This document shows positions 1-64,000 of a stretch of 64,000 nucleotides of DNA, one piece after another. A program made the translations under genes and the position numbers. The stretch's first letter is position 1; the number at the start of each line of letters is the position of its first letter. Source of the DNA: Alphaproteobacteria bacterium (GTDB taxonomy: Bacteria; Pseudomonadota; Alphaproteobacteria; Micropepsales; Micropepsaceae); NCBI GenBank assembly GCA_025924715.1, contig JAICHV010000012.1:1-64000 (forward strand), in the 5' to 3' direction. The notes under the pieces are model-generated. The model worked only from the letters and a program-made list of their open reading frames with translations. It did not search any database and had not been told where the DNA came from.

Positions 1-151
1 CGAGATAACCGCTGAAAGCATCTAAGCGGGAAACTCACCTCAAAACCAGGTTTCGCTTGAGAGCCGGGGAAGACTACCCCGTCGATAGGCCAGGTGTGTA
101 AGCGCGGCAACGCGTTGAGCTTACTGGTACTAATCGCTCGATTGGCTTGAT
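1..151 (+). rRNA. rrl: 23S ribosomal RNA, 3' end (partial)
   Basis: This is the last ~150 nt of a 23S rRNA. It contains the conserved 3'-terminal stretches GCTGAAAGCATCTAAGCGGG and GGTACTAATCGCTCG, and it ends near ATTGGCTTGA. The rest of the gene lies before the window. A 5S gene follows about 135 nt downstream on the same strand, as in a normal bacterial rRNA operon. The exact 3' end is estimated from conservation. Confidence 0.95.
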
Positions 152-270
152 CGCAAGCAGCACCGTTCCATGTCTGGAAACAAAGCCAGGCATAGACACA
201 ATTCCTAAAATTAATCGGTCTCCCAAGTGTCGTATTGTCGTGCTACCCGCGCGTTCCTTCGCGCGTCTCG

Positions 271-420
271 TTTTCTGCCCTTCGCCGACCTGGTGGTCAT
301 AGCGAAGGAATTCTACCCGATCCCATTCCGAACTCGGCCGTCAAAGCCTTCTGCGTCCATGGTACTGCGGCTCAAGCCGCGGGAGAGTAGAACGCTGCCA
401 GGTCTGCCAAGGGCAGAAAA
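271..420 (+). other. rRNA processing stem enclosing 5S
   Basis: A perfect 12-nt inverted repeat encloses the 5S gene: TTTTCTGCCCTT at 271-282 pairs with AAGGGCAGAAAA at 409-420. In the precursor transcript this would form a long helix that continues into 5S helix I. Such stems are typical RNase processing substrates in rRNA operons. The 152-286 spacer holds no tRNA. Confidence 0.6.
287..404 (+). rRNA. rrf: 5S ribosomal RNA
   Basis: The ~118-nt sequence has the 5S hallmarks CCTGGTGGTCAT near the 5' end, GATCCCATTCCGAACTCGG in the middle, ATGGTACTGCG, GGGAGAGTAG and a closing GCCAGGTC that pairs with the start GACCTGG. It lies downstream of the 23S end and before a strong terminator, so it closes the rRNA operon. 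No tRNA follows before the terminator. Confidence 0.95.
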
Positions 421-477
421 CGAAGCATTGATTGCCTTGCGCGCATCCGCGCGCGGGGAAAACCCGCCCCACAATTC

Positions 478-518
478 AAAAAGCCCCGGTCACGAAAGTG
501 ACCGGGGCTTTTGTTTTT
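478..518 (+). terminator. Rho-independent terminator of the rRNA operon
   Basis: A perfect 13-bp stem (AAGCCCCGGTCAC / GTGACCGGGGCTT) with a GAAA tetraloop is followed by TTGTTTTT. It lies about 75 nt after the 5S gene and is the expected end of the rRNA transcript. Confidence 0.93.
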
Positions 519-577
519 CTATCGGTCGCTTGATGGCAGCACCGGCAGCGGGATCTCCGCGCCGCAAGGCTCAGATG

Positions 578-1294
578 TTATTCGCGCGCCAGGCGCTCGG
601 TGGTGTCTTTGGCGATGAAGCCGCTGATCGCATAGACATGGCCGCCAAAGCTTTGCGAGCCCATGTCCCAGACCCGCACCTGGCTCCAGTCATTCTTCTT
701 GCTCACGTCCAGCACCGGCGTGGAGTGATCGATCTCGCCGTGATTCTGCCAATTGGCCTGGTCGACGCGGATCTCCCGCGCCGAGACGATCTGGGTGACC
801 ACCGCCACATGGCCTTTGGTCAGCCGCTTGGAAGCGGTGAACACCATCACGGTTTCTTCCGCCGGCCGCCTCATGCGGGCATACAGATTCTTGGCCCGCG
901 CCCACCAGAATTTCGCGTCGCCGAACAAGGCCAGGCCCGACCGGGCCCGGGCATATTCGACGCAGAACAATTTCTTGAGCGGCGTTTCCACCGCCGGCGT
1001 GGGCAATTCCGCCACGGCCGCACTGGGCAGTTGGGGCATCGCCAAGGCGGGCACGATCGCGGCATGGGCGCTGAACAAGCGCTGGCGGGTGCCGATGCCG
1101 GATTCCTCCGGCAGCATCACGACGGGTGCGGCGTCCTGATTGGCCGTCGTCGCCGGCGACTTTGGTGTTTGCGCCGGTGTTGCCAGACCCAGATAGCCAA
1201 GCGCGGCGCCGAACATATCGGCGTGTGCCGAAAGCGGCGCCAGGGTCAGGCCCAGCACAAGCAGCTTGAATGTCAGACGTCGAAGGTCAGGCAC
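578..1294 (-). CDS. secreted CHAP-domain peptidase/amidase
   Basis: The likely GTG start at 1294 gives a protein of about 238 residues with an N-terminal signal peptide (basic MPDLRRLTFK, a hydrophobic run, then LSAHAD). The frame is open to 1384 with another GTG, but that would put about 30 extra residues before the signal peptide. The C-terminal half looks like a CHAP domain: a cysteine in LFCVEYAR, a histidine in KGHVAVV, and an Asn/His-containing stretch ANWQNHGEI. CHAP enzymes cleave peptidoglycan peptides or related amide bonds, so a role in the cell wall or periplasm is inferred. It stands alone, convergent with the rRNA operon. A fairly long Ala/Pro/Thr-rich linker joins signal and catalytic parts. 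Confidence 0.72.
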   Translation of the reverse strand: MPDLRRLTFKLLVLGLTLAPLSAHADMFGAALGYLGLATPAQTPKSPATTANQDAAPVVMLPEESGIGTRQRLFSAHAAIVPALAMPQLPSAAVAELPTPAVETPLKKLFCVEYARARSGLALFGDAKFWWARAKNLYARMRRPAEETVMVFTASKRLTKGHVAVVTQIVSAREIRVDQANWQNHGEIDHSTPVLDVSKKNDWSQVRVWDMGSQSFGGHVYAISGFIAKDTTERLARE

Positions 1295-1604
1295 GATCGC
1301 ATCCCGGCGTTGCTGTTCACGAGGCGCCGGCGTCGCCGCCGGTAAGCATTGTCGGACATGCGGTGTCTGGTTCCCCCCAGCCACGTTAGGCCCGTACCGA
1401 CTAAAGCAAGCTTACCAAGCCCCTCCAAGACGTTAGATTGCAACGGAACTGTGACAATACCGCCACCAAAAAACCCAGCATTTGAGCGGATTTTTACCCT
1501 TATTGCTGCAATGCAACATACCATGGGGTGGCGGCCTGCCCGGCCGGCAGACCGCATTAGCTGCACCGCAGCAAATCACCCCCCCAGACGGGCCTGGGGG
1601 CCCA

Positions 1605-1641
1605 TCAACAAAAACGCCCGGCGGCAGGGCCACCGGGCGTT
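1605..1641 (-). terminator. Rho-independent terminator after the peroxiredoxin gene
   Basis: A 9-bp stem AACGCCCGG / CCGGGCGTT (1613-1621 with 1633-1641), read on the minus strand, is followed by TTTTTGTTG. It lies about 25 nt after the stop codon of the gene ending at 1667. The remaining stretch 1295-1604 shows no convincing gene. Confidence 0.75.
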
Positions 1642-1666
1642 CTTGCCAATTCTTTGGCAGGTCTCG

Positions 1667-2245
1667 TTATTTCGCCGAAACGATCGCCAGCGATTTTTCG
1701 ACATGCTGGTCGGGCGAGAGTTTGTCGGCGTTGGACGACATCACCGCAATGATCTTGTGATCCTTGCCGATCACATAAGTCACCCGTTCGATAAAGCCAT
1801 GGCCGATCTCGACCCCGCGCACGTCCTTGGCGCCCTCACGCGGCGGCGTGGTGGAGAGGTTATAGGACTTGGCAACCGTGAGGCTTTCGTCCGAGGCAAT
1901 TGGGAATTTGCCGGCACAGAATTGCGGATCGGCGGCAAATTGGTTCAGCCGGGTCATATTGTCGGCCGACACGCCGATGATATTGGCGCCCGCGGCGGCG
2001 AATTTGTCGGCGTTTTCCGCGAAAGTGTGGGCTTCCAGATCGCAGCCGCCGGTATAGGCGGACGGATAAAAATACACCACGGTCGGACCCTTTTTCAGGG
2101 AATCGGCCAGGGAGAACGTGAACTCCTTGCCGCCCAGGCTGGCCTTGGCAGTGAAGTCGGGGGCGGTGTCGCCGACCTTGAGGGCGGCAAAGGCCGGCGC
2201 CGCGCAGAAGGCGGTCAGCGCGAGGCCAAGGATCAATTTCTTCAT
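1667..2245 (-). CDS. exported peroxiredoxin (AhpC/TSA family)
   Basis: The ATG at 2245 is chosen because AGGAGA lies at the right distance before it and a signal peptide follows (MKKLILGLALTAFCAAPAFA). The 192-residue product has the peroxiredoxin core: VGDTAPDF at the mature N-terminus, then VYFYPSAYTGGCDLEAHTF. In this last motif the usual PxxxTxxC becomes PSAYTGGC, which retains the peroxidatic cysteine. It should reduce hydroperoxides in the periplasm with an unknown thiol partner. A further cysteine (QFCAGKF) could be the resolving one. It lies downstream of efp on the same strand, 100 nt away, with its own ribosome binding site and terminator. The family call is firm; the periplasmic location is inferred from the signal peptide. 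Confidence 0.9.
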   Translation of the reverse strand: MKKLILGLALTAFCAAPAFAALKVGDTAPDFTAKASLGGKEFTFSLADSLKKGPTVVYFYPSAYTGGCDLEAHTFAENADKFAAAGANIIGVSADNMTRLNQFAADPQFCAGKFPIASDESLTVAKSYNLSTTPPREGAKDVRGVEIGHGFIERVTYVIGKDHKIIAVMSSNADKLSPDQHVEKSLAIVSAK

Positions 2246-2348
2246 AAGGTATCTCCTGGGAGGGGGTAATTCTGCGGCGATCCTAGCACAGGCCGGTGCA
2301 GCGGGGCAGGGGCGAAAACGCCGTAAATGATGGCCAAAAAGGGCCGCC

Positions 2349-2918
2349 TCAGTCCTTCGCCCGTTCCACATAAGACCCGTCCTCGGTCTGAACGACGATG
2401 CGGGTGCCGGCGACGATATGGGTCGGAACCATGGTGCGCACGCCATTGGACAGAAGTGCGGGCTTGAACGAGCCGGACGCGGTCTGGCCCTTCATCACCG
2501 GTTCGGTTTCCACCACCTCGAAGGTGGCGCGCTGGGGGATTTCGATCGAGATCGGCCGCCCCTCAAAGCTTTGCAGCTGCACCTGCATGTTCTCGGTCAG
2601 GTAGGGGGCGCGGTCGCCGATCACGTCCAACCCGACGGAAACCTGGTCGAAGGTTTCGGGCTGCATGAAGACGTAATGATCCCCGTCCTGATACAGGTAA
2701 TTGTAATTGCCCTGGTCGATAAAGGCTTTCTCGATACTGTCGGTGGTGCGCAGCCGTTCCACGGTCTTCACGCCATCGCTGATGCGGCGCATTTCCAGAT
2801 GGGTGACGGGCGTGCCCTTGCCCGGATGAATGTTCTCGGCGGTCAGGACGAGATAGAGCTTGCCGTCCTTTTCGATGACATTGCCTTTGCGCACAGAGCT
2901 GGCGATAACCGAAACCAC
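2349..2918 (-). CDS. efp: translation elongation factor P
   Basis: The 189-residue protein is full length for EF-P. It has the N-terminal KOW-like domain followed by two OB domains, ending near [24 protein letters not shown]. The modification loop reads HPGKGTP, and its lysine is the residue beta-lysylated by EpmA/EpmB. EF-P binds ribosomes stalled at polyproline and restores peptide bond formation. The gene is divergent from epmA, with 56 nt between the starts; a bidirectional promoter is likely there. Having efp and both modification genes side by side strongly supports the lysyl type of EF-P rather than the rhamnosyl-Arg type. Confidence 0.97.
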
Positions 2919-2974
2919 TGGAACCTCGCGGGAATTTGCCCGCGGCCTATAGCAAAGGGCGGAGGATCGTACAA

Positions 2975-4003
2975 ATGCCGTGGTGGGAGCCCCACAGTCA
3001 TGCCGACCGGGCCCCGCTTTTGCGCCTGAAAAACCGCATAAAAGTGGCTTTGCGGGCCTGGTTCGAGGAAGGCGGATTTACCGAGGTCGAATGCGGCGTG
3101 CTGGCCGCCTCGCCCGGAAATGAAGCGCATCTGCATGCTTTTGAAACCCGGCTGATCGGGGCCGATGGGGCGCAGCGGACGCTTTACCTGCACACATCGC
3201 CGGAATTCGCCGCCAAGAAATTGCTGGCCGCCGGCGAAGAGCGGATCTTCGAATTTGCCCGCGTCTTTCGCAATCGCGAGCGTACCCGCCTGCACGCGCC
3301 CGAATTCACCATGCTGGAATGGTATCGCGCCGGCGCCGGCTATGATGTCGTGATGGACGATACCATTGCCGTGCTGCGCCGCGCGGCCCAGACCGCCGGC
3401 TGCACAAAGCTGCGCCACCGCGACGCGATATGCGATCCCTTCGCGCCAGCCGACCGCCTCAGCGTTGCCGATGCCTTCCGCATCCATGCCGGCATTGAAA
3501 TTCTCGATACCCTGGCGCCGGATGGAGGCGCCGATCGCGATACGTTCGCCACGCGGGCGCGGCGGGGCGGTTTCGTCATTGCCGATCACGACAAGTGGCC
3601 GGACATATTCTCCAAAGTGCTGGCGGCGCGAATTGAGCCGCAGCTTGGCCTGGAACGCCTCACGCTCTTGACCGATTACCCCCGCATCGAGGCGGCGCTG
3701 GCGCGGCCCAAGCCGGATGACGGACGGCTGTCCGAGCGCTTCGAGCTTTATGCCTGCGGGGTGGAACTGGCCAACGGCTTTGGCGAATTGACCGATCCGG
3801 TGGAGCAGCGCTCCAGATTTACGGCCGAAATGGACGAGAAGGAACGGATTTACGGCCAGCGCTATCCGCTGGATGAAGACTTCCTGGCCGCCCTGGCGCA
3901 AATGCCCCAGGCCAGCGGTGTGGCATTGGGCTTCGAGCGGCTGGTGATGCTGATCGCCGGCGCGCCGACGATAAATGACGTTCTGTGGACTCCGCTGGAA
4001 TAG
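2975..4003 (+). CDS. epmA: EF-P--(R)-beta-lysine ligase (GenX/PoxA)
   Basis: This is a 342-residue stand-alone class II lysyl-tRNA synthetase-like catalytic domain without the tRNA anticodon-binding domain. Class II motifs are visible: motif 2 in [22 protein letters not shown] (split here as FRNRE and [11 protein letters not shown]), and a C-terminal motif 3 in [12 protein letters not shown]. It attaches (R)-beta-lysine to the EF-P lysine. The start at 2975 follows GGAGGA by 8 nt; the frame is open 13 codons further upstream. It is the first gene of the epmA-exporter-epmB run and is divergent from efp. Confidence 0.95.
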
Positions 4004-4018
4004 GGGCTTTACGGTAAA

Positions 4019-5269
4019 ATGACTGGTCAAAAATCGGGCGGCACGGCATTTTTCGCTTCGATGACCGTCGCTCCCGCCCCGCCGCAAACCGCCGCCGTTC
4101 ATGCCACGGCCTTTGTGGTGCTGTTTGCGATCAGTTTTTGCCATCTGCTCAACGACATGATGCAGGCGCTGCTGTCGGCGATCTATCCAACCCTGAAGGC
4201 GCAACTGCATTTGAATTACGCTCAGATCGGATTTGTGACTTTGTCCTGCCAGGCCACCGCCTCACTGCTGCAGCCGGCGGTGGGCCTGATCGCCGACAAG
4301 CGGCCTATGCCCTGGTCGCTGCCCATCGGCATGATCGCAACCCTGCTGGGCCTGGTCGCCCTCTCACTGGCCAGTTCCTATGGCATGTTGATTTTTGCCG
4401 CCATGCTGATCGGCTCCGGCTCGGCGGTGTTCCATCCCGAATCCAGCCGGGTGGCGCGGATGGCATCGGGCGGGCGCCATGGCTTGGCCCAGGCGCTGTT
4501 CCAGGTCGGCGGCAACACCGGCCAGGCCTTGGGCCCCCTGACTGCCGCCATCATCGTCGCGCTCTACGGCCAGCACAGCATCGCCTGGTATGCCGCGCTG
4601 GCGCTGATCGGCTTTGTGGTGCTGTGGAATGTGGGACGCTGGTACAAGCATCACGGCCTGGCGCGGATGGATGCCCACCGCGCGCCGCATCACGCCGCTT
4701 TGCCGCGCAAGAAGATCTGGCAGGCGCTGACGATTTTGCTGCTGCTGATCTTTTCCAAATATTTTTATCTGACCAGCATCAGCTCCTACTACACCTTCTA
4801 TCTGATCCATGCCTTTGGTCTTTCCGTGCGCCAGGCCCAGGTGCATTTGTTCATTTTCCTGGCGGCGGTGGCGGCGGGTACTTTGGCGGGCGGCTGGCTG
4901 GGCGATCATTTCGGCCGCAAATATGTGATCTGGCTGTCGATCCTGGGGGCGCTGCCGTTCACCCTGCTGCTGCCCCATGCCGATCTGTTCTGGACCACGG
5001 TGCTCAGTATGTTGATCGGCTTCATCATGGCTTCGGCTTTTCCCGCCATTGTGGTCTATGCCCAGGAATTGCTGCCGGGCAATGTCGGGATGATCGCCGG
5101 CCTGTTCTTCGGCTATTCCTTCGGCATCGCCGGATTGGGCGCGGCGGCGCTGGGGGTACTGGCGGACCATACCGATATTGTCTTCGTCTATAAAGTCTGC
5201 GCGGTGCTGCCGGCGATCGGGCTTATGGCATTTTTCCTGCCGAATTTGTCGAATCGAAAACGCGCATGA
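4019..5269 (+). CDS. MFS transporter, fosmidomycin-resistance (Fsr)-like
   Basis: The 416-residue integral membrane protein has about 12 hydrophobic segments. The first-half signature resembles the Fsr family: HPESSRVARMASGGRHGLAQ followed by ALFQVGGNTGQALGP. A second-half motif GDHFGRKYVIW is typical of MFS loops. Known Fsr proteins export drugs such as fosmidomycin; the natural substrate here is unknown. It starts 15 nt after epmA and its stop overlaps the epmB start (ATGA), so the three genes are probably co-transcribed. A later in-frame ATG at 4061 is possible, but neither start has a strong ribosome binding site. Its place inside the EF-P modification run is unusual. Confidence 0.88.
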   Translation: MTGQKSGGTAFFASMTVAPAPPQTAAVHATAFVVLFAISFCHLLNDMMQALLSAIYPTLKAQLHLNYAQIGFVTLSCQATASLLQPAVGLIADKRPMPWSLPIGMIATLLGLVALSLASSYGMLIFAAMLIGSGSAVFHPESSRVARMASGGRHGLAQALFQVGGNTGQALGPLTAAIIVALYGQHSIAWYAALALIGFVVLWNVGRWYKHHGLARMDAHRAPHHAALPRKKIWQALTILLLLIFSKYFYLTSISSYYTFYLIHAFGLSVRQAQVHLFIFLAAVAAGTLAGGWLGDHFGRKYVIWLSILGALPFTLLLPHADLFWTTVLSMLIGFIMASAFPAIVVYAQELLPGNVGMIAGLFFGYSFGIAGLGAAALGVLADHTDIVFVYKVCAVLPAIGLMAFFLPNLSNRKRA

Positions 5270-6243
5270 GCTTGGAAGATGTCGCGCGCAAATATGCGGT
5301 TTCGGTTTCGCCGACCCTGCTTCAGCTGATCGATCCCGCCGATCCGGCCGATCCCATCGCCCGCCAATTCCTGCCCAGCCTGGAGGAATTGCGCACCCTG
5401 CCGGAGGAACGTGCCGATCCGATCGGCGATGCCGCGCATTCGCCGGTACCAGGGATCGTGCATCGGCACCCCGATCGCGTGCTGCTCAAGGCGGTATCGG
5501 CCTGTCCGGTTTATTGCCGCTTCTGCTTCCGGCGCGAAAGCATCGGGCCGGGAAAAGAAAATGCGATCACCCCGGACGACATGGCACGGGCGCTGGATTA
5601 CGTCGCCGCCCATTCCAAAATTTGGGAAGTGATCCTGACCGGCGGCGATCCCTTTATCCTTTCGCCCCGGCGGGCGGGCGAGATCACCCGGCGCTTGGCC
5701 GCGATTGCGCATGTCAAAGTGGTGCGCTGGCACACCCGCGTGCCCATGGTGGACCCGGCGCGGGTGAGCGACGAAATGGCCGCGGCCTTGATCGCGCCGG
5801 GGGTGACGAGCTGGGTGGCGATCCACGCCAATCACGCCCGCGAATTTTCAGCGGAGGCCCGCGCGGCAATTGCCCGGCTGCGCGAAGCCAATATTCCTTT
5901 GGTCAGCCAGAGCGTGTTGCTGCGGGGCGTGAACGATAGTGCCCTCGCTTTGGCCGGCCTGATGCGCGCCTTCGTCGAAAACGGCATCAAGCCTTATTAC
6001 CTCCACCATCCCGACCTGGCGCCGGGCACATCGCATTTTCGCGTGTCCATCGAGCATGGCTTGGCCCTGATAGGAGCGCTGCGGGCGCAGCTATCGGGCC
6101 TGGCGCAGCCGCTTTATGTTCTCGATATCCCGGGCGGTTACGGCAAGGTGCCGCTGGACTCGCAAAATCTGGAAAAAACCGCCGACGGGTTTCGCATCCG
6201 CGATCTGAGCGGCGCCTGGCACCGCTATCCGCCGATTGCCTAG
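5266..6243 (+). CDS. epmB: EF-P beta-lysylation protein, lysine 2,3-aminomutase
   Basis: The 325-residue radical SAM enzyme carries the CxxxCxxC motif as CPVYCRFC (Cys80, Cys84, Cys87) and a GGDPF motif. A C-terminal GGYGKVPL holds the PLP-binding lysine (about residue 294). EpmB converts (S)-alpha-lysine into (R)-beta-lysine, the substrate of EpmA. The protein is short compared with clostridial KamA (about 415) and fits the EpmB group. The start codon overlaps the exporter stop by 4 nt. Its stop overlaps the convergent PilZ gene's stop by 4 nt. No EpmC hydroxylase gene is present nearby. Confidence 0.94.
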   Translation: MSLEDVARKYAVSVSPTLLQLIDPADPADPIARQFLPSLEELRTLPEERADPIGDAAHSPVPGIVHRHPDRVLLKAVSACPVYCRFCFRRESIGPGKENAITPDDMARALDYVAAHSKIWEVILTGGDPFILSPRRAGEITRRLAAIAHVKVVRWHTRVPMVDPARVSDEMAAALIAPGVTSWVAIHANHAREFSAEARAAIARLREANIPLVSQSVLLRGVNDSALALAGLMRAFVENGIKPYYLHHPDLAPGTSHFRVSIEHGLALIGALRAQLSGLAQPLYVLDIPGGYGKVPLDSQNLEKTADGFRIRDLSGAWHRYPPIA

Positions 6244-6818
6244 AATGAAGCCGCGGCAGGGGTATTCAGAACCGCCTTGCCTACGAAATCGATGCCGATG
6301 CCGTTTTCGTAACAGCGTGCGACGCGGCCCGCCGTCTGGGCGATCAGCACCATTTCCCCGATGGGCAGGCGCATCTCGGTCTTCAGGGCCACGCCATTGA
6401 GCGAGATGTCGATGATCTCGCAGGACACGATCTGGCCATTGGCCCGGGTAAACTGAATGCCTTGGGTTCGGCGCTCATGCCGGCGCAGCATCGCCCCTTC
6501 CATGCCTTTGTCGCGCAAAGTGGCAAGCTGCTCGGCGGTGCGTTCGCGCTTGGCGGCGCTGCAGACGAATGTCAGTTCGAGTGCATTGCCCTTGCTGCCG
6601 GCGACCATGCCTTCGAACCGGCCAAGCCCGTTCACATAAAGCACCACCGCAACCCCCGAGGCCGGCACCAGGGCGCATTCCAGCGAGGCGGCCTGGGGGG
6701 ACAGCGCGGTGATCTTGCATTCCGCCTCGCGCTGGTCGCCCGGCACGAATAGGCGTCCCGGCAAATCCACCTGTACGGTTTCGGCCGGAACTTTGGTCTC
6801 GAGTCTGATATTTGCCAT
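6240..6818 (-). CDS. PilZ domain protein
   Basis: The start at 6818 (MANIRLETKV) gives 192 residues; the frame is open 25 codons more. The C-terminal half is a PilZ domain: the arginine-rich RRHERR (near residue 110) and DISLNGVAL match the RxxxR and D/NxSxxG c-di-GMP-binding signatures. The first ~95 residues form a second beta-rich module that looks like a degenerate PilZ or YcgR-N-like domain (SPQAASLEC, GRFEGMVAG). The likely role is a cytosolic c-di-GMP receptor, partner unknown. It is convergent with epmB. Another PilZ module in this window is fused to a methyltransferase at 41924-43363. Confidence 0.82.
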   Translation of the reverse strand: MANIRLETKVPAETVQVDLPGRLFVPGDQREAECKITALSPQAASLECALVPASGVAVVLYVNGLGRFEGMVAGSKGNALELTFVCSAAKRERTAEQLATLRDKGMEGAMLRRHERRTQGIQFTRANGQIVSCEIIDISLNGVALKTEMRLPIGEMVLIAQTAGRVARCYENGIGIDFVGKAVLNTPAAASF

Positions 6819-7022
6819 CCGCTTTGTCTCATCTTCGGCGCCGGCAAAGGAACCGGGGCCTATGATTCTCGCCCATAAGCGAGTCAACAGCACGCGCCTC
6901 TACACCGCGTTTCGGAAAGGGTGCGGGATTAAGAAAAATTGTCGGGATTTCCATTACGGGAATCCAACCAGATAGCGGTCATGCTGCGACGGCAAAAAGA
7001 GCGGTAACAGGGCCGGGAGACA

Positions 7023-8987
7023 ATGAGGCGAGCAGCCCGACTGCGCGACGCTTCCGAGCCGGCGGTGGATAGCGGCGTCAAAAGTTCCATGGTCGCCCCG
7101 ATTCCGCTTGATCTGATGTCTCTGATTGCGCCCTATCGGGAGCACCGGCGGCTGGTCTTCAGGCTCGAGAGGCTTCCGCAATTGGCGAGGCTCTCGGCCG
7201 GCCAGAACAATGGCGACAATAGCTGGTCGCTGGCGCTGCACGATCTGGATGGGCTTCTGTATTTTCCGCCCGACCGGTTTTTCAAGGAACACGTCCTTGG
7301 CGTTCGCGTGATCGCCCAAGGCGATTCCGACGCCTCAACGGTCGCCATGCTGGAATTGCGCATTACGCCTGACGGAGCGGATGCGGCTCGTCCCGCGCCG
7401 GATTCGCGCCGCGCCATGATGGAAGAAGTGCAAGCGCTCAAAGCCCTGCTTGCCGCCCGCGATACCGAACTGGCCGAGGTGAAGGCATCCGCTGAGGAAT
7501 CGGATAGCCGCTGGCAGCAAAAACTGGAACAGAGCCTGAAAGAGGCTGAGGCCGCCGGCAAAGGCCAAGAGGCTTTGCGCGTGGCGGCGGCCAAGGCGGC
7601 GCTTGCCGCTGAACACGAGCGCGCCTTGGCGCAGCTCAAGCAGCGCATTCAGACCGAGGCGGAACAGTCCCGCGCCGGCGATATCGGGGTCATGCGTAAG
7701 TTGCAGCAGGATCTGGCGAGCGCCAAGGCCTTGGCGGCGGAAGGCGAGGCGGCACAGGCACAGTTGCGGGCCCAGCTTGCCGATCTGCGGCGAAGCACAG
7801 AGGCCGAAATCGCGGCCGCCAAAAAAGCCGCCGCATCCGAGGCCGCGCAATGGCTGAAGACGGCGAATGCCGCGCGCGGCGAAGCCGCCGCGGCGCTGGC
7901 CAATATGACCGCGCGATGCCAGGCTGCCGAGGCCGCGCTGGCCACCGCGCGCGGTGCGGCGGCACCGGCGCCCGATGACAGCGCGCTGCGCAATCAGCTT
8001 GAGGAGTTGCGCCAGCAATCATCGGCGCAAATTTCCGCCGCGCAGGAGGCGGCTCTTGCAGCACAAAAGACCGCCGAGGCACGGCTGACAGAACTTGCCG
8101 CGCGCTGCCAGGCGGCGGAGGCCGCCTTGGCTGCCGCTCGTGCGGCGGCGCAAGCGCCGCGCGCTGACGGCGAACTGGCGCAGCTTCGTCAGCAGCTCGA
8201 AAATCAGCGCCAGGATTCGGCCGCATCCGTGGCCGCGGCTATCCGCGCGGCCGCTGCCGAGGCGGCGGCCAATCTCAAAGCGGCGGAAGCGGCGTGGAAG
8301 GCGCGCGAGGCTCAGTCGCTGGCCGAGATGACGGCGCGCTTGCAGACGGCGGAAACCGCGCTGGCTTCCGCCCGCGCCGCGCCGTCCAAGGAAAGCGACG
8401 GCTTTATCCAGGGATTGCAGCGCGAAATCGAAACCCTGCGCAGGACTCTGGTCGACAGGGAAGTGGAGTTGACGCGCACCAATGCGGCGCTGGAACAGGC
8501 GCGGCGCGGCGAAAGCGACGCTCCGGGCCGCGACTGGCAGCCGCTTTCCAACAAGCCGATCCGGGCCGAAGTGGAAGAGCCGCCGCCGAGCGGCCATCTG
8601 GTGCGCGATGTCGGAATCATTTTCGCGGTGGTGATCGGAGCGGTCCTGCTCTGGCCCCGGCTGCAGGCGCTGATACCGGATGATATTTTCGGGGGTCAAA
8701 GTGAGCAGGTCGAACTGCAAACCCCGCCTGTCGCCAAACCCCCGCCGCCCAAGCCGACGGCGGTCGCGACCCGGTCGGTGAACCTGCGCGCCGCACCCCA
8801 GGGCAGCGCGGCCATCCTGGCCAGCCTCAATAAAGGTGCCGAAGTCGTGCTGCTGGGACGCAGCGGCAACTGGGAGCATGTCGAGATCCAAAGCTCGGCC
8901 GGTCAAATGCTGGAAGGTTGGGTCTACGCCTCTTATCTGCTGCCGGACCCGCCTGCCGCGACTGCAAGCAAGCCGGATACGCCATAA
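7023..8987 (+). CDS. coiled-coil membrane protein with C-terminal SH3-like domain
   Basis: The 654-residue protein starts at an ATG after GGGAG. Residues ~25-120 form a globular beta-rich module containing NSWSLALHDLDGLLYFPP. Residues ~135-500 are an Ala/Glu/Lys/Arg/Gln-rich coiled coil with repeated blocks (AEARLTELAARCQAAEAAL-like units recur at least three times). A single transmembrane segment (VRDVGIIFAVVIGAVLLWP, about 540-560) follows, then a Pro-rich linker. A C-terminal bacterial SH3 domain comes last (SVNLRAAPQGSAAILASL, GWVYASYLL). The coiled coil is probably cytoplasmic and the SH3 periplasmic, where it may bind peptidoglycan. The function is unknown; an envelope scaffold is an inference. 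Confidence 0.8.
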   Translation: MRRAARLRDASEPAVDSGVKSSMVAPIPLDLMSLIAPYREHRRLVFRLERLPQLARLSAGQNNGDNSWSLALHDLDGLLYFPPDRFFKEHVLGVRVIAQGDSDASTVAMLELRITPDGADAARPAPDSRRAMMEEVQALKALLAARDTELAEVKASAEESDSRWQQKLEQSLKEAEAAGKGQEALRVAAAKAALAAEHERALAQLKQRIQTEAEQSRAGDIGVMRKLQQDLASAKALAAEGEAAQAQLRAQLADLRRSTEAEIAAAKKAAASEAAQWLKTANAARGEAAAALANMTARCQAAEAALATARGAAAPAPDDSALRNQLEELRQQSSAQISAAQEAALAAQKTAEARLTELAARCQAAEAALAAARAAAQAPRADGELAQLRQQLENQRQDSAASVAAAIRAAAAEAAANLKAAEAAWKAREAQSLAEMTARLQTAETALASARAAPSKESDGFIQGLQREIETLRRTLVDREVELTRTNAALEQARRGESDAPGRDWQPLSNKPIRAEVEEPPPSGHLVRDVGIIFAVVIGAVLLWPRLQALIPDDIFGGQSEQVELQTPPVAKPPPPKPTAVATRSVNLRAAPQGSAAILASLNKGAEVVLLGRSGNWEHVEIQSSAGQMLEGWVYASYLLPDPPAATASKPDTP

Positions 8988-9090
8988 GCTTGTTCGTTGG
9001 CGTACGCTGCTGGGCGGCTGATCCGGTCCCAAGGAACCGTCTCTCGCCAATCTCGGTTCGCATAGCTGCGTCACAAGAGCTGGACAGCCC

Positions 9091-9504
9091 ATGCACGAAC
9101 CGAAAATCAAATGGCAAGCCGCGCCTTCCGAAAAAAATCTGGCGGCGGCACGGTCTTATCTCAACCTGTTGTTCACCGACCCCCAAGTGGCGCAATTGCT
9201 GCGAAGCTTGAAAAGGGTTCCCGTGCGGCGGTTCGAGGCCAAGGACCTGCTGCGCGCAAGCCAAACCCATCTTCTGAAGAAGAAAAACAAAAAAGTGCGC
9301 GATACCTTGAAGGACATCAAAAAGGGCCATGCGATTTCGCCCGTGTTGCTGGTTCGCGGCAACGGCACGACGGGGGTGACGCTGACGATCGCCGATGGCC
9401 AGCACCGGATTTGTGCCAGCTGGCACTGGGACGAAGATTGTCCCATCGCCGCCTGCCTCGCGCCCTTGCCGCGGTCCGCTGCCCCGTCCAAGCGGCGGTC
9501 ATGA
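9091..9504 (+). CDS. small ParB/sulfiredoxin-fold protein
   Basis: The 137-residue cytosolic protein has a C-terminal ParB-like core: ISPVLLVRG, then LTIADGQHRICASWHWDEDCPI (key run IADGQHR). The DGxHR element is the hallmark of the ParB/Srx fold that binds or hydrolyses nucleotides. The N-terminal half is basic (KKKNKKVRDTLKDIKKG). No helix-turn-helix is seen and there is no parA nearby, so plasmid-type partitioning is unlikely. The ribosome binding site is weak (CTGGA). It lies between the coiled-coil gene and tamA with about 100-150 nt on each side, so it is probably its own unit. The biological function is unknown. Confidence 0.68.
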   Translation: MHEPKIKWQAAPSEKNLAAARSYLNLLFTDPQVAQLLRSLKRVPVRRFEAKDLLRASQTHLLKKKNKKVRDTLKDIKKGHAISPVLLVRGNGTTGVTLTIADGQHRICASWHWDEDCPIAACLAPLPRSAAPSKRRS

Positions 9505-9654
9505 AGGCGCCATCATGCGCAAGAACCCTCTTCCCCTGGCCGCAGGGTCCAAACCACGCTAGGTACGAAATCGCACCACCAAGCGGGTATGGCACCTTCC
9601 GGCTGGAGCGGGTGTTTACCTTGAAAGCGCGCCTGGGGTGTGTGGAGGGAGTTC

Positions 9655-11484
9655 TTGCTGATTTCGGCGCGTATAACGTCTGTGGTTCTGATTTGCATGG
9701 CGGCGGGCGCCGCCTGGGCGGCGGATCCCCAACCCTACAATGTGGAACTCATCGGCGCCGAGCTCGGTGACACCCGCCCGGTCCTGCGGGCTAGTTCCGA
9801 ACTGATCTCCTTGCGCGACACCGCCCCGGTGGCGCCGTTCGGCCTGATCGAACGGGCGCGGGCCGATATCCCGCGTCTGCAAGAGGTTCTGGACAGCTTT
9901 GGCTATTATCAGAACCAGGTGGCGGTTCAGATCAACGGGCTGGTGCCTGCCGATCCCGGGCTGCCGCCGCTGCTGGACAAGCTTGGTCCGGGCCAAAAGG
10001 CGCAGGTCGAAATTCATATCGACAAGGGGCCGCTCTATCACCTCGGAACCATTGTGGTGAAGGGCGATTTGCCGGCCAAGGACCGCGCCGCGCTGAAGCT
10101 GGATAGCGGCGCGCCGGCGGTGGCGAGCGATGTTCTCGCAGCCCAAGCGCGGCTTCTGGCGGCGCTGCAAGAGGACAGCTATGCCATGGCCAGCGTTGGC
10201 GGCCCCGATGCCGTGGCCGACGACAATGCGCATCAGGTGGATGTCACCTTCACGGTGGTGACGGGTCCCAAGGCGAGTATCGGCGCGATCTCGCTCGAAG
10301 GGCTGCAGCAGATGGATGCGGATGTCGCCCGCAGCGCCCTGCGCCTGGCACCGGGCGATCCATACAAGCCCAGCACGATCGATGCAGCGCGCCGCCACCT
10401 GCTGGACCTGGGCGTGTTTTCCGGCGTAACCGTCCTGCCGGCCAAGACGGTGGGCGCGCAAGACACGGTGCCGCTGGTCTTCCAAGTCCAGGAAAGGCCA
10501 CGCCACGCGGTGACCCTGGGGGCGCGCTATTCCACCGATTTGGGCATTGCGCTGTCGGCGAGCTGGTCCGACCGCAACCTCCTCGGCGGTGCGGAACAGC
10601 TCAATCTGCGCGCCGAAGGCACCGGCCTTGGCAGCGCCAGTGCCGGGCTCGGCTATCATCTCTCCGTCCAATTCATCAAACCTGTCTTCCCCAGCCCCGA
10701 TCAATCCCTGGAAACCAATCTGGACGCGGTGAAGGAGAGCTTGGCGGCCTATGATCAGACCGCGCAAACCGCAGGCGTCGTTCTGCGCCAGAGATTTTCG
10801 CCGCTCTGGAGCGGCAGCGCCGGGCTTAGCGTGCTCCATGATATGGTGACCCAGGAAGGCAGCACCCGCCTTTACGAGATTCTGGCCCTGCCGGTGACGG
10901 CCCAATATGACAGCACCGGCCTTGAAGATCCGCTTGCCGAGCCCCGGCACGGCGCGCGGCTTTCGCTGGCGGCCACCCCGACGCAATCTTTTGGCGCTTC
11001 ATCCTTGAGCTTCCTGGTGCTGCAATCCTCAGGCACGACCTATTTCGATCTCAGCGGTGACGGAGGTTCGGTTGTCGCTTTGCGGGCGCTGGCGGGCACC
11101 ATTTTCGGCGGCAGCACCTTTGATCTCGCGCCCGATCAACGCCTTTATGCCGGCGGCAGCGCGACCGTGCGCGGTTATGCCTATCAATCCCTCGGGCCGC
11201 AATTTTCCGATCGCAAACCCACCGGCGCGAAATCGGTGGACGCGGCCACGATCGAATTGCGCCAGCGGTTGTTCGGCGATTGGGGTGCGGCGGCTTTTGT
11301 CGATGCCGGTCAGGCCACGGCGCGCGGCGCGCCCTTTAGCGGCGCCGTGCGGGTCGGTGCGGGCGTCGGCGCGCGCTATTATACCTCCATCGGCGTGATC
11401 CGCGGGGATATTGCCGTTCCCTTGAACCGCATGCCGGGGGGCGATGCGTTTGAAATCTATATCGGGCTGGGGCAGGCATTCTGA
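9655..11484 (+). CDS. tamA: translocation and assembly module protein TamA (Omp85 family)
   Basis: The ~609-residue protein has a signal peptide (hydrophobic run ending AAGAAWA). POTRA-type repeats follow (two clear ones around residues 100-260, e.g. ASIGAISLEGLQQMDADV). The C-terminal Omp85 beta-barrel carries GGSATVRGYAYQSLGP, the RGY motif of the barrel lumen, and ends in GLGQAF with a terminal Phe. The TTG start at 9655 follows GGAGGGAG; an alternative GTG at 9640 has a poorly placed ribosome binding site. TamA with TamB supports outer membrane protein assembly and lipid transport to the outer membrane. Its stop and the tamB ATG overlap (TGATG). Confidence 0.93.
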   Translation: MLISARITSVVLICMAAGAAWAADPQPYNVELIGAELGDTRPVLRASSELISLRDTAPVAPFGLIERARADIPRLQEVLDSFGYYQNQVAVQINGLVPADPGLPPLLDKLGPGQKAQVEIHIDKGPLYHLGTIVVKGDLPAKDRAALKLDSGAPAVASDVLAAQARLLAALQEDSYAMASVGGPDAVADDNAHQVDVTFTVVTGPKASIGAISLEGLQQMDADVARSALRLAPGDPYKPSTIDAARRHLLDLGVFSGVTVLPAKTVGAQDTVPLVFQVQERPRHAVTLGARYSTDLGIALSASWSDRNLLGGAEQLNLRAEGTGLGSASAGLGYHLSVQFIKPVFPSPDQSLETNLDAVKESLAAYDQTAQTAGVVLRQRFSPLWSGSAGLSVLHDMVTQEGSTRLYEILALPVTAQYDSTGLEDPLAEPRHGARLSLAATPTQSFGASSLSFLVLQSSGTTYFDLSGDGGSVVALRALAGTIFGGSTFDLAPDQRLYAGGSATVRGYAYQSLGPQFSDRKPTGAKSVDAATIELRQRLFGDWGAAAFVDAGQATARGAPFSGAVRVGAGVGARYYTSIGVIRGDIAVPLNRMPGGDAFEIYIGLGQAF

Positions 11485-14400
11485 TGGCGCTGTCTGTAAC
11501 CATCCGTCGCGTCTTGCTGGGCCTCGGGGTTTTCTGCGCCCTGGTGATGCTGGGCGTGGCCACGCTGCTATGGACCGCCCCCGGCTACAGCGCCGTCGAA
11601 TGGCTGGTCGGCCGTGTCGCCGGCGGATCGCTGACCATCGAAGGATTGGGGGGCCGCCTTCCCGGTCATCCCACCATGCGCAAAGTGGAGTTTCGGGACA
11701 AGAAGGGCATATGGCTGCGGCTCGATAACGTGACCTTGAGCTGGTCGGCCTGGGATCTGCTGTTTTCCCATATTTCCGTCGAGGCGATTTCGGCGTCGCA
11801 AGTTGAGTGGTTGCGGCGACCGCTGCCGTCCGAAACCACCTCCACCACCACACCGCGCATCGACATCGCGGCCGCCCATCTGCCGCAGATCGACATTGCG
11901 CCGGCCGTGATGGGGCAAGCGGCGCGCCTGGCCGCCCAGGGTGCGCTGCATTACCGCTCACGCCATGACGTGACGGCGGACCTTTCGGTGGTGCGCGCGG
12001 GCAGTGCGGATCGCTACCGCCTTCAAGGCGGCATTCAGGGTGACGTCGCCATCGGCAGCGCCGTGATTGCCGAAAGCGGCAGCGGCTTGTTGGGGCGCCT
12101 TCTGGGCCTGCCGGGTCTGGGTGCGATCAGGCTTGAGGCGCGCGCGGGTGGAGACGCCGCCGCCAACCGGCTTTCCCTTCTTCTCACTGCCGGCGCGCTG
12201 CGCTTTCAAGGTGGCGGGACGATTTCCCTGGCCGACCGGCGCGCCGATCTGGACTTCGCCGGCGGATCGCCGGCCATGGCGCTGAACGATATGTTGGGCT
12301 GGAAGAGTCTTGCCGTTGAGGGCCAACTGCATGGCAAATTCGACCGGCCTCAGCTCCAGGCAAAATTCGTGGTGGAGGATTTTCATGCGGGCGATGCGGC
12401 GGCGGCGCGGATTGAAGCCGATGCCCATGGCGCCGAAGGCCGCGTGGAAGCGACCGCCGTGGCAAGCGGGCTGCGGCTGCCGGGGCGTGTCGGCGCGACT
12501 TTCGCGGCCAGCCCGGCGCGGTTGCGGCTGAATGCCGATCTCACCAAACCCGCTCGGCCCGTCAGTTTCTCGCTGGTCCATCCGATGGTCGCGATGGAAG
12601 GCAGAGCCAGTTTTGGCGCCGCACCCGATGCCAACGCGCATCTGACCATTCCCGATCTGGCGCCATTTGCCGCCATCTTCGGCGCCGATCTTGGCGGTAA
12701 GGCGCAGTTCGACGCCAGCGCGCGGGGCGCATCACCGCTCTCGGTCCAGATGCGCGGCCGGCTGCAAACCCAAGGCAGCGCCATTTTGGCCCGGATGCTG
12801 GGAAGCGATGCCCAGCTTGCGATGTCGGGGCAGATCGCGGGGCAAGACATCGACGCCATTCATGTGAACTTGAACGCGGCGGGCGCCAGGGGCGATGTGT
12901 CGGGCAGTCTGCGCAAGGGGCGGATGAATTTGCGCTTTGCCGTGGGGCTTCCCGATCTGGCGCGGTTGAATGCCATGCTGCGAGGCCGCGCGGACGCGGC
13001 CGGGACTTTGAGCGGCATCGGCGACAAAGCACTATGGGATATCGGCGGCAGTGTTTCCGCCGCCACCACCGGATTTAAGCCGCAGCCCGTCGCCCTGCAT
13101 TTGCGCATGACCGGACTCAATCCCAGCGCCGCGCAGGCGAGCGCCGATGGCCATTTCAATGGGGCTCCGCTTGCGCTGCATCTGACCATGCAGCCACAGA
13201 ACGGCCAGCGGCGTGTGGATTTGAGCGCCGGCTGGCGCACGGCAAAGCTGCAGGCGCATCTGTTGCTGGACGGCAGGCCGGTCAGCGGCGAGCTTCACCT
13301 GGACGAAGGCGATTTGCGCGATGTCGGCGCCTTTGCCGGGCCGCTGGGCGGCAGCGTTCACCTGACAGTGATCCTCAAACCATCCGGTCAAGGCCAAACC
13401 GCCCAGATCGACGGCACGATGGCGAATATCGCTGCTCAAGGCGTGACCGCAGAAGCTTTGGCCGTCAAAGGCATCATCGAAAATCCCTTTGATGCGCCGC
13501 AAGCGGATCTAAGCCTTCACGCTTCGCGCTTCGCCGCCTATGGCGTCTCGGGCGAGGGAACGGCCAGTTTGCGCGGCCCTGCCGCGGCGATGGCTTTGGC
13601 GATGGACGCGAAAATCTCGGGGCCGGGCTGTGCCACCGGGACTATGGCGGTATCGGCGTTGGGCAATCTTCCCGCCGCGCAGCTTCGCTTCACCAAAGCG
13701 CGCCTGGATTGGTGCGGCGCCGCGGCCACGTTGACGCGCCCTGCCAACCTGGATTTGGCGAAAGGTGTGGCGATAGAAGGACTGGCTTTGACGGCGCTGG
13801 GCGGCACCATCACCGTGGATGGCCAGGTGATGCCGAATTTGGCGCTGCGGGCCGCGGCCGAAGGGCTCTCCGCCGAAGCCTTGTCGCGGTTCATGCCGCA
13901 AGTCTCCGCCGCCGGCACGATCGGCCTGCATGCCACTCTGTCAGGCACCGTCGGCCGTCCCCAAGGCGAGGTGACTTTCACGGGGAGGGATTTGCGGCCG
14001 CGGATTTATTCTTTCCAGGGCGGCACCGCGGTCAATCTGGACGGCCGGGCCGAGCTTCAGGGCGAAGTGGCGTCGCTGGATGCGACCGCGCGGGCGGGGA
14101 CGGCGGGCGCGCTGCGGCTATCGGGCACCGTGCCACTGGCGCCGAACGGAAGCATCAAGCTGCATCTGGAAGGCAGCTCCGATCTGCAACTCCTCAATCC
14201 CTTCCTCGCCCCGCAAGGGCGCCAAGCCAAAGGGCGCCTGACGCTGAACACCGATGCCGGCGGTCCTCTCACCCGTCCGCTACTCAGCGGCTTCGCCACG
14301 CTCAGCGATGGCGAGATCAATGATTATGCCCGAGGCGTGCACCTGACCGCCATCACCGCGCGGCTCGAGGGCGCCGGCGCCGCGCTGCGATTGACCAGCC

Positions 14401-15461
14401 TCACGGCCACCGCCGGAAGCGGACGGATCACGGGACACGGGAGCATCGATATCGGCGCCGCGCAAATGCCGGTGGATACGGATTTCACCTTCGACAATGC
14501 CCGGCCCGTGGCCAGCAACGAGATCGACGCGGCAATCTCGGGCCGCGCCAAGCTGGCGGGCGCGCTGTTCGGAAAGCTCACTCTGTCCGGCGACATTGCC
14601 ATTCCCAGGGCCAATATCAATTTGCCCGATTCCTTTCCGCCGGAGGTGGCAAGTCTTCATGTCCGCCGCCGCGGCGTGCCGGCCCCGGTCAGCACGCCCT
14701 CCGCCACGCCGCTTGCCCTGGATATCGCGTTGCGCAGCACCGGACCGATCCTGTTGCGCGGTCACGGCATCGACGCGCGACTCGGCGGCGATCTGCATAT
14801 CGGCGGCACCAGCAATGTGCCGGTGGTGTCGGGCGGTTTTCAGGTGCAGCACGGGACCTTCAGTATCGCGGGTCAAAGCCTGGAATTCACCAGCGGCAGG
14901 ATCGGCTTCGATGGCGAGGGCCTCAGCGGGCGGATCGATCCCAGTCTGGATCTTGTGGCGTCGGAGACCGCCGGCGGCATCACCGCGACCGTCACGGTCA
15001 CCGGCTATGCCTCCAGGCCCAGAATCGTGCTGAGCAGCACGCCGGATTTGCCGCAAGACGAGATTCTCGCCCATCTGCTGTTCCAGCAAAGCGCCGCGCA
15101 TTTGACGCCCTTCCAGATGGCCCAGGCCGCGCAGACCCTGGCCTCGATGAGCGGCGTGGAAGGCGATTTCAATCCGGTCTCGTCCTTGCGCAGCAGCTTG
15201 GGATTGGACCGCTTTGCCATCGGCAGCGATGCCGGTGGCGCGACCACCGTCGAAACCGGCAAATATATTTCGCACAATATGTATATCGGCGGCCGGCAAA
15301 GCTCAGGCGGGCAGACCCAGGTTCAAGTGCGTATCGACCTGGCCAAGAATCTCACTGCCGAAGCCATCGTCAACGCCGGAACGCCCGCCACCGCCACCCA
15401 AGGCACGGCCGGGCGCGACAACGGCAGCAGTATCGGATTGTCCTATCAATTCGAATATTGA
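11484..15461 (+). CDS. tamB: translocation and assembly module protein TamB (AsmA-like, DUF490)
   Basis: The 1325-residue protein has one N-terminal membrane anchor (VLLGLGVFCALVMLGVATLLW). About 1000 residues of repetitive beta-strand sequence (AsmA/TamB beta-taco) follow. The C-terminal TamB domain (about 1000-1325) contains LRSSLGLDRFAIGSDAGG and ends IGLSYQFEY. The length matches TamB (about 1260 in E. coli). It spans the periplasm from inner membrane to TamA and is now viewed as a bridge for phospholipid transport. Translation is coupled to tamA by the ATGA-type overlap. The next gene is convergent and starts its stop 6 nt later. Confidence 0.93.
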   Translation: MALSVTIRRVLLGLGVFCALVMLGVATLLWTAPGYSAVEWLVGRVAGGSLTIEGLGGRLPGHPTMRKVEFRDKKGIWLRLDNVTLSWSAWDLLFSHISVEAISASQVEWLRRPLPSETTSTTTPRIDIAAAHLPQIDIAPAVMGQAARLAAQGALHYRSRHDVTADLSVVRAGSADRYRLQGGIQGDVAIGSAVIAESGSGLLGRLLGLPGLGAIRLEARAGGDAAANRLSLLLTAGALRFQGGGTISLADRRADLDFAGGSPAMALNDMLGWKSLAVEGQLHGKFDRPQLQAKFVVEDFHAGDAAAARIEADAHGAEGRVEATAVASGLRLPGRVGATFAASPARLRLNADLTKPARPVSFSLVHPMVAMEGRASFGAAPDANAHLTIPDLAPFAAIFGADLGGKAQFDASARGASPLSVQMRGRLQTQGSAILARMLGSDAQLAMSGQIAGQDIDAIHVNLNAAGARGDVSGSLRKGRMNLRFAVGLPDLARLNAMLRGRADAAGTLSGIGDKALWDIGGSVSAATTGFKPQPVALHLRMTGLNPSAAQASADGHFNGAPLALHLTMQPQNGQRRVDLSAGWRTAKLQAHLLLDGRPVSGELHLDEGDLRDVGAFAGPLGGSVHLTVILKPSGQGQTAQIDGTMANIAAQGVTAEALAVKGIIENPFDAPQADLSLHASRFAAYGVSGEGTASLRGPAAAMALAMDAKISGPGCATGTMAVSALGNLPAAQLRFTKARLDWCGAAATLTRPANLDLAKGVAIEGLALTALGGTITVDGQVMPNLALRAAAEGLSAEALSRFMPQVSAAGTIGLHATLSGTVGRPQGEVTFTGRDLRPRIYSFQGGTAVNLDGRAELQGEVASLDATARAGTAGALRLSGTVPLAPNGSIKLHLEGSSDLQLLNPFLAPQGRQAKGRLTLNTDAGGPLTRPLLSGFATLSDGEINDYARGVHLTAITARLEGAGAALRLTSLTATAGSGRITGHGSIDIGAAQMPVDTDFTFDNARPVASNEIDAAISGRAKLAGALFGKLTLSGDIAIPRANINLPDSFPPEVASLHVRRRGVPAPVSTPSATPLALDIALRSTGPILLRGHGIDARLGGDLHIGGTSNVPVVSGGFQVQHGTFSIAGQSLEFTSGRIGFDGEGLSGRIDPSLDLVASETAGGITATVTVTGYASRPRIVLSSTPDLPQDEILAHLLFQQSAAHLTPFQMAQAAQTLASMSGVEGDFNPVSSLRSSLGLDRFAIGSDAGGATTVETGKYISHNMYIGGRQSSGGQTQVQVRIDLAKNLTAEAIVNAGTPATATQGTAGRDNGSSIGLSYQFEY

Positions 15462-15467
15462 TGCGCA

Positions 15468-16691
15468 TCACACCGCATAGCGCGGCTTGCGCGGCGGGGA
15501 GCGCAGCCGCATCAGGTTGCGATAAGGACGGGCGACATCCCGCAAGGCTTGGCTCCAGCCCAATTGACGGCGCGGCAAGGCGGCCAGCCGGGCGTAAACC
15601 TGTTCAAACTGCCGCGCCATGCGGCCGGCGGTAAAATTTTCTTCCACTCGCAGCCGCGCCGCCGCCCCCATGCGCGCGCGCAGCTCTCGGTCGGCGATCA
15701 GCTTTGCCAGGGCACCGGAAAACGCGCCGACGTCATCGGGTGCCGTCAGCAGGCCGGTCTCTTCATCAACCACCACTTCGGGGATTCCGCCCACCCGCGT
15801 CGATATCGCGGGCAAACCGAAATAGCCGGCTTCCGCCAAGGCCAGGCCAAAAGCATCTCCCCGCGAGGCCAAGGCGAAGAGGTCGGCGCAGTTGTAGACA
15901 TCCACGATATTCTCGACAAAGCCCAGAATATGGACCCGGCCGGTGATGCCTAGTTCTGCCGCGAGCTTGCGCAAGGCCTGTTCCTCCGGTCCGCCCCCGG
16001 CAATGACCAGATGCGGCAAGACCGGCATCGGCGGCAAAGCGTGGAAAGCGCGCATCAGGACATCATGGCCCTTGCGCAATATCAGCGATCCGCTGGTGGC
16101 GATCACCATGGCTTCGGCCGGGATGTTCAGGCTGGTCCGCAAATCCTGGCGCGGCTCGGCCAAACGGCCGAAATCGATGCCGTTATAGATGACGCAAGTG
16201 CGCTGTGGCGCCACGCCATCTTCCAACGGTCCTTCAATGACCTGGCGCGAGACCCCGACGATCAGGGTGGCGGCATGCAGCAGCAGGGCATAGCGGCTTC
16301 GCCGCAGGTAATCGATATGCAGATGGGTCAAAACCGGAATGCGCTCGGCGATGCCGGCGGGCGCCAGCCACTGCGTGGGCGCCAGGCTGTTGGAATGCAG
16401 CACTTGGACCTGATGTTGGCGGCAAAGGGCACGGCATTTTTTGATCAGCCCCAAAAAGTGGCCCAGATCGGGCTTGGGCGCGTTGTAGTCGAACATGAAG
16501 CGGAATTCGTCGCGATAGGTCGGATATCCCGCCTCCCGGGCCGCCTGCGCCATTTGGGCGCCATTGCACCAGACCACCGGCCGGACTTTGTCTTTGTCCA
16601 AGGCGGCCAGCAGATCGAGGAGAAGAATCTCGCTGCCGCGGATCCACTCTTCCCCGAAATGGGTGAATAATATCGAGATCGGCTTTGCCAT
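15468..16691 (-). CDS. glycosyltransferase family 4 (GT-B fold)
   Basis: The start at 16691 (MAKPISILFTHFGEEW) gives 407 residues; upstream in-frame Met codons would add unstructured sequence that overlaps the divergent gene region. The GT4 C-terminal donor-binding half shows GSLILRKGHDVL, VIAGGGPEEQAL, and the EX7E-like DAFGLALAEAGYFGLPAIST. The N-terminal half has a Rossmann-like acceptor domain. It probably transfers a nucleotide-activated sugar to a cell-surface glycan or glycolipid; donor and acceptor cannot be read from the sequence. It is a single gene, divergent from dgoK, with about 150 nt between the two chosen starts. Confidence 0.87.
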   Translation of the reverse strand: MAKPISILFTHFGEEWIRGSEILLLDLLAALDKDKVRPVVWCNGAQMAQAAREAGYPTYRDEFRFMFDYNAPKPDLGHFLGLIKKCRALCRQHQVQVLHSNSLAPTQWLAPAGIAERIPVLTHLHIDYLRRSRYALLLHAATLIVGVSRQVIEGPLEDGVAPQRTCVIYNGIDFGRLAEPRQDLRTSLNIPAEAMVIATSGSLILRKGHDVLMRAFHALPPMPVLPHLVIAGGGPEEQALRKLAAELGITGRVHILGFVENIVDVYNCADLFALASRGDAFGLALAEAGYFGLPAISTRVGGIPEVVVDEETGLLTAPDDVGAFSGALAKLIADRELRARMGAAARLRVEENFTAGRMARQFEQVYARLAALPRRQLGWSQALRDVARPYRNLMRLRSPPRKPRYAV

Positions 16692-16843
16692 CCATGGCTC
16701 CGTATTGCCAGGCATTGTTGCAGCGGGACGCATTCTCGGCAACCGGCGCGCCGGAACGCTCGCCACAAAGCTGCGGGTTTTGCTACAAGATGGGGCGGCG
16801 AACGCGAAGCCATCGCGGTATCGCACAGGGGTTGGGGAAAAGC

Positions 16844-17719
16844 ATGCAGGGCGGCTGGGGGGACGGATATATCGCGGTCGATTGGGGCACCAGCAATCGC
16901 CGGGCCTATCGGGTCGATGCCGGCGGCGCCATGCTGCAAGAGATGCAAGACGACCGGGGGGTCACCAAACTGGCGCCGGGGACCTATCCCGACGAGATCG
17001 CGGATTTGCGGCGCCGCCTCGGCCCTTTGCCGCTGGTGCTGGCGGGAATGGTCGGCTCGAACCGGGGCTGGCACCAGGCGCCTTACATTCCCTGCCCGGC
17101 GGGGGCGGCAGACCTTTGCGCCGGCGTGCTTTGGCCGCAAGAGGATGTGGCGCTCCTGCCCGGCGTGAGTTTTGCGCAAAAGGGGAATTTCGACGTCATG
17201 CGGGGGGAGGAGTTGCAGCTTCTGGGCGCCGCCGCCGCAGGGTTTCTGCCGGCCGATGTGCTGGTTTGCCATCCCGGAACCCACACCAAATGGGCCCATT
17301 GCACCGATGGCCGGATCGACAATTTTCAAACCAGCATGACCGGCGAGCTGTTTGCGCTGCTGTGCCATCACAGCATTCTTGCCGACCGTCTGCAGGGAGC
17401 GGTGGCGGTGGGAGAGGATTTCGACGCCGGCGTCGCCTATGCGCTGAAGGCCAATCCCCTGGACGCGTTGTTCGGCATCCGCGCGCGATATTTGCTGAAA
17501 GGGCCGCCGCGCAATGACGCTGCTTATGTGAGCGGCCTGCTGATCGGCAGCGATATTCGCCGCGGTCTCGATCAGGCGCTGCCGGTGGCGGTGATGGGTG
17601 GGCCGGCGCTGACCGAACTCTATGCCAGAGCCTTCGCCCTTGCCGGGCAGACCGTGGCGTGCATCGATGGGGCCAAGGCTTTCTTGGCGGGTGTCCGCTT
17701 GGTGGTGGAGCGGTTGTGA
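16844..17719 (+). CDS. dgoK: 2-dehydro-3-deoxygalactonokinase
   Basis: The 291-residue kinase starts at an ATG after GGGGAAAAGC; the frame is open further upstream into the glycosyltransferase gene region. The N-terminal nucleotide-binding signature YIAVDWGTSNRRAYRVD is typical of DgoK, as are GMVGSNRGW, CHPGTHTKWA and MTGELFALL. It phosphorylates 2-keto-3-deoxy-galactonate in the De Ley-Doudoroff pathway. It overlaps dgoA by 4 nt (GTGA), so both are translated together. The dehydratase and transporter of the pathway are not adjacent. Confidence 0.93.
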   Translation: MQGGWGDGYIAVDWGTSNRRAYRVDAGGAMLQEMQDDRGVTKLAPGTYPDEIADLRRRLGPLPLVLAGMVGSNRGWHQAPYIPCPAGAADLCAGVLWPQEDVALLPGVSFAQKGNFDVMRGEELQLLGAAAAGFLPADVLVCHPGTHTKWAHCTDGRIDNFQTSMTGELFALLCHHSILADRLQGAVAVGEDFDAGVAYALKANPLDALFGIRARYLLKGPPRNDAAYVSGLLIGSDIRRGLDQALPVAVMGGPALTELYARAFALAGQTVACIDGAKAFLAGVRLVVERL

Positions 17720-18348
17720 CCGGTTTGGCGCATTTTGAATCCTGCTTCGAAGAGTGCCCGCTGGTCGCGATCCTGCGGGGTCTGAAGCCTGAGGAAGCCG
17801 TGGCGGTGGGCGACGCGCTATACGCGGCCGGTATCCGGCTGATGGAAGTGCCGCTCAATTCCCCCGATCCGCTGGACAGCATCGCCCGCCTCGCGCGCCA
17901 TTTCGGCACCCGCGCCATGGTGGGGGCAGGCACTGTCCTGCAATCGGGCGATGTCGCGCGGGTGCGCGATGCCGGCGGCCGCATGATCATTTCGCCCAAT
18001 AGCAATCCGCAAGTGATCCGCACGGCGGTGCAGATGGATTTGATTTCCTGCCCCGGTTATTTCACCCCCAGCGAAGCCTTCGCGGCGCTGGAGGCCGGCG
18101 CCCATCTGCTGAAATTATTTCCTGCCGAAGCGGCAAGCCCGGCCATGCTGCGGGCCCAGCGCGCGGTCTTGCCACGGCAGATCAAGCTGGTGGTGGTGGG
18201 CGGCGTCACGCCTGCCGGTATGGCGCCTTATATAGCGGCGGGCGCGGATGGTTTCGGCCTCGGCTCCGGCCTCTACCGGCCGGGCGATTCCCCGGACCAA
18301 GTCCGTGCGCATGCGGACAGTTTCGTGCAGGCGCTTCGCTCCCTCTAA
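17716..18348 (+). CDS. dgoA: 2-dehydro-3-deoxy-6-phosphogalactonate aldolase
   Basis: The ~210-residue class I aldolase of the KDPG/KDPGal family starts at a GTG that overlaps the dgoK stop, with GGAG 5 nt before. Motifs are VAILRGLKPEEA, the catalytic glutamate in LMEVPLNSP, GAGTVLQ, and the Schiff-base lysine in HLLKLFPAE. It cleaves 2-keto-3-deoxy-6-phosphogalactonate into pyruvate and glyceraldehyde 3-phosphate. The pair dgoK-dgoA points to use of galactonate or a related aldonic acid. Such acids could come from periplasmic aldose oxidation by a PQQ dehydrogenase like the one at 25269 (inference). Confidence 0.92.
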   Translation: MTGLAHFESCFEECPLVAILRGLKPEEAVAVGDALYAAGIRLMEVPLNSPDPLDSIARLARHFGTRAMVGAGTVLQSGDVARVRDAGGRMIISPNSNPQVIRTAVQMDLISCPGYFTPSEAFAALEAGAHLLKLFPAEAASPAMLRAQRAVLPRQIKLVVVGGVTPAGMAPYIAAGADGFGLGSGLYRPGDSPDQVRAHADSFVQALRSL

Positions 18349-18468
18349 CCCTGCGTCGCAATCGCCCCACCTTCGCGTTCTCCTGTCGGCGCGCGTTTCC
18401 CGTGACGGTGCGGGTTCCGGCGCGGAACATTTCCCAGCCAATCCGGTTCTTGTGAGCTGGAGGTGTCG

Positions 18469-19983
18469 ATGAACGCAATCGGTGAACTGTCACGATCGCT
18501 ATGGATGGAAGCGGGTTTTCCGCGCGGCCGCGCCCTGGCGGGAAATTTGGAGGTGGATGTGGCGGTGGTGGGGGCGGGAATTGCCGGCCTGTCCACCGCC
18601 TATGAGTTTGCCCGATTGGGTCGGCGGGTCGCGGTGTTCGACGCCGGCACGATTGCCGGCGGCATGACGGCGCGCACCAGCGCCCATCTGTCCTATGAAT
18701 CCGATGACTATTATCAAGAGCTGATACGCCTGCGCGGCGAGGACGAGGCGCGGCAATATTTCCAGAGTCAGAAAGCGGCGGTGGACCGGATCGAGCAGAT
18801 CGCGCTGCGCAAGGGAATCGATTGCGATTTCGCGCGCGTCGACGGTTATTTGTTCGCGAGCGGCGCATCCGACAACGGCTTGATCGAGAAAGAACGCGAG
18901 GCGGCGATGCGGGCGGGCTTTGCCGATGTCACCTTGCTGGAGAGTTTGCCCGGGCGGGCGACCGGCAAAGCGCTGCGCTTTCCAAATCAGGCGCGCTTTC
19001 ACCCGCTCAAATATCTGTCGGGCCTGGCAACCGCCTTGGCGCGCGGCGGTGTCGCGCTCTATGAGCAGACCCGCATCGTTTCTTTCCGGGAAAAAGATGG
19101 ACAGGTCACGCTTCAAAGCGCGGGCGGTCAAACCATTCGCGCCGGCGTTGCCGTGGCCGCCACCAATTCGCCGGTGAACGACTTTGTGGCGATCCACACC
19201 AAACAGGCGCCCTATCGCACTTATGTGTTTGCCGCGCCGGTCGCCAAGGGCACGGTGCCCGATTGCCTGTTCTGGGATACGCAGGATCCTTATCATTATG
19301 TCCGCCTGCAGCCGCGCCAGGAGGACGACTTGTTGATTGTCGGCGGTGAGGATCACAAATCGGGCGTGGTGGCGGATGGCGAGCTGCGTATTGCCGCGCT
19401 GCGGGACTGGGCGGAAGAGCTCTTCGGACCCCTGGGCGAAACCGAATTTGCCTGGTCCGGCCAAGTCTATGAGCCGGTCGACGCCGTGCCCTTCGCCGGG
19501 CGCAATCCGGGCAATGACAACATCTATGTCATCACCGGCGATTCCGGCGAGGGTCTGACCACGGGCGTCGCCGGCGCCATAATCGTCGCGGCCCTGGCGC
19601 AACAGGGCCAATGCCCATGGGCGCCGGTCTATGATCCGGGCCGAAAAACGGTGAAGGCGCTGGGTGAATTCATCAAGGAGAATGCCGGCGTCGCCAAGGA
19701 CATGGCTCAGCATCTCACCGGCGGCGAAGTCGCCAGCCTGGCGGATATCGCGCCGGGACAGGGCGCGCTGCTGCGTCTGCACGGCGAAAAAGTCGCCGCC
19801 TATCGCGACGACGACGGCCGCCTGCACATCGTATCGGCCAGTTGCAGCCATGCCGGCTGCGTGGTCCATTTCAATCCGTTCGAGCGTTGTTGGGATTGTC
19901 CCTGCCACGGCTCGCAGTTCGGAACCGACGGGCAGGTGCTGGCCGGCCCGGCGCTAAAGCCGCTGGCGTCCCGTCAAGCCTGA
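18469..19983 (+). CDS. FAD-dependent oxidoreductase with C-terminal Rieske [2Fe-2S] domain
   Basis: The ATG at 18469 follows GGAGG by 5 nt and gives 504 residues. Residues ~25-400 form a DAO-type FAD domain (VVGAGIAGLSTAYEFARLG, then GGMTARTSAHLS, and GDSGEGLTTGVAGA near the end). Residues ~410-504 form a Rieske domain with both ligand pairs: CSHAGC and CPCHGSQF, that is C-x-H ... C-x2-H. The arrangement resembles Bacillus YhfW-type proteins of unknown substrate. A soluble electron-transfer oxidase or dehydrogenase is likely. It lies 120 nt after dgoA with its own strong ribosome binding site, so membership of the dgo operon is uncertain. Confidence 0.9.
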   Translation: MNAIGELSRSLWMEAGFPRGRALAGNLEVDVAVVGAGIAGLSTAYEFARLGRRVAVFDAGTIAGGMTARTSAHLSYESDDYYQELIRLRGEDEARQYFQSQKAAVDRIEQIALRKGIDCDFARVDGYLFASGASDNGLIEKEREAAMRAGFADVTLLESLPGRATGKALRFPNQARFHPLKYLSGLATALARGGVALYEQTRIVSFREKDGQVTLQSAGGQTIRAGVAVAATNSPVNDFVAIHTKQAPYRTYVFAAPVAKGTVPDCLFWDTQDPYHYVRLQPRQEDDLLIVGGEDHKSGVVADGELRIAALRDWAEELFGPLGETEFAWSGQVYEPVDAVPFAGRNPGNDNIYVITGDSGEGLTTGVAGAIIVAALAQQGQCPWAPVYDPGRKTVKALGEFIKENAGVAKDMAQHLTGGEVASLADIAPGQGALLRLHGEKVAAYRDDDGRLHIVSASCSHAGCVVHFNPFERCWDCPCHGSQFGTDGQVLAGPALKPLASRQA

Positions 19984-20156
19984 CACGAAAATCCGCTCGC
20001 CGCGTGATGCCCGCCCTTGCCGCCCATGCGAAAGCCCGCGCCTGGTAAAAAAAAAGTTCCGAAAAAACCAACACAAGAAAAATCGGCTGGCGTCTTTGCC
20101 TTTGTTAAGGCGGCCGATCGCGGATGGATCATACTGCCCGCGTTGGGACTGGAGTA

Positions 20157-20393
20157 ATGTGCGGATTTGCACAGCGGATGGCGAAAGCCGCCGCGGCATC
20201 CGGCGAGGGGGATTGCGTGATCACATTTGAAATTCGCTTGAAAGAAGAGCGGCCGGCGGCCTCGCTATTGTTCGTTACCGCACGGTCGAGCGATGTCGAG
20301 GCGGTCGAACAGGCGCGCCGGCTGTTGGAGCGCCATCCCGAATATGACACCGCGGAAATCTGGAACGGCATGAAAATGATCCGCCAGATTTAA
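20157..20393 (+). CDS. small conserved-looking protein, paralogous to 48902-49177
   Basis: The 78-residue protein of unknown function starts at ATG 20157 after GGAG with short spacing. A GTG at 20217 preceded by GAGGGG is a real alternative and would give 58 residues. The core reads ITFEIRL ... EAVEQARRLLERHPEYDTAEIWNGMKMIRQI (the last part split as EIWNGMKMIRQI). The same layout occurs at 48902: an initial strand, a central helix with AR-x-L, then a strand VVVRNGVRFMRKI. A strong terminator follows about 70 nt later, so it is a monocistronic unit. Confidence 0.6.
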   Translation: MCGFAQRMAKAAAASGEGDCVITFEIRLKEERPAASLLFVTARSSDVEAVEQARRLLERHPEYDTAEIWNGMKMIRQI

Positions 20394-20465
20394 CGCCTCT
20401 CAACAAAGATTGGCGACGGAACCGCTGCGCTTCGTTAAATCCGTAAAGTGTCACTTACCCATCTT

Positions 20466-20494
20466 GCCGGTGCCTCTGCACCGGGGCTTTTTTT
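20466..20494 (+). terminator. Rho-independent terminator
   Basis: The 7-bp stem CCGGTGC / GCACCGG with loop CTCT is followed by GGCTTTTTTT. It ends the small gene at 20157 and sits just before the stop codon of the convergent Crp/Fnr gene. Confidence 0.85.
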
Positions 20495-20496
20495 GG

Positions 20497-21237
20497 TCAG
20501 GGCGTGCGCGCCAGGCGGCGCATGACGCCAAGATAAGTGGGGTCAAAACCCGCTTCCTGACGCAGGCCCTCCCAGTCATAGACGATGACGCGGTGATCCT
20601 TCAGGTCCAGCAGGCCCTCCCGGCGCAGTTCCTGCACCACCCGATTGACATGCACACTGGAAACGCCGGTCGCCTCGGCAAGATGGGTCTGGGTGACGGG
20701 GAACGCAAACTCGAAGCTGCCCTGCGGCTCGGCCAGGTTTCGCTGCGCCATTTCGCAGAGAAGATGCGCCAGTCTTTGTTTGGCCGGGCGCAGGCCCACA
20801 TTCACGATCCATTCCGCGGCGATATTGGCGTCGCTGACGATTTCGCGCCACAGGGCTTGCGCAATGCCGGGGAAGTGGGTGAACAACTCGCGCAGATCGC
20901 TGCGGGAGACCCGTAGAACGCGGCAATTGCTGATCGCGTGAAGCGTGGTCACGGCGCGCTGCACCATCAAGGATTGCAGATCGGGCATGTCGCCGGGAAT
21001 GTAGAAAGCGGTGATCTGACGGCCGCCATCGGCTGTATGTCCGGTGCGGGCGATCAATCCTTCCATCACCACACAGCAGGAAGCGACTTCGGCGCCGCGA
21101 TGTACCAGATCGCCATGGGCCCCCGCGCGGGCCTGGCTCCAGCCCAGTGCAAGGATGGCGTCCTGTTCTTTGTCGGTGAGATGGGTATGCGACAAAAGCC
21201 TGTCGAGCAGAATGCGAGCGCTGGCGGATGCCTGCAT
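20497..21237 (-). CDS. Crp/Fnr family transcriptional regulator
   Basis: The ATG at 21237 (MQASASARILLDRLL) gives 246 residues, the usual length for this subgroup; the frame continues upstream to 21414 and the start is not fixed by a good ribosome binding site. The N-terminal cyclic-nucleotide-binding fold has GDMPDLQSLMV in place of the canonical cAMP phosphate-binding cassette, so cAMP binding is doubtful. There is no Fnr-type N-terminal cysteine cluster. The C-terminal winged helix has THLAEATGVSSVHVNRVVQ. The effector and targets are unknown. Confidence 0.88.
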   Translation of the reverse strand: MQASASARILLDRLLSHTHLTDKEQDAILALGWSQARAGAHGDLVHRGAEVASCCVVMEGLIARTGHTADGGRQITAFYIPGDMPDLQSLMVQRAVTTLHAISNCRVLRVSRSDLRELFTHFPGIAQALWREIVSDANIAAEWIVNVGLRPAKQRLAHLLCEMAQRNLAEPQGSFEFAFPVTQTHLAEATGVSSVHVNRVVQELRREGLLDLKDHRVIVYDWEGLRQEAGFDPTYLGVMRRLARTP

Positions 21238-21871
21238 GAGATCTATGCCCGAAGGACACAAGGAGTCTTGAATTTTAACAGGACGTGCGCGGATCACAAC
21301 GTGCGCAGGGCGCGCCAAAACGGTGTGCCGACCATTGTACAATTCCGACATATGAACATGGCGCCTGCCAAACCTGTCGCTTGCCGGTTTGGTGCTCTTC
21401 TCGTTCCGTCGCAAAGCGCGCGCGAGGGCGATAATGCCTTGCCGCCATGATCACGATTCGGCAAGGCCGCTTGCGCGCAGCCGCGCCAATCAGCATGCCG
21501 GCCATCCCGTTTGCGTTGGGACGCGTCCCATTTCGCCGGTAACGGTATTTGTTGCGACGCAGCATAAGCAGGCTGTGCACCGCGCCGGGTGCCAAAGCCA
21601 GGGCGGAAAAGCGCCTCCGGCTGGCCCTTTACCGCAAAAAGGAGGCCGGCCGGATTGACGCTGCGCTGGCGCCCTGTCAAAAGCTGTGTTAACAATCTAG
21701 TTAATTCATTGCGCGGCACCAGACCGACACCGGGGGACGAGGGATTTTCACGCCAGGTTCACGCCAAAGCTTCGCCAGTCCATCCGCCATCGCGGATCGC
21801 GCGACCACGACATGCAGTGAAAGATATCAACCATCGGTCCGCAGGGCCGAAATCGAAAGAAGGGGAACGAC
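21238..21871. other. 634-nt intergenic region upstream of the TonB-receptor gene
   Basis: I see no convincing gene here; the overlapping frames on both strands look like G+C-driven open frames. It separates the regulator (minus) and the receptor (plus), so it must hold both promoters. The one notable element is a perfect 14-nt palindrome TGGGACGCGTCCCA at 21517-21530. It has the size and symmetry of a LacI-type or similar operator. Before the receptor ATG is AAGGGG at a good distance. Confidence 0.4.
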
Positions 21872-24800
21872 ATGAAATTCTCTGGCGGAAATAGCAGCAG
21901 GAAGTCGCGGCTCTATGGCAGCACTGCCATCGCTGCTCTGGCGCTGATCCCGCTGGCGGCTTCCGCGCAGCCGACCAGCCAGGCGACGGAGACCGTCACC
22001 GTAACCGGCACCATCATTCGCGGCGCAGGCCCGACCGGTTCGAATTTGATCACCTTCGATCGCAGCCAGATCGAAGCGACCGGCGCCACGACCGTCAGCC
22101 AAGTGCTGGCTGACATTCCCGGCCTCAACAATTTCGGCAGCGCCGGGCAGGGCGCGCAGAACTCCGCCGATCCCGGAGGCGCCTCGTCCCCCACCATTCA
22201 CAGCCTGGGCAGCTCTGCCTCCAACGGCACGCTGGTCCTGGTCGACAACCACCGGCTGCCTTATACCGGCATTCAGCACAACACCATCGATCCCAGCGCC
22301 GTTCCCGTCATCGCCCTGCAACGCGTCGAAGTGCTGCCGGACGGCGCCTCCTCGACCTATGGCTCGGACGCGGTTGCCGGCGTCTTGAACTTCATCACCC
22401 GCAAGAATTTCACGGGTGTGGAGTTCAGCGCCCAATACGGCATGGCCGATCATTACGAGAGCTTCAGCGCCGGCGCGCTGTTCGGCCATGACTGGGGAAC
22501 CGGCTCGGCCATGCTGGCTTATGAATATGTCTCCAAGTCGCAATTCTCCAATGGCTGGCGCTCCTTTCAGACCGCGCGTCAGGACATTCGTCTGGGTGCG
22601 ATGTCCGATCCTTGCTCTTTCGCGGCCTCGCTTTGCACCAACGGCACGCCCAACGCTTTTGCCGCGAACACCGCCACGGCCACGAACTTTCTGGCCACCA
22701 CGCCTGACAACACCCATGGCACGACCGGGCCGTACGGCGTCGCCGTTCCGGCCTCGCCCTCGCGCGGCAGCAATTTCCAGAACTTCAGCTGCCCGACCGC
22801 CACGATCAGCGCGACCAGCGGCTCGGCCAGCTTCCTCTATCCCTATAACAGCAATGTCTCCATCACCAATGCCGGCGTGAATCCCTCCAACGGCGTCTGC
22901 GACGAAAACAGCTATGGTTCCTGGCTGCCTTCGGAAACCCGCAACACCATCTTCATGTCGTTCAAGCAGCAGATCGGCGACAGCATCGCGCTGACCGCGG
23001 ATTTCGATTATTCGACGCGTTTCGAAAGCCAGATAAACCCCAAGGGCACGACCGGCAGTCCGGTGACAGTGTTCGGTCCCACCTCGGGCAAGGGCACGCC
23101 GACGGCCTTTTCGCCGACCACCGGCCTTCCCACCGCCACCCTGACCACGGGCGGGCAGATCAATCCGTTCTACACCGTCGGCAGCACCGGTCTTTCCACG
23201 TCTGCCACCCGCATCAATTATGATTTCACGCCGCTTCTGATCGGGGCCGGGCTGCCGGCGACGCTGGAAAAGACGGGCGACACAGTGGCCTTCGCCGATC
23301 TCGGCCTGACCTGGGATATGGGGAATGATTGGGAGCTCGATCTGGGCGGCACCTTCGGCGTCGATTATGATTTCGACCGCTCCACCCACTCGCTCTGTAT
23401 GGCCTGCGCCTATTTGGCCCTGAACGGGACCACCAATTTCCAGGGCAACCCGAACATATCGGTGGCCACCAGCGCCATCGCCGATCCGTCCGGTCTGAAC
23501 ACCATCCTGGCGGAAAGCCGTTCGCTCACCACCGCCAATGCGCTTGACGTATGGGACCCGCCGGGCGCCACCAACAAGACCTCGGCGACGGTGTTGCAGC
23601 AATTGAACAGCGGCTTTTCCAACACCACCGCCACGCAAGGCATCCAGGACTTCAACATCATCCTCCATGGCGCGCCCTTCGCGATGCCGGCCGGTGCGGT
23701 GAAATTCGCGCTTGGCGGCGAGTTCATGCATACGACCGATCAGCAATTGCAGAACACCGCCAGCTCGGCGCTGGGACCGCAGTCGGTCGCCTCGCCGACC
23801 GTCAATCTTTTCTATGGCCGCACCGTCTGGTCGGGCTTCATGGAAATTCTGGTCCCCCTGGTCAGCCCGGAAATGAACGTGCCGCTGGTCCAGAAACTGG
23901 ATCTGGACGTTTCCGGCCGCGTCGACCAGTACACCACCTATGGCGGCACCAAGAATCCCAAGGTCGGTTTCACCTGGGATATCACCGATGGCCTGCGCGG
24001 CCGCGGCAGCTTCGGCACCTCTTTCACCGTGCCGGCTTTCGCCTCGGGTGGCCAGTCCAAGACCGGCATCACCTCGCAATCGGCGACCAGCACCGGCGGT
24101 ACGCCGAGTCTGGCGATTCCCTTCAACGACAAGAGCTATAATGGCGGCGCGGGCGTGGCGGGCACCTGGGTCGGCAGTGCAACCACCTGCGCCCAAGCGG
24201 GCTCGACCCCGGTCGACGCAAACAATCAGGCCCAAGCGGCGCCCTATACCAACGCCGTGGCCTGTCTGGTCAATTCCAACAACAATCCCGGCATCCAATA
24301 CGCCGCCGGCGGCAAGCCGGGTCTGAGGCCCGAGATCGGCATGACCTATTCGGCCGGGTTTGATTTCGATCTGGGCAAATTCATGCCCTTGTTCGAAGGC
24401 CTGACCGGCGAGGTGACCTATTACCAGGCCAAATATGCCGGCCTGGTCACCTCCATTGGTTTGGCCACAGCCCAGCCGGGGCTGACCTATTTCGCCCCGG
24501 TGGGCGGCTGGACCCAGTCCAGTCCCTTCATCACCAATGTGTTGTCGACGGGTTATCCGCTCACCAGCACCTTGCCCAGCACGATCTGGACTTTCTTCGA
24601 CGGACGGCAGACCAACGCCTATACGCTGTGGCAGAACGGTTTGGACTACGGCATCCATTATGTGTTCAGCACCGACTGGGGCACCTTCCATGCCGGCATC
24701 AATGGCAACGAAATCCTGCGCTTCACGCAGCGCAATGAAGGGCCCAACAATCCGCTGATCGACATCAAGAACGGCAAGGCCGGCAGCTCGGGCCGTTTTG

Positions 24801-25183
24801 CCGGCCAGGAAATGACCTGGCGGGCGACCGCGGGCTGGAATCAAGGGCCCTATCAGGTGCAAGTGTCGTTCAACTTCCAGAGCCCGTATTTCGCTTCGGT
24901 GACGGCATTCCCCTACAACCGGGTCACCTCTTTCGATCCCGGGCCGCAAGCCGGCGTCAACCCCGGCAATCTGCAGAAAATCGAACCGCTGAAAACCTTC
25001 GACCTGACGGCGGGTTATGTGATCCCGGGCGGCTGGTACCAGCCTCTGGAAGGCACCCAGCTCACGCTCAGCGTCACGAATCTGTTCGACACCGATCCGC
25101 CGTTCCAGGACAATGCCAATGGTTTTGGACCCGGCAGCCAGCTCGGCCGGCTCGTCACCATCAGCTTGAAGAAGAGCTTCTGA
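21872..25183 (+). CDS. TonB-dependent outer membrane receptor
   Basis: The 1103-residue protein has a signal peptide (Arg-rich start, then AIAALALIPLAASAQ). A TonB-box-like ETVTVTGTII follows directly. The plug domain comes next (SQVLADIPGLNNFG ... LVLVDNHRLPYTG ... VEVLPDGASSTYGSDAVAGVLNF), then a large 22-strand barrel with long, Thr/Ser/Asn-rich loops. The protein ends in LVTISLKKSF with the terminal Phe needed by the BAM machinery. Such receptors take up siderophores, vitamins, glycans or cofactors using TonB energy. The long loops fit large or complex substrates. The next gene encodes a PQQ dehydrogenase, so a carbohydrate or PQQ-related substrate is conceivable but unproven. Confidence 0.95.
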   Translation: MKFSGGNSSRKSRLYGSTAIAALALIPLAASAQPTSQATETVTVTGTIIRGAGPTGSNLITFDRSQIEATGATTVSQVLADIPGLNNFGSAGQGAQNSADPGGASSPTIHSLGSSASNGTLVLVDNHRLPYTGIQHNTIDPSAVPVIALQRVEVLPDGASSTYGSDAVAGVLNFITRKNFTGVEFSAQYGMADHYESFSAGALFGHDWGTGSAMLAYEYVSKSQFSNGWRSFQTARQDIRLGAMSDPCSFAASLCTNGTPNAFAANTATATNFLATTPDNTHGTTGPYGVAVPASPSRGSNFQNFSCPTATISATSGSASFLYPYNSNVSITNAGVNPSNGVCDENSYGSWLPSETRNTIFMSFKQQIGDSIALTADFDYSTRFESQINPKGTTGSPVTVFGPTSGKGTPTAFSPTTGLPTATLTTGGQINPFYTVGSTGLSTSATRINYDFTPLLIGAGLPATLEKTGDTVAFADLGLTWDMGNDWELDLGGTFGVDYDFDRSTHSLCMACAYLALNGTTNFQGNPNISVATSAIADPSGLNTILAESRSLTTANALDVWDPPGATNKTSATVLQQLNSGFSNTTATQGIQDFNIILHGAPFAMPAGAVKFALGGEFMHTTDQQLQNTASSALGPQSVASPTVNLFYGRTVWSGFMEILVPLVSPEMNVPLVQKLDLDVSGRVDQYTTYGGTKNPKVGFTWDITDGLRGRGSFGTSFTVPAFASGGQSKTGITSQSATSTGGTPSLAIPFNDKSYNGGAGVAGTWVGSATTCAQAGSTPVDANNQAQAAPYTNAVACLVNSNNNPGIQYAAGGKPGLRPEIGMTYSAGFDFDLGKFMPLFEGLTGEVTYYQAKYAGLVTSIGLATAQPGLTYFAPVGGWTQSSPFITNVLSTGYPLTSTLPSTIWTFFDGRQTNAYTLWQNGLDYGIHYVFSTDWGTFHAGINGNEILRFTQRNEGPNNPLIDIKNGKAGSSGRFAGQEMTWRATAGWNQGPYQVQVSFNFQSPYFASVTAFPYNRVTSFDPGPQAGVNPGNLQKIEPLKTFDLTAGYVIPGGWYQPLEGTQLTLSVTNLFDTDPPFQDNANGFGPGSQLGRLVTISLKKSF

Positions 25184-25205
25184 CGAGCGTTATTTTGAGC
25201 GGAAT

Positions 25206-25248
25206 GGTCCTGCGATCACCTAAGATGATCGCAGGACCTCGTCTTTTT
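25206..25248 (+). terminator. Terminator-type hairpin between the TonB receptor and quinoprotein genes
   Basis: The perfect 13-bp stem GGTCCTGCGATCA / TGATCGCAGGACC has a 7-nt loop and is followed by TCGTCTTTTT. It lies within the 85-nt gap before the PQQ-dehydrogenase ATG, leaving only about 20 nt for a start signal. It either ends the receptor transcript or works as a partial terminator that sets the ratio of the two products. Confidence 0.8.
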
Positions 25249-25268
25249 GAGATCATGAGAGCGCAGCC

Positions 25269-27344
25269 ATGAAATCCACCGCCACATCGATCTCTTTGCG
25301 GAAGATCTGTCTTCTGGGCGCGGCGGCGCTGAGCTTGCGCGGCGGCGAGCCGGCACAGGCGCAAGGCGGCGCGGATGCTCTGGCGTCCAAGGAATGGCCC
25401 GCTTACGGCCATGACGCCGGCGGCATGCGCTATTCCCCCCTGGCGCAAATCACCCGCGCCAATGTCTCGCGCCTGGCTGTCGCCTGGACCTATCATATGA
25501 AGAAGCCGGGCGATGGCGCCGATAGCGGCTTCGGCGGCGGTGGCCGCGGAGCGGGTGGTCCGCCGGGCGATCAAGTGGCGGCGCAGGCGGCCGAGGAAGG
25601 TGTGGCGCCGGCCCCTGCTCGCGGCCGCGGCGGCCGGGCGCCATCGGCATTCGCCATCGCCGAGGTCACGCCCTTGGTAATCCATGGCGTCATGTACATC
25701 ACCACGCCTTATGGGCGGGTCACGGCACTGGATCCCACCACCGGCACTGAAATCTGGTCTTACAAATTGCCCAGCGGGCAACCCGCTACGCGCGGCGTTT
25801 CTTATTTTCCCGGCGACAAAACCGTCTCACCGTTGATCGTGGTCGCCACCTCGGACGGCAAGCTGTTCACCCTGGACGCCAAATCCGGCGCGCTTAACCC
25901 GCGGTTCGGTGTCAATGGCGTGGTCGATCTCAACACACCCGACATCACCCACAATCTGCCGCGCGCCAGCGACGGCCAATCCTCGCCGCCGGCGATCTAC
26001 AAGAACTTGATTATTCTGGGCGGCCGCACCACCGAAAGTGGCGGCCCCGGGCCGGCCGGCGATGTGCGCGCTTTCGACATCCATGACGGCAGACTGGCAT
26101 GGACCTTTCATTCCATCCCCCAGCCGGGCGAACCCAATTTCGGCACCTGGGCAGGGGAAAGCGGCAAAATGCGCTCGGGCGTCAATGTCTGGGGGCTGAT
26201 CACCGTGGATGCCAAGCGCGGCATCGCCTATCTGCCCTTCGGCGCCCCGTCGGGCGACGCCTTTGGCGGCGACCGGCTGGGCGATGATCTTTATGGCTCC
26301 AGCATCGTCGCGGTCGATGCCGCAAGCGGAAAATATCTGTGGCATTTCCAGCTTGTGCATCACGACATCTGGGACTTCGACCTGGAAGCGCCGCCTTTGC
26401 TGATGGATGTGAAACGGGGCGGCAAAGTGATTCCCGCCGTCGCCGTGGTGGAAAAGAATTCTCTGCTCTATCTGCTCGACCGGGTGACCGGAAAGCCGAT
26501 TTATGGCGTCGAGGAGCGGCCCGTGCCGGCCAGCCAAGTGCCCGGGGAGATCACCTCTCCGACCCAGCCCTTCCCGGTCAAGCCCGCGGCGCTGGCGCGG
26601 CAGAGCATGACGATGGCCGACATCGCGACGGTGACGCCGGAACTGGAGGCGGCCTGCCGCAAATTGGTCGCCGACAATCACATCGAGATGGGCGGACCGT
26701 TCCTGCCGATGAGCTACAATCACGTGCGGGTGAATTTCCCCAGTTCGATCGGCGGCACCAATTGGGCGGGCGGCTCGTTCAATCCCAAGCTGGGCTATTT
26801 CTTCCTCAATGTCAGCGATCTGGGGCAGTTGCAGGGCTACAAGGACCCCGCCAGCGGTCCGGTCGGCGACATCGTCGGCACCAACCAGTTCACCGGCCGC
26901 TCCGGGCCCTATGTCAATCTGCAGCCCAGCGGCCGCTTCAAGGACAATGCCTCGAACATGCCCTGCAACCAGCCGCCCTGGGGCGAGATGGTGGCGGTGA
27001 ACGTCAATACCGGCGAGATCGCCTGGAAAGTGCCGCTGGGAATTACCGAAACCCTGCCGGCGGAAAAACAGAATACCGGGCGGCCTGGGATCGGTGGTTC
27101 GATCGCCACCGCCGGCGATCTGGTCTTTATCGGCGCCACCGATGACAACCGTTTTCGCGCCCTGGACGCGCGCAGCGGCAAGGAATTGTGGAGCGCCAAG
27201 ATGGACGCCGCCGCGGCCACGGTGCCCAGCACCTATCAGGGCAGGGATGGCCGGCAATATGTGGTGGTGACGGCGACGGGAAACAGCTTCGCGGCGGAGC
27301 CGGCCACCTCGGACGCGATCACCGCCTTCGCTTTGCCGAAATAG
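25269..27344 (+). CDS. PQQ-dependent (quinoprotein) dehydrogenase
   Basis: The 691-residue protein has an N-terminal signal-like segment and an eight-bladed beta-propeller of the quinoprotein alcohol/glucose dehydrogenase type. Visible elements include EWPAYGHDAGGMRYSPL at the start, ASDGQSSPPAI, YLWHFQLVHHDIWDFDLEAPP, and GRPGIGGSIATAGDLVFIGATDDN, typical of PQQ-binding tryptophan-docking blades. It lacks the five-helix membrane domain of E. coli Gcd, so it is periplasmic or secreted. It should oxidise an alcohol or aldose and pass electrons to the respiratory chain. A Gly/Ala/Arg/Pro-rich insert of about 45 residues (about 78-122, GFGGGGRGAGG ... ARGRGGRAP) interrupts the first and second blades. 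The ATG is 20 nt after a terminator-like hairpin. Confidence 0.92.
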   Translation: MKSTATSISLRKICLLGAAALSLRGGEPAQAQGGADALASKEWPAYGHDAGGMRYSPLAQITRANVSRLAVAWTYHMKKPGDGADSGFGGGGRGAGGPPGDQVAAQAAEEGVAPAPARGRGGRAPSAFAIAEVTPLVIHGVMYITTPYGRVTALDPTTGTEIWSYKLPSGQPATRGVSYFPGDKTVSPLIVVATSDGKLFTLDAKSGALNPRFGVNGVVDLNTPDITHNLPRASDGQSSPPAIYKNLIILGGRTTESGGPGPAGDVRAFDIHDGRLAWTFHSIPQPGEPNFGTWAGESGKMRSGVNVWGLITVDAKRGIAYLPFGAPSGDAFGGDRLGDDLYGSSIVAVDAASGKYLWHFQLVHHDIWDFDLEAPPLLMDVKRGGKVIPAVAVVEKNSLLYLLDRVTGKPIYGVEERPVPASQVPGEITSPTQPFPVKPAALARQSMTMADIATVTPELEAACRKLVADNHIEMGGPFLPMSYNHVRVNFPSSIGGTNWAGGSFNPKLGYFFLNVSDLGQLQGYKDPASGPVGDIVGTNQFTGRSGPYVNLQPSGRFKDNASNMPCNQPPWGEMVAVNVNTGEIAWKVPLGITETLPAEKQNTGRPGIGGSIATAGDLVFIGATDDNRFRALDARSGKELWSAKMDAAAATVPSTYQGRDGRQYVVVTATGNSFAAEPATSDAITAFALPK

Positions 27345-27354
27345 GTCTTGCGCC

Positions 27355-28722
27355 TCAATATTGCTGAACGAAGGTTTGGGACACCAGCTCCAGAACTCTT
27401 TGCAGCAGGCCGCGGGAGCGCCATTGTTTCAGGTCGATGGCTTTGGCGCGGCTGAGATCGGCGGCGAAAACCGCATCCAGCGATTGGGCGAAACCGGGGT
27501 CGGAGATTCCCAGCACGACCTCGTCATTGATCTTGCGGCTGCGGTTGTCGAGATTGGCCGACCCGATCACCGCCCATAGGCCATCTTCCAGTAGCAGTTT
27601 GGTATGGGTGAAGGTCGGCTGGTATTCATAAATATGGACGCCGGCTTCCATCAGCTCCTGATAGATCCGCTGCCCGGCCCAGCGCACCGATTTTTCATCG
27701 GTCTTCTCATTGGGCACCAGGATGGTCACCGCGACGCCAGCCCGGGCCTTGTCCATCAGCACTTTGCGGATCGACGCATCGGGCAGGAAATAGGGCGTCT
27801 CGATCTTGATCTCGCGCGTGGCGCCCAGTAGCGACCATAGGAAAAACGTCTCGGCCTCGAACAGATCGGGCGAGGGCGAGCTGGATAAGGTCACAAAAGT
27901 CGTATTGCCGCTGGGCGCGGCCGAAGGGAAGAATCGCTCGCCGGCCAGGATTTCGCCGGTGGTCGCGCCCCAGATTTCCGCGAAACTGCCTTGCAGGTGC
28001 GCCGCCATGCTGCCGCGCACTCGGAACATGAGGTCATGCCACTCATCCGGATTGCGGGCATCACCCCTCCACACGTCGTCCACCGCCCATCCGCCGGTAT
28101 AGGCGATAGTACCGTCGATGATGATCGCCCGCCGGTGATTGCGTTTGGGTGCGCGCGAAATCGTCCAGGGTAGCGGGATCAGGGAATGAAACACCGTCAC
28201 CTGACCGCCTAGGGATTTCAAGGTGTCGAATTTTCCCGATGGCGCCTTGAGGCCTCCATAGGCGTCATACATCACCCGCACTGGCACGCCGGCGCGCTGC
28301 TTTTGCTCCAAATGCGCCAGGACCTGGTTGCTGAGCGCGCCGTCGCGCCAAATATAAACCATGAAGTCGATGGAGCGCTGCGCATTGTCGATATCGGCGA
28401 GGAGGGATTTGAGAAAAGCATCGCCATTGACCAGGATTTTCACGGGCGGCCCATGATCGATGGGAAGCGCCATGGAATCGGAAAGAGCCGCCATGAACTG
28501 CGCGCCGCCCGCCGGCGGCACGCGGTCGCTAGGTCGATAGAGCGATGGCCCTTTTCCCAGGGGCAGAAACAGCAGGACTAGGGCGCCGATAAGGCTGAAA
28601 AACCCGATAGTGAAGCAGGCCAGCTCCCACCAAGTATAATGGCCCAAGGCTTTTGTGAGCGCCGCCCATGGGCGCCAGCCATGCTGTGAGTGCCGCGGGG
28701 GCCGAGTGCGTTTGGCAGGCAT
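27355..28722 (-). CDS. cls: cardiolipin synthase / phospholipase D-like, HKD motif 1 altered
   Basis: The 455-residue protein has one strong transmembrane segment (LACFTIGFFSLIGALVLLFLPL) and two PLD domains. The second HKD motif is intact: THTKLLLEDGLWAVIGSANLD. The first reads NHRRAIIIDG, so the catalytic H-x-K is H-x-R: Lys is replaced by Arg. Cardiolipin synthases join two phosphatidylglycerols (or PG and PE) at the inner membrane. The motif change may lower or alter activity, as both HKD motifs normally form one active site. It is convergent with the quinoprotein gene (10 nt between stops). It is unlikely to be a nuclease given the N-terminal membrane anchor and overall length. Confidence 0.88.
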   Translation of the reverse strand: MPAKRTRPPRHSQHGWRPWAALTKALGHYTWWELACFTIGFFSLIGALVLLFLPLGKGPSLYRPSDRVPPAGGAQFMAALSDSMALPIDHGPPVKILVNGDAFLKSLLADIDNAQRSIDFMVYIWRDGALSNQVLAHLEQKQRAGVPVRVMYDAYGGLKAPSGKFDTLKSLGGQVTVFHSLIPLPWTISRAPKRNHRRAIIIDGTIAYTGGWAVDDVWRGDARNPDEWHDLMFRVRGSMAAHLQGSFAEIWGATTGEILAGERFFPSAAPSGNTTFVTLSSSPSPDLFEAETFFLWSLLGATREIKIETPYFLPDASIRKVLMDKARAGVAVTILVPNEKTDEKSVRWAGQRIYQELMEAGVHIYEYQPTFTHTKLLLEDGLWAVIGSANLDNRSRKINDEVVLGISDPGFAQSLDAVFAADLSRAKAIDLKQWRSRGLLQRVLELVSQTFVQQY

Positions 28723-28830
28723 CGCATGTCCAGATGGCCGGCAGCGCGGATGGATGCGCGCAACAAGGCACCGGCTTGAGGTCTTTTGCCGGCAACGCCA
28801 AACGGGACGGGAAAGTTCCTCGGGGCCGGT

Positions 28831-29211
28831 TTACGGGGCCGGCGCCATGCCCAGGCAGTGTTGGATCTTGCCCATCAGGCGGGGCATATCCACCGGCTTG
28901 GTGTCGTAATCCGCGCAGCCCAGCCGGACGCTGATATCGCGGTCAGTGGCCATGGCATGGGCGGTCAGGGCGATGATCGGGATCCCGGCGGTCTTGGGAT
29001 TGCTTTTGATCAGGCGGGTCGCTTCCCACCCATCCATTTCGCCCAGGGCGATATCCATCAGGATCAGATCGGGCATTTCGCTCTCCGCCATCGCCACGCC
29101 TTGCGGGCCATCGACGGCGAAGCACATGGCGAAACCCTGGCGCTGCAGCCGGCGGCCGAGCATGTCGCGGTTCATTTCATTGTCTTCAACCAGCAGAATT
29201 TTTTTCATCAT
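28831..29211 (-). CDS. single-domain response regulator (CheY/DivK-like)
   Basis: The 126-residue receiver starts at 29211 after AAGGGGCCC; a second ATG follows directly. The phosphorylation pocket is complete: acidic pair in LLVEDNEMN, phospho-Asp in LILMDIALGEMDG, switch Thr in IALTAHAM, and Lys in YDTKPVD. There is no output domain, so it acts by protein contacts, like DivK. It is the last gene of a minus-strand run of signalling genes and starts 13 nt after the stop of the kinase at 29225, so the two are probably co-translated. Confidence 0.92.
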   Translation of the reverse strand: MMKKILLVEDNEMNRDMLGRRLQRQGFAMCFAVDGPQGVAMAESEMPDLILMDIALGEMDGWEATRLIKSNPKTAGIPIIALTAHAMATDRDISVRLGCADYDTKPVDMPRLMGKIQHCLGMAPAP

Positions 29212-29224
29212 GGGCCCCTTGATC

Positions 29225-30349
29225 TCACGAGCTAAGCATGGCGCCGTCCCGAAGGGGGAACAGGCGTGGAAGATATTTGCGCAGCGCCAGCGCCATGCGG
29301 CTGCCGGCGGCGCGGCTGGTGCCACTCAGCGGCCCGTCGCTTTGCGCGAACTGCGATGACAAAGCGGGGCCTGCGAAATTCGAAGGAAGGCGCATGGAGA
29401 GGCGCAGATCCTGGTCGGCTTCGCCCGCGATCCAGAATTCGCCGCCCATCAGCCGGCACAATTTTTCCGCCAGGGCCACGCCCAGACTGCTGTCATGGGT
29501 GCTGTCCAACCCGGCCGATCCGGCACGAAAATCGCTGACGATATGGGCCGCATGCGCGGGAATGGCGGTGCCGTCCAGGGCCCTGACCGTGATCTCGATG
29601 GCGCCGCCGCGCACGGCACCGGCCAGCCGGACCTCGCCGTCGCGCACCAGATGGGAGGACGCCCCAACCAATTTTGCCACGACTTGCTGAAACTTCCGCT
29701 TGTCGATGACGATGGTTTGATCTTCGCCCAGCAGCGCGCAGGTGAAGCGGTTGGCGTTTTCCGCCGCCAGGGCTGTGCAAGCCGCGGTGATTTGGTCGAT
29801 TAACGCACCAAGACTGGCTTGCTCCGGAAAGATCTCCATCTTGCGGGCGTCGATCTTGGAGTGATCCAACACGTCGTTGATCAGGCTCAGAAGGTGCTTG
29901 CCGGTTTGCAGGATCTTGCCGATATCGGCGCTCTCCCGGCCGGCGGCGACCATGTCCTCGATCAGCATTTCGCTATAGCCGATGACCGCGTTGATCGGCG
30001 TGCGCAATTCGTGGCTCATCTTGGCCAGATAGTCCGCCTTGGCTTCGATGGCCTTGATCGCCTTGACCTTGCGTTCGCGCAGTTCGCGCGCCGTGGCGAC
30101 ATGGGCGAGAACTTCATCCTCCAGCCGCCGGCGCAAGGCGGGCAGATTGGCGACATAGGCCGCCGCGATCGACACCGCCAGGGCGCCGCATAGGCCGAAG
30201 ACAAGACCCGTGCTGGGCACCACCGGAAAATTCACATGGCTGAGGAAAAACGAGCCGCGCACCAGGAAATAGATCGCGGCAAAGCCAGCCCCCAGCCAAG
30301 CCGGGGCGAGAAGGGCGCGCAAAATCCCGATCGATTGTTTCGCAGCCAT
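29225..30349 (-). CDS. membrane histidine kinase with degenerate ATP-binding domain
   Basis: The 374-residue protein (start 30349, MAAKQSIGIL) has two transmembrane segments in its first 70 residues, a short coiled coil, and a canonical HisKA box [19 protein letters not shown] with His113. The catalytic domain is eroded. Where an N box such as NLLSNAIKF is expected it reads KLVGASSHLV. The DxGxG box is replaced by ALDGTAIPAHAA. The G2 box GTGLGL becomes SSLGVAL. It should therefore be able to accept a phosphate but hardly bind ATP. Its neighbour at 30472 has the opposite defect. A heterodimer role, or a phosphatase/scaffold role, is inferred. The frame extends upstream to 30475, but the transmembrane start favours 30349. 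Confidence 0.85.
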   Translation of the reverse strand: MAAKQSIGILRALLAPAWLGAGFAAIYFLVRGSFFLSHVNFPVVPSTGLVFGLCGALAVSIAAAYVANLPALRRRLEDEVLAHVATARELRERKVKAIKAIEAKADYLAKMSHELRTPINAVIGYSEMLIEDMVAAGRESADIGKILQTGKHLLSLINDVLDHSKIDARKMEIFPEQASLGALIDQITAACTALAAENANRFTCALLGEDQTIVIDKRKFQQVVAKLVGASSHLVRDGEVRLAGAVRGGAIEITVRALDGTAIPAHAAHIVSDFRAGSAGLDSTHDSSLGVALAEKLCRLMGGEFWIAGEADQDLRLSMRLPSNFAGPALSSQFAQSDGPLSGTSRAAGSRMALALRKYLPRLFPLRDGAMLSS

Positions 30350-30471
30350 AAACAGATTTCTCGCCAGTCCTTCCGAACGGTGCGATTTTATCGCTCCGCG
30401 CGTTAAAAGATGGTTGGTGCCGGAACTTGGGGCGGTGTTTGGCCGGGTTTGGTTAATGAATTGAGGGCCGA

Positions 30472-31881
30472 TCAAGCGGCGGCGACCCTGGCGTTTTCCA
30501 TCAGCTTATTGGCGCGGTCGTCGGTGATGTCGGCTGGTAAACGAACGGTAAACCGCGAGCCCTTGCCCTGCTCGCTGGCGACCGTGATCGTCCCGCCCAT
30601 GGCCTGGCAAAAGTCGCGGCAGATATTCAAGCCCAGGCCGGTACCGCCATAGGTGCCGGAGGTCGAGGCCTCCGCCTGGTGGAAATTGCCGAACATTTTC
30701 CCCAGCGCGTCGCTGGCGATGCCGATGCCGGTGTCGCTCACCTCGATTTTGACCCAATCGATGCGGCCGTCATTTTCGCGCACTACCGACAGCCCGATTT
30801 TCCCCCGGCTGGTGAACTTGCCGGCATTGCTGAGCAGGTTCAGCACAATCTGGCGCAGGCGCATCTGGTCGGAAATCATCAGCCCGGCGCCATGGGGAAT
30901 TTCCACCGCCAGTTCATTGCCATTGGCGACGACCAAGTGCCGGGCCGTCGCCACGATATTGTCGAAGAACCGGGTCAGTTCGAACGTATCCACCGACAAT
31001 TCGGTTTTCGAGGCTTCGATCTTGGAGATGTCCATCACATCCGTCATCAGGCTCAGCAGGTGTTTGCTGGCCAGATTGATGCGGCTCATATCGGCGATCT
31101 GCTGCTGGTCATAGCCTTGCTGGGCATCTTCCAGCGCCATCTCGCTATAGCCGATGACCGCGTTCAGCGGTGTGCGCAGGCGGTGGGTCATGTTGACCAG
31201 GAAAAGCGATTTGCGGCTGTTGGCCTCCTCGGCGGCGTCCGTGGCCCGCCGCATGCGGGCAATCCGGCCACGCTGGCGGGCGGCTTCGCGGCTCACGTCC
31301 TCCAGGGCCGTGGCGGCACCGGTGCAGTACAGGGCCAGCAAGGCGATGAACGCCGCGGCGGCGAACAGGCAGACCACCCCCATATTCGACAACATCTCGG
31401 GGCTTGGCGCCTGCCGGATCGGTGCGGTGAGGCGGCCCAAAACGGCAAATAACGCGAGGGTGCCGATCGCGGCAGCGCCCAGCCGCCGCGGCCGGTGCCG
31501 CAGGCAAAATGCGCCCGCCGCCACCGCCAGGACCAGCCAAGGCAGAAAGGGAGAATTCAGCCCGCCATAGCAAAGCGTCGCCACGATTCCCACCAGAACG
31601 GCGTTGGCGAGTATGGGCAGGGTGAGCCGTTCCAGGCGGGCGCCCCGTTTGAGCGCCACAAGCAGCAGCCAAAAACCATGCACGCTGCTTGCGACAATCC
31701 AGAGCGGGGCGCGGTTCAAGGGAAGCGCGATGGCGATATACAGCAGCGCGGCATCGGCCAAGAGCGGCCCGGACAGCAGGCCGAAAGCCAGCATGCGGGT
31801 TTTCCAATGCGTCGCGGCGTCGGACGTGCCTCTGTCCGGGACCAGCCAGTCGAGGCCGCGATGGAGAGCTTTGCTGATCAT
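30472..31881 (-). CDS. six-TM sensor histidine kinase with altered H box
   Basis: The 469-residue kinase starts at 31881 (MISKALHRGLDWLVP); a TTG five codons upstream is less likely. Six transmembrane segments fill residues ~30-190, with the loop motif YGGLNSPFLPW shared with the kinases at 34834 and 36370. The phospho-acceptor box reads MTHRLRTPLNAVIGYSEM: the acidic residue after the histidine, which is almost invariant and acts as base in catalysis, is Arg. The ATPase domain is intact (LLNLLSNAGKF, DTGIGI, GGTGLGLNI). The ligand is unknown. This kinase probably has weak autophosphorylation but could phosphorylate a partner's histidine. Confidence 0.9.
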   Translation of the reverse strand: MISKALHRGLDWLVPDRGTSDAATHWKTRMLAFGLLSGPLLADAALLYIAIALPLNRAPLWIVASSVHGFWLLLVALKRGARLERLTLPILANAVLVGIVATLCYGGLNSPFLPWLVLAVAAGAFCLRHRPRRLGAAAIGTLALFAVLGRLTAPIRQAPSPEMLSNMGVVCLFAAAAFIALLALYCTGAATALEDVSREAARQRGRIARMRRATDAAEEANSRKSLFLVNMTHRLRTPLNAVIGYSEMALEDAQQGYDQQQIADMSRINLASKHLLSLMTDVMDISKIEASKTELSVDTFELTRFFDNIVATARHLVVANGNELAVEIPHGAGLMISDQMRLRQIVLNLLSNAGKFTSRGKIGLSVVRENDGRIDWVKIEVSDTGIGIASDALGKMFGNFHQAEASTSGTYGGTGLGLNICRDFCQAMGGTITVASEQGKGSRFTVRLPADITDDRANKLMENARVAAA

Positions 31882-32042
31882 CGAGGCGTCTTCCAAGAGC
31901 AGAGAGGGGCGCCGGAAAGGGTAGCGCCGAAGCGGTAAACTTTCCGTGTGGTCGTTATCATCCGATAGGCCTTCTCGAAATCATCATTCGTCAATATTCC
32001 TGCGCTCGGGCAGCGGTTTGCGGGTCAATCCCGTCTGACCGG

Positions 32043-32567
32043 TCAATCCCGCCTAACCCTGGGCGGCTGGTAGAAAATCGTGTCCTGGGAAAGCCGTCGC
32101 TCGGTGCCCGCGAAATCCCGGCTTCCCGCGCGGCGCCGGTCCGGCCCGACAAAGCTCTTGCCCGTGACAAAGCTGCGGGTGTTCAGCAAAATACGTCCGA
32201 ACCGCTTTTGCACGCTTTCCGGGCTCATCGGCGGACACATGATGTCGTCGGCTCCCGCATCCCGAAGCATCTGAATGTCCTTGAGGGTCACCGCCGAGTG
32301 CACCACCACCAGGGGAATCGTGGGATCGCGCCCGAACACGTCGCGGCGCACCGCCAGGGTGAATTCCACCGGGTTCATTGCCTCGGCTTCGTTGGTGCAC
32401 AGAACCAGCTCGAAGCCCTGCTCGCGCAGCAGCGTCAGGGCTTCATCGGTGCGCGACACGCGGGTAAAGGCGGGGGCCCCCAAGCTGGACAGCAAGCATC
32501 GCAAGAACTCGTGGGAGTTCGGTTTCCAGCCGACGATGAGTACGCGAGCTTCTTTCAGACTGCGCAT
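32043..32567 (-). CDS. pseudo-receiver protein with GPDRRR tail
   Basis: The 174-residue protein has the CheY fold pattern in residues 8-130 but has lost the phosphorylation site. The acidic pair is Gly13-Trp14 (VLIVGWKPN). The phospho-Asp position is Thr58 (LVLCTNEAEAMNP). The Lys is Cys111 (IMCPPM). It cannot be phosphorylated in the normal way. The tail (131-174) carries FVGPDRRR at 139-146, nearly identical to YVGPDRRR in the intact regulator at 45058. Other strands and the ALD/AGADD segment (LRDAGADDI) are well kept, so it is under selection rather than random decay. A phosphorylation-independent adaptor or decoy receiver is inferred. Confidence 0.82.
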   Translation of the reverse strand: MRSLKEARVLIVGWKPNSHEFLRCLLSSLGAPAFTRVSRTDEALTLLREQGFELVLCTNEAEAMNPVEFTLAVRRDVFGRDPTIPLVVVHSAVTLKDIQMLRDAGADDIMCPPMSPESVQKRFGRILLNTRSFVTGKSFVGPDRRRAGSRDFAGTERRLSQDTIFYQPPRVRRD

Positions 32568-32620
32568 GCATCAATCCAGGGCCGGGCGCGGGCGGCAATT
32601 CGCGCAAGGCCCGAGGGGCG

Positions 32621-33772
32621 TCATTGCGATGCCGCCAAAGCCAGGGGCTGACGCCTGGAAAGGCGAACCGTCACCGCGGTGCCGCGCCCCGGCTCGCTGA
32701 TGAGATCGAAGCTGCCGCCCTGCATTTCCACCAGCCGTTTGGTCAGCGGCAAGCCCAGGCCCGTGCCCTCATATTTGCGCGCCAATCCGCTATCGACCTG
32801 GCCGAAAGGCGTCATCGCCAGGCCGATCTTGTCCTTGGGAATCCCGATTCCGGTGTCGACGATCTTGAACTCCACGAAGCCGTCCTCGGCCGCGATGGCA
32901 AAGAGCTGAACCTTTCCGCCCGGTTCGGTGAATTTGATGGCATTGCCCAGAAGATTGAGCAGAATCTGCTGCAGGCGGACGGCATCGCCGCGGAAAGGCG
33001 GCAGGGGAGCCGGCGTGTGGACCTCGAACGTGACGTCGGCCTTGGCCGCGATTTCGCGCATCAGCGCGCTGGAGAAGGCGATGATTTGCGCCAGATCGAC
33101 GTCTTCCTCGCGCAGGGTCAGGCTGTTGGATTCGGCCTTGGACAGATCGAGGATGTCGTTGATCACATGCAGTAGATGGCTGCCGCTGTCGCGGATGATC
33201 TTGGCATATTCGGAGTATCGAGGCGCTAAGGGCCCATACAACCGGTCGGCCATGACGGTGGAAAAGCCGATGATGGCGTTCAGCGGCGTACGCAGCTCAT
33301 GGCTCATATTGGCGAAGAACTGGCTTTTGGCGCGATTGGCGGCCTCTGCGCCTTCCTTGGCGACGGCGAGGACCTCATGGCTGCGCCGCAATTCCTCGGC
33401 CGCCTGGAATGAGCGCAGCATATAGCGCACCCGATGTTTGAGCACGCCCCAGGTGAGCGGTTTGCAGATAAAATCCGTGGCGCCCGCGCTATAGGCTTTT
33501 TCGATCGAGACAAGATCGTCCAGCCCGGTCGCCTGCAAGATCGGCACGAATTGACTGGAAGGGTTGGCGCGCAAGGCCTGGCAAAGCGCGAAGCCGTCCA
33601 TGCGCGGCATCAGCACATCGGTGACAATCAGATCGGGAACCTGACGGCTGCAGATCTCGCAAGCCTCGACGCCGTCCACCGCTTCCAGCACCGTGAAACC
33701 ATCGCCTTCCAGCTCGGCGCGCATCAACATGCGCACGATGTCGTCGTCGTCGACGATCAGGATGGTGGCCAT
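32621..33772 (-). CDS. receiver-histidine kinase hybrid (REC-HisKA-HATPase)
   Basis: The 383-residue soluble protein has an N-terminal receiver (Asp52 in [11 protein letters not shown], Lys104 in FICKPLT). A short helix leads to HisKA (His158 in [15 protein letters not shown]), then a complete HATPase ([27 protein letters not shown]). With no membrane segment and the receiver first, its kinase activity is probably controlled by phosphorylation. The same order is found in PhcR of the Ralstonia phc quorum-sensing system. Its ATG follows directly after the TGA of the REC-Hpt gene (no spacer), so translation is coupled. Confidence 0.93.
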
Positions 33773-34624
33773 TCAGGTCTCTCCCGCCCGCTTGCCGAGC
33801 TCTTCGACCAGAATGTTCAAATGTTTGATGGTGTCGGCCAGATCGGCCTCCAGCGCCTTCAGCATGGGCTCCACGCCCCCCAAGCCGTTCTCGCGCGCCT
33901 CTTTTTCCAGCGCGGCGCAGCGCGCGGCCAGATCACGGGCGCCTACCGCGCCGGCGCCGGATTTGAAATTATGGGCAGTACGCCAAAGCGCGTCCGGCAG
34001 ACCGGCCCGATAATTCTCCCACAGGGTGGCCATATGGCGCGCCGCCAGGCCGGCAAAACGGTCATAGAGCCGCTGCAGAAAGGGGAACCCTGCCTTGCCT
34101 TGCGACTCGAGCACTGCGTTCATCGTCGCGCGGTCGATCACCGCATTGTCGCTTGGGGGCGCCGGCGGCGCGGCCACGGTGCCGCTGTCGGGCGCACTGG
34201 GCCCGGCGCTTTGCAGATCGCCGATCCAGCGATGCAGGGTATCGCGCAGTTTGGCCTTGCTGAACGGTTTTGCGATCAGATCGTCCATGCCGGCGGCAAG
34301 ACATTGCTGACGCACGTCGTCCAGCGCATGCGAGGTGAGGGCCACGATCGGAATGCGCCTGTATGGTGCCCCCTGGCTTTGCGCCGCTTCGAAATTGCGC
34401 GCCAGTTTTGTGGCCTCCAGACCGCCCATCTCCGGCATTTCGCAGTCCATGAAGACCAGATCGAATTTTTCCCGGGCGAGAAGACTGGCGGCGACCGCGC
34501 CGTTTGGCGCGCCCACCACGCTGCAGCCCATGGTCTCAAGAATACGGGTGGCGATATCCAGATTGACCGGATTGTCCTCTGCGACCAGAAGCCGGGCACG
34601 GAAATGGGATGTGCTCTGCGGCAT
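33773..34624 (-). CDS. receiver-Hpt phosphotransfer protein
   Basis: The 283-residue protein starts at 34624 after GGGAGAGGG. Residues ~8-138 form a complete receiver (AEDNPVN, phospho-Asp60 in FMDCEMPEMGG, IAKPFSK). A Pro/Ala/Ser linker follows (140-160). Residues ~165-283 are an Hpt domain with phospho-accepting His218 in RTAHNFKSGAGAVGA. Such proteins relay phosphate from hybrid kinases to response regulators. With the REC-kinase directly downstream and translationally coupled, the pair can form the middle of a multi-step phosphorelay for the surrounding kinases. Confidence 0.93.
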   Translation of the reverse strand: MPQSTSHFRARLLVAEDNPVNLDIATRILETMGCSVVGAPNGAVAASLLAREKFDLVFMDCEMPEMGGLEATKLARNFEAAQSQGAPYRRIPIVALTSHALDDVRQQCLAAGMDDLIAKPFSKAKLRDTLHRWIGDLQSAGPSAPDSGTVAAPPAPPSDNAVIDRATMNAVLESQGKAGFPFLQRLYDRFAGLAARHMATLWENYRAGLPDALWRTAHNFKSGAGAVGARDLAARCAALEKEARENGLGGVEPMLKALEADLADTIKHLNILVEELGKRAGET

Positions 34625-34833
34625 CACCCTCTCCCGAGGCGGTTGCGGCGCGCTGCCCCGCTCGCCGCGAAAATCCGCAACGTCACAAGACACGCCTTCG
34701 GCGTCAATGCGCATGCAGGCATCGCAAGCATCGGTAATTGCCCAATTCCGTGGGCAATTATGCCATGTCGGGAATTAACACTTCGTCAGTAAGCAGCGCG
34801 GGACGGCCTGTGCTCAGGCCTCGCCCGACGGCC

Positions 34834-36240
34834 TCACGCGGCCTTGGGTGGGCGCTGCAGCGCCGGCGAGGTTTGGGAGACAGGATTCACATAAGGGACG
34901 TCGATGGTGAAGGTGGAACCTTCGCCAACCTGCGAATCGACCGAGATGCTGCCGCCCATCAAGGCGCAGAATCGCTGGGTGAGGGCCAAGCCCAGGCCGG
35001 TGCCGCCGAACTTCTGCGTCGTATCGGCTTCGGCTTGGCTGAAGCTTTGGAAAATGCGGCTGAGGCTTTCCTTGCTCATGCCGATGCCGGTGTCGTTGAC
35101 CTCGATGACCAACCGGTCCGCGCCATTGGCGGTTTTTTTGGAGACCCTCAGCCGGATCGTGCCATGGGTGGTGAATTTGGCGGCATTGCTGAGGAGGTTC
35201 AGGATGCATTGGCGCAATTTCAGCGGATCGGTCTCGATGGTGCCCAGGTCGCTGGGCATCTGGATGATCAACTGGTTGTGCTTTTTGGCGATCAGAGGAC
35301 CTGCCGTCGCCGCCACGTCCCGGATGATCTGGGAAACTTCGACCTTTTGCAAAGCCGCATCCTGCTTGTCGGATTCGATGCTGGTCAGATCCAGCACGCC
35401 CGTTACCAGATCCAGCAAATGCCGCCCGGCGGCATTGATCCGGTCCAGGTCCGCGGCGCGTTCATTGCTTGCCGAACCGGCCGCCAACTCGTCCCGCAGC
35501 ATCTCGCTATAGCCGATAACGGCATTCAGCGGGGTGCGCAGTTCGTGGCTCATTTTGGCCAGGAAGATCGATTTTTGGCGGCTGCTCAATTCCGCCTGCC
35601 GCATCGCCTCGGCCAGTGCCTCCATTTGGGCGCGGTGTTCGCGCGTTGCCTTTTCCAGGACACCGCTATCGCGCATCACGGTCTCATAATACAGCGACAA
35701 CAGGGTGGTGTAGGTGATGGCCGCGAGGATCGAAATCAAGTTGACATAGGTGAGGCTTTCCATCGACAGCAGCCTGGGGAAATCCCCATGCACAAGGCGG
35801 GCGACCACAAACACGACCAGCTGGATCGAAACGCCCACCAGAACCATCACCGCATGCTCCGCGAGGTAGAAAAAGCCCAGCAGAAGCGCAATCAGGAACC
35901 ATGGCAGAAAGGGTGAAGAGATGCCGCCGTAAAAGAACGAGCCGAACAGACTGAGGAAAACCAGGGACTGCACCGAGATCATCGCCGGCTGGGTGAGGTT
36001 GCGCAGAAGCTTAACGAGCAGCGGAACCGCCCAGAAAAAGGCGACGCTGATCTCGATGACCCAGAACTGCCAGGTGATGTCGCCGGACGCGCTCCACAGG
36101 AACAGAACGACGGAATGGCCCATGGCGGGGCCCAGAAGATGCAACAGGACGAAAGTGCGGACCTTCATGAGGTTCGCCTGGTCCCGCGTCAAATTCTCCG
36201 GAATGAAATAGTCTATTGCTTTCATGGCCAGTTGACGCAT
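34834..36240 (-). CDS. six-TM sensor histidine kinase (canonical)
   Basis: The 468-residue kinase has the ATG at 36240 after GGGAGGG. Residues 8-15 read KAIDYFIP, and six transmembrane segments follow (about 28-185). The loop motif FYGGISSPFLPW is at about 103-114. HisKA has His232 ([19 protein letters not shown]). The HATPase is complete (LLNLLSNAAKF, DTGIGM, FGGTGLGLAL). The sensor domain is shared with 30472 and 36370: DYFIP, then RTFVLLHLLGP, then YGG-x2-SPFLPW. The membrane-embedded sensor suggests a hydrophobic ligand, as for CqsS, LqsS or PhcS. It is divergent from the kinase at 36370 with 129 nt between them, which must contain both promoters. Confidence 0.94.
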   Translation of the reverse strand: MRQLAMKAIDYFIPENLTRDQANLMKVRTFVLLHLLGPAMGHSVVLFLWSASGDITWQFWVIEISVAFFWAVPLLVKLLRNLTQPAMISVQSLVFLSLFGSFFYGGISSPFLPWFLIALLLGFFYLAEHAVMVLVGVSIQLVVFVVARLVHGDFPRLLSMESLTYVNLISILAAITYTTLLSLYYETVMRDSGVLEKATREHRAQMEALAEAMRQAELSSRQKSIFLAKMSHELRTPLNAVIGYSEMLRDELAAGSASNERAADLDRINAAGRHLLDLVTGVLDLTSIESDKQDAALQKVEVSQIIRDVAATAGPLIAKKHNQLIIQMPSDLGTIETDPLKLRQCILNLLSNAAKFTTHGTIRLRVSKKTANGADRLVIEVNDTGIGMSKESLSRIFQSFSQAEADTTQKFGGTGLGLALTQRFCALMGGSISVDSQVGEGSTFTIDVPYVNPVSQTSPALQRPPKAA

Positions 36241-36369
36241 CGCGGACCCTCCCGGTCATCCGTTGCTTATACTGGTAACAGCCAATTTTCCGTTAAATCG
36301 CAATTTGTTCTTGTTCAGCCATTCTTAATTCATCTTTGCCAAACTGCTCCCGCACAATTGGGTAATTCC

Positions 36370-37800
36370 ATGCACGCCGACGCCATGACTCATGAGCCGG
36401 AACAAGGCGTCGTTTCGAAGCGCAAATTCGACCTGAATGCGCTGCTGGATTATTTCATTCCGGTCGATATTCAAGTTCAGCCCGACGCCCACCGCCGCGC
36501 CCGCATGTTCATGCTCAGCCATGCGTTCGGGCCATTTCTGGGCAACGTCATCCCGCTTTATCTGCATTTCATCCTGAAGATCGAAATGGACTACAGGTTT
36601 TGGACATTTTTCGTGTCCATCACCATTTTCTGGCTTTATCCGGTGGTGTTGCGGCTGACCAAGCAATATCAGCTGCTGGCATTCCTATCGATCCAGAACC
36701 TGGCCTTCTGCATCCTGTGGTCCTGTTATTCCTATGGCGGCGTCTATTCGCCGTTCCTGTCCTGGACCCTGATCATACCGCTGCTGTCGTTTTTCTACCT
36801 GCCGGCGACCGGGCTGATCCGCAATGTCATTCTTGCCCAGATCCTGCTTAGTGTTGGCATCTTCGCCGGCCTGGTCGTCAGCGGCTATGCTTTTCCCGCG
36901 GTGGATCTGCGGGATTTCGAATTTATCGGCATCATATCGACCCTCAGCGCGTCGTGTTATGTGGTGATGATGGCGCTTTACTTCGCCAATGTCTTCCGCG
37001 AGCAGCGCACCTTCGAACGCGAATTGGGCGGGTTGGTGGCGACCGCCGACCACATGATCAACCTGACCGCCGCGGCGCAGCAGGCCTCGATGGCCAAGGC
37101 GGATTTCGTCGCTTCGATGAGCCACGAACTGCGTACGCCTCTCAATGCCGTGATCGGTTACAGCCAGATATTGCTGGAAGATGCAGACGAAAAAGGCGAT
37201 GAGGCTTTCGGCGCCGACGTCAAGCGCATCCATGACGCAGGCGCGCATTTGCTGCGTCTGATCGACGACATTCTGGATTTTTCCAAGCTCGAGGCCGGGC
37301 GGATGGTACTGCATCCCAGCACGGGCTCGCTGCAGGAATGCGTGGCGGAAATTTCCACCGAATTGGCCCAAAGCGCTGTCGGCGAGGCCTATTCGATCGA
37401 CTGCCGGCTGGGCAAAGCCGGCGACCCGCTTGAACTGGACTGGCACACGATCAAAAAGGCGGTTCAGCACCTGGTTTATGGTGTCGCCACCGAGGGCGGG
37501 CGGGGCGTCATCCGCATCCACGCCGTGGTGAACGACCAAAACATCGCCATCCAGCTCACCGACCCGAAAATCCGGGATTCCAAGGCGAGCGCGGAGCGGT
37601 TGTTCGACGTATTTTCCGACGACTCCGACTCCTCCGCCACCAAATATGGTGGTGTCGGTATTGCCTTTGCCCTCAGCCTCAAATTTGCGCAACTGCTCGG
37701 CGGCGACATCGCCGTCGACTCCGATTATCAAGGCCGGCGCAATTTCGTGATGACGATACCCGTCGCCAAAAACGTCTGTGCCGATCTGGCCGCTGCTTAG
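36370..37800 (+). CDS. six-TM sensor histidine kinase with degenerate ATP-binding domain
   Basis: The 476-residue protein (start 36370; an alternative ATG at 36385) has the same sensor layout as its divergent neighbour: LLDYFIP at 25-31, RARMFMLSHAFGP, six transmembrane segments and SYGGVYSPFLSW. HisKA is intact with His252 ([19 protein letters not shown]). The catalytic domain has lost the key boxes: the N box is VQHLVYGVATEGG (no Asn), and the DxGxG region is LTDPKIRDSKAS. Only a G2-like YGGVGIAFAL remains. It probably cannot bind ATP normally and so needs another kinase to phosphorylate it, or works as a phosphatase or ligand-binding partner. It is transcribed towards the synthase gene 128 nt downstream. 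Confidence 0.88.
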   Translation: MHADAMTHEPEQGVVSKRKFDLNALLDYFIPVDIQVQPDAHRRARMFMLSHAFGPFLGNVIPLYLHFILKIEMDYRFWTFFVSITIFWLYPVVLRLTKQYQLLAFLSIQNLAFCILWSCYSYGGVYSPFLSWTLIIPLLSFFYLPATGLIRNVILAQILLSVGIFAGLVVSGYAFPAVDLRDFEFIGIISTLSASCYVVMMALYFANVFREQRTFERELGGLVATADHMINLTAAAQQASMAKADFVASMSHELRTPLNAVIGYSQILLEDADEKGDEAFGADVKRIHDAGAHLLRLIDDILDFSKLEAGRMVLHPSTGSLQECVAEISTELAQSAVGEAYSIDCRLGKAGDPLELDWHTIKKAVQHLVYGVATEGGRGVIRIHAVVNDQNIAIQLTDPKIRDSKASAERLFDVFSDDSDSSATKYGGVGIAFALSLKFAQLLGGDIAVDSDYQGRRNFVMTIPVAKNVCADLAAA

Positions 37801-37928
37801 GCTTTCAAAAAAAAGTTCCAAAAAAGCGCGTGCCGGTCTCGATTGCATAGAATTTTACGAATTATCTGAATTAAACTCTATTCTCTGTCCTTTAAGGTCG
37901 GTCCCAACAAAAATACTGTGGGGCTGAA

Positions 37929-39368
37929 ATGGGTAATGAGAACGAGCTGGACGGCGCGTTGGCCGGCAGCATGAAGGACTACCGGACCATTCCGGGCAAC
38001 GATCTTCTCGCGCGCGTCGATGCATTTTACGACTGGCAGCAATTGCGCCGCAGGGCCGGGCTTTGGCCGCTCGGCCGTTCGACCGAGACCGGTCCGCATA
38101 GCCGCTGCCAGGCGCGCACCGACGAGGGCGGCCTGTTTGAAGGCGTCAATTTCGCCTCGCAGGATTATCTCAGCCTTTCGCATCATCCCGCCGTTCTCGA
38201 GGTCGCGGTCCAGACCATGAAGGACTTCGGCGTCCACAGCGCGGGCTCGCCCGCGCTGGTCGGCAACACGTCTTTGTCCCTGGCGCTGGAAAAGAAGATC
38301 GCCACGTTCCTGCAAATGGACCATGTGGCGCTGTTTCCGACCGGCTGGGCCGCGGGTTTCGGCGTCATCAAGGGCCTGGTGCGTCCGGGCGACCATATCG
38401 TCATGGACACGCTGTCCCACGCCTGTCTGCAGGAAGGGGCCCAGGCCGCGACCAAGAACATCCATTATTTCCGTCACAACAGCCTGGAGATGGCGCGCGA
38501 AAAGCTGGCCGCGATCCGCGCCCAGGATACCGAAAACGGCATTTTGGTGATCACCGAAAGCCTGTTTTCCATGGATTCCGACACGCCGGACATCAAGGCG
38601 CTGCAGGACCTGGCCCATGAATACAAGGCCGTCCTGGTGGTCGACGTCGCCCATGATCTGGGAAATCTGGGCGAAGACGGACGCGGTCATATCGGCATGC
38701 AAAACATGATCGGCAAAGTCGATCTGGTCATGGGAAGCTTCTCCAAGACCTTCGCCTCCAATGGCGGCTTCGTCGCCAGCGGCAAGCGCGCGGTACGCGA
38801 ATATTTGCGCTACTATGCCTCTCCCAACACCTTCTCCAATGCCATGTCGCCGGCCGCGGCGGCGATTATCGGCAAATGCTTTGACATCGTGCAGTCGCAG
38901 GAGGGCGCCCGCCTTCGCCGCAAGCTGATGAGCAACATCGTGGCGCTGCGCGAGCTACTGCATAGCTGCAATTTCGAGACCTTCGGCGATCCTTCCGCCA
39001 TTGTCTGCGTCAAGATGGGCCAGGAGAGCCTCGCCCGTTTGGTGAGCCGCCGCCTGCCGGCCAATGGCTTGCTGGCCAATCTGGTGGAATTCCCGGCGGT
39101 GCCCAAGGGACGGGCGCGTTTCCGCCTTCAGGTGATGGCGAACCACACCACCCATGACATCATCGAGGCCGTCCACCGGCTGACCGCGGCGACCGCCACG
39201 GCGCAGGAAGAGGACGAAGCCTTGCGGGCGGGCACCATCACCCTGGCGGAGCTCAAAGCGGCGCCGCTGATGGTGAGTGCGCCCCGCACCGCGCCTGCCA
39301 GCCTGCGCACCCCGGCAGCCGGTCCTGATAACAAGGCCATTGCGGGAAAGATAAAGAAGATAGCCTGA
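37929..39368 (+). CDS. PLP-dependent alpha-oxoamine synthase (CqsA/LqsA/SPT superfamily)
   Basis: The 479-residue fold-type I enzyme condenses an amino acid with an acyl-CoA or acyl-ACP. The core covers about 73-400: NFASQDYLSLSHHP, HSAGSPALVGNT, TESLFSMDSD, a DVAH motif at 239-242 in place of the usual DEAH, and the PLP lysine Lys273 in GSFSKTFASNGGF. N- and C-terminal extensions of about 70 and 80 residues are unusual; the family norm is about 390-420. Relatives are BioF, Kbl, HemA and serine palmitoyltransferase. The autoinducer synthases CqsA and LqsA also belong here. No biotin, heme, threonine or sphingolipid gene is nearby, but six histidine kinases are, so I favour a signal synthase. 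Serine palmitoyltransferase-like activity is the main alternative. Confidence 0.85.
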   Translation: MGNENELDGALAGSMKDYRTIPGNDLLARVDAFYDWQQLRRRAGLWPLGRSTETGPHSRCQARTDEGGLFEGVNFASQDYLSLSHHPAVLEVAVQTMKDFGVHSAGSPALVGNTSLSLALEKKIATFLQMDHVALFPTGWAAGFGVIKGLVRPGDHIVMDTLSHACLQEGAQAATKNIHYFRHNSLEMAREKLAAIRAQDTENGILVITESLFSMDSDTPDIKALQDLAHEYKAVLVVDVAHDLGNLGEDGRGHIGMQNMIGKVDLVMGSFSKTFASNGGFVASGKRAVREYLRYYASPNTFSNAMSPAAAAIIGKCFDIVQSQEGARLRRKLMSNIVALRELLHSCNFETFGDPSAIVCVKMGQESLARLVSRRLPANGLLANLVEFPAVPKGRARFRLQVMANHTTHDIIEAVHRLTAATATAQEEDEALRAGTITLAELKAAPLMVSAPRTAPASLRTPAAGPDNKAIAGKIKKIA

Positions 39369-39535
39369 AAATTTACCGGATATTTACGCTGCCAACCTAG
39401 AGTCGCCTCTGTCCGTTTTGATCGGGGGCAGGGGACTTTACGGCGGCGATCCGGCAATTGCCCTGGGGCAATGCTCCGGGCCGCAAGAGAGTCTTCCAAG
39501 TCCGCGAAATTGTCAGCGCTGAAGTGGAGCTCTTC

Positions 39536-40180
39536 GTGAGAAAATTGTCGGTCGTCCTGTCTACCCTTGGCTTGTTCGCCCTCTGCGCTCCGGCGCTTGC
39601 CCAGGACGCATCGCCCTGGTTTTTGCGCGCCGGCGTGGCGGATCTCATGCTCGCCGACGGCTATACCGTCAGTGTGGGCGGCGGGCCCATTTCGGGTGCC
39701 AAATTGCATTACGGCCCCATCTACACCCCGATGGCCGAAATCGGATATTCCTTTGCGCCGGATTGGTCGGCCGTGGCGACGCTGGGCTTCCCCCCCGCCA
39801 TCAGCGCCTCCGGCGCCGGTTCGCTCGCGCCCTATGGCAAGCTGGAATCCACCACCTTCGGCCCCAGCGCCTACACCATCCAGTATCAGCCCATTCACAC
39901 CGGGATTGTTCGCCCCTATATCGGCGCCGGCCTCAGCTACATGATCATTTTCCGCATGCATGATGCGGTGGTCCAAAATGCCCATTTGAGCAACAACCTC
40001 GCCCCGGCTTTCGAAGTCGGCTCGGAATTCGCCCTGGATCCGCAATACGGCGTGTTTTTGGAGGCCAAAAAGGCCTTCCTGCACTCCAAAACGACCGGCA
40101 CCGTGGGCGGCTATCCGCTGCTGGGCACCGCCGCTCTCGTTCCCTGGGTGTTCTCCGGGGGCATGACGTTTCACTTCTGA
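39536..40180 (+). CDS. OmpW family outer membrane protein
   Basis: The GTG at 39536 follows GGAG by 7 nt and opens a signal peptide (MRKLSVVLSTLGLFALCAPALAQ). The 214-residue product has the OmpW pattern: an early SPWFLRAGVADLM, alternating beta-strands, RPYIGAGLSYM, and the last strand ending VFSGGMTFHF with terminal Phe. OmpW forms an eight-stranded barrel with a hydrophobic channel for small nonpolar molecules. Its position right after the synthase, followed by a FadL-type channel, fits passage of a lipid-like product across the outer membrane (inference). Confidence 0.9.
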   Translation: MRKLSVVLSTLGLFALCAPALAQDASPWFLRAGVADLMLADGYTVSVGGGPISGAKLHYGPIYTPMAEIGYSFAPDWSAVATLGFPPAISASGAGSLAPYGKLESTTFGPSAYTIQYQPIHTGIVRPYIGAGLSYMIIFRMHDAVVQNAHLSNNLAPAFEVGSEFALDPQYGVFLEAKKAFLHSKTTGTVGGYPLLGTAALVPWVFSGGMTFHF

Positions 40181-40212
40181 GAAGGCCATGTCGCCGTCTG
40201 ACAGGCTGTTTT

Positions 40213-40245
40213 GGGGCCGGGCCGACCGCAAATATGACCGGCCCC
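40213..40245 (+). terminator. G+C-rich hairpin after the OmpW gene
   Basis: The perfect 8-bp stem GGGGCCGG / CCGGCCCC has a 17-nt loop and lies about 33 nt after the OmpW stop. It lacks a clear U tract (GGTCTGGTTCTT follows), so it may be a weak terminator or an mRNA-stabilising element. Confidence 0.35.
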
Positions 40246-40364
40246 GGTCTGGTTCTTCCCCCGTCGCGATAGACGCGGCGGTTCGCCCTTTGTATGAAAA
40301 CGTTCATTTGTTAACTATAACCAGCTAGCGTTTGAGCACTGTGCCGAATTTTGTGAGGGGATTC

Positions 40365-41651
40365 ATGGGACGCAGCGAGCGGCGGTTGTTCATGCTCGGC
40401 CTGGCAGCCTTCTCGTTTGCTCCTGCGAACGTGCATGCCTCTGCCTTCAAGGTCCGGGAAAACAGCGCAGAATCGCTGGCGACCGCCTATGCGGGCAACG
40501 CCTCGCGCGCCGACGACGTGGCCACGGTCTTCAACAATCCCGCGGGGATGAACTACCTGCCCGGCACCCAATGGGAAGTCGGCGCTACTGTCGTGGCGCC
40601 TTCCGTGCATTTCGCCGGCAATGCGACGCTGCAGGGCAAGGCGATTTCCCAGGGCCCCGACACAAATGCCGGGCAAGTCGCGCTCGTCCCCCATGCTTAT
40701 GGCGTGTTCGATCTCAGCGACAGGCTCAAGGCCGGCATCGCCGTCACCGCCCCATTCGGCAATGCCCTGGACTATGCCAATGATTGGCCCGGCCGTTATG
40801 TGAATTTGAAGACCGCGGCGATCTCCGTCGATCTCAATCCCAACCTGTCTTACCGCATCACCGATCACATCTCGATCGGCGGCGGCGTCTCGCTGCAATA
40901 TATGAAGTTGAAGCTGTCGACCGCCCTGGCGCAGTTCGCGATTTTCGGTCCCGGTACGCCCGACGGGGTCTATATGCTCAATGTCGACAATTTCGCGGTC
41001 GGCTACAATTTTGGAATCCTGGCCGAGCCGTTCGAGGGAACGCGCATCGGCATCACGTATCGCTCCGGCATTTCCCACCCCCTGAAGGGCAAGCTCAGTT
41101 TCAGCGCAGCGACGCTTCCGGGTCTGGGCCTGGTCGGCGCGCCGGCCAGCGCCAAGATCGATGTTCCCGCCAATATCGGCGGCAGCATCACCCAGCAGCT
41201 TTTCCCCGATCTCAGCCTTTCGGCGGAAATCCAGTTGTCGCAATGGCACACCTTCAAGGAAGTGTCGGTGAACGCGCCTCCCAATCCGCAATTCCTGTTC
41301 CCCGAAGGCTACCGGGATAGCTGGATGTTCAGCGTCGGGGGCGTATATCGCTGGAATGATGATTGGTCTCTGCTTGCCGGTACCGGCTTCGATGAGTCGC
41401 CCGTGACCGATGCCTATCGCGACACCGGCGTCCCGGATGCCGGTCGTATCATGGTCGGACTTGGCGTCAGCACCAAGCTGTCCGGCGGCTACACGCTCAA
41501 TGTCGGTTATTCGCATTATTTCTCGGCCGAGCACGCCAGCATGGATTCCAGCATCAATGCGCTGGATCCCATCAGCGGGATTGTGCTGCATGGCCGCTAC
41601 ACCAACAGCATCGATTATCTGGGCGTCTCGCTGCGCGCCTCGGTCGAATAA
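40365..41651 (+). CDS. OmpP1/FadL-type long-chain fatty acid channel
   Basis: The ATG at 40365 follows GAGGGG and opens a signal peptide (LFMLGLAAFSFAPANVHAS). The mature N-terminus carries the FadL plug sequence AFKVRENSAESLATAYAGN, then the conserved TVFNNPAGM. The 428-residue length is typical, and the protein ends with a barrel strand. FadL proteins move hydrophobic molecules, mostly long-chain fatty acids, across the outer membrane; in rhizobia FadL also takes up long-chain acyl-homoserine lactones. An A+T-rich patch with TATAAC at 40316-40321 could be a promoter -10 element. The gene lies inside the signalling cluster, so import of a lipid-like signal is a reasonable inference. Confidence 0.93.
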   Translation: MGRSERRLFMLGLAAFSFAPANVHASAFKVRENSAESLATAYAGNASRADDVATVFNNPAGMNYLPGTQWEVGATVVAPSVHFAGNATLQGKAISQGPDTNAGQVALVPHAYGVFDLSDRLKAGIAVTAPFGNALDYANDWPGRYVNLKTAAISVDLNPNLSYRITDHISIGGGVSLQYMKLKLSTALAQFAIFGPGTPDGVYMLNVDNFAVGYNFGILAEPFEGTRIGITYRSGISHPLKGKLSFSAATLPGLGLVGAPASAKIDVPANIGGSITQQLFPDLSLSAEIQLSQWHTFKEVSVNAPPNPQFLFPEGYRDSWMFSVGGVYRWNDDWSLLAGTGFDESPVTDAYRDTGVPDAGRIMVGLGVSTKLSGGYTLNVGYSHYFSAEHASMDSSINALDPISGIVLHGRYTNSIDYLGVSLRASVE

Positions 41652-41923
41652 GTTCATCGCGTGCTCTGCGCAAAAGCGATTCGCGGCCGTTCATGTTATT
41701 TGACGGCGTCGCGCGCTTTAACCTTCCTTAATCCGCCGCCCCGATCTTGAGTCCACGCGAAAGTTCCTTCTACATCTGGGGGCTTGCTCCGTGTACTGCG
41801 CGCCTGCGTTGACTCTTAACGTGACAACGTAGACTTTAAGCTTTCATTAACCTGTTGGCCGGAGCCGGGGGGGCCGGAAATCCGCACGGGCGCGCGCCGG
41901 GCAGGTGCGCAAGGGGGCGGTTC

Positions 41924-43363
41924 ATGCTGGCATACGAGGAACTCAAGGGGGCGAGCGGCAAAGAGGTCTGGTTTCGGCCGCCCCGTTACGACGCACGCGT
42001 GCTGTTTCCCCAATCGCCTCCCAAGGTTCGGCTGCGCTCGGCCGTGCACAAGCTTCAGGACATCAGCCTGGGCGGCGTCGCCGTCCTGTGCAGCCAATCA
42101 GCGGACGACATTCCCGATATCGGCGATGTCCTGCCGCTCACCATCCAGCAGATGGGATTTTCGATCTTCGAAAGCGAGGCGCGGGTCTTGCGGCGCGAGG
42201 ATACGGTTTTTGGATCCAAACTCGCCTTCAACTTCGTCGACAGCTTCATTGAGTTCGAAAAGCTTCTCAGCCGCAACACCCAGGCGCATATCTCGGCGCG
42301 GGCGGAAAATCCCGCCCATGATCAATTGGTGTCCCGCGAATACCGGCTGTTCTGCGCCGACGTGCTGGGAACCTTGCGCTCCTATAAGCGGGTGATCGAG
42401 GACAATGTTTCCTTGGCCCAGATGGCCAACTGCAATTTTGATTTCAACGGCTGTTATGACAGTTGCGAGGCAAAACTGCTGCAGCAATGGCGGCCGATCT
42501 GGCGCACCGGCAATGACCTGATCCGCTCCATCCGGGCCGACCGCGATGTGCTGCAGGCCACCAAGCAGTTTTCCGAACTGGTGCTGACGCCCGAATTCAG
42601 CGCCGGCGAGATCTGGAATCGCAGTTATACCAAGCCGATGGGCTATCCCGGCGATTTCGAGATCATGAACCAGGTCTATTCCTGGCAGCCCCGGGGATCG
42701 AACGCCTATTCCATGCTGCTGCACCGGGTGGGCCTGGAAGTGGCGGAATGCATCAAGACCCGCATGGAGGTGGTCCGCAAACATATCGTGACCGCGATGG
42801 GGACCAAGATCGCCGAACGCCCGACCCGCATCATGAGCCTGGGCAGCGGTCCGGCGCGCGAGATCGAACTGGCGCTGGCCGGTGCGCGCACCTTTGACGG
42901 GCGGGTCGAATTCACCCTGATCGATCAGGAGACCGCGGCGCTGCGTTACGCCTTCGAGAAAACCTATCCCTCGATCATGCGCATGCAGGGGCGCGCGCGC
43001 CTGCAATGCGTCAATACCTCCTTCACCGATATCCTGCGGGGCTTTAACGCGCTGGACGATATGCCGCCGCAGGACCTGATCTATTCGGTCGGCCTGCTCG
43101 ATTATCTGACCGACCGCCGCGCCGCCATGCTGGTGCACCGGCTGTACAATGCCTTGGCCCCCGGCGGTTTGCTGATCATCGGCAATATGAACGAAACGCC
43201 GCTCAGCAATTTGTGGCCGATGGAGTGCATCGTCGACTGGTCGCTTTATTACCGCGACCAGGACGAGATGCTGAATTGGGCGGCGCCGCTGCGCCCGGCC
43301 CAGGCCTGGACCGAGACCGAGCCCACCGAACGGGTCCGGCTGCTGTTCATCCGCAAACCTTAA
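41924..43363 (+). CDS. PilZ domain-SAM methyltransferase fusion, PhcB-like
   Basis: The ATG at 41924 follows AAGGGGGCGG and gives 479 residues. Residues ~15-125 form a PilZ-like domain (DISLGGVAV at 46-54) without a clear RxxxR in front, so c-di-GMP binding is uncertain. Residues ~135-290 are helical and contain YTKPMGYPGDFEIMNQVY (about 235-252). Residues ~300-479 form a class I methyltransferase: motif I SLGSGPAREI (305-314), acidic D334 in LIDQE, and YSVGLLDYLTD. The KPxGYxGD-type segment followed by such a domain matches, from memory, proteins annotated as 3-hydroxypalmitate methyl ester synthases related to Ralstonia PhcB. Substrate not proven. The next gene is a six-TM kinase, as in phcB-phcS. 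Confidence 0.82.
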   Translation: MLAYEELKGASGKEVWFRPPRYDARVLFPQSPPKVRLRSAVHKLQDISLGGVAVLCSQSADDIPDIGDVLPLTIQQMGFSIFESEARVLRREDTVFGSKLAFNFVDSFIEFEKLLSRNTQAHISARAENPAHDQLVSREYRLFCADVLGTLRSYKRVIEDNVSLAQMANCNFDFNGCYDSCEAKLLQQWRPIWRTGNDLIRSIRADRDVLQATKQFSELVLTPEFSAGEIWNRSYTKPMGYPGDFEIMNQVYSWQPRGSNAYSMLLHRVGLEVAECIKTRMEVVRKHIVTAMGTKIAERPTRIMSLGSGPAREIELALAGARTFDGRVEFTLIDQETAALRYAFEKTYPSIMRMQGRARLQCVNTSFTDILRGFNALDDMPPQDLIYSVGLLDYLTDRRAAMLVHRLYNALAPGGLLIIGNMNETPLSNLWPMECIVDWSLYYRDQDEMLNWAAPLRPAQAWTETEPTERVRLLFIRKP

Positions 43364-43536
43364 AGGCCGCGGCCCAAAACTGGCTCGAAATGGGTCAAGG
43401 TTCCGTGGGTCCGGGCAAGGCGGCCGGACCTGCAACCCTGAGTTAACCCGGGCTTGCCGCTTCGTTAACCGGTCCTGGTTTAGTCTCTCAGCGCAGTCCT
43501 CCCGGATGACGTCCGAGGGGGCGCTCGAGACATGCG

Positions 43537-45015
43537 ATGAACCCTGTTCCGAAGGCCGCCTTCGAATTTCGTGAAGACCCCGCCGCTCTCAAACGCGCGG
43601 CGATGCCTCAGCCTGTGGATGAGCAAAGCTTCGAGCTGCAAGGCCTGTGGCTGAAATTCGTCGATCCCGCCGTGGAGGAAACCTTCACCCGGGAGACCTT
43701 CGTGCGATCCCTGGTCTTCATTCGCGCCTATCTTCTGGCCGGCACCGGGCTTTATATCGCTTTCGGTTTTCTGGATGCGCTGGTCGGCGGCAGCGCCACG
43801 CATATCTTGATGGCGATCCGCTACGGCGTCGTCTGCCCGATCCTGCTGGCGATATTCGGCCTGACCTATTTCCCGATCTTCCAGCGGTTCGGGCAACCGG
43901 TGCTATGTGCCGCAATGCTGGCCTCGGGCATGGGCGTGGTGGCGATGACCGCGATCATGCCGGCGCCCTATAACAGCCAATATTATGCCGGCATCATCAT
44001 GGTGGTGATGTATTGCGGCAGCCTGATCCGCCTCAAATACCGATATAGCGTGATGATCTCGGTATTCCTAGTTGCCAGCTACCAGGTCACCGCCATTCTG
44101 CTCGATCCCATCCCGGAAAGCGCCCTGGTCAGCAACGACTTCTTTCTGGTCATGGCGAACCTGGTCGCCCTGTTCTCCGGCTATATCCAGGAACTCTATA
44201 TCCGCCGCACCTATGCCAGCCGCAAGATCATCGAGCTGAAGAACGATTTCACCTCCATCCTGCTGCGCGAGGCCAACCAGGCGAACCGGGCCAAGAGCGA
44301 ATTTCTGGGCAATATGGGGCATGAACTGCGCACCCCGCTCAACGCCATTATCGGTTTTTCCGATATCATCCGTCATGGTCTCAAAGGTCCGCTCAACAAC
44401 AGCTTCTATGAAGAATATATCGTCGATATCAACAATAGCGGCATGAAGCTTCTGGCGATCGTCAATGACGTACTCGATTATACGAGAGCCGAATCCGGCA
44501 AGCTCGATCTGGCACGCGATATTTTCGACCTCGGCGACCTCTTCAACGACTGCGTCGAAAACTACCGCAGCATGGCCGAGCAGAAAGGCGCCACCATCGC
44601 CCTGTCCCAATCCCATCCGGTGACCATCGTCGCGGACCGAAGGCTATTCTCGCAGGTGATTCTCAAATTGCTGTCGAACGCGGTCAAATTCTCCCGTTCC
44701 AAGGGCGAGGTGCGGATTTCCTATTGCGACCACGGCGCGAGCGGTCTGACGATCGAAATCGCCGATGACGGCATCGGCATCGACGCCAAGGATATCGACA
44801 GGGTGCTTAATCCCTTTGAGCAGGTGGAAAGCGCTTATGCGCGGAGCAATGGCGGCGCCGGTCTGGGTCTGTCCTTCGCCAAAAAGCTCACGGAATTGCA
44901 TGACGGTTCGCTCAGTCTGGCGAGCGCGCTGGGGCAGGGCACCTGCATCACCTTGCGACTGCCGGCTTCGCGCGTCGTGCGGGACGCGGCCGCGCCGGTG
45001 GCCGCCGCGGGCTGA
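43537..45015 (+). CDS. six-TM sensor histidine kinase (PhcS-like architecture)
   Basis: The 492-residue kinase has a ~50-residue cytosolic N-terminus (LQGLWLKFVDPAVEETFTRE), six transmembrane segments (about 57-222), and HisKA with His262 ([19 protein letters not shown]). The HATPase is intact (LLSNAVKFS, DDGIGI, GGAGLGLSF). Its sensor part lacks the YGG-x2-SPFLPW loop, so it is a different sensor type from the other three six-TM kinases. The upstream methyltransferase and downstream response regulator suggest a synthase-kinase-regulator set like phcB-phcS-phcR. Ligand unknown. Confidence 0.93.
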   Translation: MNPVPKAAFEFREDPAALKRAAMPQPVDEQSFELQGLWLKFVDPAVEETFTRETFVRSLVFIRAYLLAGTGLYIAFGFLDALVGGSATHILMAIRYGVVCPILLAIFGLTYFPIFQRFGQPVLCAAMLASGMGVVAMTAIMPAPYNSQYYAGIIMVVMYCGSLIRLKYRYSVMISVFLVASYQVTAILLDPIPESALVSNDFFLVMANLVALFSGYIQELYIRRTYASRKIIELKNDFTSILLREANQANRAKSEFLGNMGHELRTPLNAIIGFSDIIRHGLKGPLNNSFYEEYIVDINNSGMKLLAIVNDVLDYTRAESGKLDLARDIFDLGDLFNDCVENYRSMAEQKGATIALSQSHPVTIVADRRLFSQVILKLLSNAVKFSRSKGEVRISYCDHGASGLTIEIADDGIGIDAKDIDRVLNPFEQVESAYARSNGGAGLGLSFAKKLTELHDGSLSLASALGQGTCITLRLPASRVVRDAAAPVAAAG

Positions 45016-45057
45016 CCACGTGATCACGAGTTTTTTCATTCAAAGGCAAACTGACCT

Positions 45058-45546
45058 ATGGCGGATCCGGCCTATCACAATTTGCGTGTCCTGATTGTCG
45101 ACGACAACGCGACCATGCGTGACCTGCTGCGGCGCCTGCTCGCCTCCCTGGGCGTGCGCGATATCGTGCAAGCGGCGGACGGTAATGGCGGCCTGGAATC
45201 GCTGCGCTTAAGCAAATTCGACGTCATCCTGTCGGATCTGGAGATGGCGCCGATGGACGGGATCGAATTCACCCGCCAAGTGCGCACGTCGCCCACCAGT
45301 CCCAATCCCTATGTTCCGATCGTCATGATCACGGGTCATACTGAAATGAACCGCGTTCACGCCGCTCGCGACGCCGGCATCAACGAATTCGTGGTCAAAC
45401 CGATCACGCTGAAAAATCTCTCCGCGCGACTGATCGAAATCGTCGAGCGGCCGCGTCCCTTTGTGCGCTCGGGCGATTATGTCGGCCCCGACCGGCGCCG
45501 CAAAAAGCGCGCCGGACCCGGGCCGACCAGGCGCAAGGACGACTAG
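45058..45546 (+). CDS. response regulator, receiver domain with GPDRRR tail
   Basis: The 162-residue protein has a complete receiver: acidic pair Asp15-Asp16, phospho-Asp60 in ILSDLEMAPMDG, Thr in MITGHTE, and Lys114 in VVKPIT. The tail of about 30 residues is basic and contains YVGPDRRR (141-148), matching the pseudo-receiver at 32043. No DNA-binding domain is present, so it signals by protein contacts or through its tail. It lies 42 nt after the kinase at 43537 and is very likely its partner. Confidence 0.92.
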   Translation: MADPAYHNLRVLIVDDNATMRDLLRRLLASLGVRDIVQAADGNGGLESLRLSKFDVILSDLEMAPMDGIEFTRQVRTSPTSPNPYVPIVMITGHTEMNRVHAARDAGINEFVVKPITLKNLSARLIEIVERPRPFVRSGDYVGPDRRRKKRAGPGPTRRKDD

Positions 45547-45547
45547 A

Positions 45548-46135
45548 TCACGCGCGGGGGCGGCCGCGATAGGTCCAGATATGGGCGGGAGGGAAATTCT
45601 TCCACACCATCTGGCCGCTCACGGCAATGTTGCCGGCGGGCGGGATGATCGGCGGGCGGAAACTGAAGGTCAGCTGGACAAAGATTTTCGCCCCCGCGGC
45701 GGCGAGCGCCTGTGACAGCAAAGCCTGCCGCATCGCTTGCGGGAAATTGAGCATGGGCAAGCCGCTGACCACCGCGCAGATCGGCTCCTTGACGATGGCG
45801 CGGAATTGAAAAGCGTCGTCGCAGCGCACCCGCACGCCGGGGCAATGGCGGCGCACCGCCTGGGCCAGGATCGGTTCATATTCTATGGCCAGGATCCGCT
45901 CCGGCGCGAAGCCGCGATCGATCAGCGCCTGGGTGATCGCGCCCGTCCCCGGGCCCAGCTCGAGCAGCGTACCGGACCACCCGGGGTCGACCTCTGCGGC
46001 AATCGCCCGGGCAAGGGTGGCGCTGGAGGGCGTGGGCGAGGAAACGGCGCGCGGATTCTTGAGCAGCCCACCCAGAAAGACCAGATAATCGCTTGCCGGG
46101 TTTTTCCCACTTCGAATTTGCGCTGTCTCGGTCAT
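45548..46135 (-). CDS. phospholipid N-methyltransferase (PmtA-like)
   Basis: The start at 46135 follows GGGGGA, giving 195 residues; the frame is open about 50 codons upstream. Motif I of the SAM fold is LLELGPGTGAITQAL. The segment VVSGLPMLNFP is characteristic of the alphaproteobacterial PmtA group, which methylates phosphatidylethanolamine to phosphatidylcholine and resembles rRNA adenine dimethylases. The location is cytosolic, at the membrane surface. It is convergent with the response regulator (stops 2 nt apart) and divergent from topoisomerase IB. KsgA is a less likely reading because the NLPY motif is replaced by GLPM. Confidence 0.85.
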   Translation of the reverse strand: MTETAQIRSGKNPASDYLVFLGGLLKNPRAVSSPTPSSATLARAIAAEVDPGWSGTLLELGPGTGAITQALIDRGFAPERILAIEYEPILAQAVRRHCPGVRVRCDDAFQFRAIVKEPICAVVSGLPMLNFPQAMRQALLSQALAAAGAKIFVQLTFSFRPPIIPPAGNIAVSGQMVWKNFPPAHIWTYRGRPRA

Positions 46136-46302
46136 CAAATCCCCCAAAGCGACAGGCAGACTTGGCCGGCCCGGCGTGCTGCACCGTCCCTCAACGCACC
46201 ATGGCGCGGTTCGATCCCCTCGGCGCGGCGCCCTGGCCCGGCGGCAAATTTTGTCCCGAAGAAAACGGGAACAAAGCTGCATCGTCTGCGCGTTAGCAGG
46301 GG

Positions 46303-47352
46303 GTGAGGACCCATGCGAAGGACAACCCCAAAGAGGCAGCGCGGCAGGCCGGGCTGCGCTATGTCAGCGACGATCGCGTCGCGGGGATTACCCGCCATGG
46401 TCCGCGGGGGCGGTTTTATTACCGCACGCCCACAGGGGCCCGCTTGCGCGACAAAGCCGCGCTTAAGCGCATCCGCCAAATGGCCATCCCGCCGGCCTGG
46501 AGCCATGTCTGGATCGCGCCTTTCGCCGATGCCCATCTTATTGCCACCGGCCGCGATGCCAAGGGGCGCAAACAATACCGCTATCATCCCGCTTTCGCCG
46601 CGCTGCGCGATGCGGCGAAATTCCAGAGCCTGGCGCAGTTTGCCCGCAATCTTCCGGCGCTGCGCCGGCGCCTGAATGCCGATCTGCGCCGGCCCGGGCT
46701 GCCGCGCGAAAAAGTGCTGGCCGGCATCGTCACCTTGCTCGAGGAAAGCCTGATCCGCATCGGCAATGAGGAATATGCCCGCGCCAATCGCAGTTTCGGA
46801 CTGACCACCTTGCGCAACCGCCATGTGCGGGTGCGCGGCGACGAAATCAAATTCCTCTTCACCGGCAAAAGCGGCAAGCAATGGGACGTGGCGCTGCGCG
46901 ATTCTCGAGTGGCGCGCATGGTGCGCAAATGCCAGGACCTGCCCGGCCAGCATCTGTTCGAATATCGCGGCCCCGATGGCGGCATACACGCGGTCAGCTC
47001 CACCGACGTCAATGCCTATTTGCGCGCCATCAGCGGCCAGGACATCACCGCCAAGGATTTCCGCACCTGGGCCGGCACGGTGGAGGCGGCGCGCGCTTTT
47101 GCCGGGCTGAAGGGACGCGCCGGAAAAAAGGCGGTGCGCGACGTCATCGCCGGCGTGGCGGCCCAACTGGGCAATACGGTTTCGGTCTGCCGCAAATGCT
47201 ACATCCATCCCGCCGTGATCGCGGCCTATGAATCGGGCGCCCTGAAAGTGCGCTCCGGAGCGCGGCGCGGCAGCGGCCTGGACCGGGTGGAACGCAGCGT
47301 CTTGGCGCTGCTGCGCAAGGCGGCCCGCGCCCCGGCTAAGCGGGCGCGCTGA
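46303..47352 (+). CDS. DNA topoisomerase IB (poxvirus type)
   Basis: The 349-residue protein starts at a GTG just after AGCAGGGG. The N-terminal domain has LRYVSDDRVAGITRHGPRG and IPPAWSHVWI. The catalytic domain includes RIGNEEYARANRSFGLTTL (arginine), FTGKSGKQWD (lysine) and DFRTWAGTV. The tyrosine nucleophile lies in CRKCYIHPAVI. The enzyme relaxes supercoils through a 3'-phosphotyrosine bond. The 3' end overlaps the convergent alkB by 17 nt. It opens a stretch rich in DNA repair genes. Confidence 0.94.
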   Translation: MRTHAKDNPKEAARQAGLRYVSDDRVAGITRHGPRGRFYYRTPTGARLRDKAALKRIRQMAIPPAWSHVWIAPFADAHLIATGRDAKGRKQYRYHPAFAALRDAAKFQSLAQFARNLPALRRRLNADLRRPGLPREKVLAGIVTLLEESLIRIGNEEYARANRSFGLTTLRNRHVRVRGDEIKFLFTGKSGKQWDVALRDSRVARMVRKCQDLPGQHLFEYRGPDGGIHAVSSTDVNAYLRAISGQDITAKDFRTWAGTVEAARAFAGLKGRAGKKAVRDVIAGVAAQLGNTVSVCRKCYIHPAVIAAYESGALKVRSGARRGSGLDRVERSVLALLRKAARAPAKRAR

Positions 47353-47911
47353 GCCGCTGCGATGTCAGGCTGCGCAAGGTGATCGAATAGCGCAATTGCG
47401 CCACCGGCGCGATGCTGTGCTCCCAAAGCGTGCGGGCGGGACCGCTGAGCAGATAGATCGAGCGCGGCGCCAGGCTTTGCGTGTGGCGCTTCCAACGCTC
47501 GCCATGCCGGCGGCGAAACCGCAACGGACAGGGCGACAGCAGCGAGATCCCGGCCACCTCGCCGAAGTCGCGCTTGTCGCGGTGCCATCCGATCCCCGCA
47601 CCCGGAGCATATTCGGTGATCAGCGCCTGGACGAAAAAATCTGCCGGCCGCCCGGCAAAAGCCGCTGCCCGGACTTGCAAGGGACCCAGCAAGGCGGGCA
47701 GCGGCTCGGCGGCGTCCAGGCGATGGCCGGCATAGTCATAACGCCAGCCGAATGAGACCACCCTCCGGTTGCCGGTGAAGCCATGAAATTCAAAAGGGCG
47801 CAAGGCCAGGCTGCTTATCCAGCCGACCAGGGCCCGTTCTTCCGCTTCACCGAGAAAATCGGGGGCATAAGAAAACCCTTCGGGGCCGGTGTCGAACAGC
47901 AGCTCGCTCAT
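47336..47911 (-). CDS. alkB: AlkB-like 2-oxoglutarate/Fe(II) dioxygenase
   Basis: The start at 47911 (MSELLFDTGPEGFSYAPDFL) gives 191 residues. The iron ligands appear as HRD in GIGWHRDKRDFG and the later histidine in LWEHSIAP. The 2-oxoglutarate-binding arginine is in RYSITLRSL, and the RRHGERWKR loop is rich in arginine. AlkB proteins remove alkyl groups from damaged DNA or RNA bases. It overlaps the topoisomerase gene tail-to-tail and is divergent from the small gene at 47988. Confidence 0.92.
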   Translation of the reverse strand: MSELLFDTGPEGFSYAPDFLGEAEERALVGWISSLALRPFEFHGFTGNRRVVSFGWRYDYAGHRLDAAEPLPALLGPLQVRAAAFAGRPADFFVQALITEYAPGAGIGWHRDKRDFGEVAGISLLSPCPLRFRRRHGERWKRHTQSLAPRSIYLLSGPARTLWEHSIAPVAQLRYSITLRSLTSQRLSAPA

Positions 47912-47987
47912 GACGCTGTCAACCTTTGAACCCGCGGCTTGAGCCAGGAGCGGAACAGGCACGCATTGTGGCCCGTTATATCTCGCG

Positions 47988-48293
47988 ATGGTCCTGATCC
48001 AAATCCTTTTGCCTTTGACCGACAATCAGGGGCGCCCTTTTGAGGGCCATGTCCTCACCGATCTTCAACAGGAATTGACCCGGCGCTTTGGCGGCTTCAC
48101 GGCCTTCACCCGCGCGCCCGCCGAAGGCGTCTGGGCGCATGACGGCCGCAAGACGCGGGACGACATTGTGGTGGTGGAAATCATGGCCCAAACGCTGGAT
48201 GCGGATTGGTGGCGGCAATTGCGCGCTCGGCTGGAGAATGACCTGCGCCAGGAAAACATCGTCATCCGCTCTCATCCTGTGCACGTGCTGTAA
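47988..48293 (+). CDS. conserved-looking small protein of unknown function
   Basis: The 101-residue cytosolic protein reads as one compact domain: ILLPLTDNQGRPF, then RRFGGFTAFTRAPAEGVW, DDIVVVEIMA, LDADWWRQLRARLENDLRQ and a final strand IVIRSHPVHVL. The layout strand-helix-strand-strand-helix-strand suggests a ferredoxin-like fold. Similar unnamed proteins are, from memory, common in Proteobacteria. It is divergent from alkB. No function can be assigned. Confidence 0.72.
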   Translation: MVLIQILLPLTDNQGRPFEGHVLTDLQQELTRRFGGFTAFTRAPAEGVWAHDGRKTRDDIVVVEIMAQTLDADWWRQLRARLENDLRQENIVIRSHPVHVL

Positions 48294-48311
48294 GCGGCGC
48301 GCGCAACCGGC

Positions 48312-48443
48312 TTAGAGGCAAAAACCCGCGACGACGGTGACGGTCCACAAGGTCAATATGCCGAGAATCCCGACAAGCCATGTCCGCGGCGAAAGCTCCG
48401 GCGTCATCGGTTGTTGGTTGCTATCGATGTCGAGAAAATTCAT
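48312..48443 (-). CDS. 43-residue putative single-span membrane protein
   Basis: A short frame with ATG at 48443 and GGGGG 8 nt before encodes a soluble N-terminus of about 20 residues (MNFLDIDSNQQPMTPELSP). One hydrophobic helix follows (TWLVGILGILTLWTVTVV), with end AGFCL. The single, clean hydrophobic span and the ribosome binding site support it. There is no homology evidence. It is convergent with the gene at 47988. Confidence 0.45.
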   Translation of the reverse strand: MNFLDIDSNQQPMTPELSPRTWLVGILGILTLWTVTVVAGFCL

Positions 48444-48558
48444 CGGCCGAACCCCCATTCGGTTTTGGCCTTCAGCCCGAACAAGGTTCTCAGAAAAACT
48501 TTAATCGCGGCTTACCGCATCTGCGTGCCATTGCGTACGCGGGCGATGCAGCGTCAAC

Positions 48559-48771
48559 TCACGAGGTGTGGGGGCCCGATTCCGCCAGCCGGCTCTTGAC
48601 CAGCGGCATCTCCATTTCCTGCACCGCATGAAGCACGCTTTCCCAGACGGCGACCGCCTGCGGGTCGTTGCGCCGGCGGTATTTGTCGACCTCGAAATGG
48701 CATTCCTCGACGGCTTGCCGGCCATAGGCTCTGATCATGCCTTCGGCCGATCTTTTGACGTTCTCGTTCAC
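48559..48771 (-). CDS. small hypothetical protein
   Basis: The 70-residue mostly helical, charged protein (MNENVKRSAEGMIRAYGRQA ...) starts at a GTG preceded by AGGGG; a TTG one codon earlier is possible. Tail: MPLVKSRLAESGPHTS. It contains no known motif that I recognise. It is transcribed away from the gene at 48902 with about 130 nt between them. Confidence 0.5.
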   Translation of the reverse strand: MNENVKRSAEGMIRAYGRQAVEECHFEVDKYRRRNDPQAVAVWESVLHAVQEMEMPLVKSRLAESGPHTS

Positions 48772-48901
48772 CAAAATACCCCTGCCTTAAGGGCTTATAT
48801 TGGTGGGCAGGCCGGCGCCTGCCTAGCGAAAATTCGGTGCGCTTTGTTACTGAACAGGAGCGGCCGCCAGAACGATTAAGTCGCAGCGGCGTTTCACAAA
48901 T

Positions 48902-49177
48902 ATGAAAAATAATTCGGCCGGCGCGGGAAGGAGAGGGGACGCGGAGGGCGCCCTGGGAGCGGTATACGAATTCCGCTTCCTGACCGACGGCCGCCTTTGG
49001 GCCGTTCATACCGTCTCCCTGGAGAACGACACCGAAGCTTGCGAAAGAGCGCGGGCCTACCTGGCGGCCGTGGAGGGCTGCAACTGTGTGGTGGTGCGCA
49101 ACGGGGTGCGGTTCATGCGCAAAATCACCCGCTGGGAGGGGGATGGCAGTGCCGCCCCGCGCCCCGCGCTGATGTAG
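48902..49177 (+). CDS. small protein, paralogue of 20157-20393
   Basis: The 91-residue protein has a core YEFRFLTDGRLWAVHTVSL, a helix CERARAYLAAVEGCN and a final strand VVVRNGVRFMRKI. It shares the layout and the WNG/RNG-x-(K/R)(F/M)(M/I)R-x-I ending with the small gene at 20157. Function unknown. It stands in front of the hemerythrin gene but is probably separate (120 nt gap). Confidence 0.6.
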   Translation: MKNNSAGAGRRGDAEGALGAVYEFRFLTDGRLWAVHTVSLENDTEACERARAYLAAVEGCNCVVVRNGVRFMRKITRWEGDGSAAPRPALM

Positions 49178-49296
49178 GTCCGTTTTTGTACGAGATCGTA
49201 CAATCCCCGCGAAATCCCGCCCGCTACGTCCGGCAACCGGAACCGCCCCCGACTTGGCGCCTTTTTCCATTGACCCATTCCAACCGCGAGACACCG

Positions 49297-49926
49297 ATGG
49301 CCAAAAAGAAAAAAACTGCGACTTCGAAGAAAAAATCAGCCCCGAAGAAGAGGAACGCGACCGAGGGCGCCGCCATAGCGCTGCTCAAGGCCGACCACCG
49401 CAAGGTGGAAAAGCTGTTCCGGCAATTCGAGAAATTGGAAGAGACCGAGGAAAAAGCCGATCTGGTGCGCCAGATCTGCCTGGAGCTCATCGTCCATACC
49501 AAGCTGGAGGAGGAAATCTTTTATCCCGCCTGCCGCGAGGCCGACGTCGAAGACGATCTGCTGGACGAAGCCCAAGTCGAACATGACGGGGCCAAGGTTC
49601 TGATCGGCGATCTGCTCCAGGGCTCGGCCGAGGACGAGTTTTACGACGCCAAGGTCACGACCCTTTCGGAATATATCAAGCATCATGTGGGCGAGGAGGA
49701 ACAGCCGGGCAAGGGCATCTTCGCCAAAGCCAAAAAAGCCGGGCTTGAGCTGGATGAATTGGGCCGGCAGATCAAAACCCGCAAGGCCGAATTGCTGGAG
49801 AAACCCGAGGCACTGTTGGCCACCCCGCCGCAGCCGGTATCGATTCAACTATCGTCCGGCAAAAGGCGGCAGAGCGGGAGCGTCTCCGAGATCGGCAATG
49901 GAAGCGACGCGGCACGGCATGGCTAG
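49297..49926 (+). CDS. hemerythrin HHE domain protein with Lys-rich N-terminus
   Basis: The start at 49297 gives 209 residues. The first ~22 are extremely lysine-rich (MAKKKKTATSKKKSAPKKR). Residues ~23-160 form a hemerythrin four-helix bundle with metal-ligand candidates in LKADHRKVEKLF, IVHTKLEEEIFYP, VEHDGAK and YIKHHVGEEEQ. The tail is low complexity. HHE proteins carry a di-iron site and act in oxygen, NO or iron handling. The basic tail, reminiscent of histone-like tails, suggests nucleic-acid contact (inference). The next gene starts 3 nt after its stop, so both are probably one operon. Confidence 0.88.
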   Translation: MAKKKKTATSKKKSAPKKRNATEGAAIALLKADHRKVEKLFRQFEKLEETEEKADLVRQICLELIVHTKLEEEIFYPACREADVEDDLLDEAQVEHDGAKVLIGDLLQGSAEDEFYDAKVTTLSEYIKHHVGEEEQPGKGIFAKAKKAGLELDELGRQIKTRKAELLEKPEALLATPPQPVSIQLSSGKRRQSGSVSEIGNGSDAARHG

Positions 49927-49929
49927 ACG

Positions 49930-50475
49930 ATGACGGCTGTCCCGATGGGCGCCCAGGCGGCGGAGGAACGGAGCGGCCCCTGCATCGATGCCGACCTGAT
50001 CGACCGCGCTGAGAGCGCGATGGCGGTGCTAAAGCGCCGGCGGCGCAGCGTGGTGACCGCCGAATCCTGTACCGCCGGCTTGGTTTGCGCGGTGCTTTCC
50101 CATGTCGAAGATGCCAGCAAATTCCTACAGGGGAGCTTCGTCACCTATACCAAGGCGAACAAAAGCCAGGCTTTGTCCGTCGATCCGGCGTTGCTGGCGC
50201 GCCAGGGCAGCGTCAATGAGGCGGTCGCGCGCCAATTGGTGGCAGGCGCGCTGGCGCATTCCCCCGCCGACATCGCCTTGGCGGTGAGCGGCGTGCTGGG
50301 ACCATCCCCCGACGAAGACGGCAATCCGGTGGGCCTGGTGTATTTCGGCTGCGGATTGCGGGGCACAGAGCCGCGTATCCTGCGCCGCGATTACGGCAAA
50401 CGTCCGCCGGACCTGTTGCGCCGCTATGCGGTCATGGACGCCCTGGCGCTGCTGGAAGAGGAAGCCGGCGCCTGA
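49930..50475 (+). CDS. pncC: CinA C-terminal-type nicotinamide-nucleotide amidase
   Basis: The 181-residue stand-alone CinA_C domain carries TAESCTAGL (catalytic Ser), the QGSFVTYTKANKSQ segment and AVSGVLGPSPDEDGNPVG. PncC deamidates nicotinamide mononucleotide to nicotinate mononucleotide and so recycles NAD breakdown products, for example those from NAD-dependent DNA ligase. The first ~25 residues look unstructured. It starts 3 nt after the hemerythrin stop. It is convergent with the SprT-like gene. Confidence 0.9.
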   Translation: MTAVPMGAQAAEERSGPCIDADLIDRAESAMAVLKRRRRSVVTAESCTAGLVCAVLSHVEDASKFLQGSFVTYTKANKSQALSVDPALLARQGSVNEAVARQLVAGALAHSPADIALAVSGVLGPSPDEDGNPVGLVYFGCGLRGTEPRILRRDYGKRPPDLLRRYAVMDALALLEEEAGA

Positions 50476-50481
50476 CGGCGG

Positions 50482-50853
50482 TCAGAAGCTTTCATAATCG
50501 AAGCCATGACAGGCGCAGACCCGCCGGGCCAGTTTGTGGAATTGCGGATTGTGATGGCCGCGCGCCGTACCGGTCTCGTCCTGATAGAGATGGATCATCT
50601 CATGGGCCATGGTGGCCATGAGCAATTCGGTGCTGCGCACCAGGCCGGCCGAGATTGCGATCTCGCTGAAGCCATTGGCGCCGATCGCCTTGCGATGACG
50701 GCCACGGAAATGCCCGAAGCGATCCCGCGCGCCCAACACCCGAAAGCTGATGGCATCGCCCTCCGGAAGATCCCAGCCGCGGAAGGGGGGCGTCAGGCGT
50801 AAATATTCATAGGCGCTTTCCAATATCTGCGGGGTCAGGACAAGTCCGGCCAT
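50482..50853 (-). CDS. SprT-like zinc metalloprotease domain protein
   Basis: The 123-residue protein carries the zinc protease motif HEMIH (in MAHEMIHLYQDETG) and a third ligand region HHNPQFHKLARRVC. SprT/Spartan-like proteases act on proteins bound to or crosslinked with DNA, which fits the surrounding repair genes. The protein lacks the C-terminal zinc-finger found in longer SprT proteins, but ends in CACHGFDYESF with two cysteines and a histidine. Confidence 0.87.
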   Translation of the reverse strand: MAGLVLTPQILESAYEYLRLTPPFRGWDLPEGDAISFRVLGARDRFGHFRGRHRKAIGANGFSEIAISAGLVRSTELLMATMAHEMIHLYQDETGTARGHHNPQFHKLARRVCACHGFDYESF

Positions 50854-50893
50854 GGCGGCCCAATCGCTCCCTTGGTCTGCTACGGTACGAAAC

Positions 50894-51136
50894 TCAGGAT
50901 TTCTTCGATTTCCTGGATTTCTTGGACTTTCTGGACTTCTTCTTGCGACCCTTTTTCTTGGCAGGGACTTTTTTGCCTTTCTTGCGGGCTTCGGAAAGGC
51001 CGATGGCGATGGCCTGTTTGCGGCTTTTCACTTTTCCGCCTTTGCCGCCCTTACCCCGCTTCAGGGTGCCTTTTTTCTTGCGCTTCATCGCCCGCTCGAC
51101 GTCTTTGCCGGCGCTTTTCGAATATTTTCTGGCCAT
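50894..51136 (-). CDS. small basic DUF6496-type protein
   Basis: The 80-residue protein is about half Lys, Arg and Gly. The core GGKVKSRKQAIAIGLSEARKKG is of the type I know as DUF6496 (split here: GGKVKSRKQAIAI and GLSEARKKGKKVP). The C-terminus is a run of KKSRKSKKS-like repeats. A nearly identical core occurs in the gene at 54878-55348. A nucleic-acid-binding role is likely from charge alone. Confidence 0.8.
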   Translation of the reverse strand: MARKYSKSAGKDVERAMKRKKKGTLKRGKGGKGGKVKSRKQAIAIGLSEARKKGKKVPAKKKGRKKKSRKSKKSRKSKKS

Positions 51137-51305
51137 GTCTGGGACCCTTCTGCTTCGCCCCTATCAACGGGCGGTGATGGGGTCCGTTCCGGTCCGCGCC
51201 AACGGCCGGCGCAAAAGTCGCGCCCGCCCGCAACCCCTTGCCGTCAAGGGATGTTTCCGCACCGATAGGGTCCCGTCATCCTTCCTTCATGCGAAAAGGT
51301 CCTGC

Positions 51306-52343
51306 ATGGCAAAAGCCTCCCAGCTCAAGCCCGGTAAAGTAGCGCCGATGGAAGCCAAACTGGTGTCCGAATTGCCGCGCGGTCCAGGCTGGCAATACGA
51401 ACCCAAATGGGACGGCTTTCGCTGCCTGGTGTTCAAGAGTGACGGCTCCATCGCGCTTCAGGCCAAATCCGGCAAACCGCTCACCCGCTATTTTCCCGAA
51501 ATGGTGGAGAGTTTCGCCGCGTTGAAAGCCACGCAATTCGTATTGGACGGAGAGCTGGTCATTCCGGTCGGCAAAGCGCTGTCCTTCGAGGCTCTGCAAA
51601 TGCGGCTGCATCCGGCGCAAAGCCGTATCCAGAAATTGTCGCAGCAGACGCCGGCGCTGTTCATGGCTTTCGATCTGCTGCGCGACGGTGCCGAACTTCT
51701 CTCCCGTCCCTTGAAAGAGCGGCGGGCGAGATTGGAATCGCTTTTCGTTCGTCTCGGCCCAAATGCCAGGCTTCGCCTCTCTCCCGTCAGCCATAAATTC
51801 GCCCAGGCGCAAAGCTGGCTGAGGCGGGCAGGCGGCGCGCTGGATGGCGTGATCGCCAAGCCGCTGGAGGCACCTTACCTGCCCGGCGCGCGCGCCATGC
51901 TGAAAGTCAAATGCCGGCGCACCGCCGATTGCGTGGTGGGGGGATTTCGTTATGCCACCGGCAGCAAAGAAGTCGGATCGATGTTGCTTGGGTTGTACAA
52001 TGCGGCCGGCAAGCTGGATCATGTCGGATTTATCTCCGGCATCCGCGACGACGACCGCCCGGCTCTGACCAAAACACTGGAAAAGCTGCGGGGCGGGACC
52101 GGCTTTACCGGCGATGCGCCGGGCGGCCCCTCGCGCTGGTCAACCGAACGCAGCGCGCAATGGGTGCCGCTGAAACCGAATCTGGTGGTGGAAGTGCAAT
52201 ATGACCAGGTGACCGGCGGGCGCTTTCGCCATGGCACAAGCTTTCTGCGCTGGCGCCCCGACAAGGCGCCGCGGCAATGCACGGCCGATCAATTGGTCCG
52301 CGAAGCGCGGCCGTCGCGGCTGATGCAAAAATTGCTGGCCTGA
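51306..52343 (+). CDS. ATP-dependent DNA ligase (LigC type)
   Basis: The start at 51306 after AAGG gives 345 residues; the frame is open far upstream, but that part is antisense to the DUF6496 gene. The nucleotidyltransferase domain has the catalytic lysine in YEPKWDGFRC (Lys34), DGELVIP, MAFDLL, DGVIAKPLEAPY and MLKVKCRR. An OB-fold follows, ending QYDQVTGGRFRHGTSFLRW. The size and lack of polymerase or nuclease domains match LigC, a nick-sealing or backup end-joining/base-excision ligase. No Ku gene is near. Confidence 0.93.
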   Translation: MAKASQLKPGKVAPMEAKLVSELPRGPGWQYEPKWDGFRCLVFKSDGSIALQAKSGKPLTRYFPEMVESFAALKATQFVLDGELVIPVGKALSFEALQMRLHPAQSRIQKLSQQTPALFMAFDLLRDGAELLSRPLKERRARLESLFVRLGPNARLRLSPVSHKFAQAQSWLRRAGGALDGVIAKPLEAPYLPGARAMLKVKCRRTADCVVGGFRYATGSKEVGSMLLGLYNAAGKLDHVGFISGIRDDDRPALTKTLEKLRGGTGFTGDAPGGPSRWSTERSAQWVPLKPNLVVEVQYDQVTGGRFRHGTSFLRWRPDKAPRQCTADQLVREARPSRLMQKLLA

Positions 52344-52352
52344 CGGAGCGGG

Positions 52353-52970
52353 TCAATCGCCGGCGCGGTCACGCAGGTCTTCCAGTTTTTTGCGCTGGCC
52401 GGCCCAGCGGGCTTTTTCCGCTTTTTCGCGTTGGTCCAATTTCTCGCGCTCGGCCTCGATCCGCGCCAGCGCCTCTTGGTGCTGCTGCGCGGCATGCTCC
52501 AATCGCGACAGCGCCTTATCGCGGGCGCGTTGACGTTTGTCCGCTTCGCGCCGGCGTTCTTCTTCCTCTTTTTTCCTTTCGCGGTCGCGCCGTGCCTTGG
52601 CCTTGGCGAAGGAAATAATGGCGGCGCGATCCTTGGTCGTATCGGCCTGCGGCTTCTGAGCCGGGGCTTTGCGGGGCTTTACCGGCGCGCGTTTGGGTTT
52701 TCGATAGGCGGCAGGCAAAGGAAAATCCTTGGGCAGCTGCGCATTCTCGGCAAAGGGGCCGCTGGTGCCGACCGCCCGGCGCAGCACGGTGCCGGGCTTC
52801 GCATTGGTCGCGGCGGTGATTTGGGGATCGTCGGTCTCCCAAGCCACGCCGCGATGAAAGGCATTGTGCGTCATGCCCCAGGCATCGAGCGCGGCTTTCA
52901 TCGACGGCGCCGCCACCGCCAGTTCGAAAAATCCCAGATGGGTGACAAAGGTCTTGAGCTTGCGGGCCAT
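52353..52970 (-). CDS. coiled-coil protein of alphaproteobacterial TolA-like annotation group
   Basis: The 205-residue protein has an N-terminal domain of ~75 residues (MARKLKTFVTHLGFFELAVA ... SMKAALDAWG) and a Pro/Lys-rich linker. A long charged helix follows (KARRDRERKKEEEERRREADKR). Similar proteins are often named after TolA because of the helix, but there is no membrane anchor or TolA C-terminal domain. Function unknown. It is upstream of nothing on its strand and convergent with the ligase gene (9 nt between stops). Confidence 0.75.
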   Translation of the reverse strand: MARKLKTFVTHLGFFELAVAAPSMKAALDAWGMTHNAFHRGVAWETDDPQITAATNAKPGTVLRRAVGTSGPFAENAQLPKDFPLPAAYRKPKRAPVKPRKAPAQKPQADTTKDRAAIISFAKAKARRDRERKKEEEERRREADKRQRARDKALSRLEHAAQQHQEALARIEAEREKLDQREKAEKARWAGQRKKLEDLRDRAGD

Positions 52971-52988
52971 TCGCGCCTCCTGAATTAA

Positions 52989-53543
52989 TCAGAACCGCCG
53001 GCTGAGAAAGATAGAGTCTTTGAGACCGAAGCGGCGGGGAAAATCCACCGCTTTGGTGATGCCGATGCGCGGGCCGACCAGAATTTCGCTCTTCTGCGTT
53101 TCGCCCCGCAGCGAAAAAGGCGGCCGCGACAGCGATGCGCCGTCCAGCGCCCCGGTGATCCCCAGCGCCTGGCAAAGACGCCCCGGCCCGGCGCACAACA
53201 GCCGCAGGTCGTCGGTGCCGCGCCGGCGCTGCATCAAGCCGATGCCATGCTCCGGCACCAGGGCGCGGATCAGGACGGCGCTGCCGATCAGGCAAACGAA
53301 GTTCAGGCACCAGTGAATGCCGTAAGAGCGATAGACATAGGCATGCCCCGCCGGTCCGAACATCGAGGCATTGCGGGCGCTGCGCCGCATGCCATAAGCA
53401 TGCGAAGCCGGGTCGTCGCCATGATAGCTTTCGGTTTCGACGATTCCGCCGCCCACACCGGCGACGCGCAAATCCACGCCTATCAATTCGCGCGCCACCA
53501 GATCGGCATCGCGGTCGAAGAATGCGCGGGTGATCCTGGTCAT
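52989..53543 (-). CDS. 3-methyladenine DNA glycosylase (AAG/MPG family)
   Basis: The start at 53543 (MTRITRAFFDRDADLVARELIG) gives 184 residues. Family motifs: GGGIVETESYHG (with catalytic Glu), DPASHAYGM, GHAYVYRSYGIHWCLNFV, and the C-terminal GPRIGITKAVDFPRRF. It removes alkylated purines from DNA. It starts 2 nt after the Nudix stop and continues into the TolA-like gene after 18 nt, forming a three-gene unit. Confidence 0.95.
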   Translation of the reverse strand: MTRITRAFFDRDADLVARELIGVDLRVAGVGGGIVETESYHGDDPASHAYGMRRSARNASMFGPAGHAYVYRSYGIHWCLNFVCLIGSAVLIRALVPEHGIGLMQRRRGTDDLRLLCAGPGRLCQALGITGALDGASLSRPPFSLRGETQKSEILVGPRIGITKAVDFPRRFGLKDSIFLSRRF

Positions 53544-53545
53544 CC

Positions 53546-53992
53546 CTATCTCGCCCGGCGAAAAAAGCTTTCCAGCACGGGACGCTGGCCGGCGACGATC
53601 TTGGCCTGGGCCTCTTCGGCGCCGAACCATGCCCCCCGGTCGGCTTCGACAAAGCTCTGCAGCCGGCCGGATTTGGGCGGCCAGACCATCTGAAATTGGT
53701 TGCTTTTCAGCGCGGCGGGATCGCAGTCGCCTTGCGCGGCCCAGACATGCAGGTCCTTGCCCCGGTTCTGGCGAAAAATGCCCAGCTCTTCGAAGGGCCC
53801 CTGCGCGGTAAATCCGGTCTCCTCGGTGAATTCGCGCCGCGCGGCGGCAAGCGGATCTTCGCCCGGACCGATCAGCCCTTTGGGGATCGACCAGGCGCCC
53901 AAATCCTGTTTCGCCCAGATCGGCCCGCCCATATGGATCAGGAAGACCTCAGGTCCGCGATAGAGCAGCAAACCGGCGCTTTGGATCGGCAT
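53546..53992 (-). CDS. Nudix hydrolase
   Basis: The 148-residue protein has the Nudix box within residues ~38-65: GLIGPGEDPLAAARREFTEE followed by TGF, matching GX5EX7REUXEEXGU. The start SAGLLLYRGPEVFLIHMGGP fits the diadenosine/mutT-like ADP-ribose group with a long insert. It hydrolyses a nucleoside diphosphate linked to another group; the substrate is unknown. It is the first gene of the Nudix-glycosylase unit and divergent from the ExoIII gene (74 nt). Confidence 0.93.
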   Translation of the reverse strand: MPIQSAGLLLYRGPEVFLIHMGGPIWAKQDLGAWSIPKGLIGPGEDPLAAARREFTEETGFTAQGPFEELGIFRQNRGKDLHVWAAQGDCDPAALKSNQFQMVWPPKSGRLQSFVEADRGAWFGAEEAQAKIVAGQRPVLESFFRRAR

Positions 53993-54066
53993 CTGTGGAC
54001 AATAGACCCAAATGATCCAAAAGTTCCTCCTGCGCGTTTTCCTCGCAAGCTTTTCTCGGGTTTGCC

Positions 54067-54873
54067 ATGCGTATCGCCACCTACAATGTCAACGGCATCA
54101 ATGGCCGGCTTTCGGTCCTGCTGCGCTGGTTGGGCCGGGAAAAGCCCGACATTGCGTGCCTGCAGGAGCTGCGGGCGCCGCAGGAGAAATTCCCCCTGCG
54201 CGAGCTCGAGGCCCTGGGCTATCACGCGCTCTGGCATGGGCAGAAAAGCTGGAACGGCGTCGCCATCCTGTCGCGCCAAGCCCCGCCCATCGAAAGGCGG
54301 CGCGCCTTGCCCGGCGATCCGGACGATCTGCATAGCCGCTATCTGGAAGCGCAGGTGGACGACATGGTCATCGGCTGCATCTATCTGCCCAACGGCAATC
54401 CCGCACCCGGACCCAAATTCGATTACAAGCTGGCCTGGTTCAAGCGCCTGAACGCCCATGCCGCCAAGCTGCTGAAAACGGAAAAAGACGTCGTGCTCTG
54501 CGGCGATTATAATGCCGTGCCCACCGAACTCGACGCCTATAAGCCCGAGCGCTGGGTGGGGGATGCGGTGTTTTTCCCCCAGACCCGCGAACTTTATCGC
54601 CGCCTGGTCTTGCAAGGCTGGACCGATGCGCTGCGCCAGATGCACCCGGGCGAGGCGGTCTATACCTATTGGGATTATTTCCGAAACGCCTTCCGGCGCA
54701 ATGCGGGAATCCGCATGGATCACCTGCTGCTCAGTCCCACGCTGGCGCCGCGCCTGGTCGCGGCCGGGGTCGACCGCGAGGTTCGAAGCTGGGAGAAGAC
54801 CAGCGATCACGCCCCGGTGTGGATCGAACTGAAGGACGCCCGCGCCAAGCCGAGAGCCAAGCGGCGGGCCTGA
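54067..54873 (+). CDS. xthA: exodeoxyribonuclease III
   Basis: The 268-residue EEP-fold nuclease carries all catalytic segments: NVNGINGR, CLQELRAP (metal-binding Glu), GDYNAVPTELD, MDHLLLSP and SDHAPVW (catalytic His). It cuts abasic sites and has 3'-5' exonuclease activity, so it works downstream of the glycosylases in this region. The basic tail KPRAKRRA is short. It is convergent with the DUF6496 gene (4 nt between stops). Confidence 0.95.
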   Translation: MRIATYNVNGINGRLSVLLRWLGREKPDIACLQELRAPQEKFPLRELEALGYHALWHGQKSWNGVAILSRQAPPIERRRALPGDPDDLHSRYLEAQVDDMVIGCIYLPNGNPAPGPKFDYKLAWFKRLNAHAAKLLKTEKDVVLCGDYNAVPTELDAYKPERWVGDAVFFPQTRELYRRLVLQGWTDALRQMHPGEAVYTYWDYFRNAFRRNAGIRMDHLLLSPTLAPRLVAAGVDREVRSWEKTSDHAPVWIELKDARAKPRAKRRA

Positions 54874-54877
54874 CCGG

Positions 54878-55348
54878 CTATTTCGCCAGCGCGTTTTCCA
54901 GCTGGATCTTGCTCATCTTGGAGCGGTTGGGGATGCCTTCCGCCTTGGCTTTTTTGTAGAGCTGGGCCTTGGTCTTGTCGCTGGAATTGCGGATCCGGCT
55001 TCGCGCCGCCCGCTTGCCGGCGGCGGTGCGTTTGGTGGCGTTCTTGCCGCCCTGGGCGCGGCTGCTTTCGCGCCGTCCTTCCGCGCCGATATGCGCCTTG
55101 CCTTCGCGCTCCTGCTGCCCGGTGCGGCCCTTGGCTTCCTTGCGTTCGGTCTTGTCCCGATTGCTGCGGTTTTTGCGCTTGCTGTCATATTTGGAGGCGC
55201 CGGCCTCGTGCAGGGCGATGGCGATGGCCTGTTTGCGGCTTTTTACCTTGCCCCCTCTGCCGCCGCGCCCGCTCTTCAATTCGCCATGCTTGAATTCATG
55301 CATCACGCGGCCTTCCGTCCGGCGCTGACGCGCAGAAGATTTTGCCAT
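54878..55348 (-). CDS. DUF6496-type basic protein with Rho-N/SAP-like C-terminus
   Basis: The ATG at 55348 follows GGAGGAACGC, a very good ribosome binding site, and gives 156 residues. The N-terminal part holds the same core as at 50894 (GGKVKSRKQAIAIALHEAG). The middle is low complexity and rich in Lys/Arg/Gly. The last ~35 residues (KAQLYKKAKAEGIPNRSKMS, then KIQLENAL) match the small Rho N-terminal/SAP-type helical motif that binds nucleic acid. A DNA- or RNA-binding role is very likely; the exact role is unknown. Confidence 0.83.
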   Translation of the reverse strand: MAKSSARQRRTEGRVMHEFKHGELKSGRGGRGGKVKSRKQAIAIALHEAGASKYDSKRKNRSNRDKTERKEAKGRTGQQEREGKAHIGAEGRRESSRAQGGKNATKRTAAGKRAARSRIRNSSDKTKAQLYKKAKAEGIPNRSKMSKIQLENALAK

Positions 55349-55391
55349 GCGTTCCTCCATGGTTTGACGGCAAGTTTGTTCGCAACGCGCC

Positions 55392-56135
55392 ATGGCGCGG
55401 CACGTTCCCGCTCCGCCCGCACCGGCCCAGGGAAAATCCCGGGCGCTGGCGCGTTGTCTGCCCATGGCCCGAAGCGACGAACCGCATTCCCTCAAAGAGC
55501 TAAACCGCCGGCTCGCCGCCATGGCGCCCATGGTGACCGGCGGCACGCGCGCCGTGCCGGGTGAAGGACCCGCCCATGCCAAAATCATGCTGGTGGGTGA
55601 ACAGCCGGGCGACCAGGAAGATATGCAGGGCCGCCCCTTTGTGGGTCCGGCGGGAAAGCTGCTGGACCGGGCGCTGGCGGAAGCCGGCATCGACCGGTCC
55701 AAGGTCTATGTCACCAATGCGGTGAAGCATTTCAAATTCGAGCAGCGCGGCAAGCGCCGGCTCCATTCCAAGCCCAATGCGGGAGAGGTCAAGCATTACC
55801 GCTGGTGGCTGCAAAAGGAGCTGGAACTGGTGCGCCCCAAGGTGGTTGTGGCGATGGGGGCAACGGCGGTGCTGGCGCTGGCCGGCAAGCCCCTTCCCAT
55901 CGCCCGCAACCGCGGCGCCGGCGAATTGGGCGGCCGGCCCGCGGTGATCACCATGCATCCTTCTTATCTTCTGCGCCTGCGGGACGACGACGACCGGCAC
56001 AAGGCCTTCGCCGATTTGGTGGCCGATCTAAGGACCGCCAAAGCCATGGCTGCCGCGCCGATGAAGCAAAAGATCAAGCGGCCTAAAGTCGGTGCCGGTG
56101 GGGGAATAAAATACGCTACCGGACTGAAGCTCTAG
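55392..56135 (+). CDS. UdgX-family uracil-DNA glycosylase lacking Fe-S cysteines
   Basis: The 247-residue protein (an ATG at 55464 would give 223) carries the UdgX signatures GEQPGDQED, RPFVGPAGKLLDRAL, VTNAVKHFKFE and KRRLH. The histidine in this last motif (His125) is the residue that covalently traps uracil-DNA in mycobacterial UdgX (KRRIH there). HPSYLLRL is the later motif. Family 4/5-type and UdgX proteins normally hold a [4Fe-4S] cluster with a CxxC near the N-terminus. Here that region reads RRLAAMAPMVTGGTRAVPG, and the third ligand site reads VKHYRWWL. The whole protein has only one cysteine (Cys22). A cluster-free variant is implied. It is divergent from the DUF6496/Rho-N gene. Confidence 0.9.
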   Translation: MARHVPAPPAPAQGKSRALARCLPMARSDEPHSLKELNRRLAAMAPMVTGGTRAVPGEGPAHAKIMLVGEQPGDQEDMQGRPFVGPAGKLLDRALAEAGIDRSKVYVTNAVKHFKFEQRGKRRLHSKPNAGEVKHYRWWLQKELELVRPKVVVAMGATAVLALAGKPLPIARNRGAGELGGRPAVITMHPSYLLRLRDDDDRHKAFADLVADLRTAKAMAAAPMKQKIKRPKVGAGGGIKYATGLKL

Positions 56136-56746
56136 CCCCGCAGGCTCAAAATCCCGTCGGCGACATATTGCACGGCCAATGCCGCCAGCAAGACGCCGAG
56201 CAGGCGGGCAAACACCGCCTGGCCGCTTTTGCCCAGCAAGCGCTCCAGCCAGGCCGCACTGCGAAACACCAAAAAAGCCCCAAAAATCATCACCGCGATC
56301 ACACCGATCAACAGCACCAGGCCCAAGGGATTGCCGATCATCCGCCCCGACAACAGCAGAACTGCCGTGATCGCACCCGGCCCGGCGATAAGCGGAATGC
56401 CTAACGGGAAGGCGGCGATACCACTGGCGCGTTCCATCTCCGCGGCATCGTCGGTTTTGCGTTTCTGGCGGCGGTCGAACACCATTTCGAATGCGATCGC
56501 GAACAGCAGCAATCCGCCGGCAATGCGAAATGCCGCCAGCGAGATGCCCAGCTGCGCCAGCAGCCAGCCGCCGATCAGCGCGGTGCCGGCCAGGACGCCG
56601 AAGGCCACCAAAGAGGCTTCCGCCCCGATGCGGCGTCTGAGGCTCTGGTCCATGCCGGCAGTGAGTCCGATGAAGATCGGGCCCAGACCGATGGGATCGA
56701 TCACCACGAAGAGCGTGACAAAAGCGCCGATCAGAAATTGCAGCAC
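56132..56746 (-). CDS. MarC family integral membrane protein
   Basis: The GTG at 56746 after GGGAG gives 204 residues; the frame is open 29 codons further. Six hydrophobic segments are seen, with the family motifs FVTLFVVIDPIGLGPIF near the start and GIPLIAGPGAITAVLLL in the second half. The function of MarC proteins is unknown despite the historical antibiotic-resistance name. Its stop overlaps that of the UdgX gene by 4 nt. Confidence 0.92.
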   Translation of the reverse strand: MLQFLIGAFVTLFVVIDPIGLGPIFIGLTAGMDQSLRRRIGAEASLVAFGVLAGTALIGGWLLAQLGISLAAFRIAGGLLLFAIAFEMVFDRRQKRKTDDAAEMERASGIAAFPLGIPLIAGPGAITAVLLLSGRMIGNPLGLVLLIGVIAVMIFGAFLVFRSAAWLERLLGKSGQAVFARLLGVLLAALAVQYVADGILSLRG

Positions 56747-56854
56747 GCCGAATGCTCCCAAAACCCCGATCCTAGCATGAAGCGCAATTGCGCAAACCGC
56801 CCAAGGGCAAGCTTTGCCGCTGTTCCAGGCCACGCCGGAACCCTATAAGGGCCC

Positions 56855-58066
56855 ATGGGGTTTTTGATCGGCAAATCCATCGGACTGCTGGTTGTCGCCA
56901 TCCTGGTGGCGATCGTGGCGCGGCGTCTGCGCCTGCCCTATACGGTGGGCCTGGTGGCCGCGGGCATGGCGTTGGCGCTGTCTCGTATCGATATGGGGAT
57001 TTCCCTCACCCATGACATCATCTTCGATGTCATTCTGCCGCCGCTGTTGTTCGAAGCGGCGCTGAACCTGCGATGGAAGGATCTCAGCGCCGAGGCCGTT
57101 CCGATCCTGGTGCTGAGCATTGCCGGCGTGGCGATTTCGGCCACCGTCACTTATTTTGGAATGCATGGTCTCTTGGGCTGGCCGGTGGCGCCGGCGCTGA
57201 TCTTCGCGGTGTTGATCGCCGCGACCGATCCTGTGGCGGTGATCGCCCTCTTCAAGGATCTGGGAATCACCGGACGGATACGGCTGCTGGTTGAAAGCGA
57301 AAGCCTATTCAATGACGGTATTGCCGCGGTTCTGTTCGCCCTGGCGCTGAGCTGGATTACCGGCGGGGAAAGCGGCGGCATGGCGCCATGGCAAATGCTG
57401 CTGTCGATTTCCGCCGGGGGCATCACTGTCGGTGTCCTGGTGGGTCTGGCCGCGCTTTTGGTGGCGGGGCGCACCAATGATCGTGTGACCGAGGCCGCGG
57501 TGACGGTGGTGGTCTCTTATGGCGGCTTTCTGCTGGCGGAGAATCTGCATTTTTCGGGTGTGCTGGCGACGGTGGCCAGCGGGCTCGTGATCGGGGCCGG
57601 CGGGTTCAAGCTTGGCGGGCGGCATATCGGGCTATCCCAAAACGGCCAAGCTTTCGCATTGGAGCTATGGGAATTTTTGGCGTTCCTGGCCAATTCGGTG
57701 GTTTTCCTGCTGATCGGCATCAGCGCGTCGCAAATCGATTTCGACGCGCTGGGCTATCTGCCGCTGCTTGCCACCATCGCCATTGTACTGGTGTCGCGCG
57801 CGGCCAGCGTCTATCCGATCAGCGCGTGTTTTAAGGGTTCGCGCTGGCGGATCGGCGCGGGTGAGCAGCATGTGTTGTTCTGGGCGGGCTTGCGCGGTGC
57901 CTTGGGGCTGGCCCTGGTGCTGTCCTTGCCGCGGTCTATGCCGATGCGGGCAACGGTGGTGATCGCCACGTTCGGCGTGGTGACGTTTTGCGTGGTGGTC
58001 CAGGGTCTGACAATGCCGTTGCTACTGCGGCATCTGCGCCTGCCCGGCAGGTTCATAAGCCGGTGA
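56855..58066 (+). CDS. CPA1-type sodium/proton antiporter
   Basis: The 403-residue protein has about 12-13 transmembrane segments. The ion-binding motif of CPA1 antiporters is present as ATDPVAVIALFKDLG, followed by LLVESESLFNDGIAAVLF, and FWAGLRGALGLALVLSLP occurs near the end. It exchanges cytosolic Na+ (or K+) for protons. There is no long C-terminal regulatory domain. It is divergent from marC and ahead of galE by about 75 nt. Confidence 0.94.
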   Translation: MGFLIGKSIGLLVVAILVAIVARRLRLPYTVGLVAAGMALALSRIDMGISLTHDIIFDVILPPLLFEAALNLRWKDLSAEAVPILVLSIAGVAISATVTYFGMHGLLGWPVAPALIFAVLIAATDPVAVIALFKDLGITGRIRLLVESESLFNDGIAAVLFALALSWITGGESGGMAPWQMLLSISAGGITVGVLVGLAALLVAGRTNDRVTEAAVTVVVSYGGFLLAENLHFSGVLATVASGLVIGAGGFKLGGRHIGLSQNGQAFALELWEFLAFLANSVVFLLIGISASQIDFDALGYLPLLATIAIVLVSRAASVYPISACFKGSRWRIGAGEQHVLFWAGLRGALGLALVLSLPRSMPMRATVVIATFGVVTFCVVVQGLTMPLLLRHLRLPGRFISR

Positions 58067-58140
58067 CGCGTTATCGCAATTTGCCGCTTGGCTTATTTCG
58101 TGCAGGATGCGGCGTCGAAGGTTAGGGCCGGGGAGTTGTC

Positions 58141-59112
58141 GTGAACAATGTTCTTGTAACCGGGGGCGCCGGTTATATCGGCTCGCATGCCTGCAAAGCC
58201 TTGGCGCGCGCCGGATATAGGCCCGTCAGCTATGACAATCTTGCCTATGGCCATGAATGGGCGGTGAAATGGGGACCGCTGGAAAAAGGCGACATTCTCG
58301 ACGCGGCGCGGCTTGGCGAAGTCCTGGCGGCTTACAAACCCAGCGCGGTGATCCATTTCGCCGCTTTTATCGATGTCGGGGAGTCGGTCCGTGATCCGGC
58401 CAAATATTATCGCAACAATCTCGCCGGCACGCTGGGTTTGCTGGATGCCATGCGCCGGCACGGTGTCGAAAAAATCGTCTTCTCCAGCACCTGCGCCACT
58501 TATGGAATACCGGACATCGTTCCCATCGCGGAAAGCGCCCCGCAGCACCCGATCAATCCCTATGGCGCCTCCAAATGGATGATCGAGCGTGTTTTGGCGG
58601 ACTATGGCCATGCCTATGGCCTCAGAAGCGTGGCACTGCGCTATTTCAACGCCGCGGGCGCGGATCCGGATGGCGAATTGGGCGAGGACCATGATCCGGA
58701 AACCCATCTGATACCCCTGGTGCTGGACGTCGCAAAGGGCGCAAGGCCTAACGTGACTATCTTCGGAGAGGATTACGCGACCCAAGACGGCACCTGTGTG
58801 CGCGATTACGTCCATGTCAGCGACTTGGCGGATGCCCATATTTTGGCGATGCAGGGATTGGAGGGGCATGAGCTGCGCAGCGCTTACAATCTGGGGACCG
58901 GAGAAGGTCACTCGGTCGCGCAAGTGATCGCCTGCGCCGAGCGGGTGACCGGGCGCAAGATCGCCGCGACCAGGGGCCCCAGGCGCCCGGGCGATCCGGC
59001 GACGCTGCTGGCCGATCCCTCGCTGGCAAAAAGCGAGTTGCACTGGACGCCCCGCCGGACCGCGATTTCGGACATCATCGAAACTGCCTGGCGGTGGCGC
59101 CGCGGGCGCTGA
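58141..59112 (+). CDS. galE: UDP-glucose 4-epimerase
   Basis: The 323-residue extended SDR enzyme starts at a GTG after GGGGAG. It has the NAD-binding GGAGYIGSHACKAL, HFAAFIDVGESVRDP, the Ser/Tyr/Lys catalytic set (SSTCATYG and NPYGASK), RYFNAAGADPDG, and YNLGTGEGHSV. It converts UDP-glucose and UDP-galactose for the Leloir pathway and glycan synthesis. The neighbourhood later contains more sugar-nucleotide genes. Confidence 0.94.
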   Translation: MNNVLVTGGAGYIGSHACKALARAGYRPVSYDNLAYGHEWAVKWGPLEKGDILDAARLGEVLAAYKPSAVIHFAAFIDVGESVRDPAKYYRNNLAGTLGLLDAMRRHGVEKIVFSSTCATYGIPDIVPIAESAPQHPINPYGASKWMIERVLADYGHAYGLRSVALRYFNAAGADPDGELGEDHDPETHLIPLVLDVAKGARPNVTIFGEDYATQDGTCVRDYVHVSDLADAHILAMQGLEGHELRSAYNLGTGEGHSVAQVIACAERVTGRKIAATRGPRRPGDPATLLADPSLAKSELHWTPRRTAISDIIETAWRWRRGR

Positions 59113-59246
59113 ACGGCTAAAAGCACTCGCAAATTTGCCCCTCGGGCCTTGCCACAGCTGCATCCTTCGGCCCCGGCATCGGGTTTACGAATGAGGCAAA
59201 AACTCGGCTAGGGCCGGCGGCGAAGTTTCGATAGGGTTTTTTGGCT

Positions 59247-60044
59247 ATGCCCGTTTCCGACAGTTCCGCTCCTCCAGGCGCCGCGCCCAAGCAAAGCTGG
59301 GCCCAGCGCCTCTTGGGCCGCAAGACGGCGGCGCCGGCGCTCATTCCGCCGGGCCAGCGCGTCTATGCCATTGGCGATGTCCATGGCCGGATGGATCTGT
59401 TGCACAAATTATGGGAGCTGATCGAAAGCGATTGTGCCGGCTGCGATCTGGAACGTAGCGTTATTTTCATGGGCGACTATGTCGATCGCGGGCCCCAGTC
59501 CAAAGCGGTGATCGATTTCCTGTTGGACGAAACCCGCAAAACCGCCGCTATGCTGTGCCTGCGCGGCAATCACGATCAGGCTGTGCTCGACTTCCTCGCC
59601 GATGCCAAATTTTATCGCAATTGGCGGGAATTTGGCGCCCCCGAAACCCTGCTCAGTTATGGCGTCATGCCCCCCCGTTTCGAGGACGATGCGGATTTCG
59701 AACGGGCGCGGGCGGAATTCGAACAAAAGCTTCCGCCCGAGCATTTGGAATTTTTCAGCGCGCTTGCCTATTCCCATGCCATCGGCGACTACCTTTTCGT
59801 CCATGCCGGGCTTCGCCCCGGCGTGGCGCTGGACCGCCAGGATCCGCATGACCTGCTTTGGATCCGCGACGAATTCCTGCTCTCACGCCTATCCTTCGGA
59901 AAAATCGTGGTGCATGGGCACTCTCCCACGCCCCATCCGGTCCGCCGTCCCAACCGCATCGGCATCGATACGGGCGCCTATGCCACGGGGCGCCTGACGG
60001 CCGTGGTCCTGGAAGGGGCGGGTTGCCGCTTCCTGAGCACCTGA
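59247..60044 (+). CDS. PPP-type metallophosphoesterase / Ser-Thr phosphatase
   Basis: The start at 59247 gives 265 residues; a TTG two codons upstream is not needed. The metal-binding motifs of the calcineurin-like PPP family are all present: IGDVHGRMDLL, MGDYVDRGPQS, LRGNHDQAV, the histidine of FVHAGLRPG, and VVHGHSPTP. Bacterial members act as protein phosphatases or diadenosine tetraphosphatases. The first ~35 residues are variable. The substrate cannot be decided from the sequence. Confidence 0.92.
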   Translation: MPVSDSSAPPGAAPKQSWAQRLLGRKTAAPALIPPGQRVYAIGDVHGRMDLLHKLWELIESDCAGCDLERSVIFMGDYVDRGPQSKAVIDFLLDETRKTAAMLCLRGNHDQAVLDFLADAKFYRNWREFGAPETLLSYGVMPPRFEDDADFERARAEFEQKLPPEHLEFFSALAYSHAIGDYLFVHAGLRPGVALDRQDPHDLLWIRDEFLLSRLSFGKIVVHGHSPTPHPVRRPNRIGIDTGAYATGRLTAVVLEGAGCRFLST

Positions 60045-60183
60045 GGCGGCGCAAAGTCTTTGAAAACAACCCGTGGACCCGGCACGGTTTTGTCTTTATG
60101 GAGACCCCCGGCGACGATCCCGTGTCCGCCATCGGACAAGTGGCGGACGGCGCCATATGCGCCGTCGCTTGCGAGGACCGTTG

Positions 60184-61365
60184 ATGCCCCCGACCAGTTC
60201 CTTGGCCGATCTTTACCGACCCCCGGTCGACGGCTTCACCGGCTGTTTCATAGGCCGTGCCTGGCTTCCGAATCTGCGGGGGCCGGCGGTGGTCGTGGTG
60301 GACGACGGGGGCGTTTTCGATATTACCCCGCAAATCGGAACGACTTCGGCGCTACTCGATTTGGACGACCCGGCGCGATTTGCTCGGACCGCCAAGCGCG
60401 CCGCCCGGCTGGGCTCGGCGGCAGAGCTGTTTGCCAACAGCGATGAAAAGCACCGCGACGTTGCCAAGCCCTGGTTTTTGGCGCCCATCGATCTGCAGGC
60501 GGTGAAGGCGGCCGGCGTCACCTTCGCCGCCAGCCTTCTGGAGCGGGTGGTCGAGGAACAGGCCCGCGGCAATCCCGCCGCCGCACAATCCATTCGCGCC
60601 ACCTTGGCGGGGGAAATCGGCGCCGATCTTTCCAGCATCAAACCCGGCTCGGCGGATGCCGAGGCCTTGCGCAAAGTCCTGGTCGCCCGGGGTTTGTGGT
60701 CGCAATATCTGGAAGTCGGCATCGGACCCGATCCGGAAATCTTCACCAAAGCCCAGCCGCTTTCGGCCGTGGGATTCGGCGCCGATATCGGCTTGCATCC
60801 CAAATCGACCTGGAACAATCCAGAACCCGAAATCGTGGTCTTGGTCTCCAGCCGCGGCAAGGTGGTCGGGGCGACGCTGGGCAACGATCTCAACCTGCGC
60901 GACTTCGAGGGACGCAGCGCATTGCTGTTGTCCAAGGCCAAGGACAACAATGCCTCCGCCGCGATCGGCCCCCTGGTGCGCCTGTTCGACGACAGCTTCA
61001 GCCTTGACGATGTGCGCCAGGCCGAAGTGCAGCTTCGGGTCACCGGCGACGACGGTTTTCAACTGGATGCGGTGTCGTCGATGGCGCAAATCAGCCGCGA
61101 TGTGACCGAATTGGTGGAGGCCGCGATGGGCCGCTACCATCAATATCCCGACGGCTTCGCGCTCTATCTTGGCACGTTGTTCGCCCCCACCCAGGATCGC
61201 GACCTGCCCGGCGAAGGCTTTACCCATAAGCTGGGCGATGTGGTGACGATTTTTTCAGACAAGCTCGGGACCCTGGCCAACCGGGTCAATCTTGCCGACA
61301 AGGCGCCGCCCTGGACCTTCGGCATCGGTGCCCTCATGGCGAATCTGAAGGCACGCGGGCTCTAA
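60184..61365 (+). CDS. FAH-family enzyme, 2-keto-3-deoxy sugar acid dehydratase-like
   Basis: The ATG at 60184 follows GAGG and gives 393 residues. The C-terminal FAH domain has the metal-binding EPEIVV, NDLNLRDFEGRSALLL, KAKDNNASAAIGP and QYPDGFALYLGTLFAPTQDRD. The overall length and these motifs resemble the 2-keto-3-deoxy-xylonate/arabinonate dehydratases (XylX type) of the oxidative pentose pathway in alphaproteobacteria such as Caulobacter. It would convert a 2-keto-3-deoxy-pentonate into an alpha-ketoglutarate semialdehyde. No partner gene is adjacent. Other FAH-type hydrolases are possible. Confidence 0.85.
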   Translation: MPPTSSLADLYRPPVDGFTGCFIGRAWLPNLRGPAVVVVDDGGVFDITPQIGTTSALLDLDDPARFARTAKRAARLGSAAELFANSDEKHRDVAKPWFLAPIDLQAVKAAGVTFAASLLERVVEEQARGNPAAAQSIRATLAGEIGADLSSIKPGSADAEALRKVLVARGLWSQYLEVGIGPDPEIFTKAQPLSAVGFGADIGLHPKSTWNNPEPEIVVLVSSRGKVVGATLGNDLNLRDFEGRSALLLSKAKDNNASAAIGPLVRLFDDSFSLDDVRQAEVQLRVTGDDGFQLDAVSSMAQISRDVTELVEAAMGRYHQYPDGFALYLGTLFAPTQDRDLPGEGFTHKLGDVVTIFSDKLGTLANRVNLADKAPPWTFGIGALMANLKARGL

Positions 61366-61430
61366 AGCATTTTCGCGTTTCTTCGAATCGGACGGAAAAC
61401 CGTTGCCACTTTTCCTGGAACCGCTCTAAA
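61361..61430. repeat. Alphaproteobacterial-type intergenic repeat
   Basis: This ~70-nt element reads TCTAAAGCATTTTCGCG at one end and CTGGAACCGCTCTAAA at the other, with GAATCGGACGGAAAACCG in the middle. It closely resembles, from memory, a widespread palindromic intergenic repeat of alphaproteobacteria (variants of AGAGCATTTTC ... CTTTTCCTGGAA ... GCTCTAA). It fills the whole gap between two convergent genes and contributes the stop codon of each (TAA at 61363-61365 and TAG on the minus strand at 61426-61428). It may also serve as a bidirectional terminator. Confidence 0.6.
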
Positions 61431-62400
61431 CGCCGTAATAATCCTTGTACCAGTCGATAAACTTGGGAATGCCGACGGCGATCGGTGTGGTGGGCTCAAA
61501 TCCCAGATCGCGGCGGCTTGCTTCGATATCGGCATAGGTGGCCGGCACATCGCCCGGCTGCATCGGTTCGAGCTCCACTTTGGCCTTGCGTTGCAGCGAT
61601 TGCTCGATCAGGGCGATGAAGTCGGTGAGTTTTTCCGATTTGTGGTTGCCCAGATTATAGACCTTGTGCGGCGGCGTCCCGGTTGCGGGGCGGTCCAGCG
61701 CCCGCACCACGCCACTCACGATATCGTCGACAAAGGTGAAATCCCGCCACATCTCGCCGCGATTGAACACCTTGATGGGCTCGCCGGCGATGATCTGGCG
61801 GGTGAAGATGAAGGCCGCCATGTCGGGACGCCCCCAGGGGCCGTAGACGGTGAAAAAGCGCAAGCCAGTCGCGGGAATTTTGTAGAGATGGGCATAGGTA
61901 TGCCCGATCAACTCGTCCGTGCGCTTGGTCGCGGCATAGAGCGAATTGGGTTGCTCCACCGGATCGTCCACCGAGAACGGCATTTTGGTGTTGCCGCCAT
62001 AGACCGATGACGAACTGGCGTAAACGAAGTGGCGCAGGTTTTTCAGCCTTCGCCCCAGCTCCATCATCACCACCTGGCCCATCACATTGGAGGTGACATA
62101 GACATAAGGATCGGTCAGCGAGTGGCGCACGCCGGCCTGCGCCGCCAGATGCACAACCCCATCGATCTGGGGAAAGCTGCCCGCCAGGGCCAGAACGCCG
62201 TCGCGGTCAGAGACGTCGAGCTTGCGGAAAGTGAAATTTTGCTGCGACGTCAGGCGCGCCAGCCGGGCATCCTTCAGCGTCACGTCATAATAATCGTTCA
62301 GATTGTCCAGGCCGATCACGGCATCGCCCCGCGCCAGCAAGGCGCCGGCGACATTAGAGCCGATAAAACCGGCGGCGCCGGTGACCACGATTGTACGCAT
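61426..62400 (-). CDS. UDP-glucuronate 4-epimerase-like (extended SDR)
   Basis: The 324-residue protein has GAAGFIGSNVAGAL, LDNLNDYYDVTLK (typical of UDP-glucuronate epimerases), HLAAQAGVRHSL, the SSSSVYGGN and SLYAATK catalytic set, and YGPWGRPDMA. It interconverts UDP-glucuronate and UDP-galacturonate for surface polysaccharides. It is the distal gene of a minus-strand run with the SIS and sugar-transferase genes (45 nt downstream of the SIS gene's stop). Confidence 0.93.
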   Translation of the reverse strand: MRTIVVTGAAGFIGSNVAGALLARGDAVIGLDNLNDYYDVTLKDARLARLTSQQNFTFRKLDVSDRDGVLALAGSFPQIDGVVHLAAQAGVRHSLTDPYVYVTSNVMGQVVMMELGRRLKNLRHFVYASSSSVYGGNTKMPFSVDDPVEQPNSLYAATKRTDELIGHTYAHLYKIPATGLRFFTVYGPWGRPDMAAFIFTRQIIAGEPIKVFNRGEMWRDFTFVDDIVSGVVRALDRPATGTPPHKVYNLGNHKSEKLTDFIALIEQSLQRKAKVELEPMQPGDVPATYADIEASRRDLGFEPTTPIAVGIPKFIDWYKDYYGV

Positions 62401-62445
62401 CGCTTCGACGCTTCCTTTATTGATCGCTCAAGCCCGCACGGAACA

Positions 62446-63072
62446 TCAGAATTTCAAATGCCCCATCAGGGCGGTATCGGGAAGGTGCCTTTGCCGCATG
62501 AACTGCGCCAGAATATGCATGAGGGATTGATGGACGTCTTCCACAACCCCGTAGTTCTGCGCATCGACATGCAAGGCGATGTCGGCAAGCCTGCGCCCTT
62601 CGCCGCCGTCGAAACCGCTCATGCAGATCGAGGTCACGCCATGCGCGCGCGCCCAATTGAGCGCGCCCACGATATTGGGCGAGGCCCCGGACGAACTGAT
62701 CGCCACCAGCACATCGTGTTTGGCGGCCAGGCTGGAAAGCTGGAAATCGAACACATGCTCGTAACCGATGTCATTGGCGATCGCGGTGAGGATTTCCATA
62801 TTGGTCGAAAGGCTGGAGACCTTGGGATGAAAATCCGTGCCGTTGCGCACGCCCTTCATATGATCGCAAAGGAAATGGTTGGAGATCGCGGCCGATCCGC
62901 CATTGCCGCAAACAAAGATCGTGGCTTTGCGGCGCACCGCCTGTTCCAGGCAATCCGCCGCCTTGCGCAGCGCGTCGCTATCGATTGTGGCAAAAGCCTG
63001 GGCCACCGCACGGGCATAATCGGCGGCATATTCGCCTGCGTCGCTATAGGATTTGCTGGGAAAAAGCGGCAC
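62446..63072 (-). CDS. SIS-domain phosphosugar isomerase (GmhA-like)
   Basis: The GTG at 63072 with AAGG upstream is preferred (208 residues); an ATG at 63120 would add 16 residues. The SIS domain has FVCGNGGSAAISNHFLCDHM, AISSSGASPNIVGALNWA and SICMSGFDGGEG. The layout is that of sedoheptulose 7-phosphate isomerase (GmhA), which makes the heptose precursor of lipopolysaccharide. The replacement of some GmhA residues leaves the substrate uncertain. Flanked by UDP-sugar and sugar-transferase genes, a role in envelope glycan synthesis is likely. Confidence 0.85.
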   Translation of the reverse strand: MPLFPSKSYSDAGEYAADYARAVAQAFATIDSDALRKAADCLEQAVRRKATIFVCGNGGSAAISNHFLCDHMKGVRNGTDFHPKVSSLSTNMEILTAIANDIGYEHVFDFQLSSLAAKHDVLVAISSSGASPNIVGALNWARAHGVTSICMSGFDGGEGRRLADIALHVDAQNYGVVEDVHQSLMHILAQFMRQRHLPDTALMGHLKF

Positions 63073-63137
63073 GTCCTGACCTTCGTGAAAAAACGACGCA
63101 CCATAGCATGGGCCCCGCATGGCGCCACCGGGCGCGG

Positions 63138-64000
63138 CTAATAGGCGCCCTCGCCATGGATCAGGACCCAGACGGTCTGCAGCATGATCACGAAGTCATA
63201 CCACACCGTCCAATTCTTGATGTACCACTCGTCATAGGATACGCGCTGGGCAAAGGTGGTATGGCTTCGTCCGCTGATCTGCCATAGCCCCGTCAGCCCC
63301 GGCCGCACCCGCTCATACAGCGTGATCACCGCGCCATAATGGGGCAATTCGCGCGCCAGAAGCGGCCGCGGTCCCACCAGGCTCATCTCACCCAGAAGCA
63401 CATTGAACAACTGAGGCAGCTCATCCAGGCTGCGGCGGCGCATCCAGGCTCCGATCCGCGTCACCCGCGGGTCGGATTTGAGCTTGAAATTGTCGGCATG
63501 ATAGGCGGCCCATAACGCGGGATTTTCCTGGGCCCAGCGCAGGATCTGCGCTTCGGCATCCATCGCCATGGTGCGGAATTTCCAGCACTGGAAAGGCTGG
63601 CCGCCATGGCCGATGCGTTCCTGCACGAAGAACACCGATCCGCCGTCCTGAAGCTTGATCCAAAGCCCCAGGATCAAAAGAAAAGGCGAGAGCACGGCCA
63701 GGATGAGCAAGGCGCCGACGATATCCATACTGCGCTTGAGGATTCGCTGCGGCAATCGGGCCAGATTGTTGCGGACCTGCAAAAGCAGCAGGTCCTTGCC
63801 GAAGAAATAATTGGTGCTGAGGCCGAACAGCGGCAGGCGCCGCAAGGAGGGAATGATCGCCACATTCATGTCGGCGCCGATCAGCCGGTCGATCAGATCG
63901 GCATGGCTGATCTGTTCGGCTTCATCGGGGACCAAAACGACTTGCCGGCATCCAACCGCGCTCAGCGCGGTCACCAGCCGCTCGGGCGGGGCGACGACCG
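63138..64000 (-). CDS. polyprenyl-phosphate sugar-1-phosphate transferase (partial)
   Basis: The reading frame stays open to the window edge, so the N-terminal part is missing. The visible 287 residues hold the end of the N-terminal CoA-binding-like region, one transmembrane segment (MDIVGALLILAVLSPFLLIL), and the bacterial sugar transferase domain. Its motifs are QERIGHGGQPF, WKFRTMAMDAE, DELPQLFNVLLGEMSLVGPRP and RPGLTGLWQISGR. Such WbaP/PssY-type enzymes start exopolysaccharide or O-antigen repeat synthesis on undecaprenyl phosphate. It is the first visible gene of the minus-strand polysaccharide run. Confidence 0.93.
   Translation of the reverse strand, partial: VVAPPERLVTALSAVGCRQVVLVPDEAEQISHADLIDRLIGADMNVAIIPSLRRLPLFGLSTNYFFGKDLLLLQVRNNLARLPQRILKRSMDIVGALLILAVLSPFLLILGLWIKLQDGGSVFFVQERIGHGGQPFQCWKFRTMAMDAEAQILRWAQENPALWAAYHADNFKLKSDPRVTRIGAWMRRRSLDELPQLFNVLLGEMSLVGPRPLLARELPHYGAVITLYERVRPGLTGLWQISGRSHTTFAQRVSYDEWYIKNWTVWYDFVIMLQTVWVLIHGEGAY

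Follow-up and report, generated by a model that had tools for sequence, protein, structure and literature searches.

Four related histidine kinases, three with partly complementary defects, beside one receiver gene: a candidate array of mixed dimers

HisKA kinases in general are homodimers. How, then, could two neighbouring kinases signal when one keeps its phospho-accepting histidine but has degenerate ATP-binding boxes, and the other has an intact ATPase domain but no acidic residue beside its histidine? Such a pair, HK1 and HK2, was found in the window, by which we mean the whole 64,000-nucleotide stretch of DNA that was analysed. The TamA of its contig matched 17 of 59 genomes labelled as the same genus (50-60%), but because the bin contains a second copy of TamA, there is doubt about the exact host. 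In the present study, the two kinases were compared with their siblings, with the other HisKA kinases of the genome and with outside relatives.

Four kinases and their defects

The features of the locus are listed in Table 1. HK1 and HK2 are adjacent on the same strand, separated by 122 nt, and RR1 starts 13 nt past the stop of HK1. For HK1, the ATG at 30349 was chosen as the start, in a frame that is open from TTG at 30475 and ends in a TGA stop at 29225-29227. HK2 starts with the ATG at 31881, and the length of HK4 was likewise counted from a chosen ATG. HK3 and HK4 are divergently oriented, with 129 bp between their starts. HK2, HK3 and HK4 have one membrane domain in common and are homologous along their length. 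An earlier note on this DNA left out both HK3, the intact sibling, and HK4, which has the same type of defect as HK1. The pseudo-receiver of this cluster may add another non-catalytic subunit.

Table 1. Features of the kinase locus (positions in the window).
Feature	Position	Strand	Evidence
RR1, single-domain receiver (response regulator)	28831..29211	-	Pfam Response_reg 80 bits
HK1 (374 aa), with a membrane stretch at the N-terminus, a coil, HisKA (His113-Glu) and a degenerate ATPase domain	29225..30349	-	
HK1 HATPase_c, degenerate N, G1 and G2 boxes	29384..29704	-	mean identity 26% to 8 outside kinases
HK1 HisKA/DHp domain	29846..30040	-	mean identity 67% to 8 outside kinases
HK2 (469 aa), with a membrane domain, HisKA in which Arg follows His233 (THRLRTP) and an intact ATPase domain	30472..31881	-	
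HK2 codons CAC CGC: phospho-acceptor His, then Arg in place of Glu/Asp	31180..31185	-	
Pseudo-receiver protein	32043..32567	-	catalytic residues replaced (by eye); Response_reg 20.7 bits, below Pfam cut-off 30.2
REC-HisKA-HATPase hybrid kinase, boxes intact, not in the HK1-HK4 group	32621..33772	-	Pfam, alignment, tree
REC-Hpt protein	33773..34714	-	Pfam; 42% identical paralogue on contig C78
HK3, 468 aa: membrane domain as in HK2, HELRTP and every ATPase box intact	34834..36240	-	
HK4, 476 aa: membrane domain as in HK2, His252-Glu kept, N and G1 lost, G2 altered	36370..37800	+	
Aminotransferase	37929..39368	+	in G423 and G253, two of the 8 outside genomes, a 54-56% homologue lies near the kinase-RR1 pair

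The earlier note had described HK1 as keeping HELRTP around His113 and having lost the N, G1 and G2 boxes, and HK2 as having a full ATPase domain and Arg after its histidine. Both descriptions were confirmed, the second by alignment, Pfam and codons, except that the G2 box of HK1 is only partly lost. The HisKA domain of HK1 scored 55.7 bits, with the acidic neighbour of His113 present. Alignment to intact kinases indicated that its N box (KLVGASSHL) has lost the Mg-binding Asn, that its G1 region (VRALDGTAIP) has one inserted residue and lacks the Asp and one Gly, and that its G2 box reads SSLGVAL; its HATPase_c match, at 26.5 bits, lies next to the cut-off of 26.4. The ATPase domain of HK2 scored 102.8 bits, with intact N (NLLSNAGKF), G1 (SDTGIGIA), F and G2 (GGTGLGL) boxes. 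Thr at His+4 is kept in HK1, HK2 and HK4.

These defects are rare in the genome. Among the 43 HisKA loci above the Pfam cut-off, five of which had an H box that could not be aligned, the N-box Asn was absent in three (HK1, HK4 and a locus of contig C3 in which the His is missing too); Arg followed the His in one, HK2. The defects thus exceed chance. When 385 genomes of the class, the own genome included, were scanned with a DNA pattern for H-R-x-R-T-P-x-N, two matches appeared, one at HK2 itself and the other in a non-kinase frame; a reversed control pattern likewise gave two matches. This pattern requires CGN Arg codons and an Asn two residues past the Pro and so undercounts, and H-E matches were uncounted.

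Outside relatives and kinship

Searches with HK1 (E 1e-30) and HK2 (E 1e-50) matched 9 and 7 of 100 genomes, respectively, the own genome included. The outside matches were intact kinases, 28-48% identical over a span made up mainly of the DHp and ATPase domains. No orthologue of HK1 or HK2 was recognised in the 99 other genomes, from each of which the 16-19 best candidates were scored, and one GTDB scan for orthologues returned two distant kinases. A profile of the membrane domain (E 1e-8) found this genome alone among 69 of the same genus and 10 of 385 genomes of the class, the own genome included; HK1-like copies elsewhere without that domain would escape such a search. Eight outside genomes matched strongly. 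Each of the eight has an intact kinase with an RR1 orthologue (67-76% identical) as its immediate downstream neighbour, and one kinase of this kind in its 14-19 kb neighbourhood. G423 and G253 hold further, weaker matches (E 1e-31 to 1e-35). Across the order of G423, weaker matches belonged to kinases that are more remote and keep their boxes, except L114, which ends before the ATPase domain.

The earlier note had asked whether both defects are kept in orthologues, but the searches recognised no orthologue in which to look for them. By its wording, intact orthologues would count against its idea, but the eight outside kinases look like pre-duplication relatives and not like orthologues of HK1 or HK2. 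No second genome with an expanded kinase set was found in the genomes searched, which weighs against the mixed-dimer reading given below.

To locate the changes, columns invariant in the eight outside kinases were counted; these kinases represent two families, with six belonging to a single genus and two having identical cores, and so are not eight independent witnesses. Of 56 such columns in the DHp domain, 15 were changed in HK1, 15 in HK4, 14 in HK3 and 17 in HK2. For the 82 columns of the ATPase domain, the counts were 54, 57, 26 and 23, respectively. The DHp domains of HK1 and HK4 are therefore as conserved as that of HK3, but their ATPase domains are far less so, which points to selective loss of the ATP engine and not to general decay. 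A predicted single-chain model of HK1 keeps the ATPase fold (pLDDT 74-89 per ten-residue block over 201-320, except 261-290).

The kinship of the kinases was analysed by trees, in which HK1 and HK4 were flagged as long branches of unsure placement, and their exact branching is less sure. In a 33-row tree, HK1-HK4 and four outside RR1-linked kinases formed one group (support 100/95); in a tree of 16 rows, built with other outgroups, HK1-HK4 and the outside kinases did not come out as a supported group. A single origin of HK1-HK4 within this genome was neither shown nor rejected (p-AU 0.179, 16-row tree), and the same holds for an engine loss common to HK1 and HK4 before their split (p-AU 0.351). 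HK1 and HK2 as sisters were absent from the best tree (p-AU 0.138, not rejected), and the grouping of HK2 with HK3 had support of just 43/58. Aligned in the expected register with the end portion of the membrane domain that HK2, HK3 and HK4 share, the N-terminal stretch of HK1 scored 8.3 bits without the coil; the best unrelated kinase of the genome scored 7.7 bits and the best of 200 shuffles 5.4 bits. This comparison is suggestive only of a remnant of that domain.

Mixed dimers as the preferred reading

Our preferred reading, to which we give somewhat less than an even chance, is a lineage-specific expansion in which the engine-less members are phosphorylated in trans by HK3 and/or HK2 and pass the phosphate on to RR1. 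One membrane histidine kinase, the ancestral driver of RR1, would have expanded to four. HK3 would have retained everything, HK1 and HK4 the dimerising, phospho-accepting DHp domain without the ATP engine, and HK2 the engine without the acidic residue required by its own histidine. We infer that mixed dimers form, in which HK3 and/or HK2 would provide ATP and phosphorylate the His-Glu site of HK1 (and HK4) in trans, and that HK1 would transfer phosphate to RR1, the probable shared target, or remove it. If autophosphorylation in this family occurs in cis, this mixed-dimer scheme fails. The DHp loop segment has 24 residues in HK1, 26 in HK2, 27 in HK3, 26 in HK4 and 26 in the eight outside kinases, and the lengths in HK1 and HK3 could insulate dimers or change the cis/trans geometry.

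As for HK2, PMC3510030 reports that the acidic residue after the His is required for kinase but not for phosphatase activity: replacing the Glu by Ala, Asp, Gln or Gly in CrdS, or by Ala in three other HisKA kinases, abolished the former and not the latter. HK2 alone would not be expected to phosphorylate itself and may dephosphorylate RR1, because its Thr at His+4 is kept.

The fuller proposal, which we advance only tentatively, is that duplication has given rise to a naturally split kinase of the HisKA type. Of the four sisters, three would have shed complementary modules while HK3 stayed complete; RR1 would be phosphorylated mainly by mixed dimers, whose composition would set kinase versus phosphatase output. 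By motif, acceptor (HK1, HK4) and engine (HK2) indeed lie on incomplete proteins, with HK3 complete. A working split kinase of this kind, active only when mixed, is CheA3/CheA4 of Rhodobacter sphaeroides (PMC3591291). As at the present locus, the accepting His and ATP catalysis reside on two incomplete proteins, and the acceptor protein communicates with the receiver. CheA3 and CheA4 are chemotaxis proteins with P1-P5 domains, whereas the kinases here are duplicated HisKA/HATPase_c membrane proteins with an intact sibling; HK1 and HK2 had no CheA domains (Hpt/P1, CheW-like) in their listed Pfam matches. According to PMC3591291, a model study linked split bifunctional kinases to switch-like responses. 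A HisKA paralogue array of this kind was not found among the titles and abstract openings listed, a scope outside which most subscription journals lie.

If this is true, duplication would here have turned HisKA kinases into a naturally occurring hetero-oligomeric device, and the steps could be read from the siblings: one intact, two engine-less and one without the residue beside its histidine. It also yields testable predictions, namely cis versus trans phosphorylation, and whether or not the acidic residue after the His is important just in the phosphate-accepting chain.

Alternative readings

A less likely alternative is that HK1 and HK4 carry no His phosphate and serve as docking, sequestering or allosteric subunits that set HK3 activity in the manner of RetS or DivL, with HK2 a dedicated phosphatase. 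The kinase region of RetS, including the RetS-GacS co-complex 7n0e, was among the closest solved relatives of HK1 by sequence and fold (entries 7n0e, 6dk7, 6dk8 and 7z8n), and DivL (4q20) also matched; as regards the direct complex of a RetS-type regulator with the DHp domain of a second kinase, the likeness is one of fold only. RetS-GacS resembles the arrangement proposed here in that two HisKA kinases influence one another. RetS, however, is a hybrid that carries a sensor module of its own and C-terminal receiver domains, whereas HK1 has no Response_reg among the matches listed and adjoins a receiver gene. DivL-CckA of Caulobacter likewise offers an alphaproteobacterial kinase homologue as a non-catalytic partner. 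DivL has Tyr instead of the phospho-acceptor His, while HK1 and HK4 keep the His; a kinase homologue with Tyr at this position lies on C44, separate from HK1-HK4. In Corynebacterium, the ChrS/HrrS case (PMC9491836) resembles this locus in having paralogous kinases, one without a working ATPase domain, and one shared receiver. According to that study, native ChrS and HrrS formed a heterodimer in a two-hybrid test, but the ChrS pseudokinase variant itself formed none and its His was dispensable. That variant differs from the kinases here in being a laboratory-evolved frameshift. The native heterodimer favours mixed dimers, and the behaviour of the variant speaks against them. The dispensable His speaks for the regulator reading, as does the HK2-type defect, kinase-minus and phosphatase-plus where tried with other residues (PMC3510030). 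Against it, HK1 and HK4 keep His-Glu and the Thr at His+4, neither of which pure docking would need, and their DHp changes equal those of the intact HK3, a constraint equally superfluous for docking.

The obligate HK1:HK2 heterodimer of the earlier note, in which the ATPase domain of HK2 phosphorylates His113 of HK1 and neither works alone, appears improbable. Its factual basis stood: the defects are complementary in related, neighbouring kinases, the genes are adjacent on one strand with HK1 next to RR1, and the alignment from the presumed last membrane helix to the His is gap-free among HK1-HK4. The work on the acidic residue (PMC3510030) and the CheA3/CheA4 split kinase (PMC3591291) make the prediction reasonable. 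Obligate pairing was not favoured over other pairings, because HK3 is intact and could serve either partner, HK4 repeats the defect of HK1 together with the membrane domain and DHp loop length of HK2, DHp identity is unselective, and the DHp loop of HK1 differs in length from that of HK2. The DHp domain of HK1 is 52% identical to that of HK2, 51% to HK3 and 57% to HK4, and no signature pairing HK1 with HK2 was found in this comparison among the four kinases. The complementarity of HK2:HK4 is at least equal to that of HK1:HK2, and HK3 may make both pairs unnecessary.

HK1 is still less probably a membrane-anchored histidine phosphotransferase that picks up phosphate from a receiver domain, for instance the one in the adjacent hybrid or in the REC-Hpt protein, and hands it on to RR1. 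ChpT and Spo0B, whose logic this would follow, combine a DHp-like His with an ATPase-like domain without ATP binding. HK1 fits in its kept His and dead ATPase domain, and a REC-kinase hybrid and a REC-Hpt protein lie within the gene cluster. HK1 differs from ChpT and Spo0B in its canonical HisKA domain and its membrane stretch; PF10090, the C-terminal family of ChpT, was absent among its matches listed (E up to 1), the REC-Hpt protein already provides a phosphotransfer His, and HK1 clusters with ordinary HisKA kinases in the tree.

Pseudogene erosion or assembly error behind HK1, HK4 and the HK2 substitution is very improbable: there is a single assembly, fragmented into 153 contigs, with 5.79% contamination and another TamA copy on C71, and no orthologues were found, but the frames are open, the DHp domains have changed as little as in HK3, the CGC codon of HK2 lies three bases away from a Glu codon, so that a sequencing error is an unlikely source of the Arg, and third-position GC is ordinary (0.75-0.81 in HK1-HK4, within or near the 0.74-0.81 of other window genes tested).

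Motif states of the four kinases

A duplicated, modularly reduced set of histidine kinases around the single-domain receiver gene RR1 was well supported for HK2, HK3 and HK4, and HK1 was a likely member. The earlier note, which described complementary defects in HK1 and HK2, was confirmed on this point by motifs, Pfam scores and box alignment. HK1 and HK2 scored 55.7 and 43.7 bits for HisKA, and 26.5 (barely above the cut-off of 26.4) and 102.8 bits for HATPase_c. Alignment to intact kinases revealed that HK1 lacks the N and G1 boxes and the larger part of G2, and that all ATPase boxes were present in HK2. Two siblings absent from that note, HK3 and HK4, were found nearby. HK3 was homologous over the full length, including the membrane domain, to both HK2 (36% identity) and HK4 (30%); HK3 and HK4 are divergent, with 129 bp between the chosen starts. 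The motif states thus indicated two kinases lacking a working ATPase domain (HK1 and HK4), an impaired histidine site in a third (HK2) and a single complete kinase (HK3). The G+C of HK4 was 0.576 (third positions 0.746), below the neighbouring genes tested (0.586-0.646).

Kinase and receiver genes of the RR1 region
Feature	Position	Strand	Description
RR1	28831-29211	-	single-domain receiver
HK1	29225-30349	-	374 aa, HELRTP at His113
HK2	30472-31881	-	469 aa, THRLRTP at His233
Pseudo-receiver protein	32043-32567	-	same gene cluster; catalytic residues replaced, as judged by eye
HK3	34834-36240	-	HELRTP and every box kept
HK4	36370-37800	+	HELRTP kept; N and G1 boxes lost, G2 altered

The 43 HisKA loci of this genome above the Pfam cut-off were inspected singly. 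The N-box Asn was absent from HK1, from HK4 and from a single further locus, on contig C3, which also lacks the His. Arg directly after the His occurred in HK2 alone, the H box being unalignable in 5 of the 43. Among 385 genomes of the class, a DNA pattern for H-R-x-R-T-P-x-N matched in two, at HK2 and at one site in a non-kinase frame, and the reversed control pattern likewise gave two matches; as Arg was searched as CGN codons only and H-E matches were left uncounted, the real frequency may be higher. At the His position itself, a DivL-like kinase homologue on contig C44 (L054; SYELRTP) has Tyr, and a homologue on contig C3 (L073), in which the N-box Asn is missing, has Glu.

Selective change and origin

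We compared the four kinases with eight RR1-linked membrane-domain relatives from other genomes (outside kinases). Mean identity in the HisKA dimerisation domain (DHp) and the ATPase domain was 67% and 26% for HK1, 61% and 25% for HK4, 61% and 46% for HK2, and 64% and 44% for HK3. At columns invariant in the outside kinases, changes in the two domains numbered 15/56 and 54/82 (HK1), 15/56 and 57/82 (HK4), 14/56 and 26/82 (HK3), and 17/56 and 23/82 (HK2). Adding three more distant kinases gave the same picture: 8/39 and 29/42, 6/39 and 23/42, 8/39 and 5/42, and 7/39 and 5/42, respectively. Third-position GC was 0.75-0.81 across the four genes, and the stretch from the presumed last membrane helix to the His aligned without gaps among them. 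The HK1 structure predicted from six window sequences kept the ATPase fold (mean pLDDT 68.7), with 261-285 and both termini poorly defined. Selective change, ordinary third-position GC, the gap-free linker and the modelled fold together argue against simple decay.

In a 33-row tree, HK1-HK4 and related kinases from four other genomes formed one group (support 100/95), with HK1 and HK4 flagged as long branches of unsure placement. In a 16-row tree with different outgroups, a group of HK1-HK4 with the outside kinases was not recovered with support, and HK1 joined the outside kinases (87/94); a single origin of all four within this genome was neither shown nor rejected (p-AU 0.179).

Strong membrane-domain profile matches were found in eight outside genomes. 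Four came from the 385 class genomes: two from a 15-genome order, which held no additional strong match, and two from a 9-genome order, which yielded four additional ones. All eight carried an intact kinase with an RR1 homologue (67-76% identical) immediately downstream. In the window, the kinase slot upstream of RR1 is occupied by HK1, at a distance of 13 nt. Six outside kinases, from one genus, were closely alike, two with identical cores. Both RR1-linked kinases examined by Pfam (L101 and L102) had a C-terminal receiver; that of genome G253 (L100:2105-4006) has an extra C-terminal stretch, by eye receiver-like without the usual acidic residues. Among 69 genomes labelled as the same genus, the membrane domain occurred in this genome only. 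The membrane-domain search, which covers only HK1-like copies that carry this domain, gave no second genome with an expanded kinase set. This result counts against the reading, as does the state of the assembly, which is fragmented, with an estimated contamination of 5.79% and two TamA copies.

Possible mixed dimers

When the Glu after the His of CrdS was changed to Ala, Asp, Gln or Gly, the protein lost its kinase activity and retained its phosphatase activity. Glu-to-Ala changes had the same effect in three other HisKA kinases, and phosphatase activity requires Thr/Asn at His+4 (PMC3510030). By analogy with this Glu requirement, HK2, with Arg at that position, would be expected to be unable to phosphorylate itself. 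Its intact ATPase domain could instead act on the His-Glu of a partner, which HK1 and HK4 might supply, their ATP use presumably being lost with the missing boxes. Mixed dimers of HK1 or HK4 with HK3 or HK2 would then restore function, with RR1 as the obvious target. We infer this whole scheme, which is plausible; cis phosphorylation would break it.

The DHp loop affects cis versus trans phosphorylation. This segment had 26 residues in all eight outside kinases, HK2 and HK4, 24 in HK1 and 27 in HK3. DHp identities with HK1 were 52% (HK2), 51% (HK3) and 57% (HK4); those of HK2-HK3, HK2-HK4 and HK3-HK4 were 49%, 51% and 49%. Neither comparison favoured HK1:HK2 specifically. In complementarity, HK2:HK4 is no weaker a combination, with a full membrane domain and a loop of the common length in each. 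The obligate HK1:HK2 pair proposed earlier is one option among several.

The present set would work like the split kinase CheA3/CheA4, but is not CheA; the study of CheA3/CheA4 puts HisKA proteins without a detectable HATPase domain at 1.7%, with the phosphatase motif kept, and suggests that they might be split (PMC3591291). Among the nearest solved structures to HK1 in sequence and fold were HK853 and RetS, the latter also as bound to the GacS DHp domain. The DivL structure also matched HK1, which differs from DivL at its His. HK1 had no ChpT family match (PF10090) among the Pfam matches listed, indicating that it is not ChpT. The ChrS pseudokinase, functional without its His, formed no heterodimer by two-hybrid test (PMC9491836), which counts against mixed dimers here.

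Neighbouring genes

TamA-like genes at 9640-11484 (+) and C71:5472-7271, in one bin, were 58% identical, and of 59 genomes labelled as the same genus, only 17 gave TamA matches at 50-60%; given both observations, the bin or genus label may be mixed. In the pseudo-receiver, the acidic pair, phospho-acceptor Asp and Lys are replaced by GW, T and P, and the C-terminus carries GPDRRR and GTERR motifs. Contig C78 (L036), 1-2867, holds a second copy of the window's hybrid kinase/REC-Hpt pair. Its REC-kinase is 57% identical to 32621-33772; beside it, a longer protein, truncated where the contig ends, has HATPase_c, two REC stretches and Hpt. Over its C-terminal part this protein shares 42% identity with the REC-Hpt protein of the window (33773-34714), which looks like a shortened form of it. 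Another intact kinase, at 43537-45546 (+) and followed by a receiver gene, lies outside the HK1-HK4 group.
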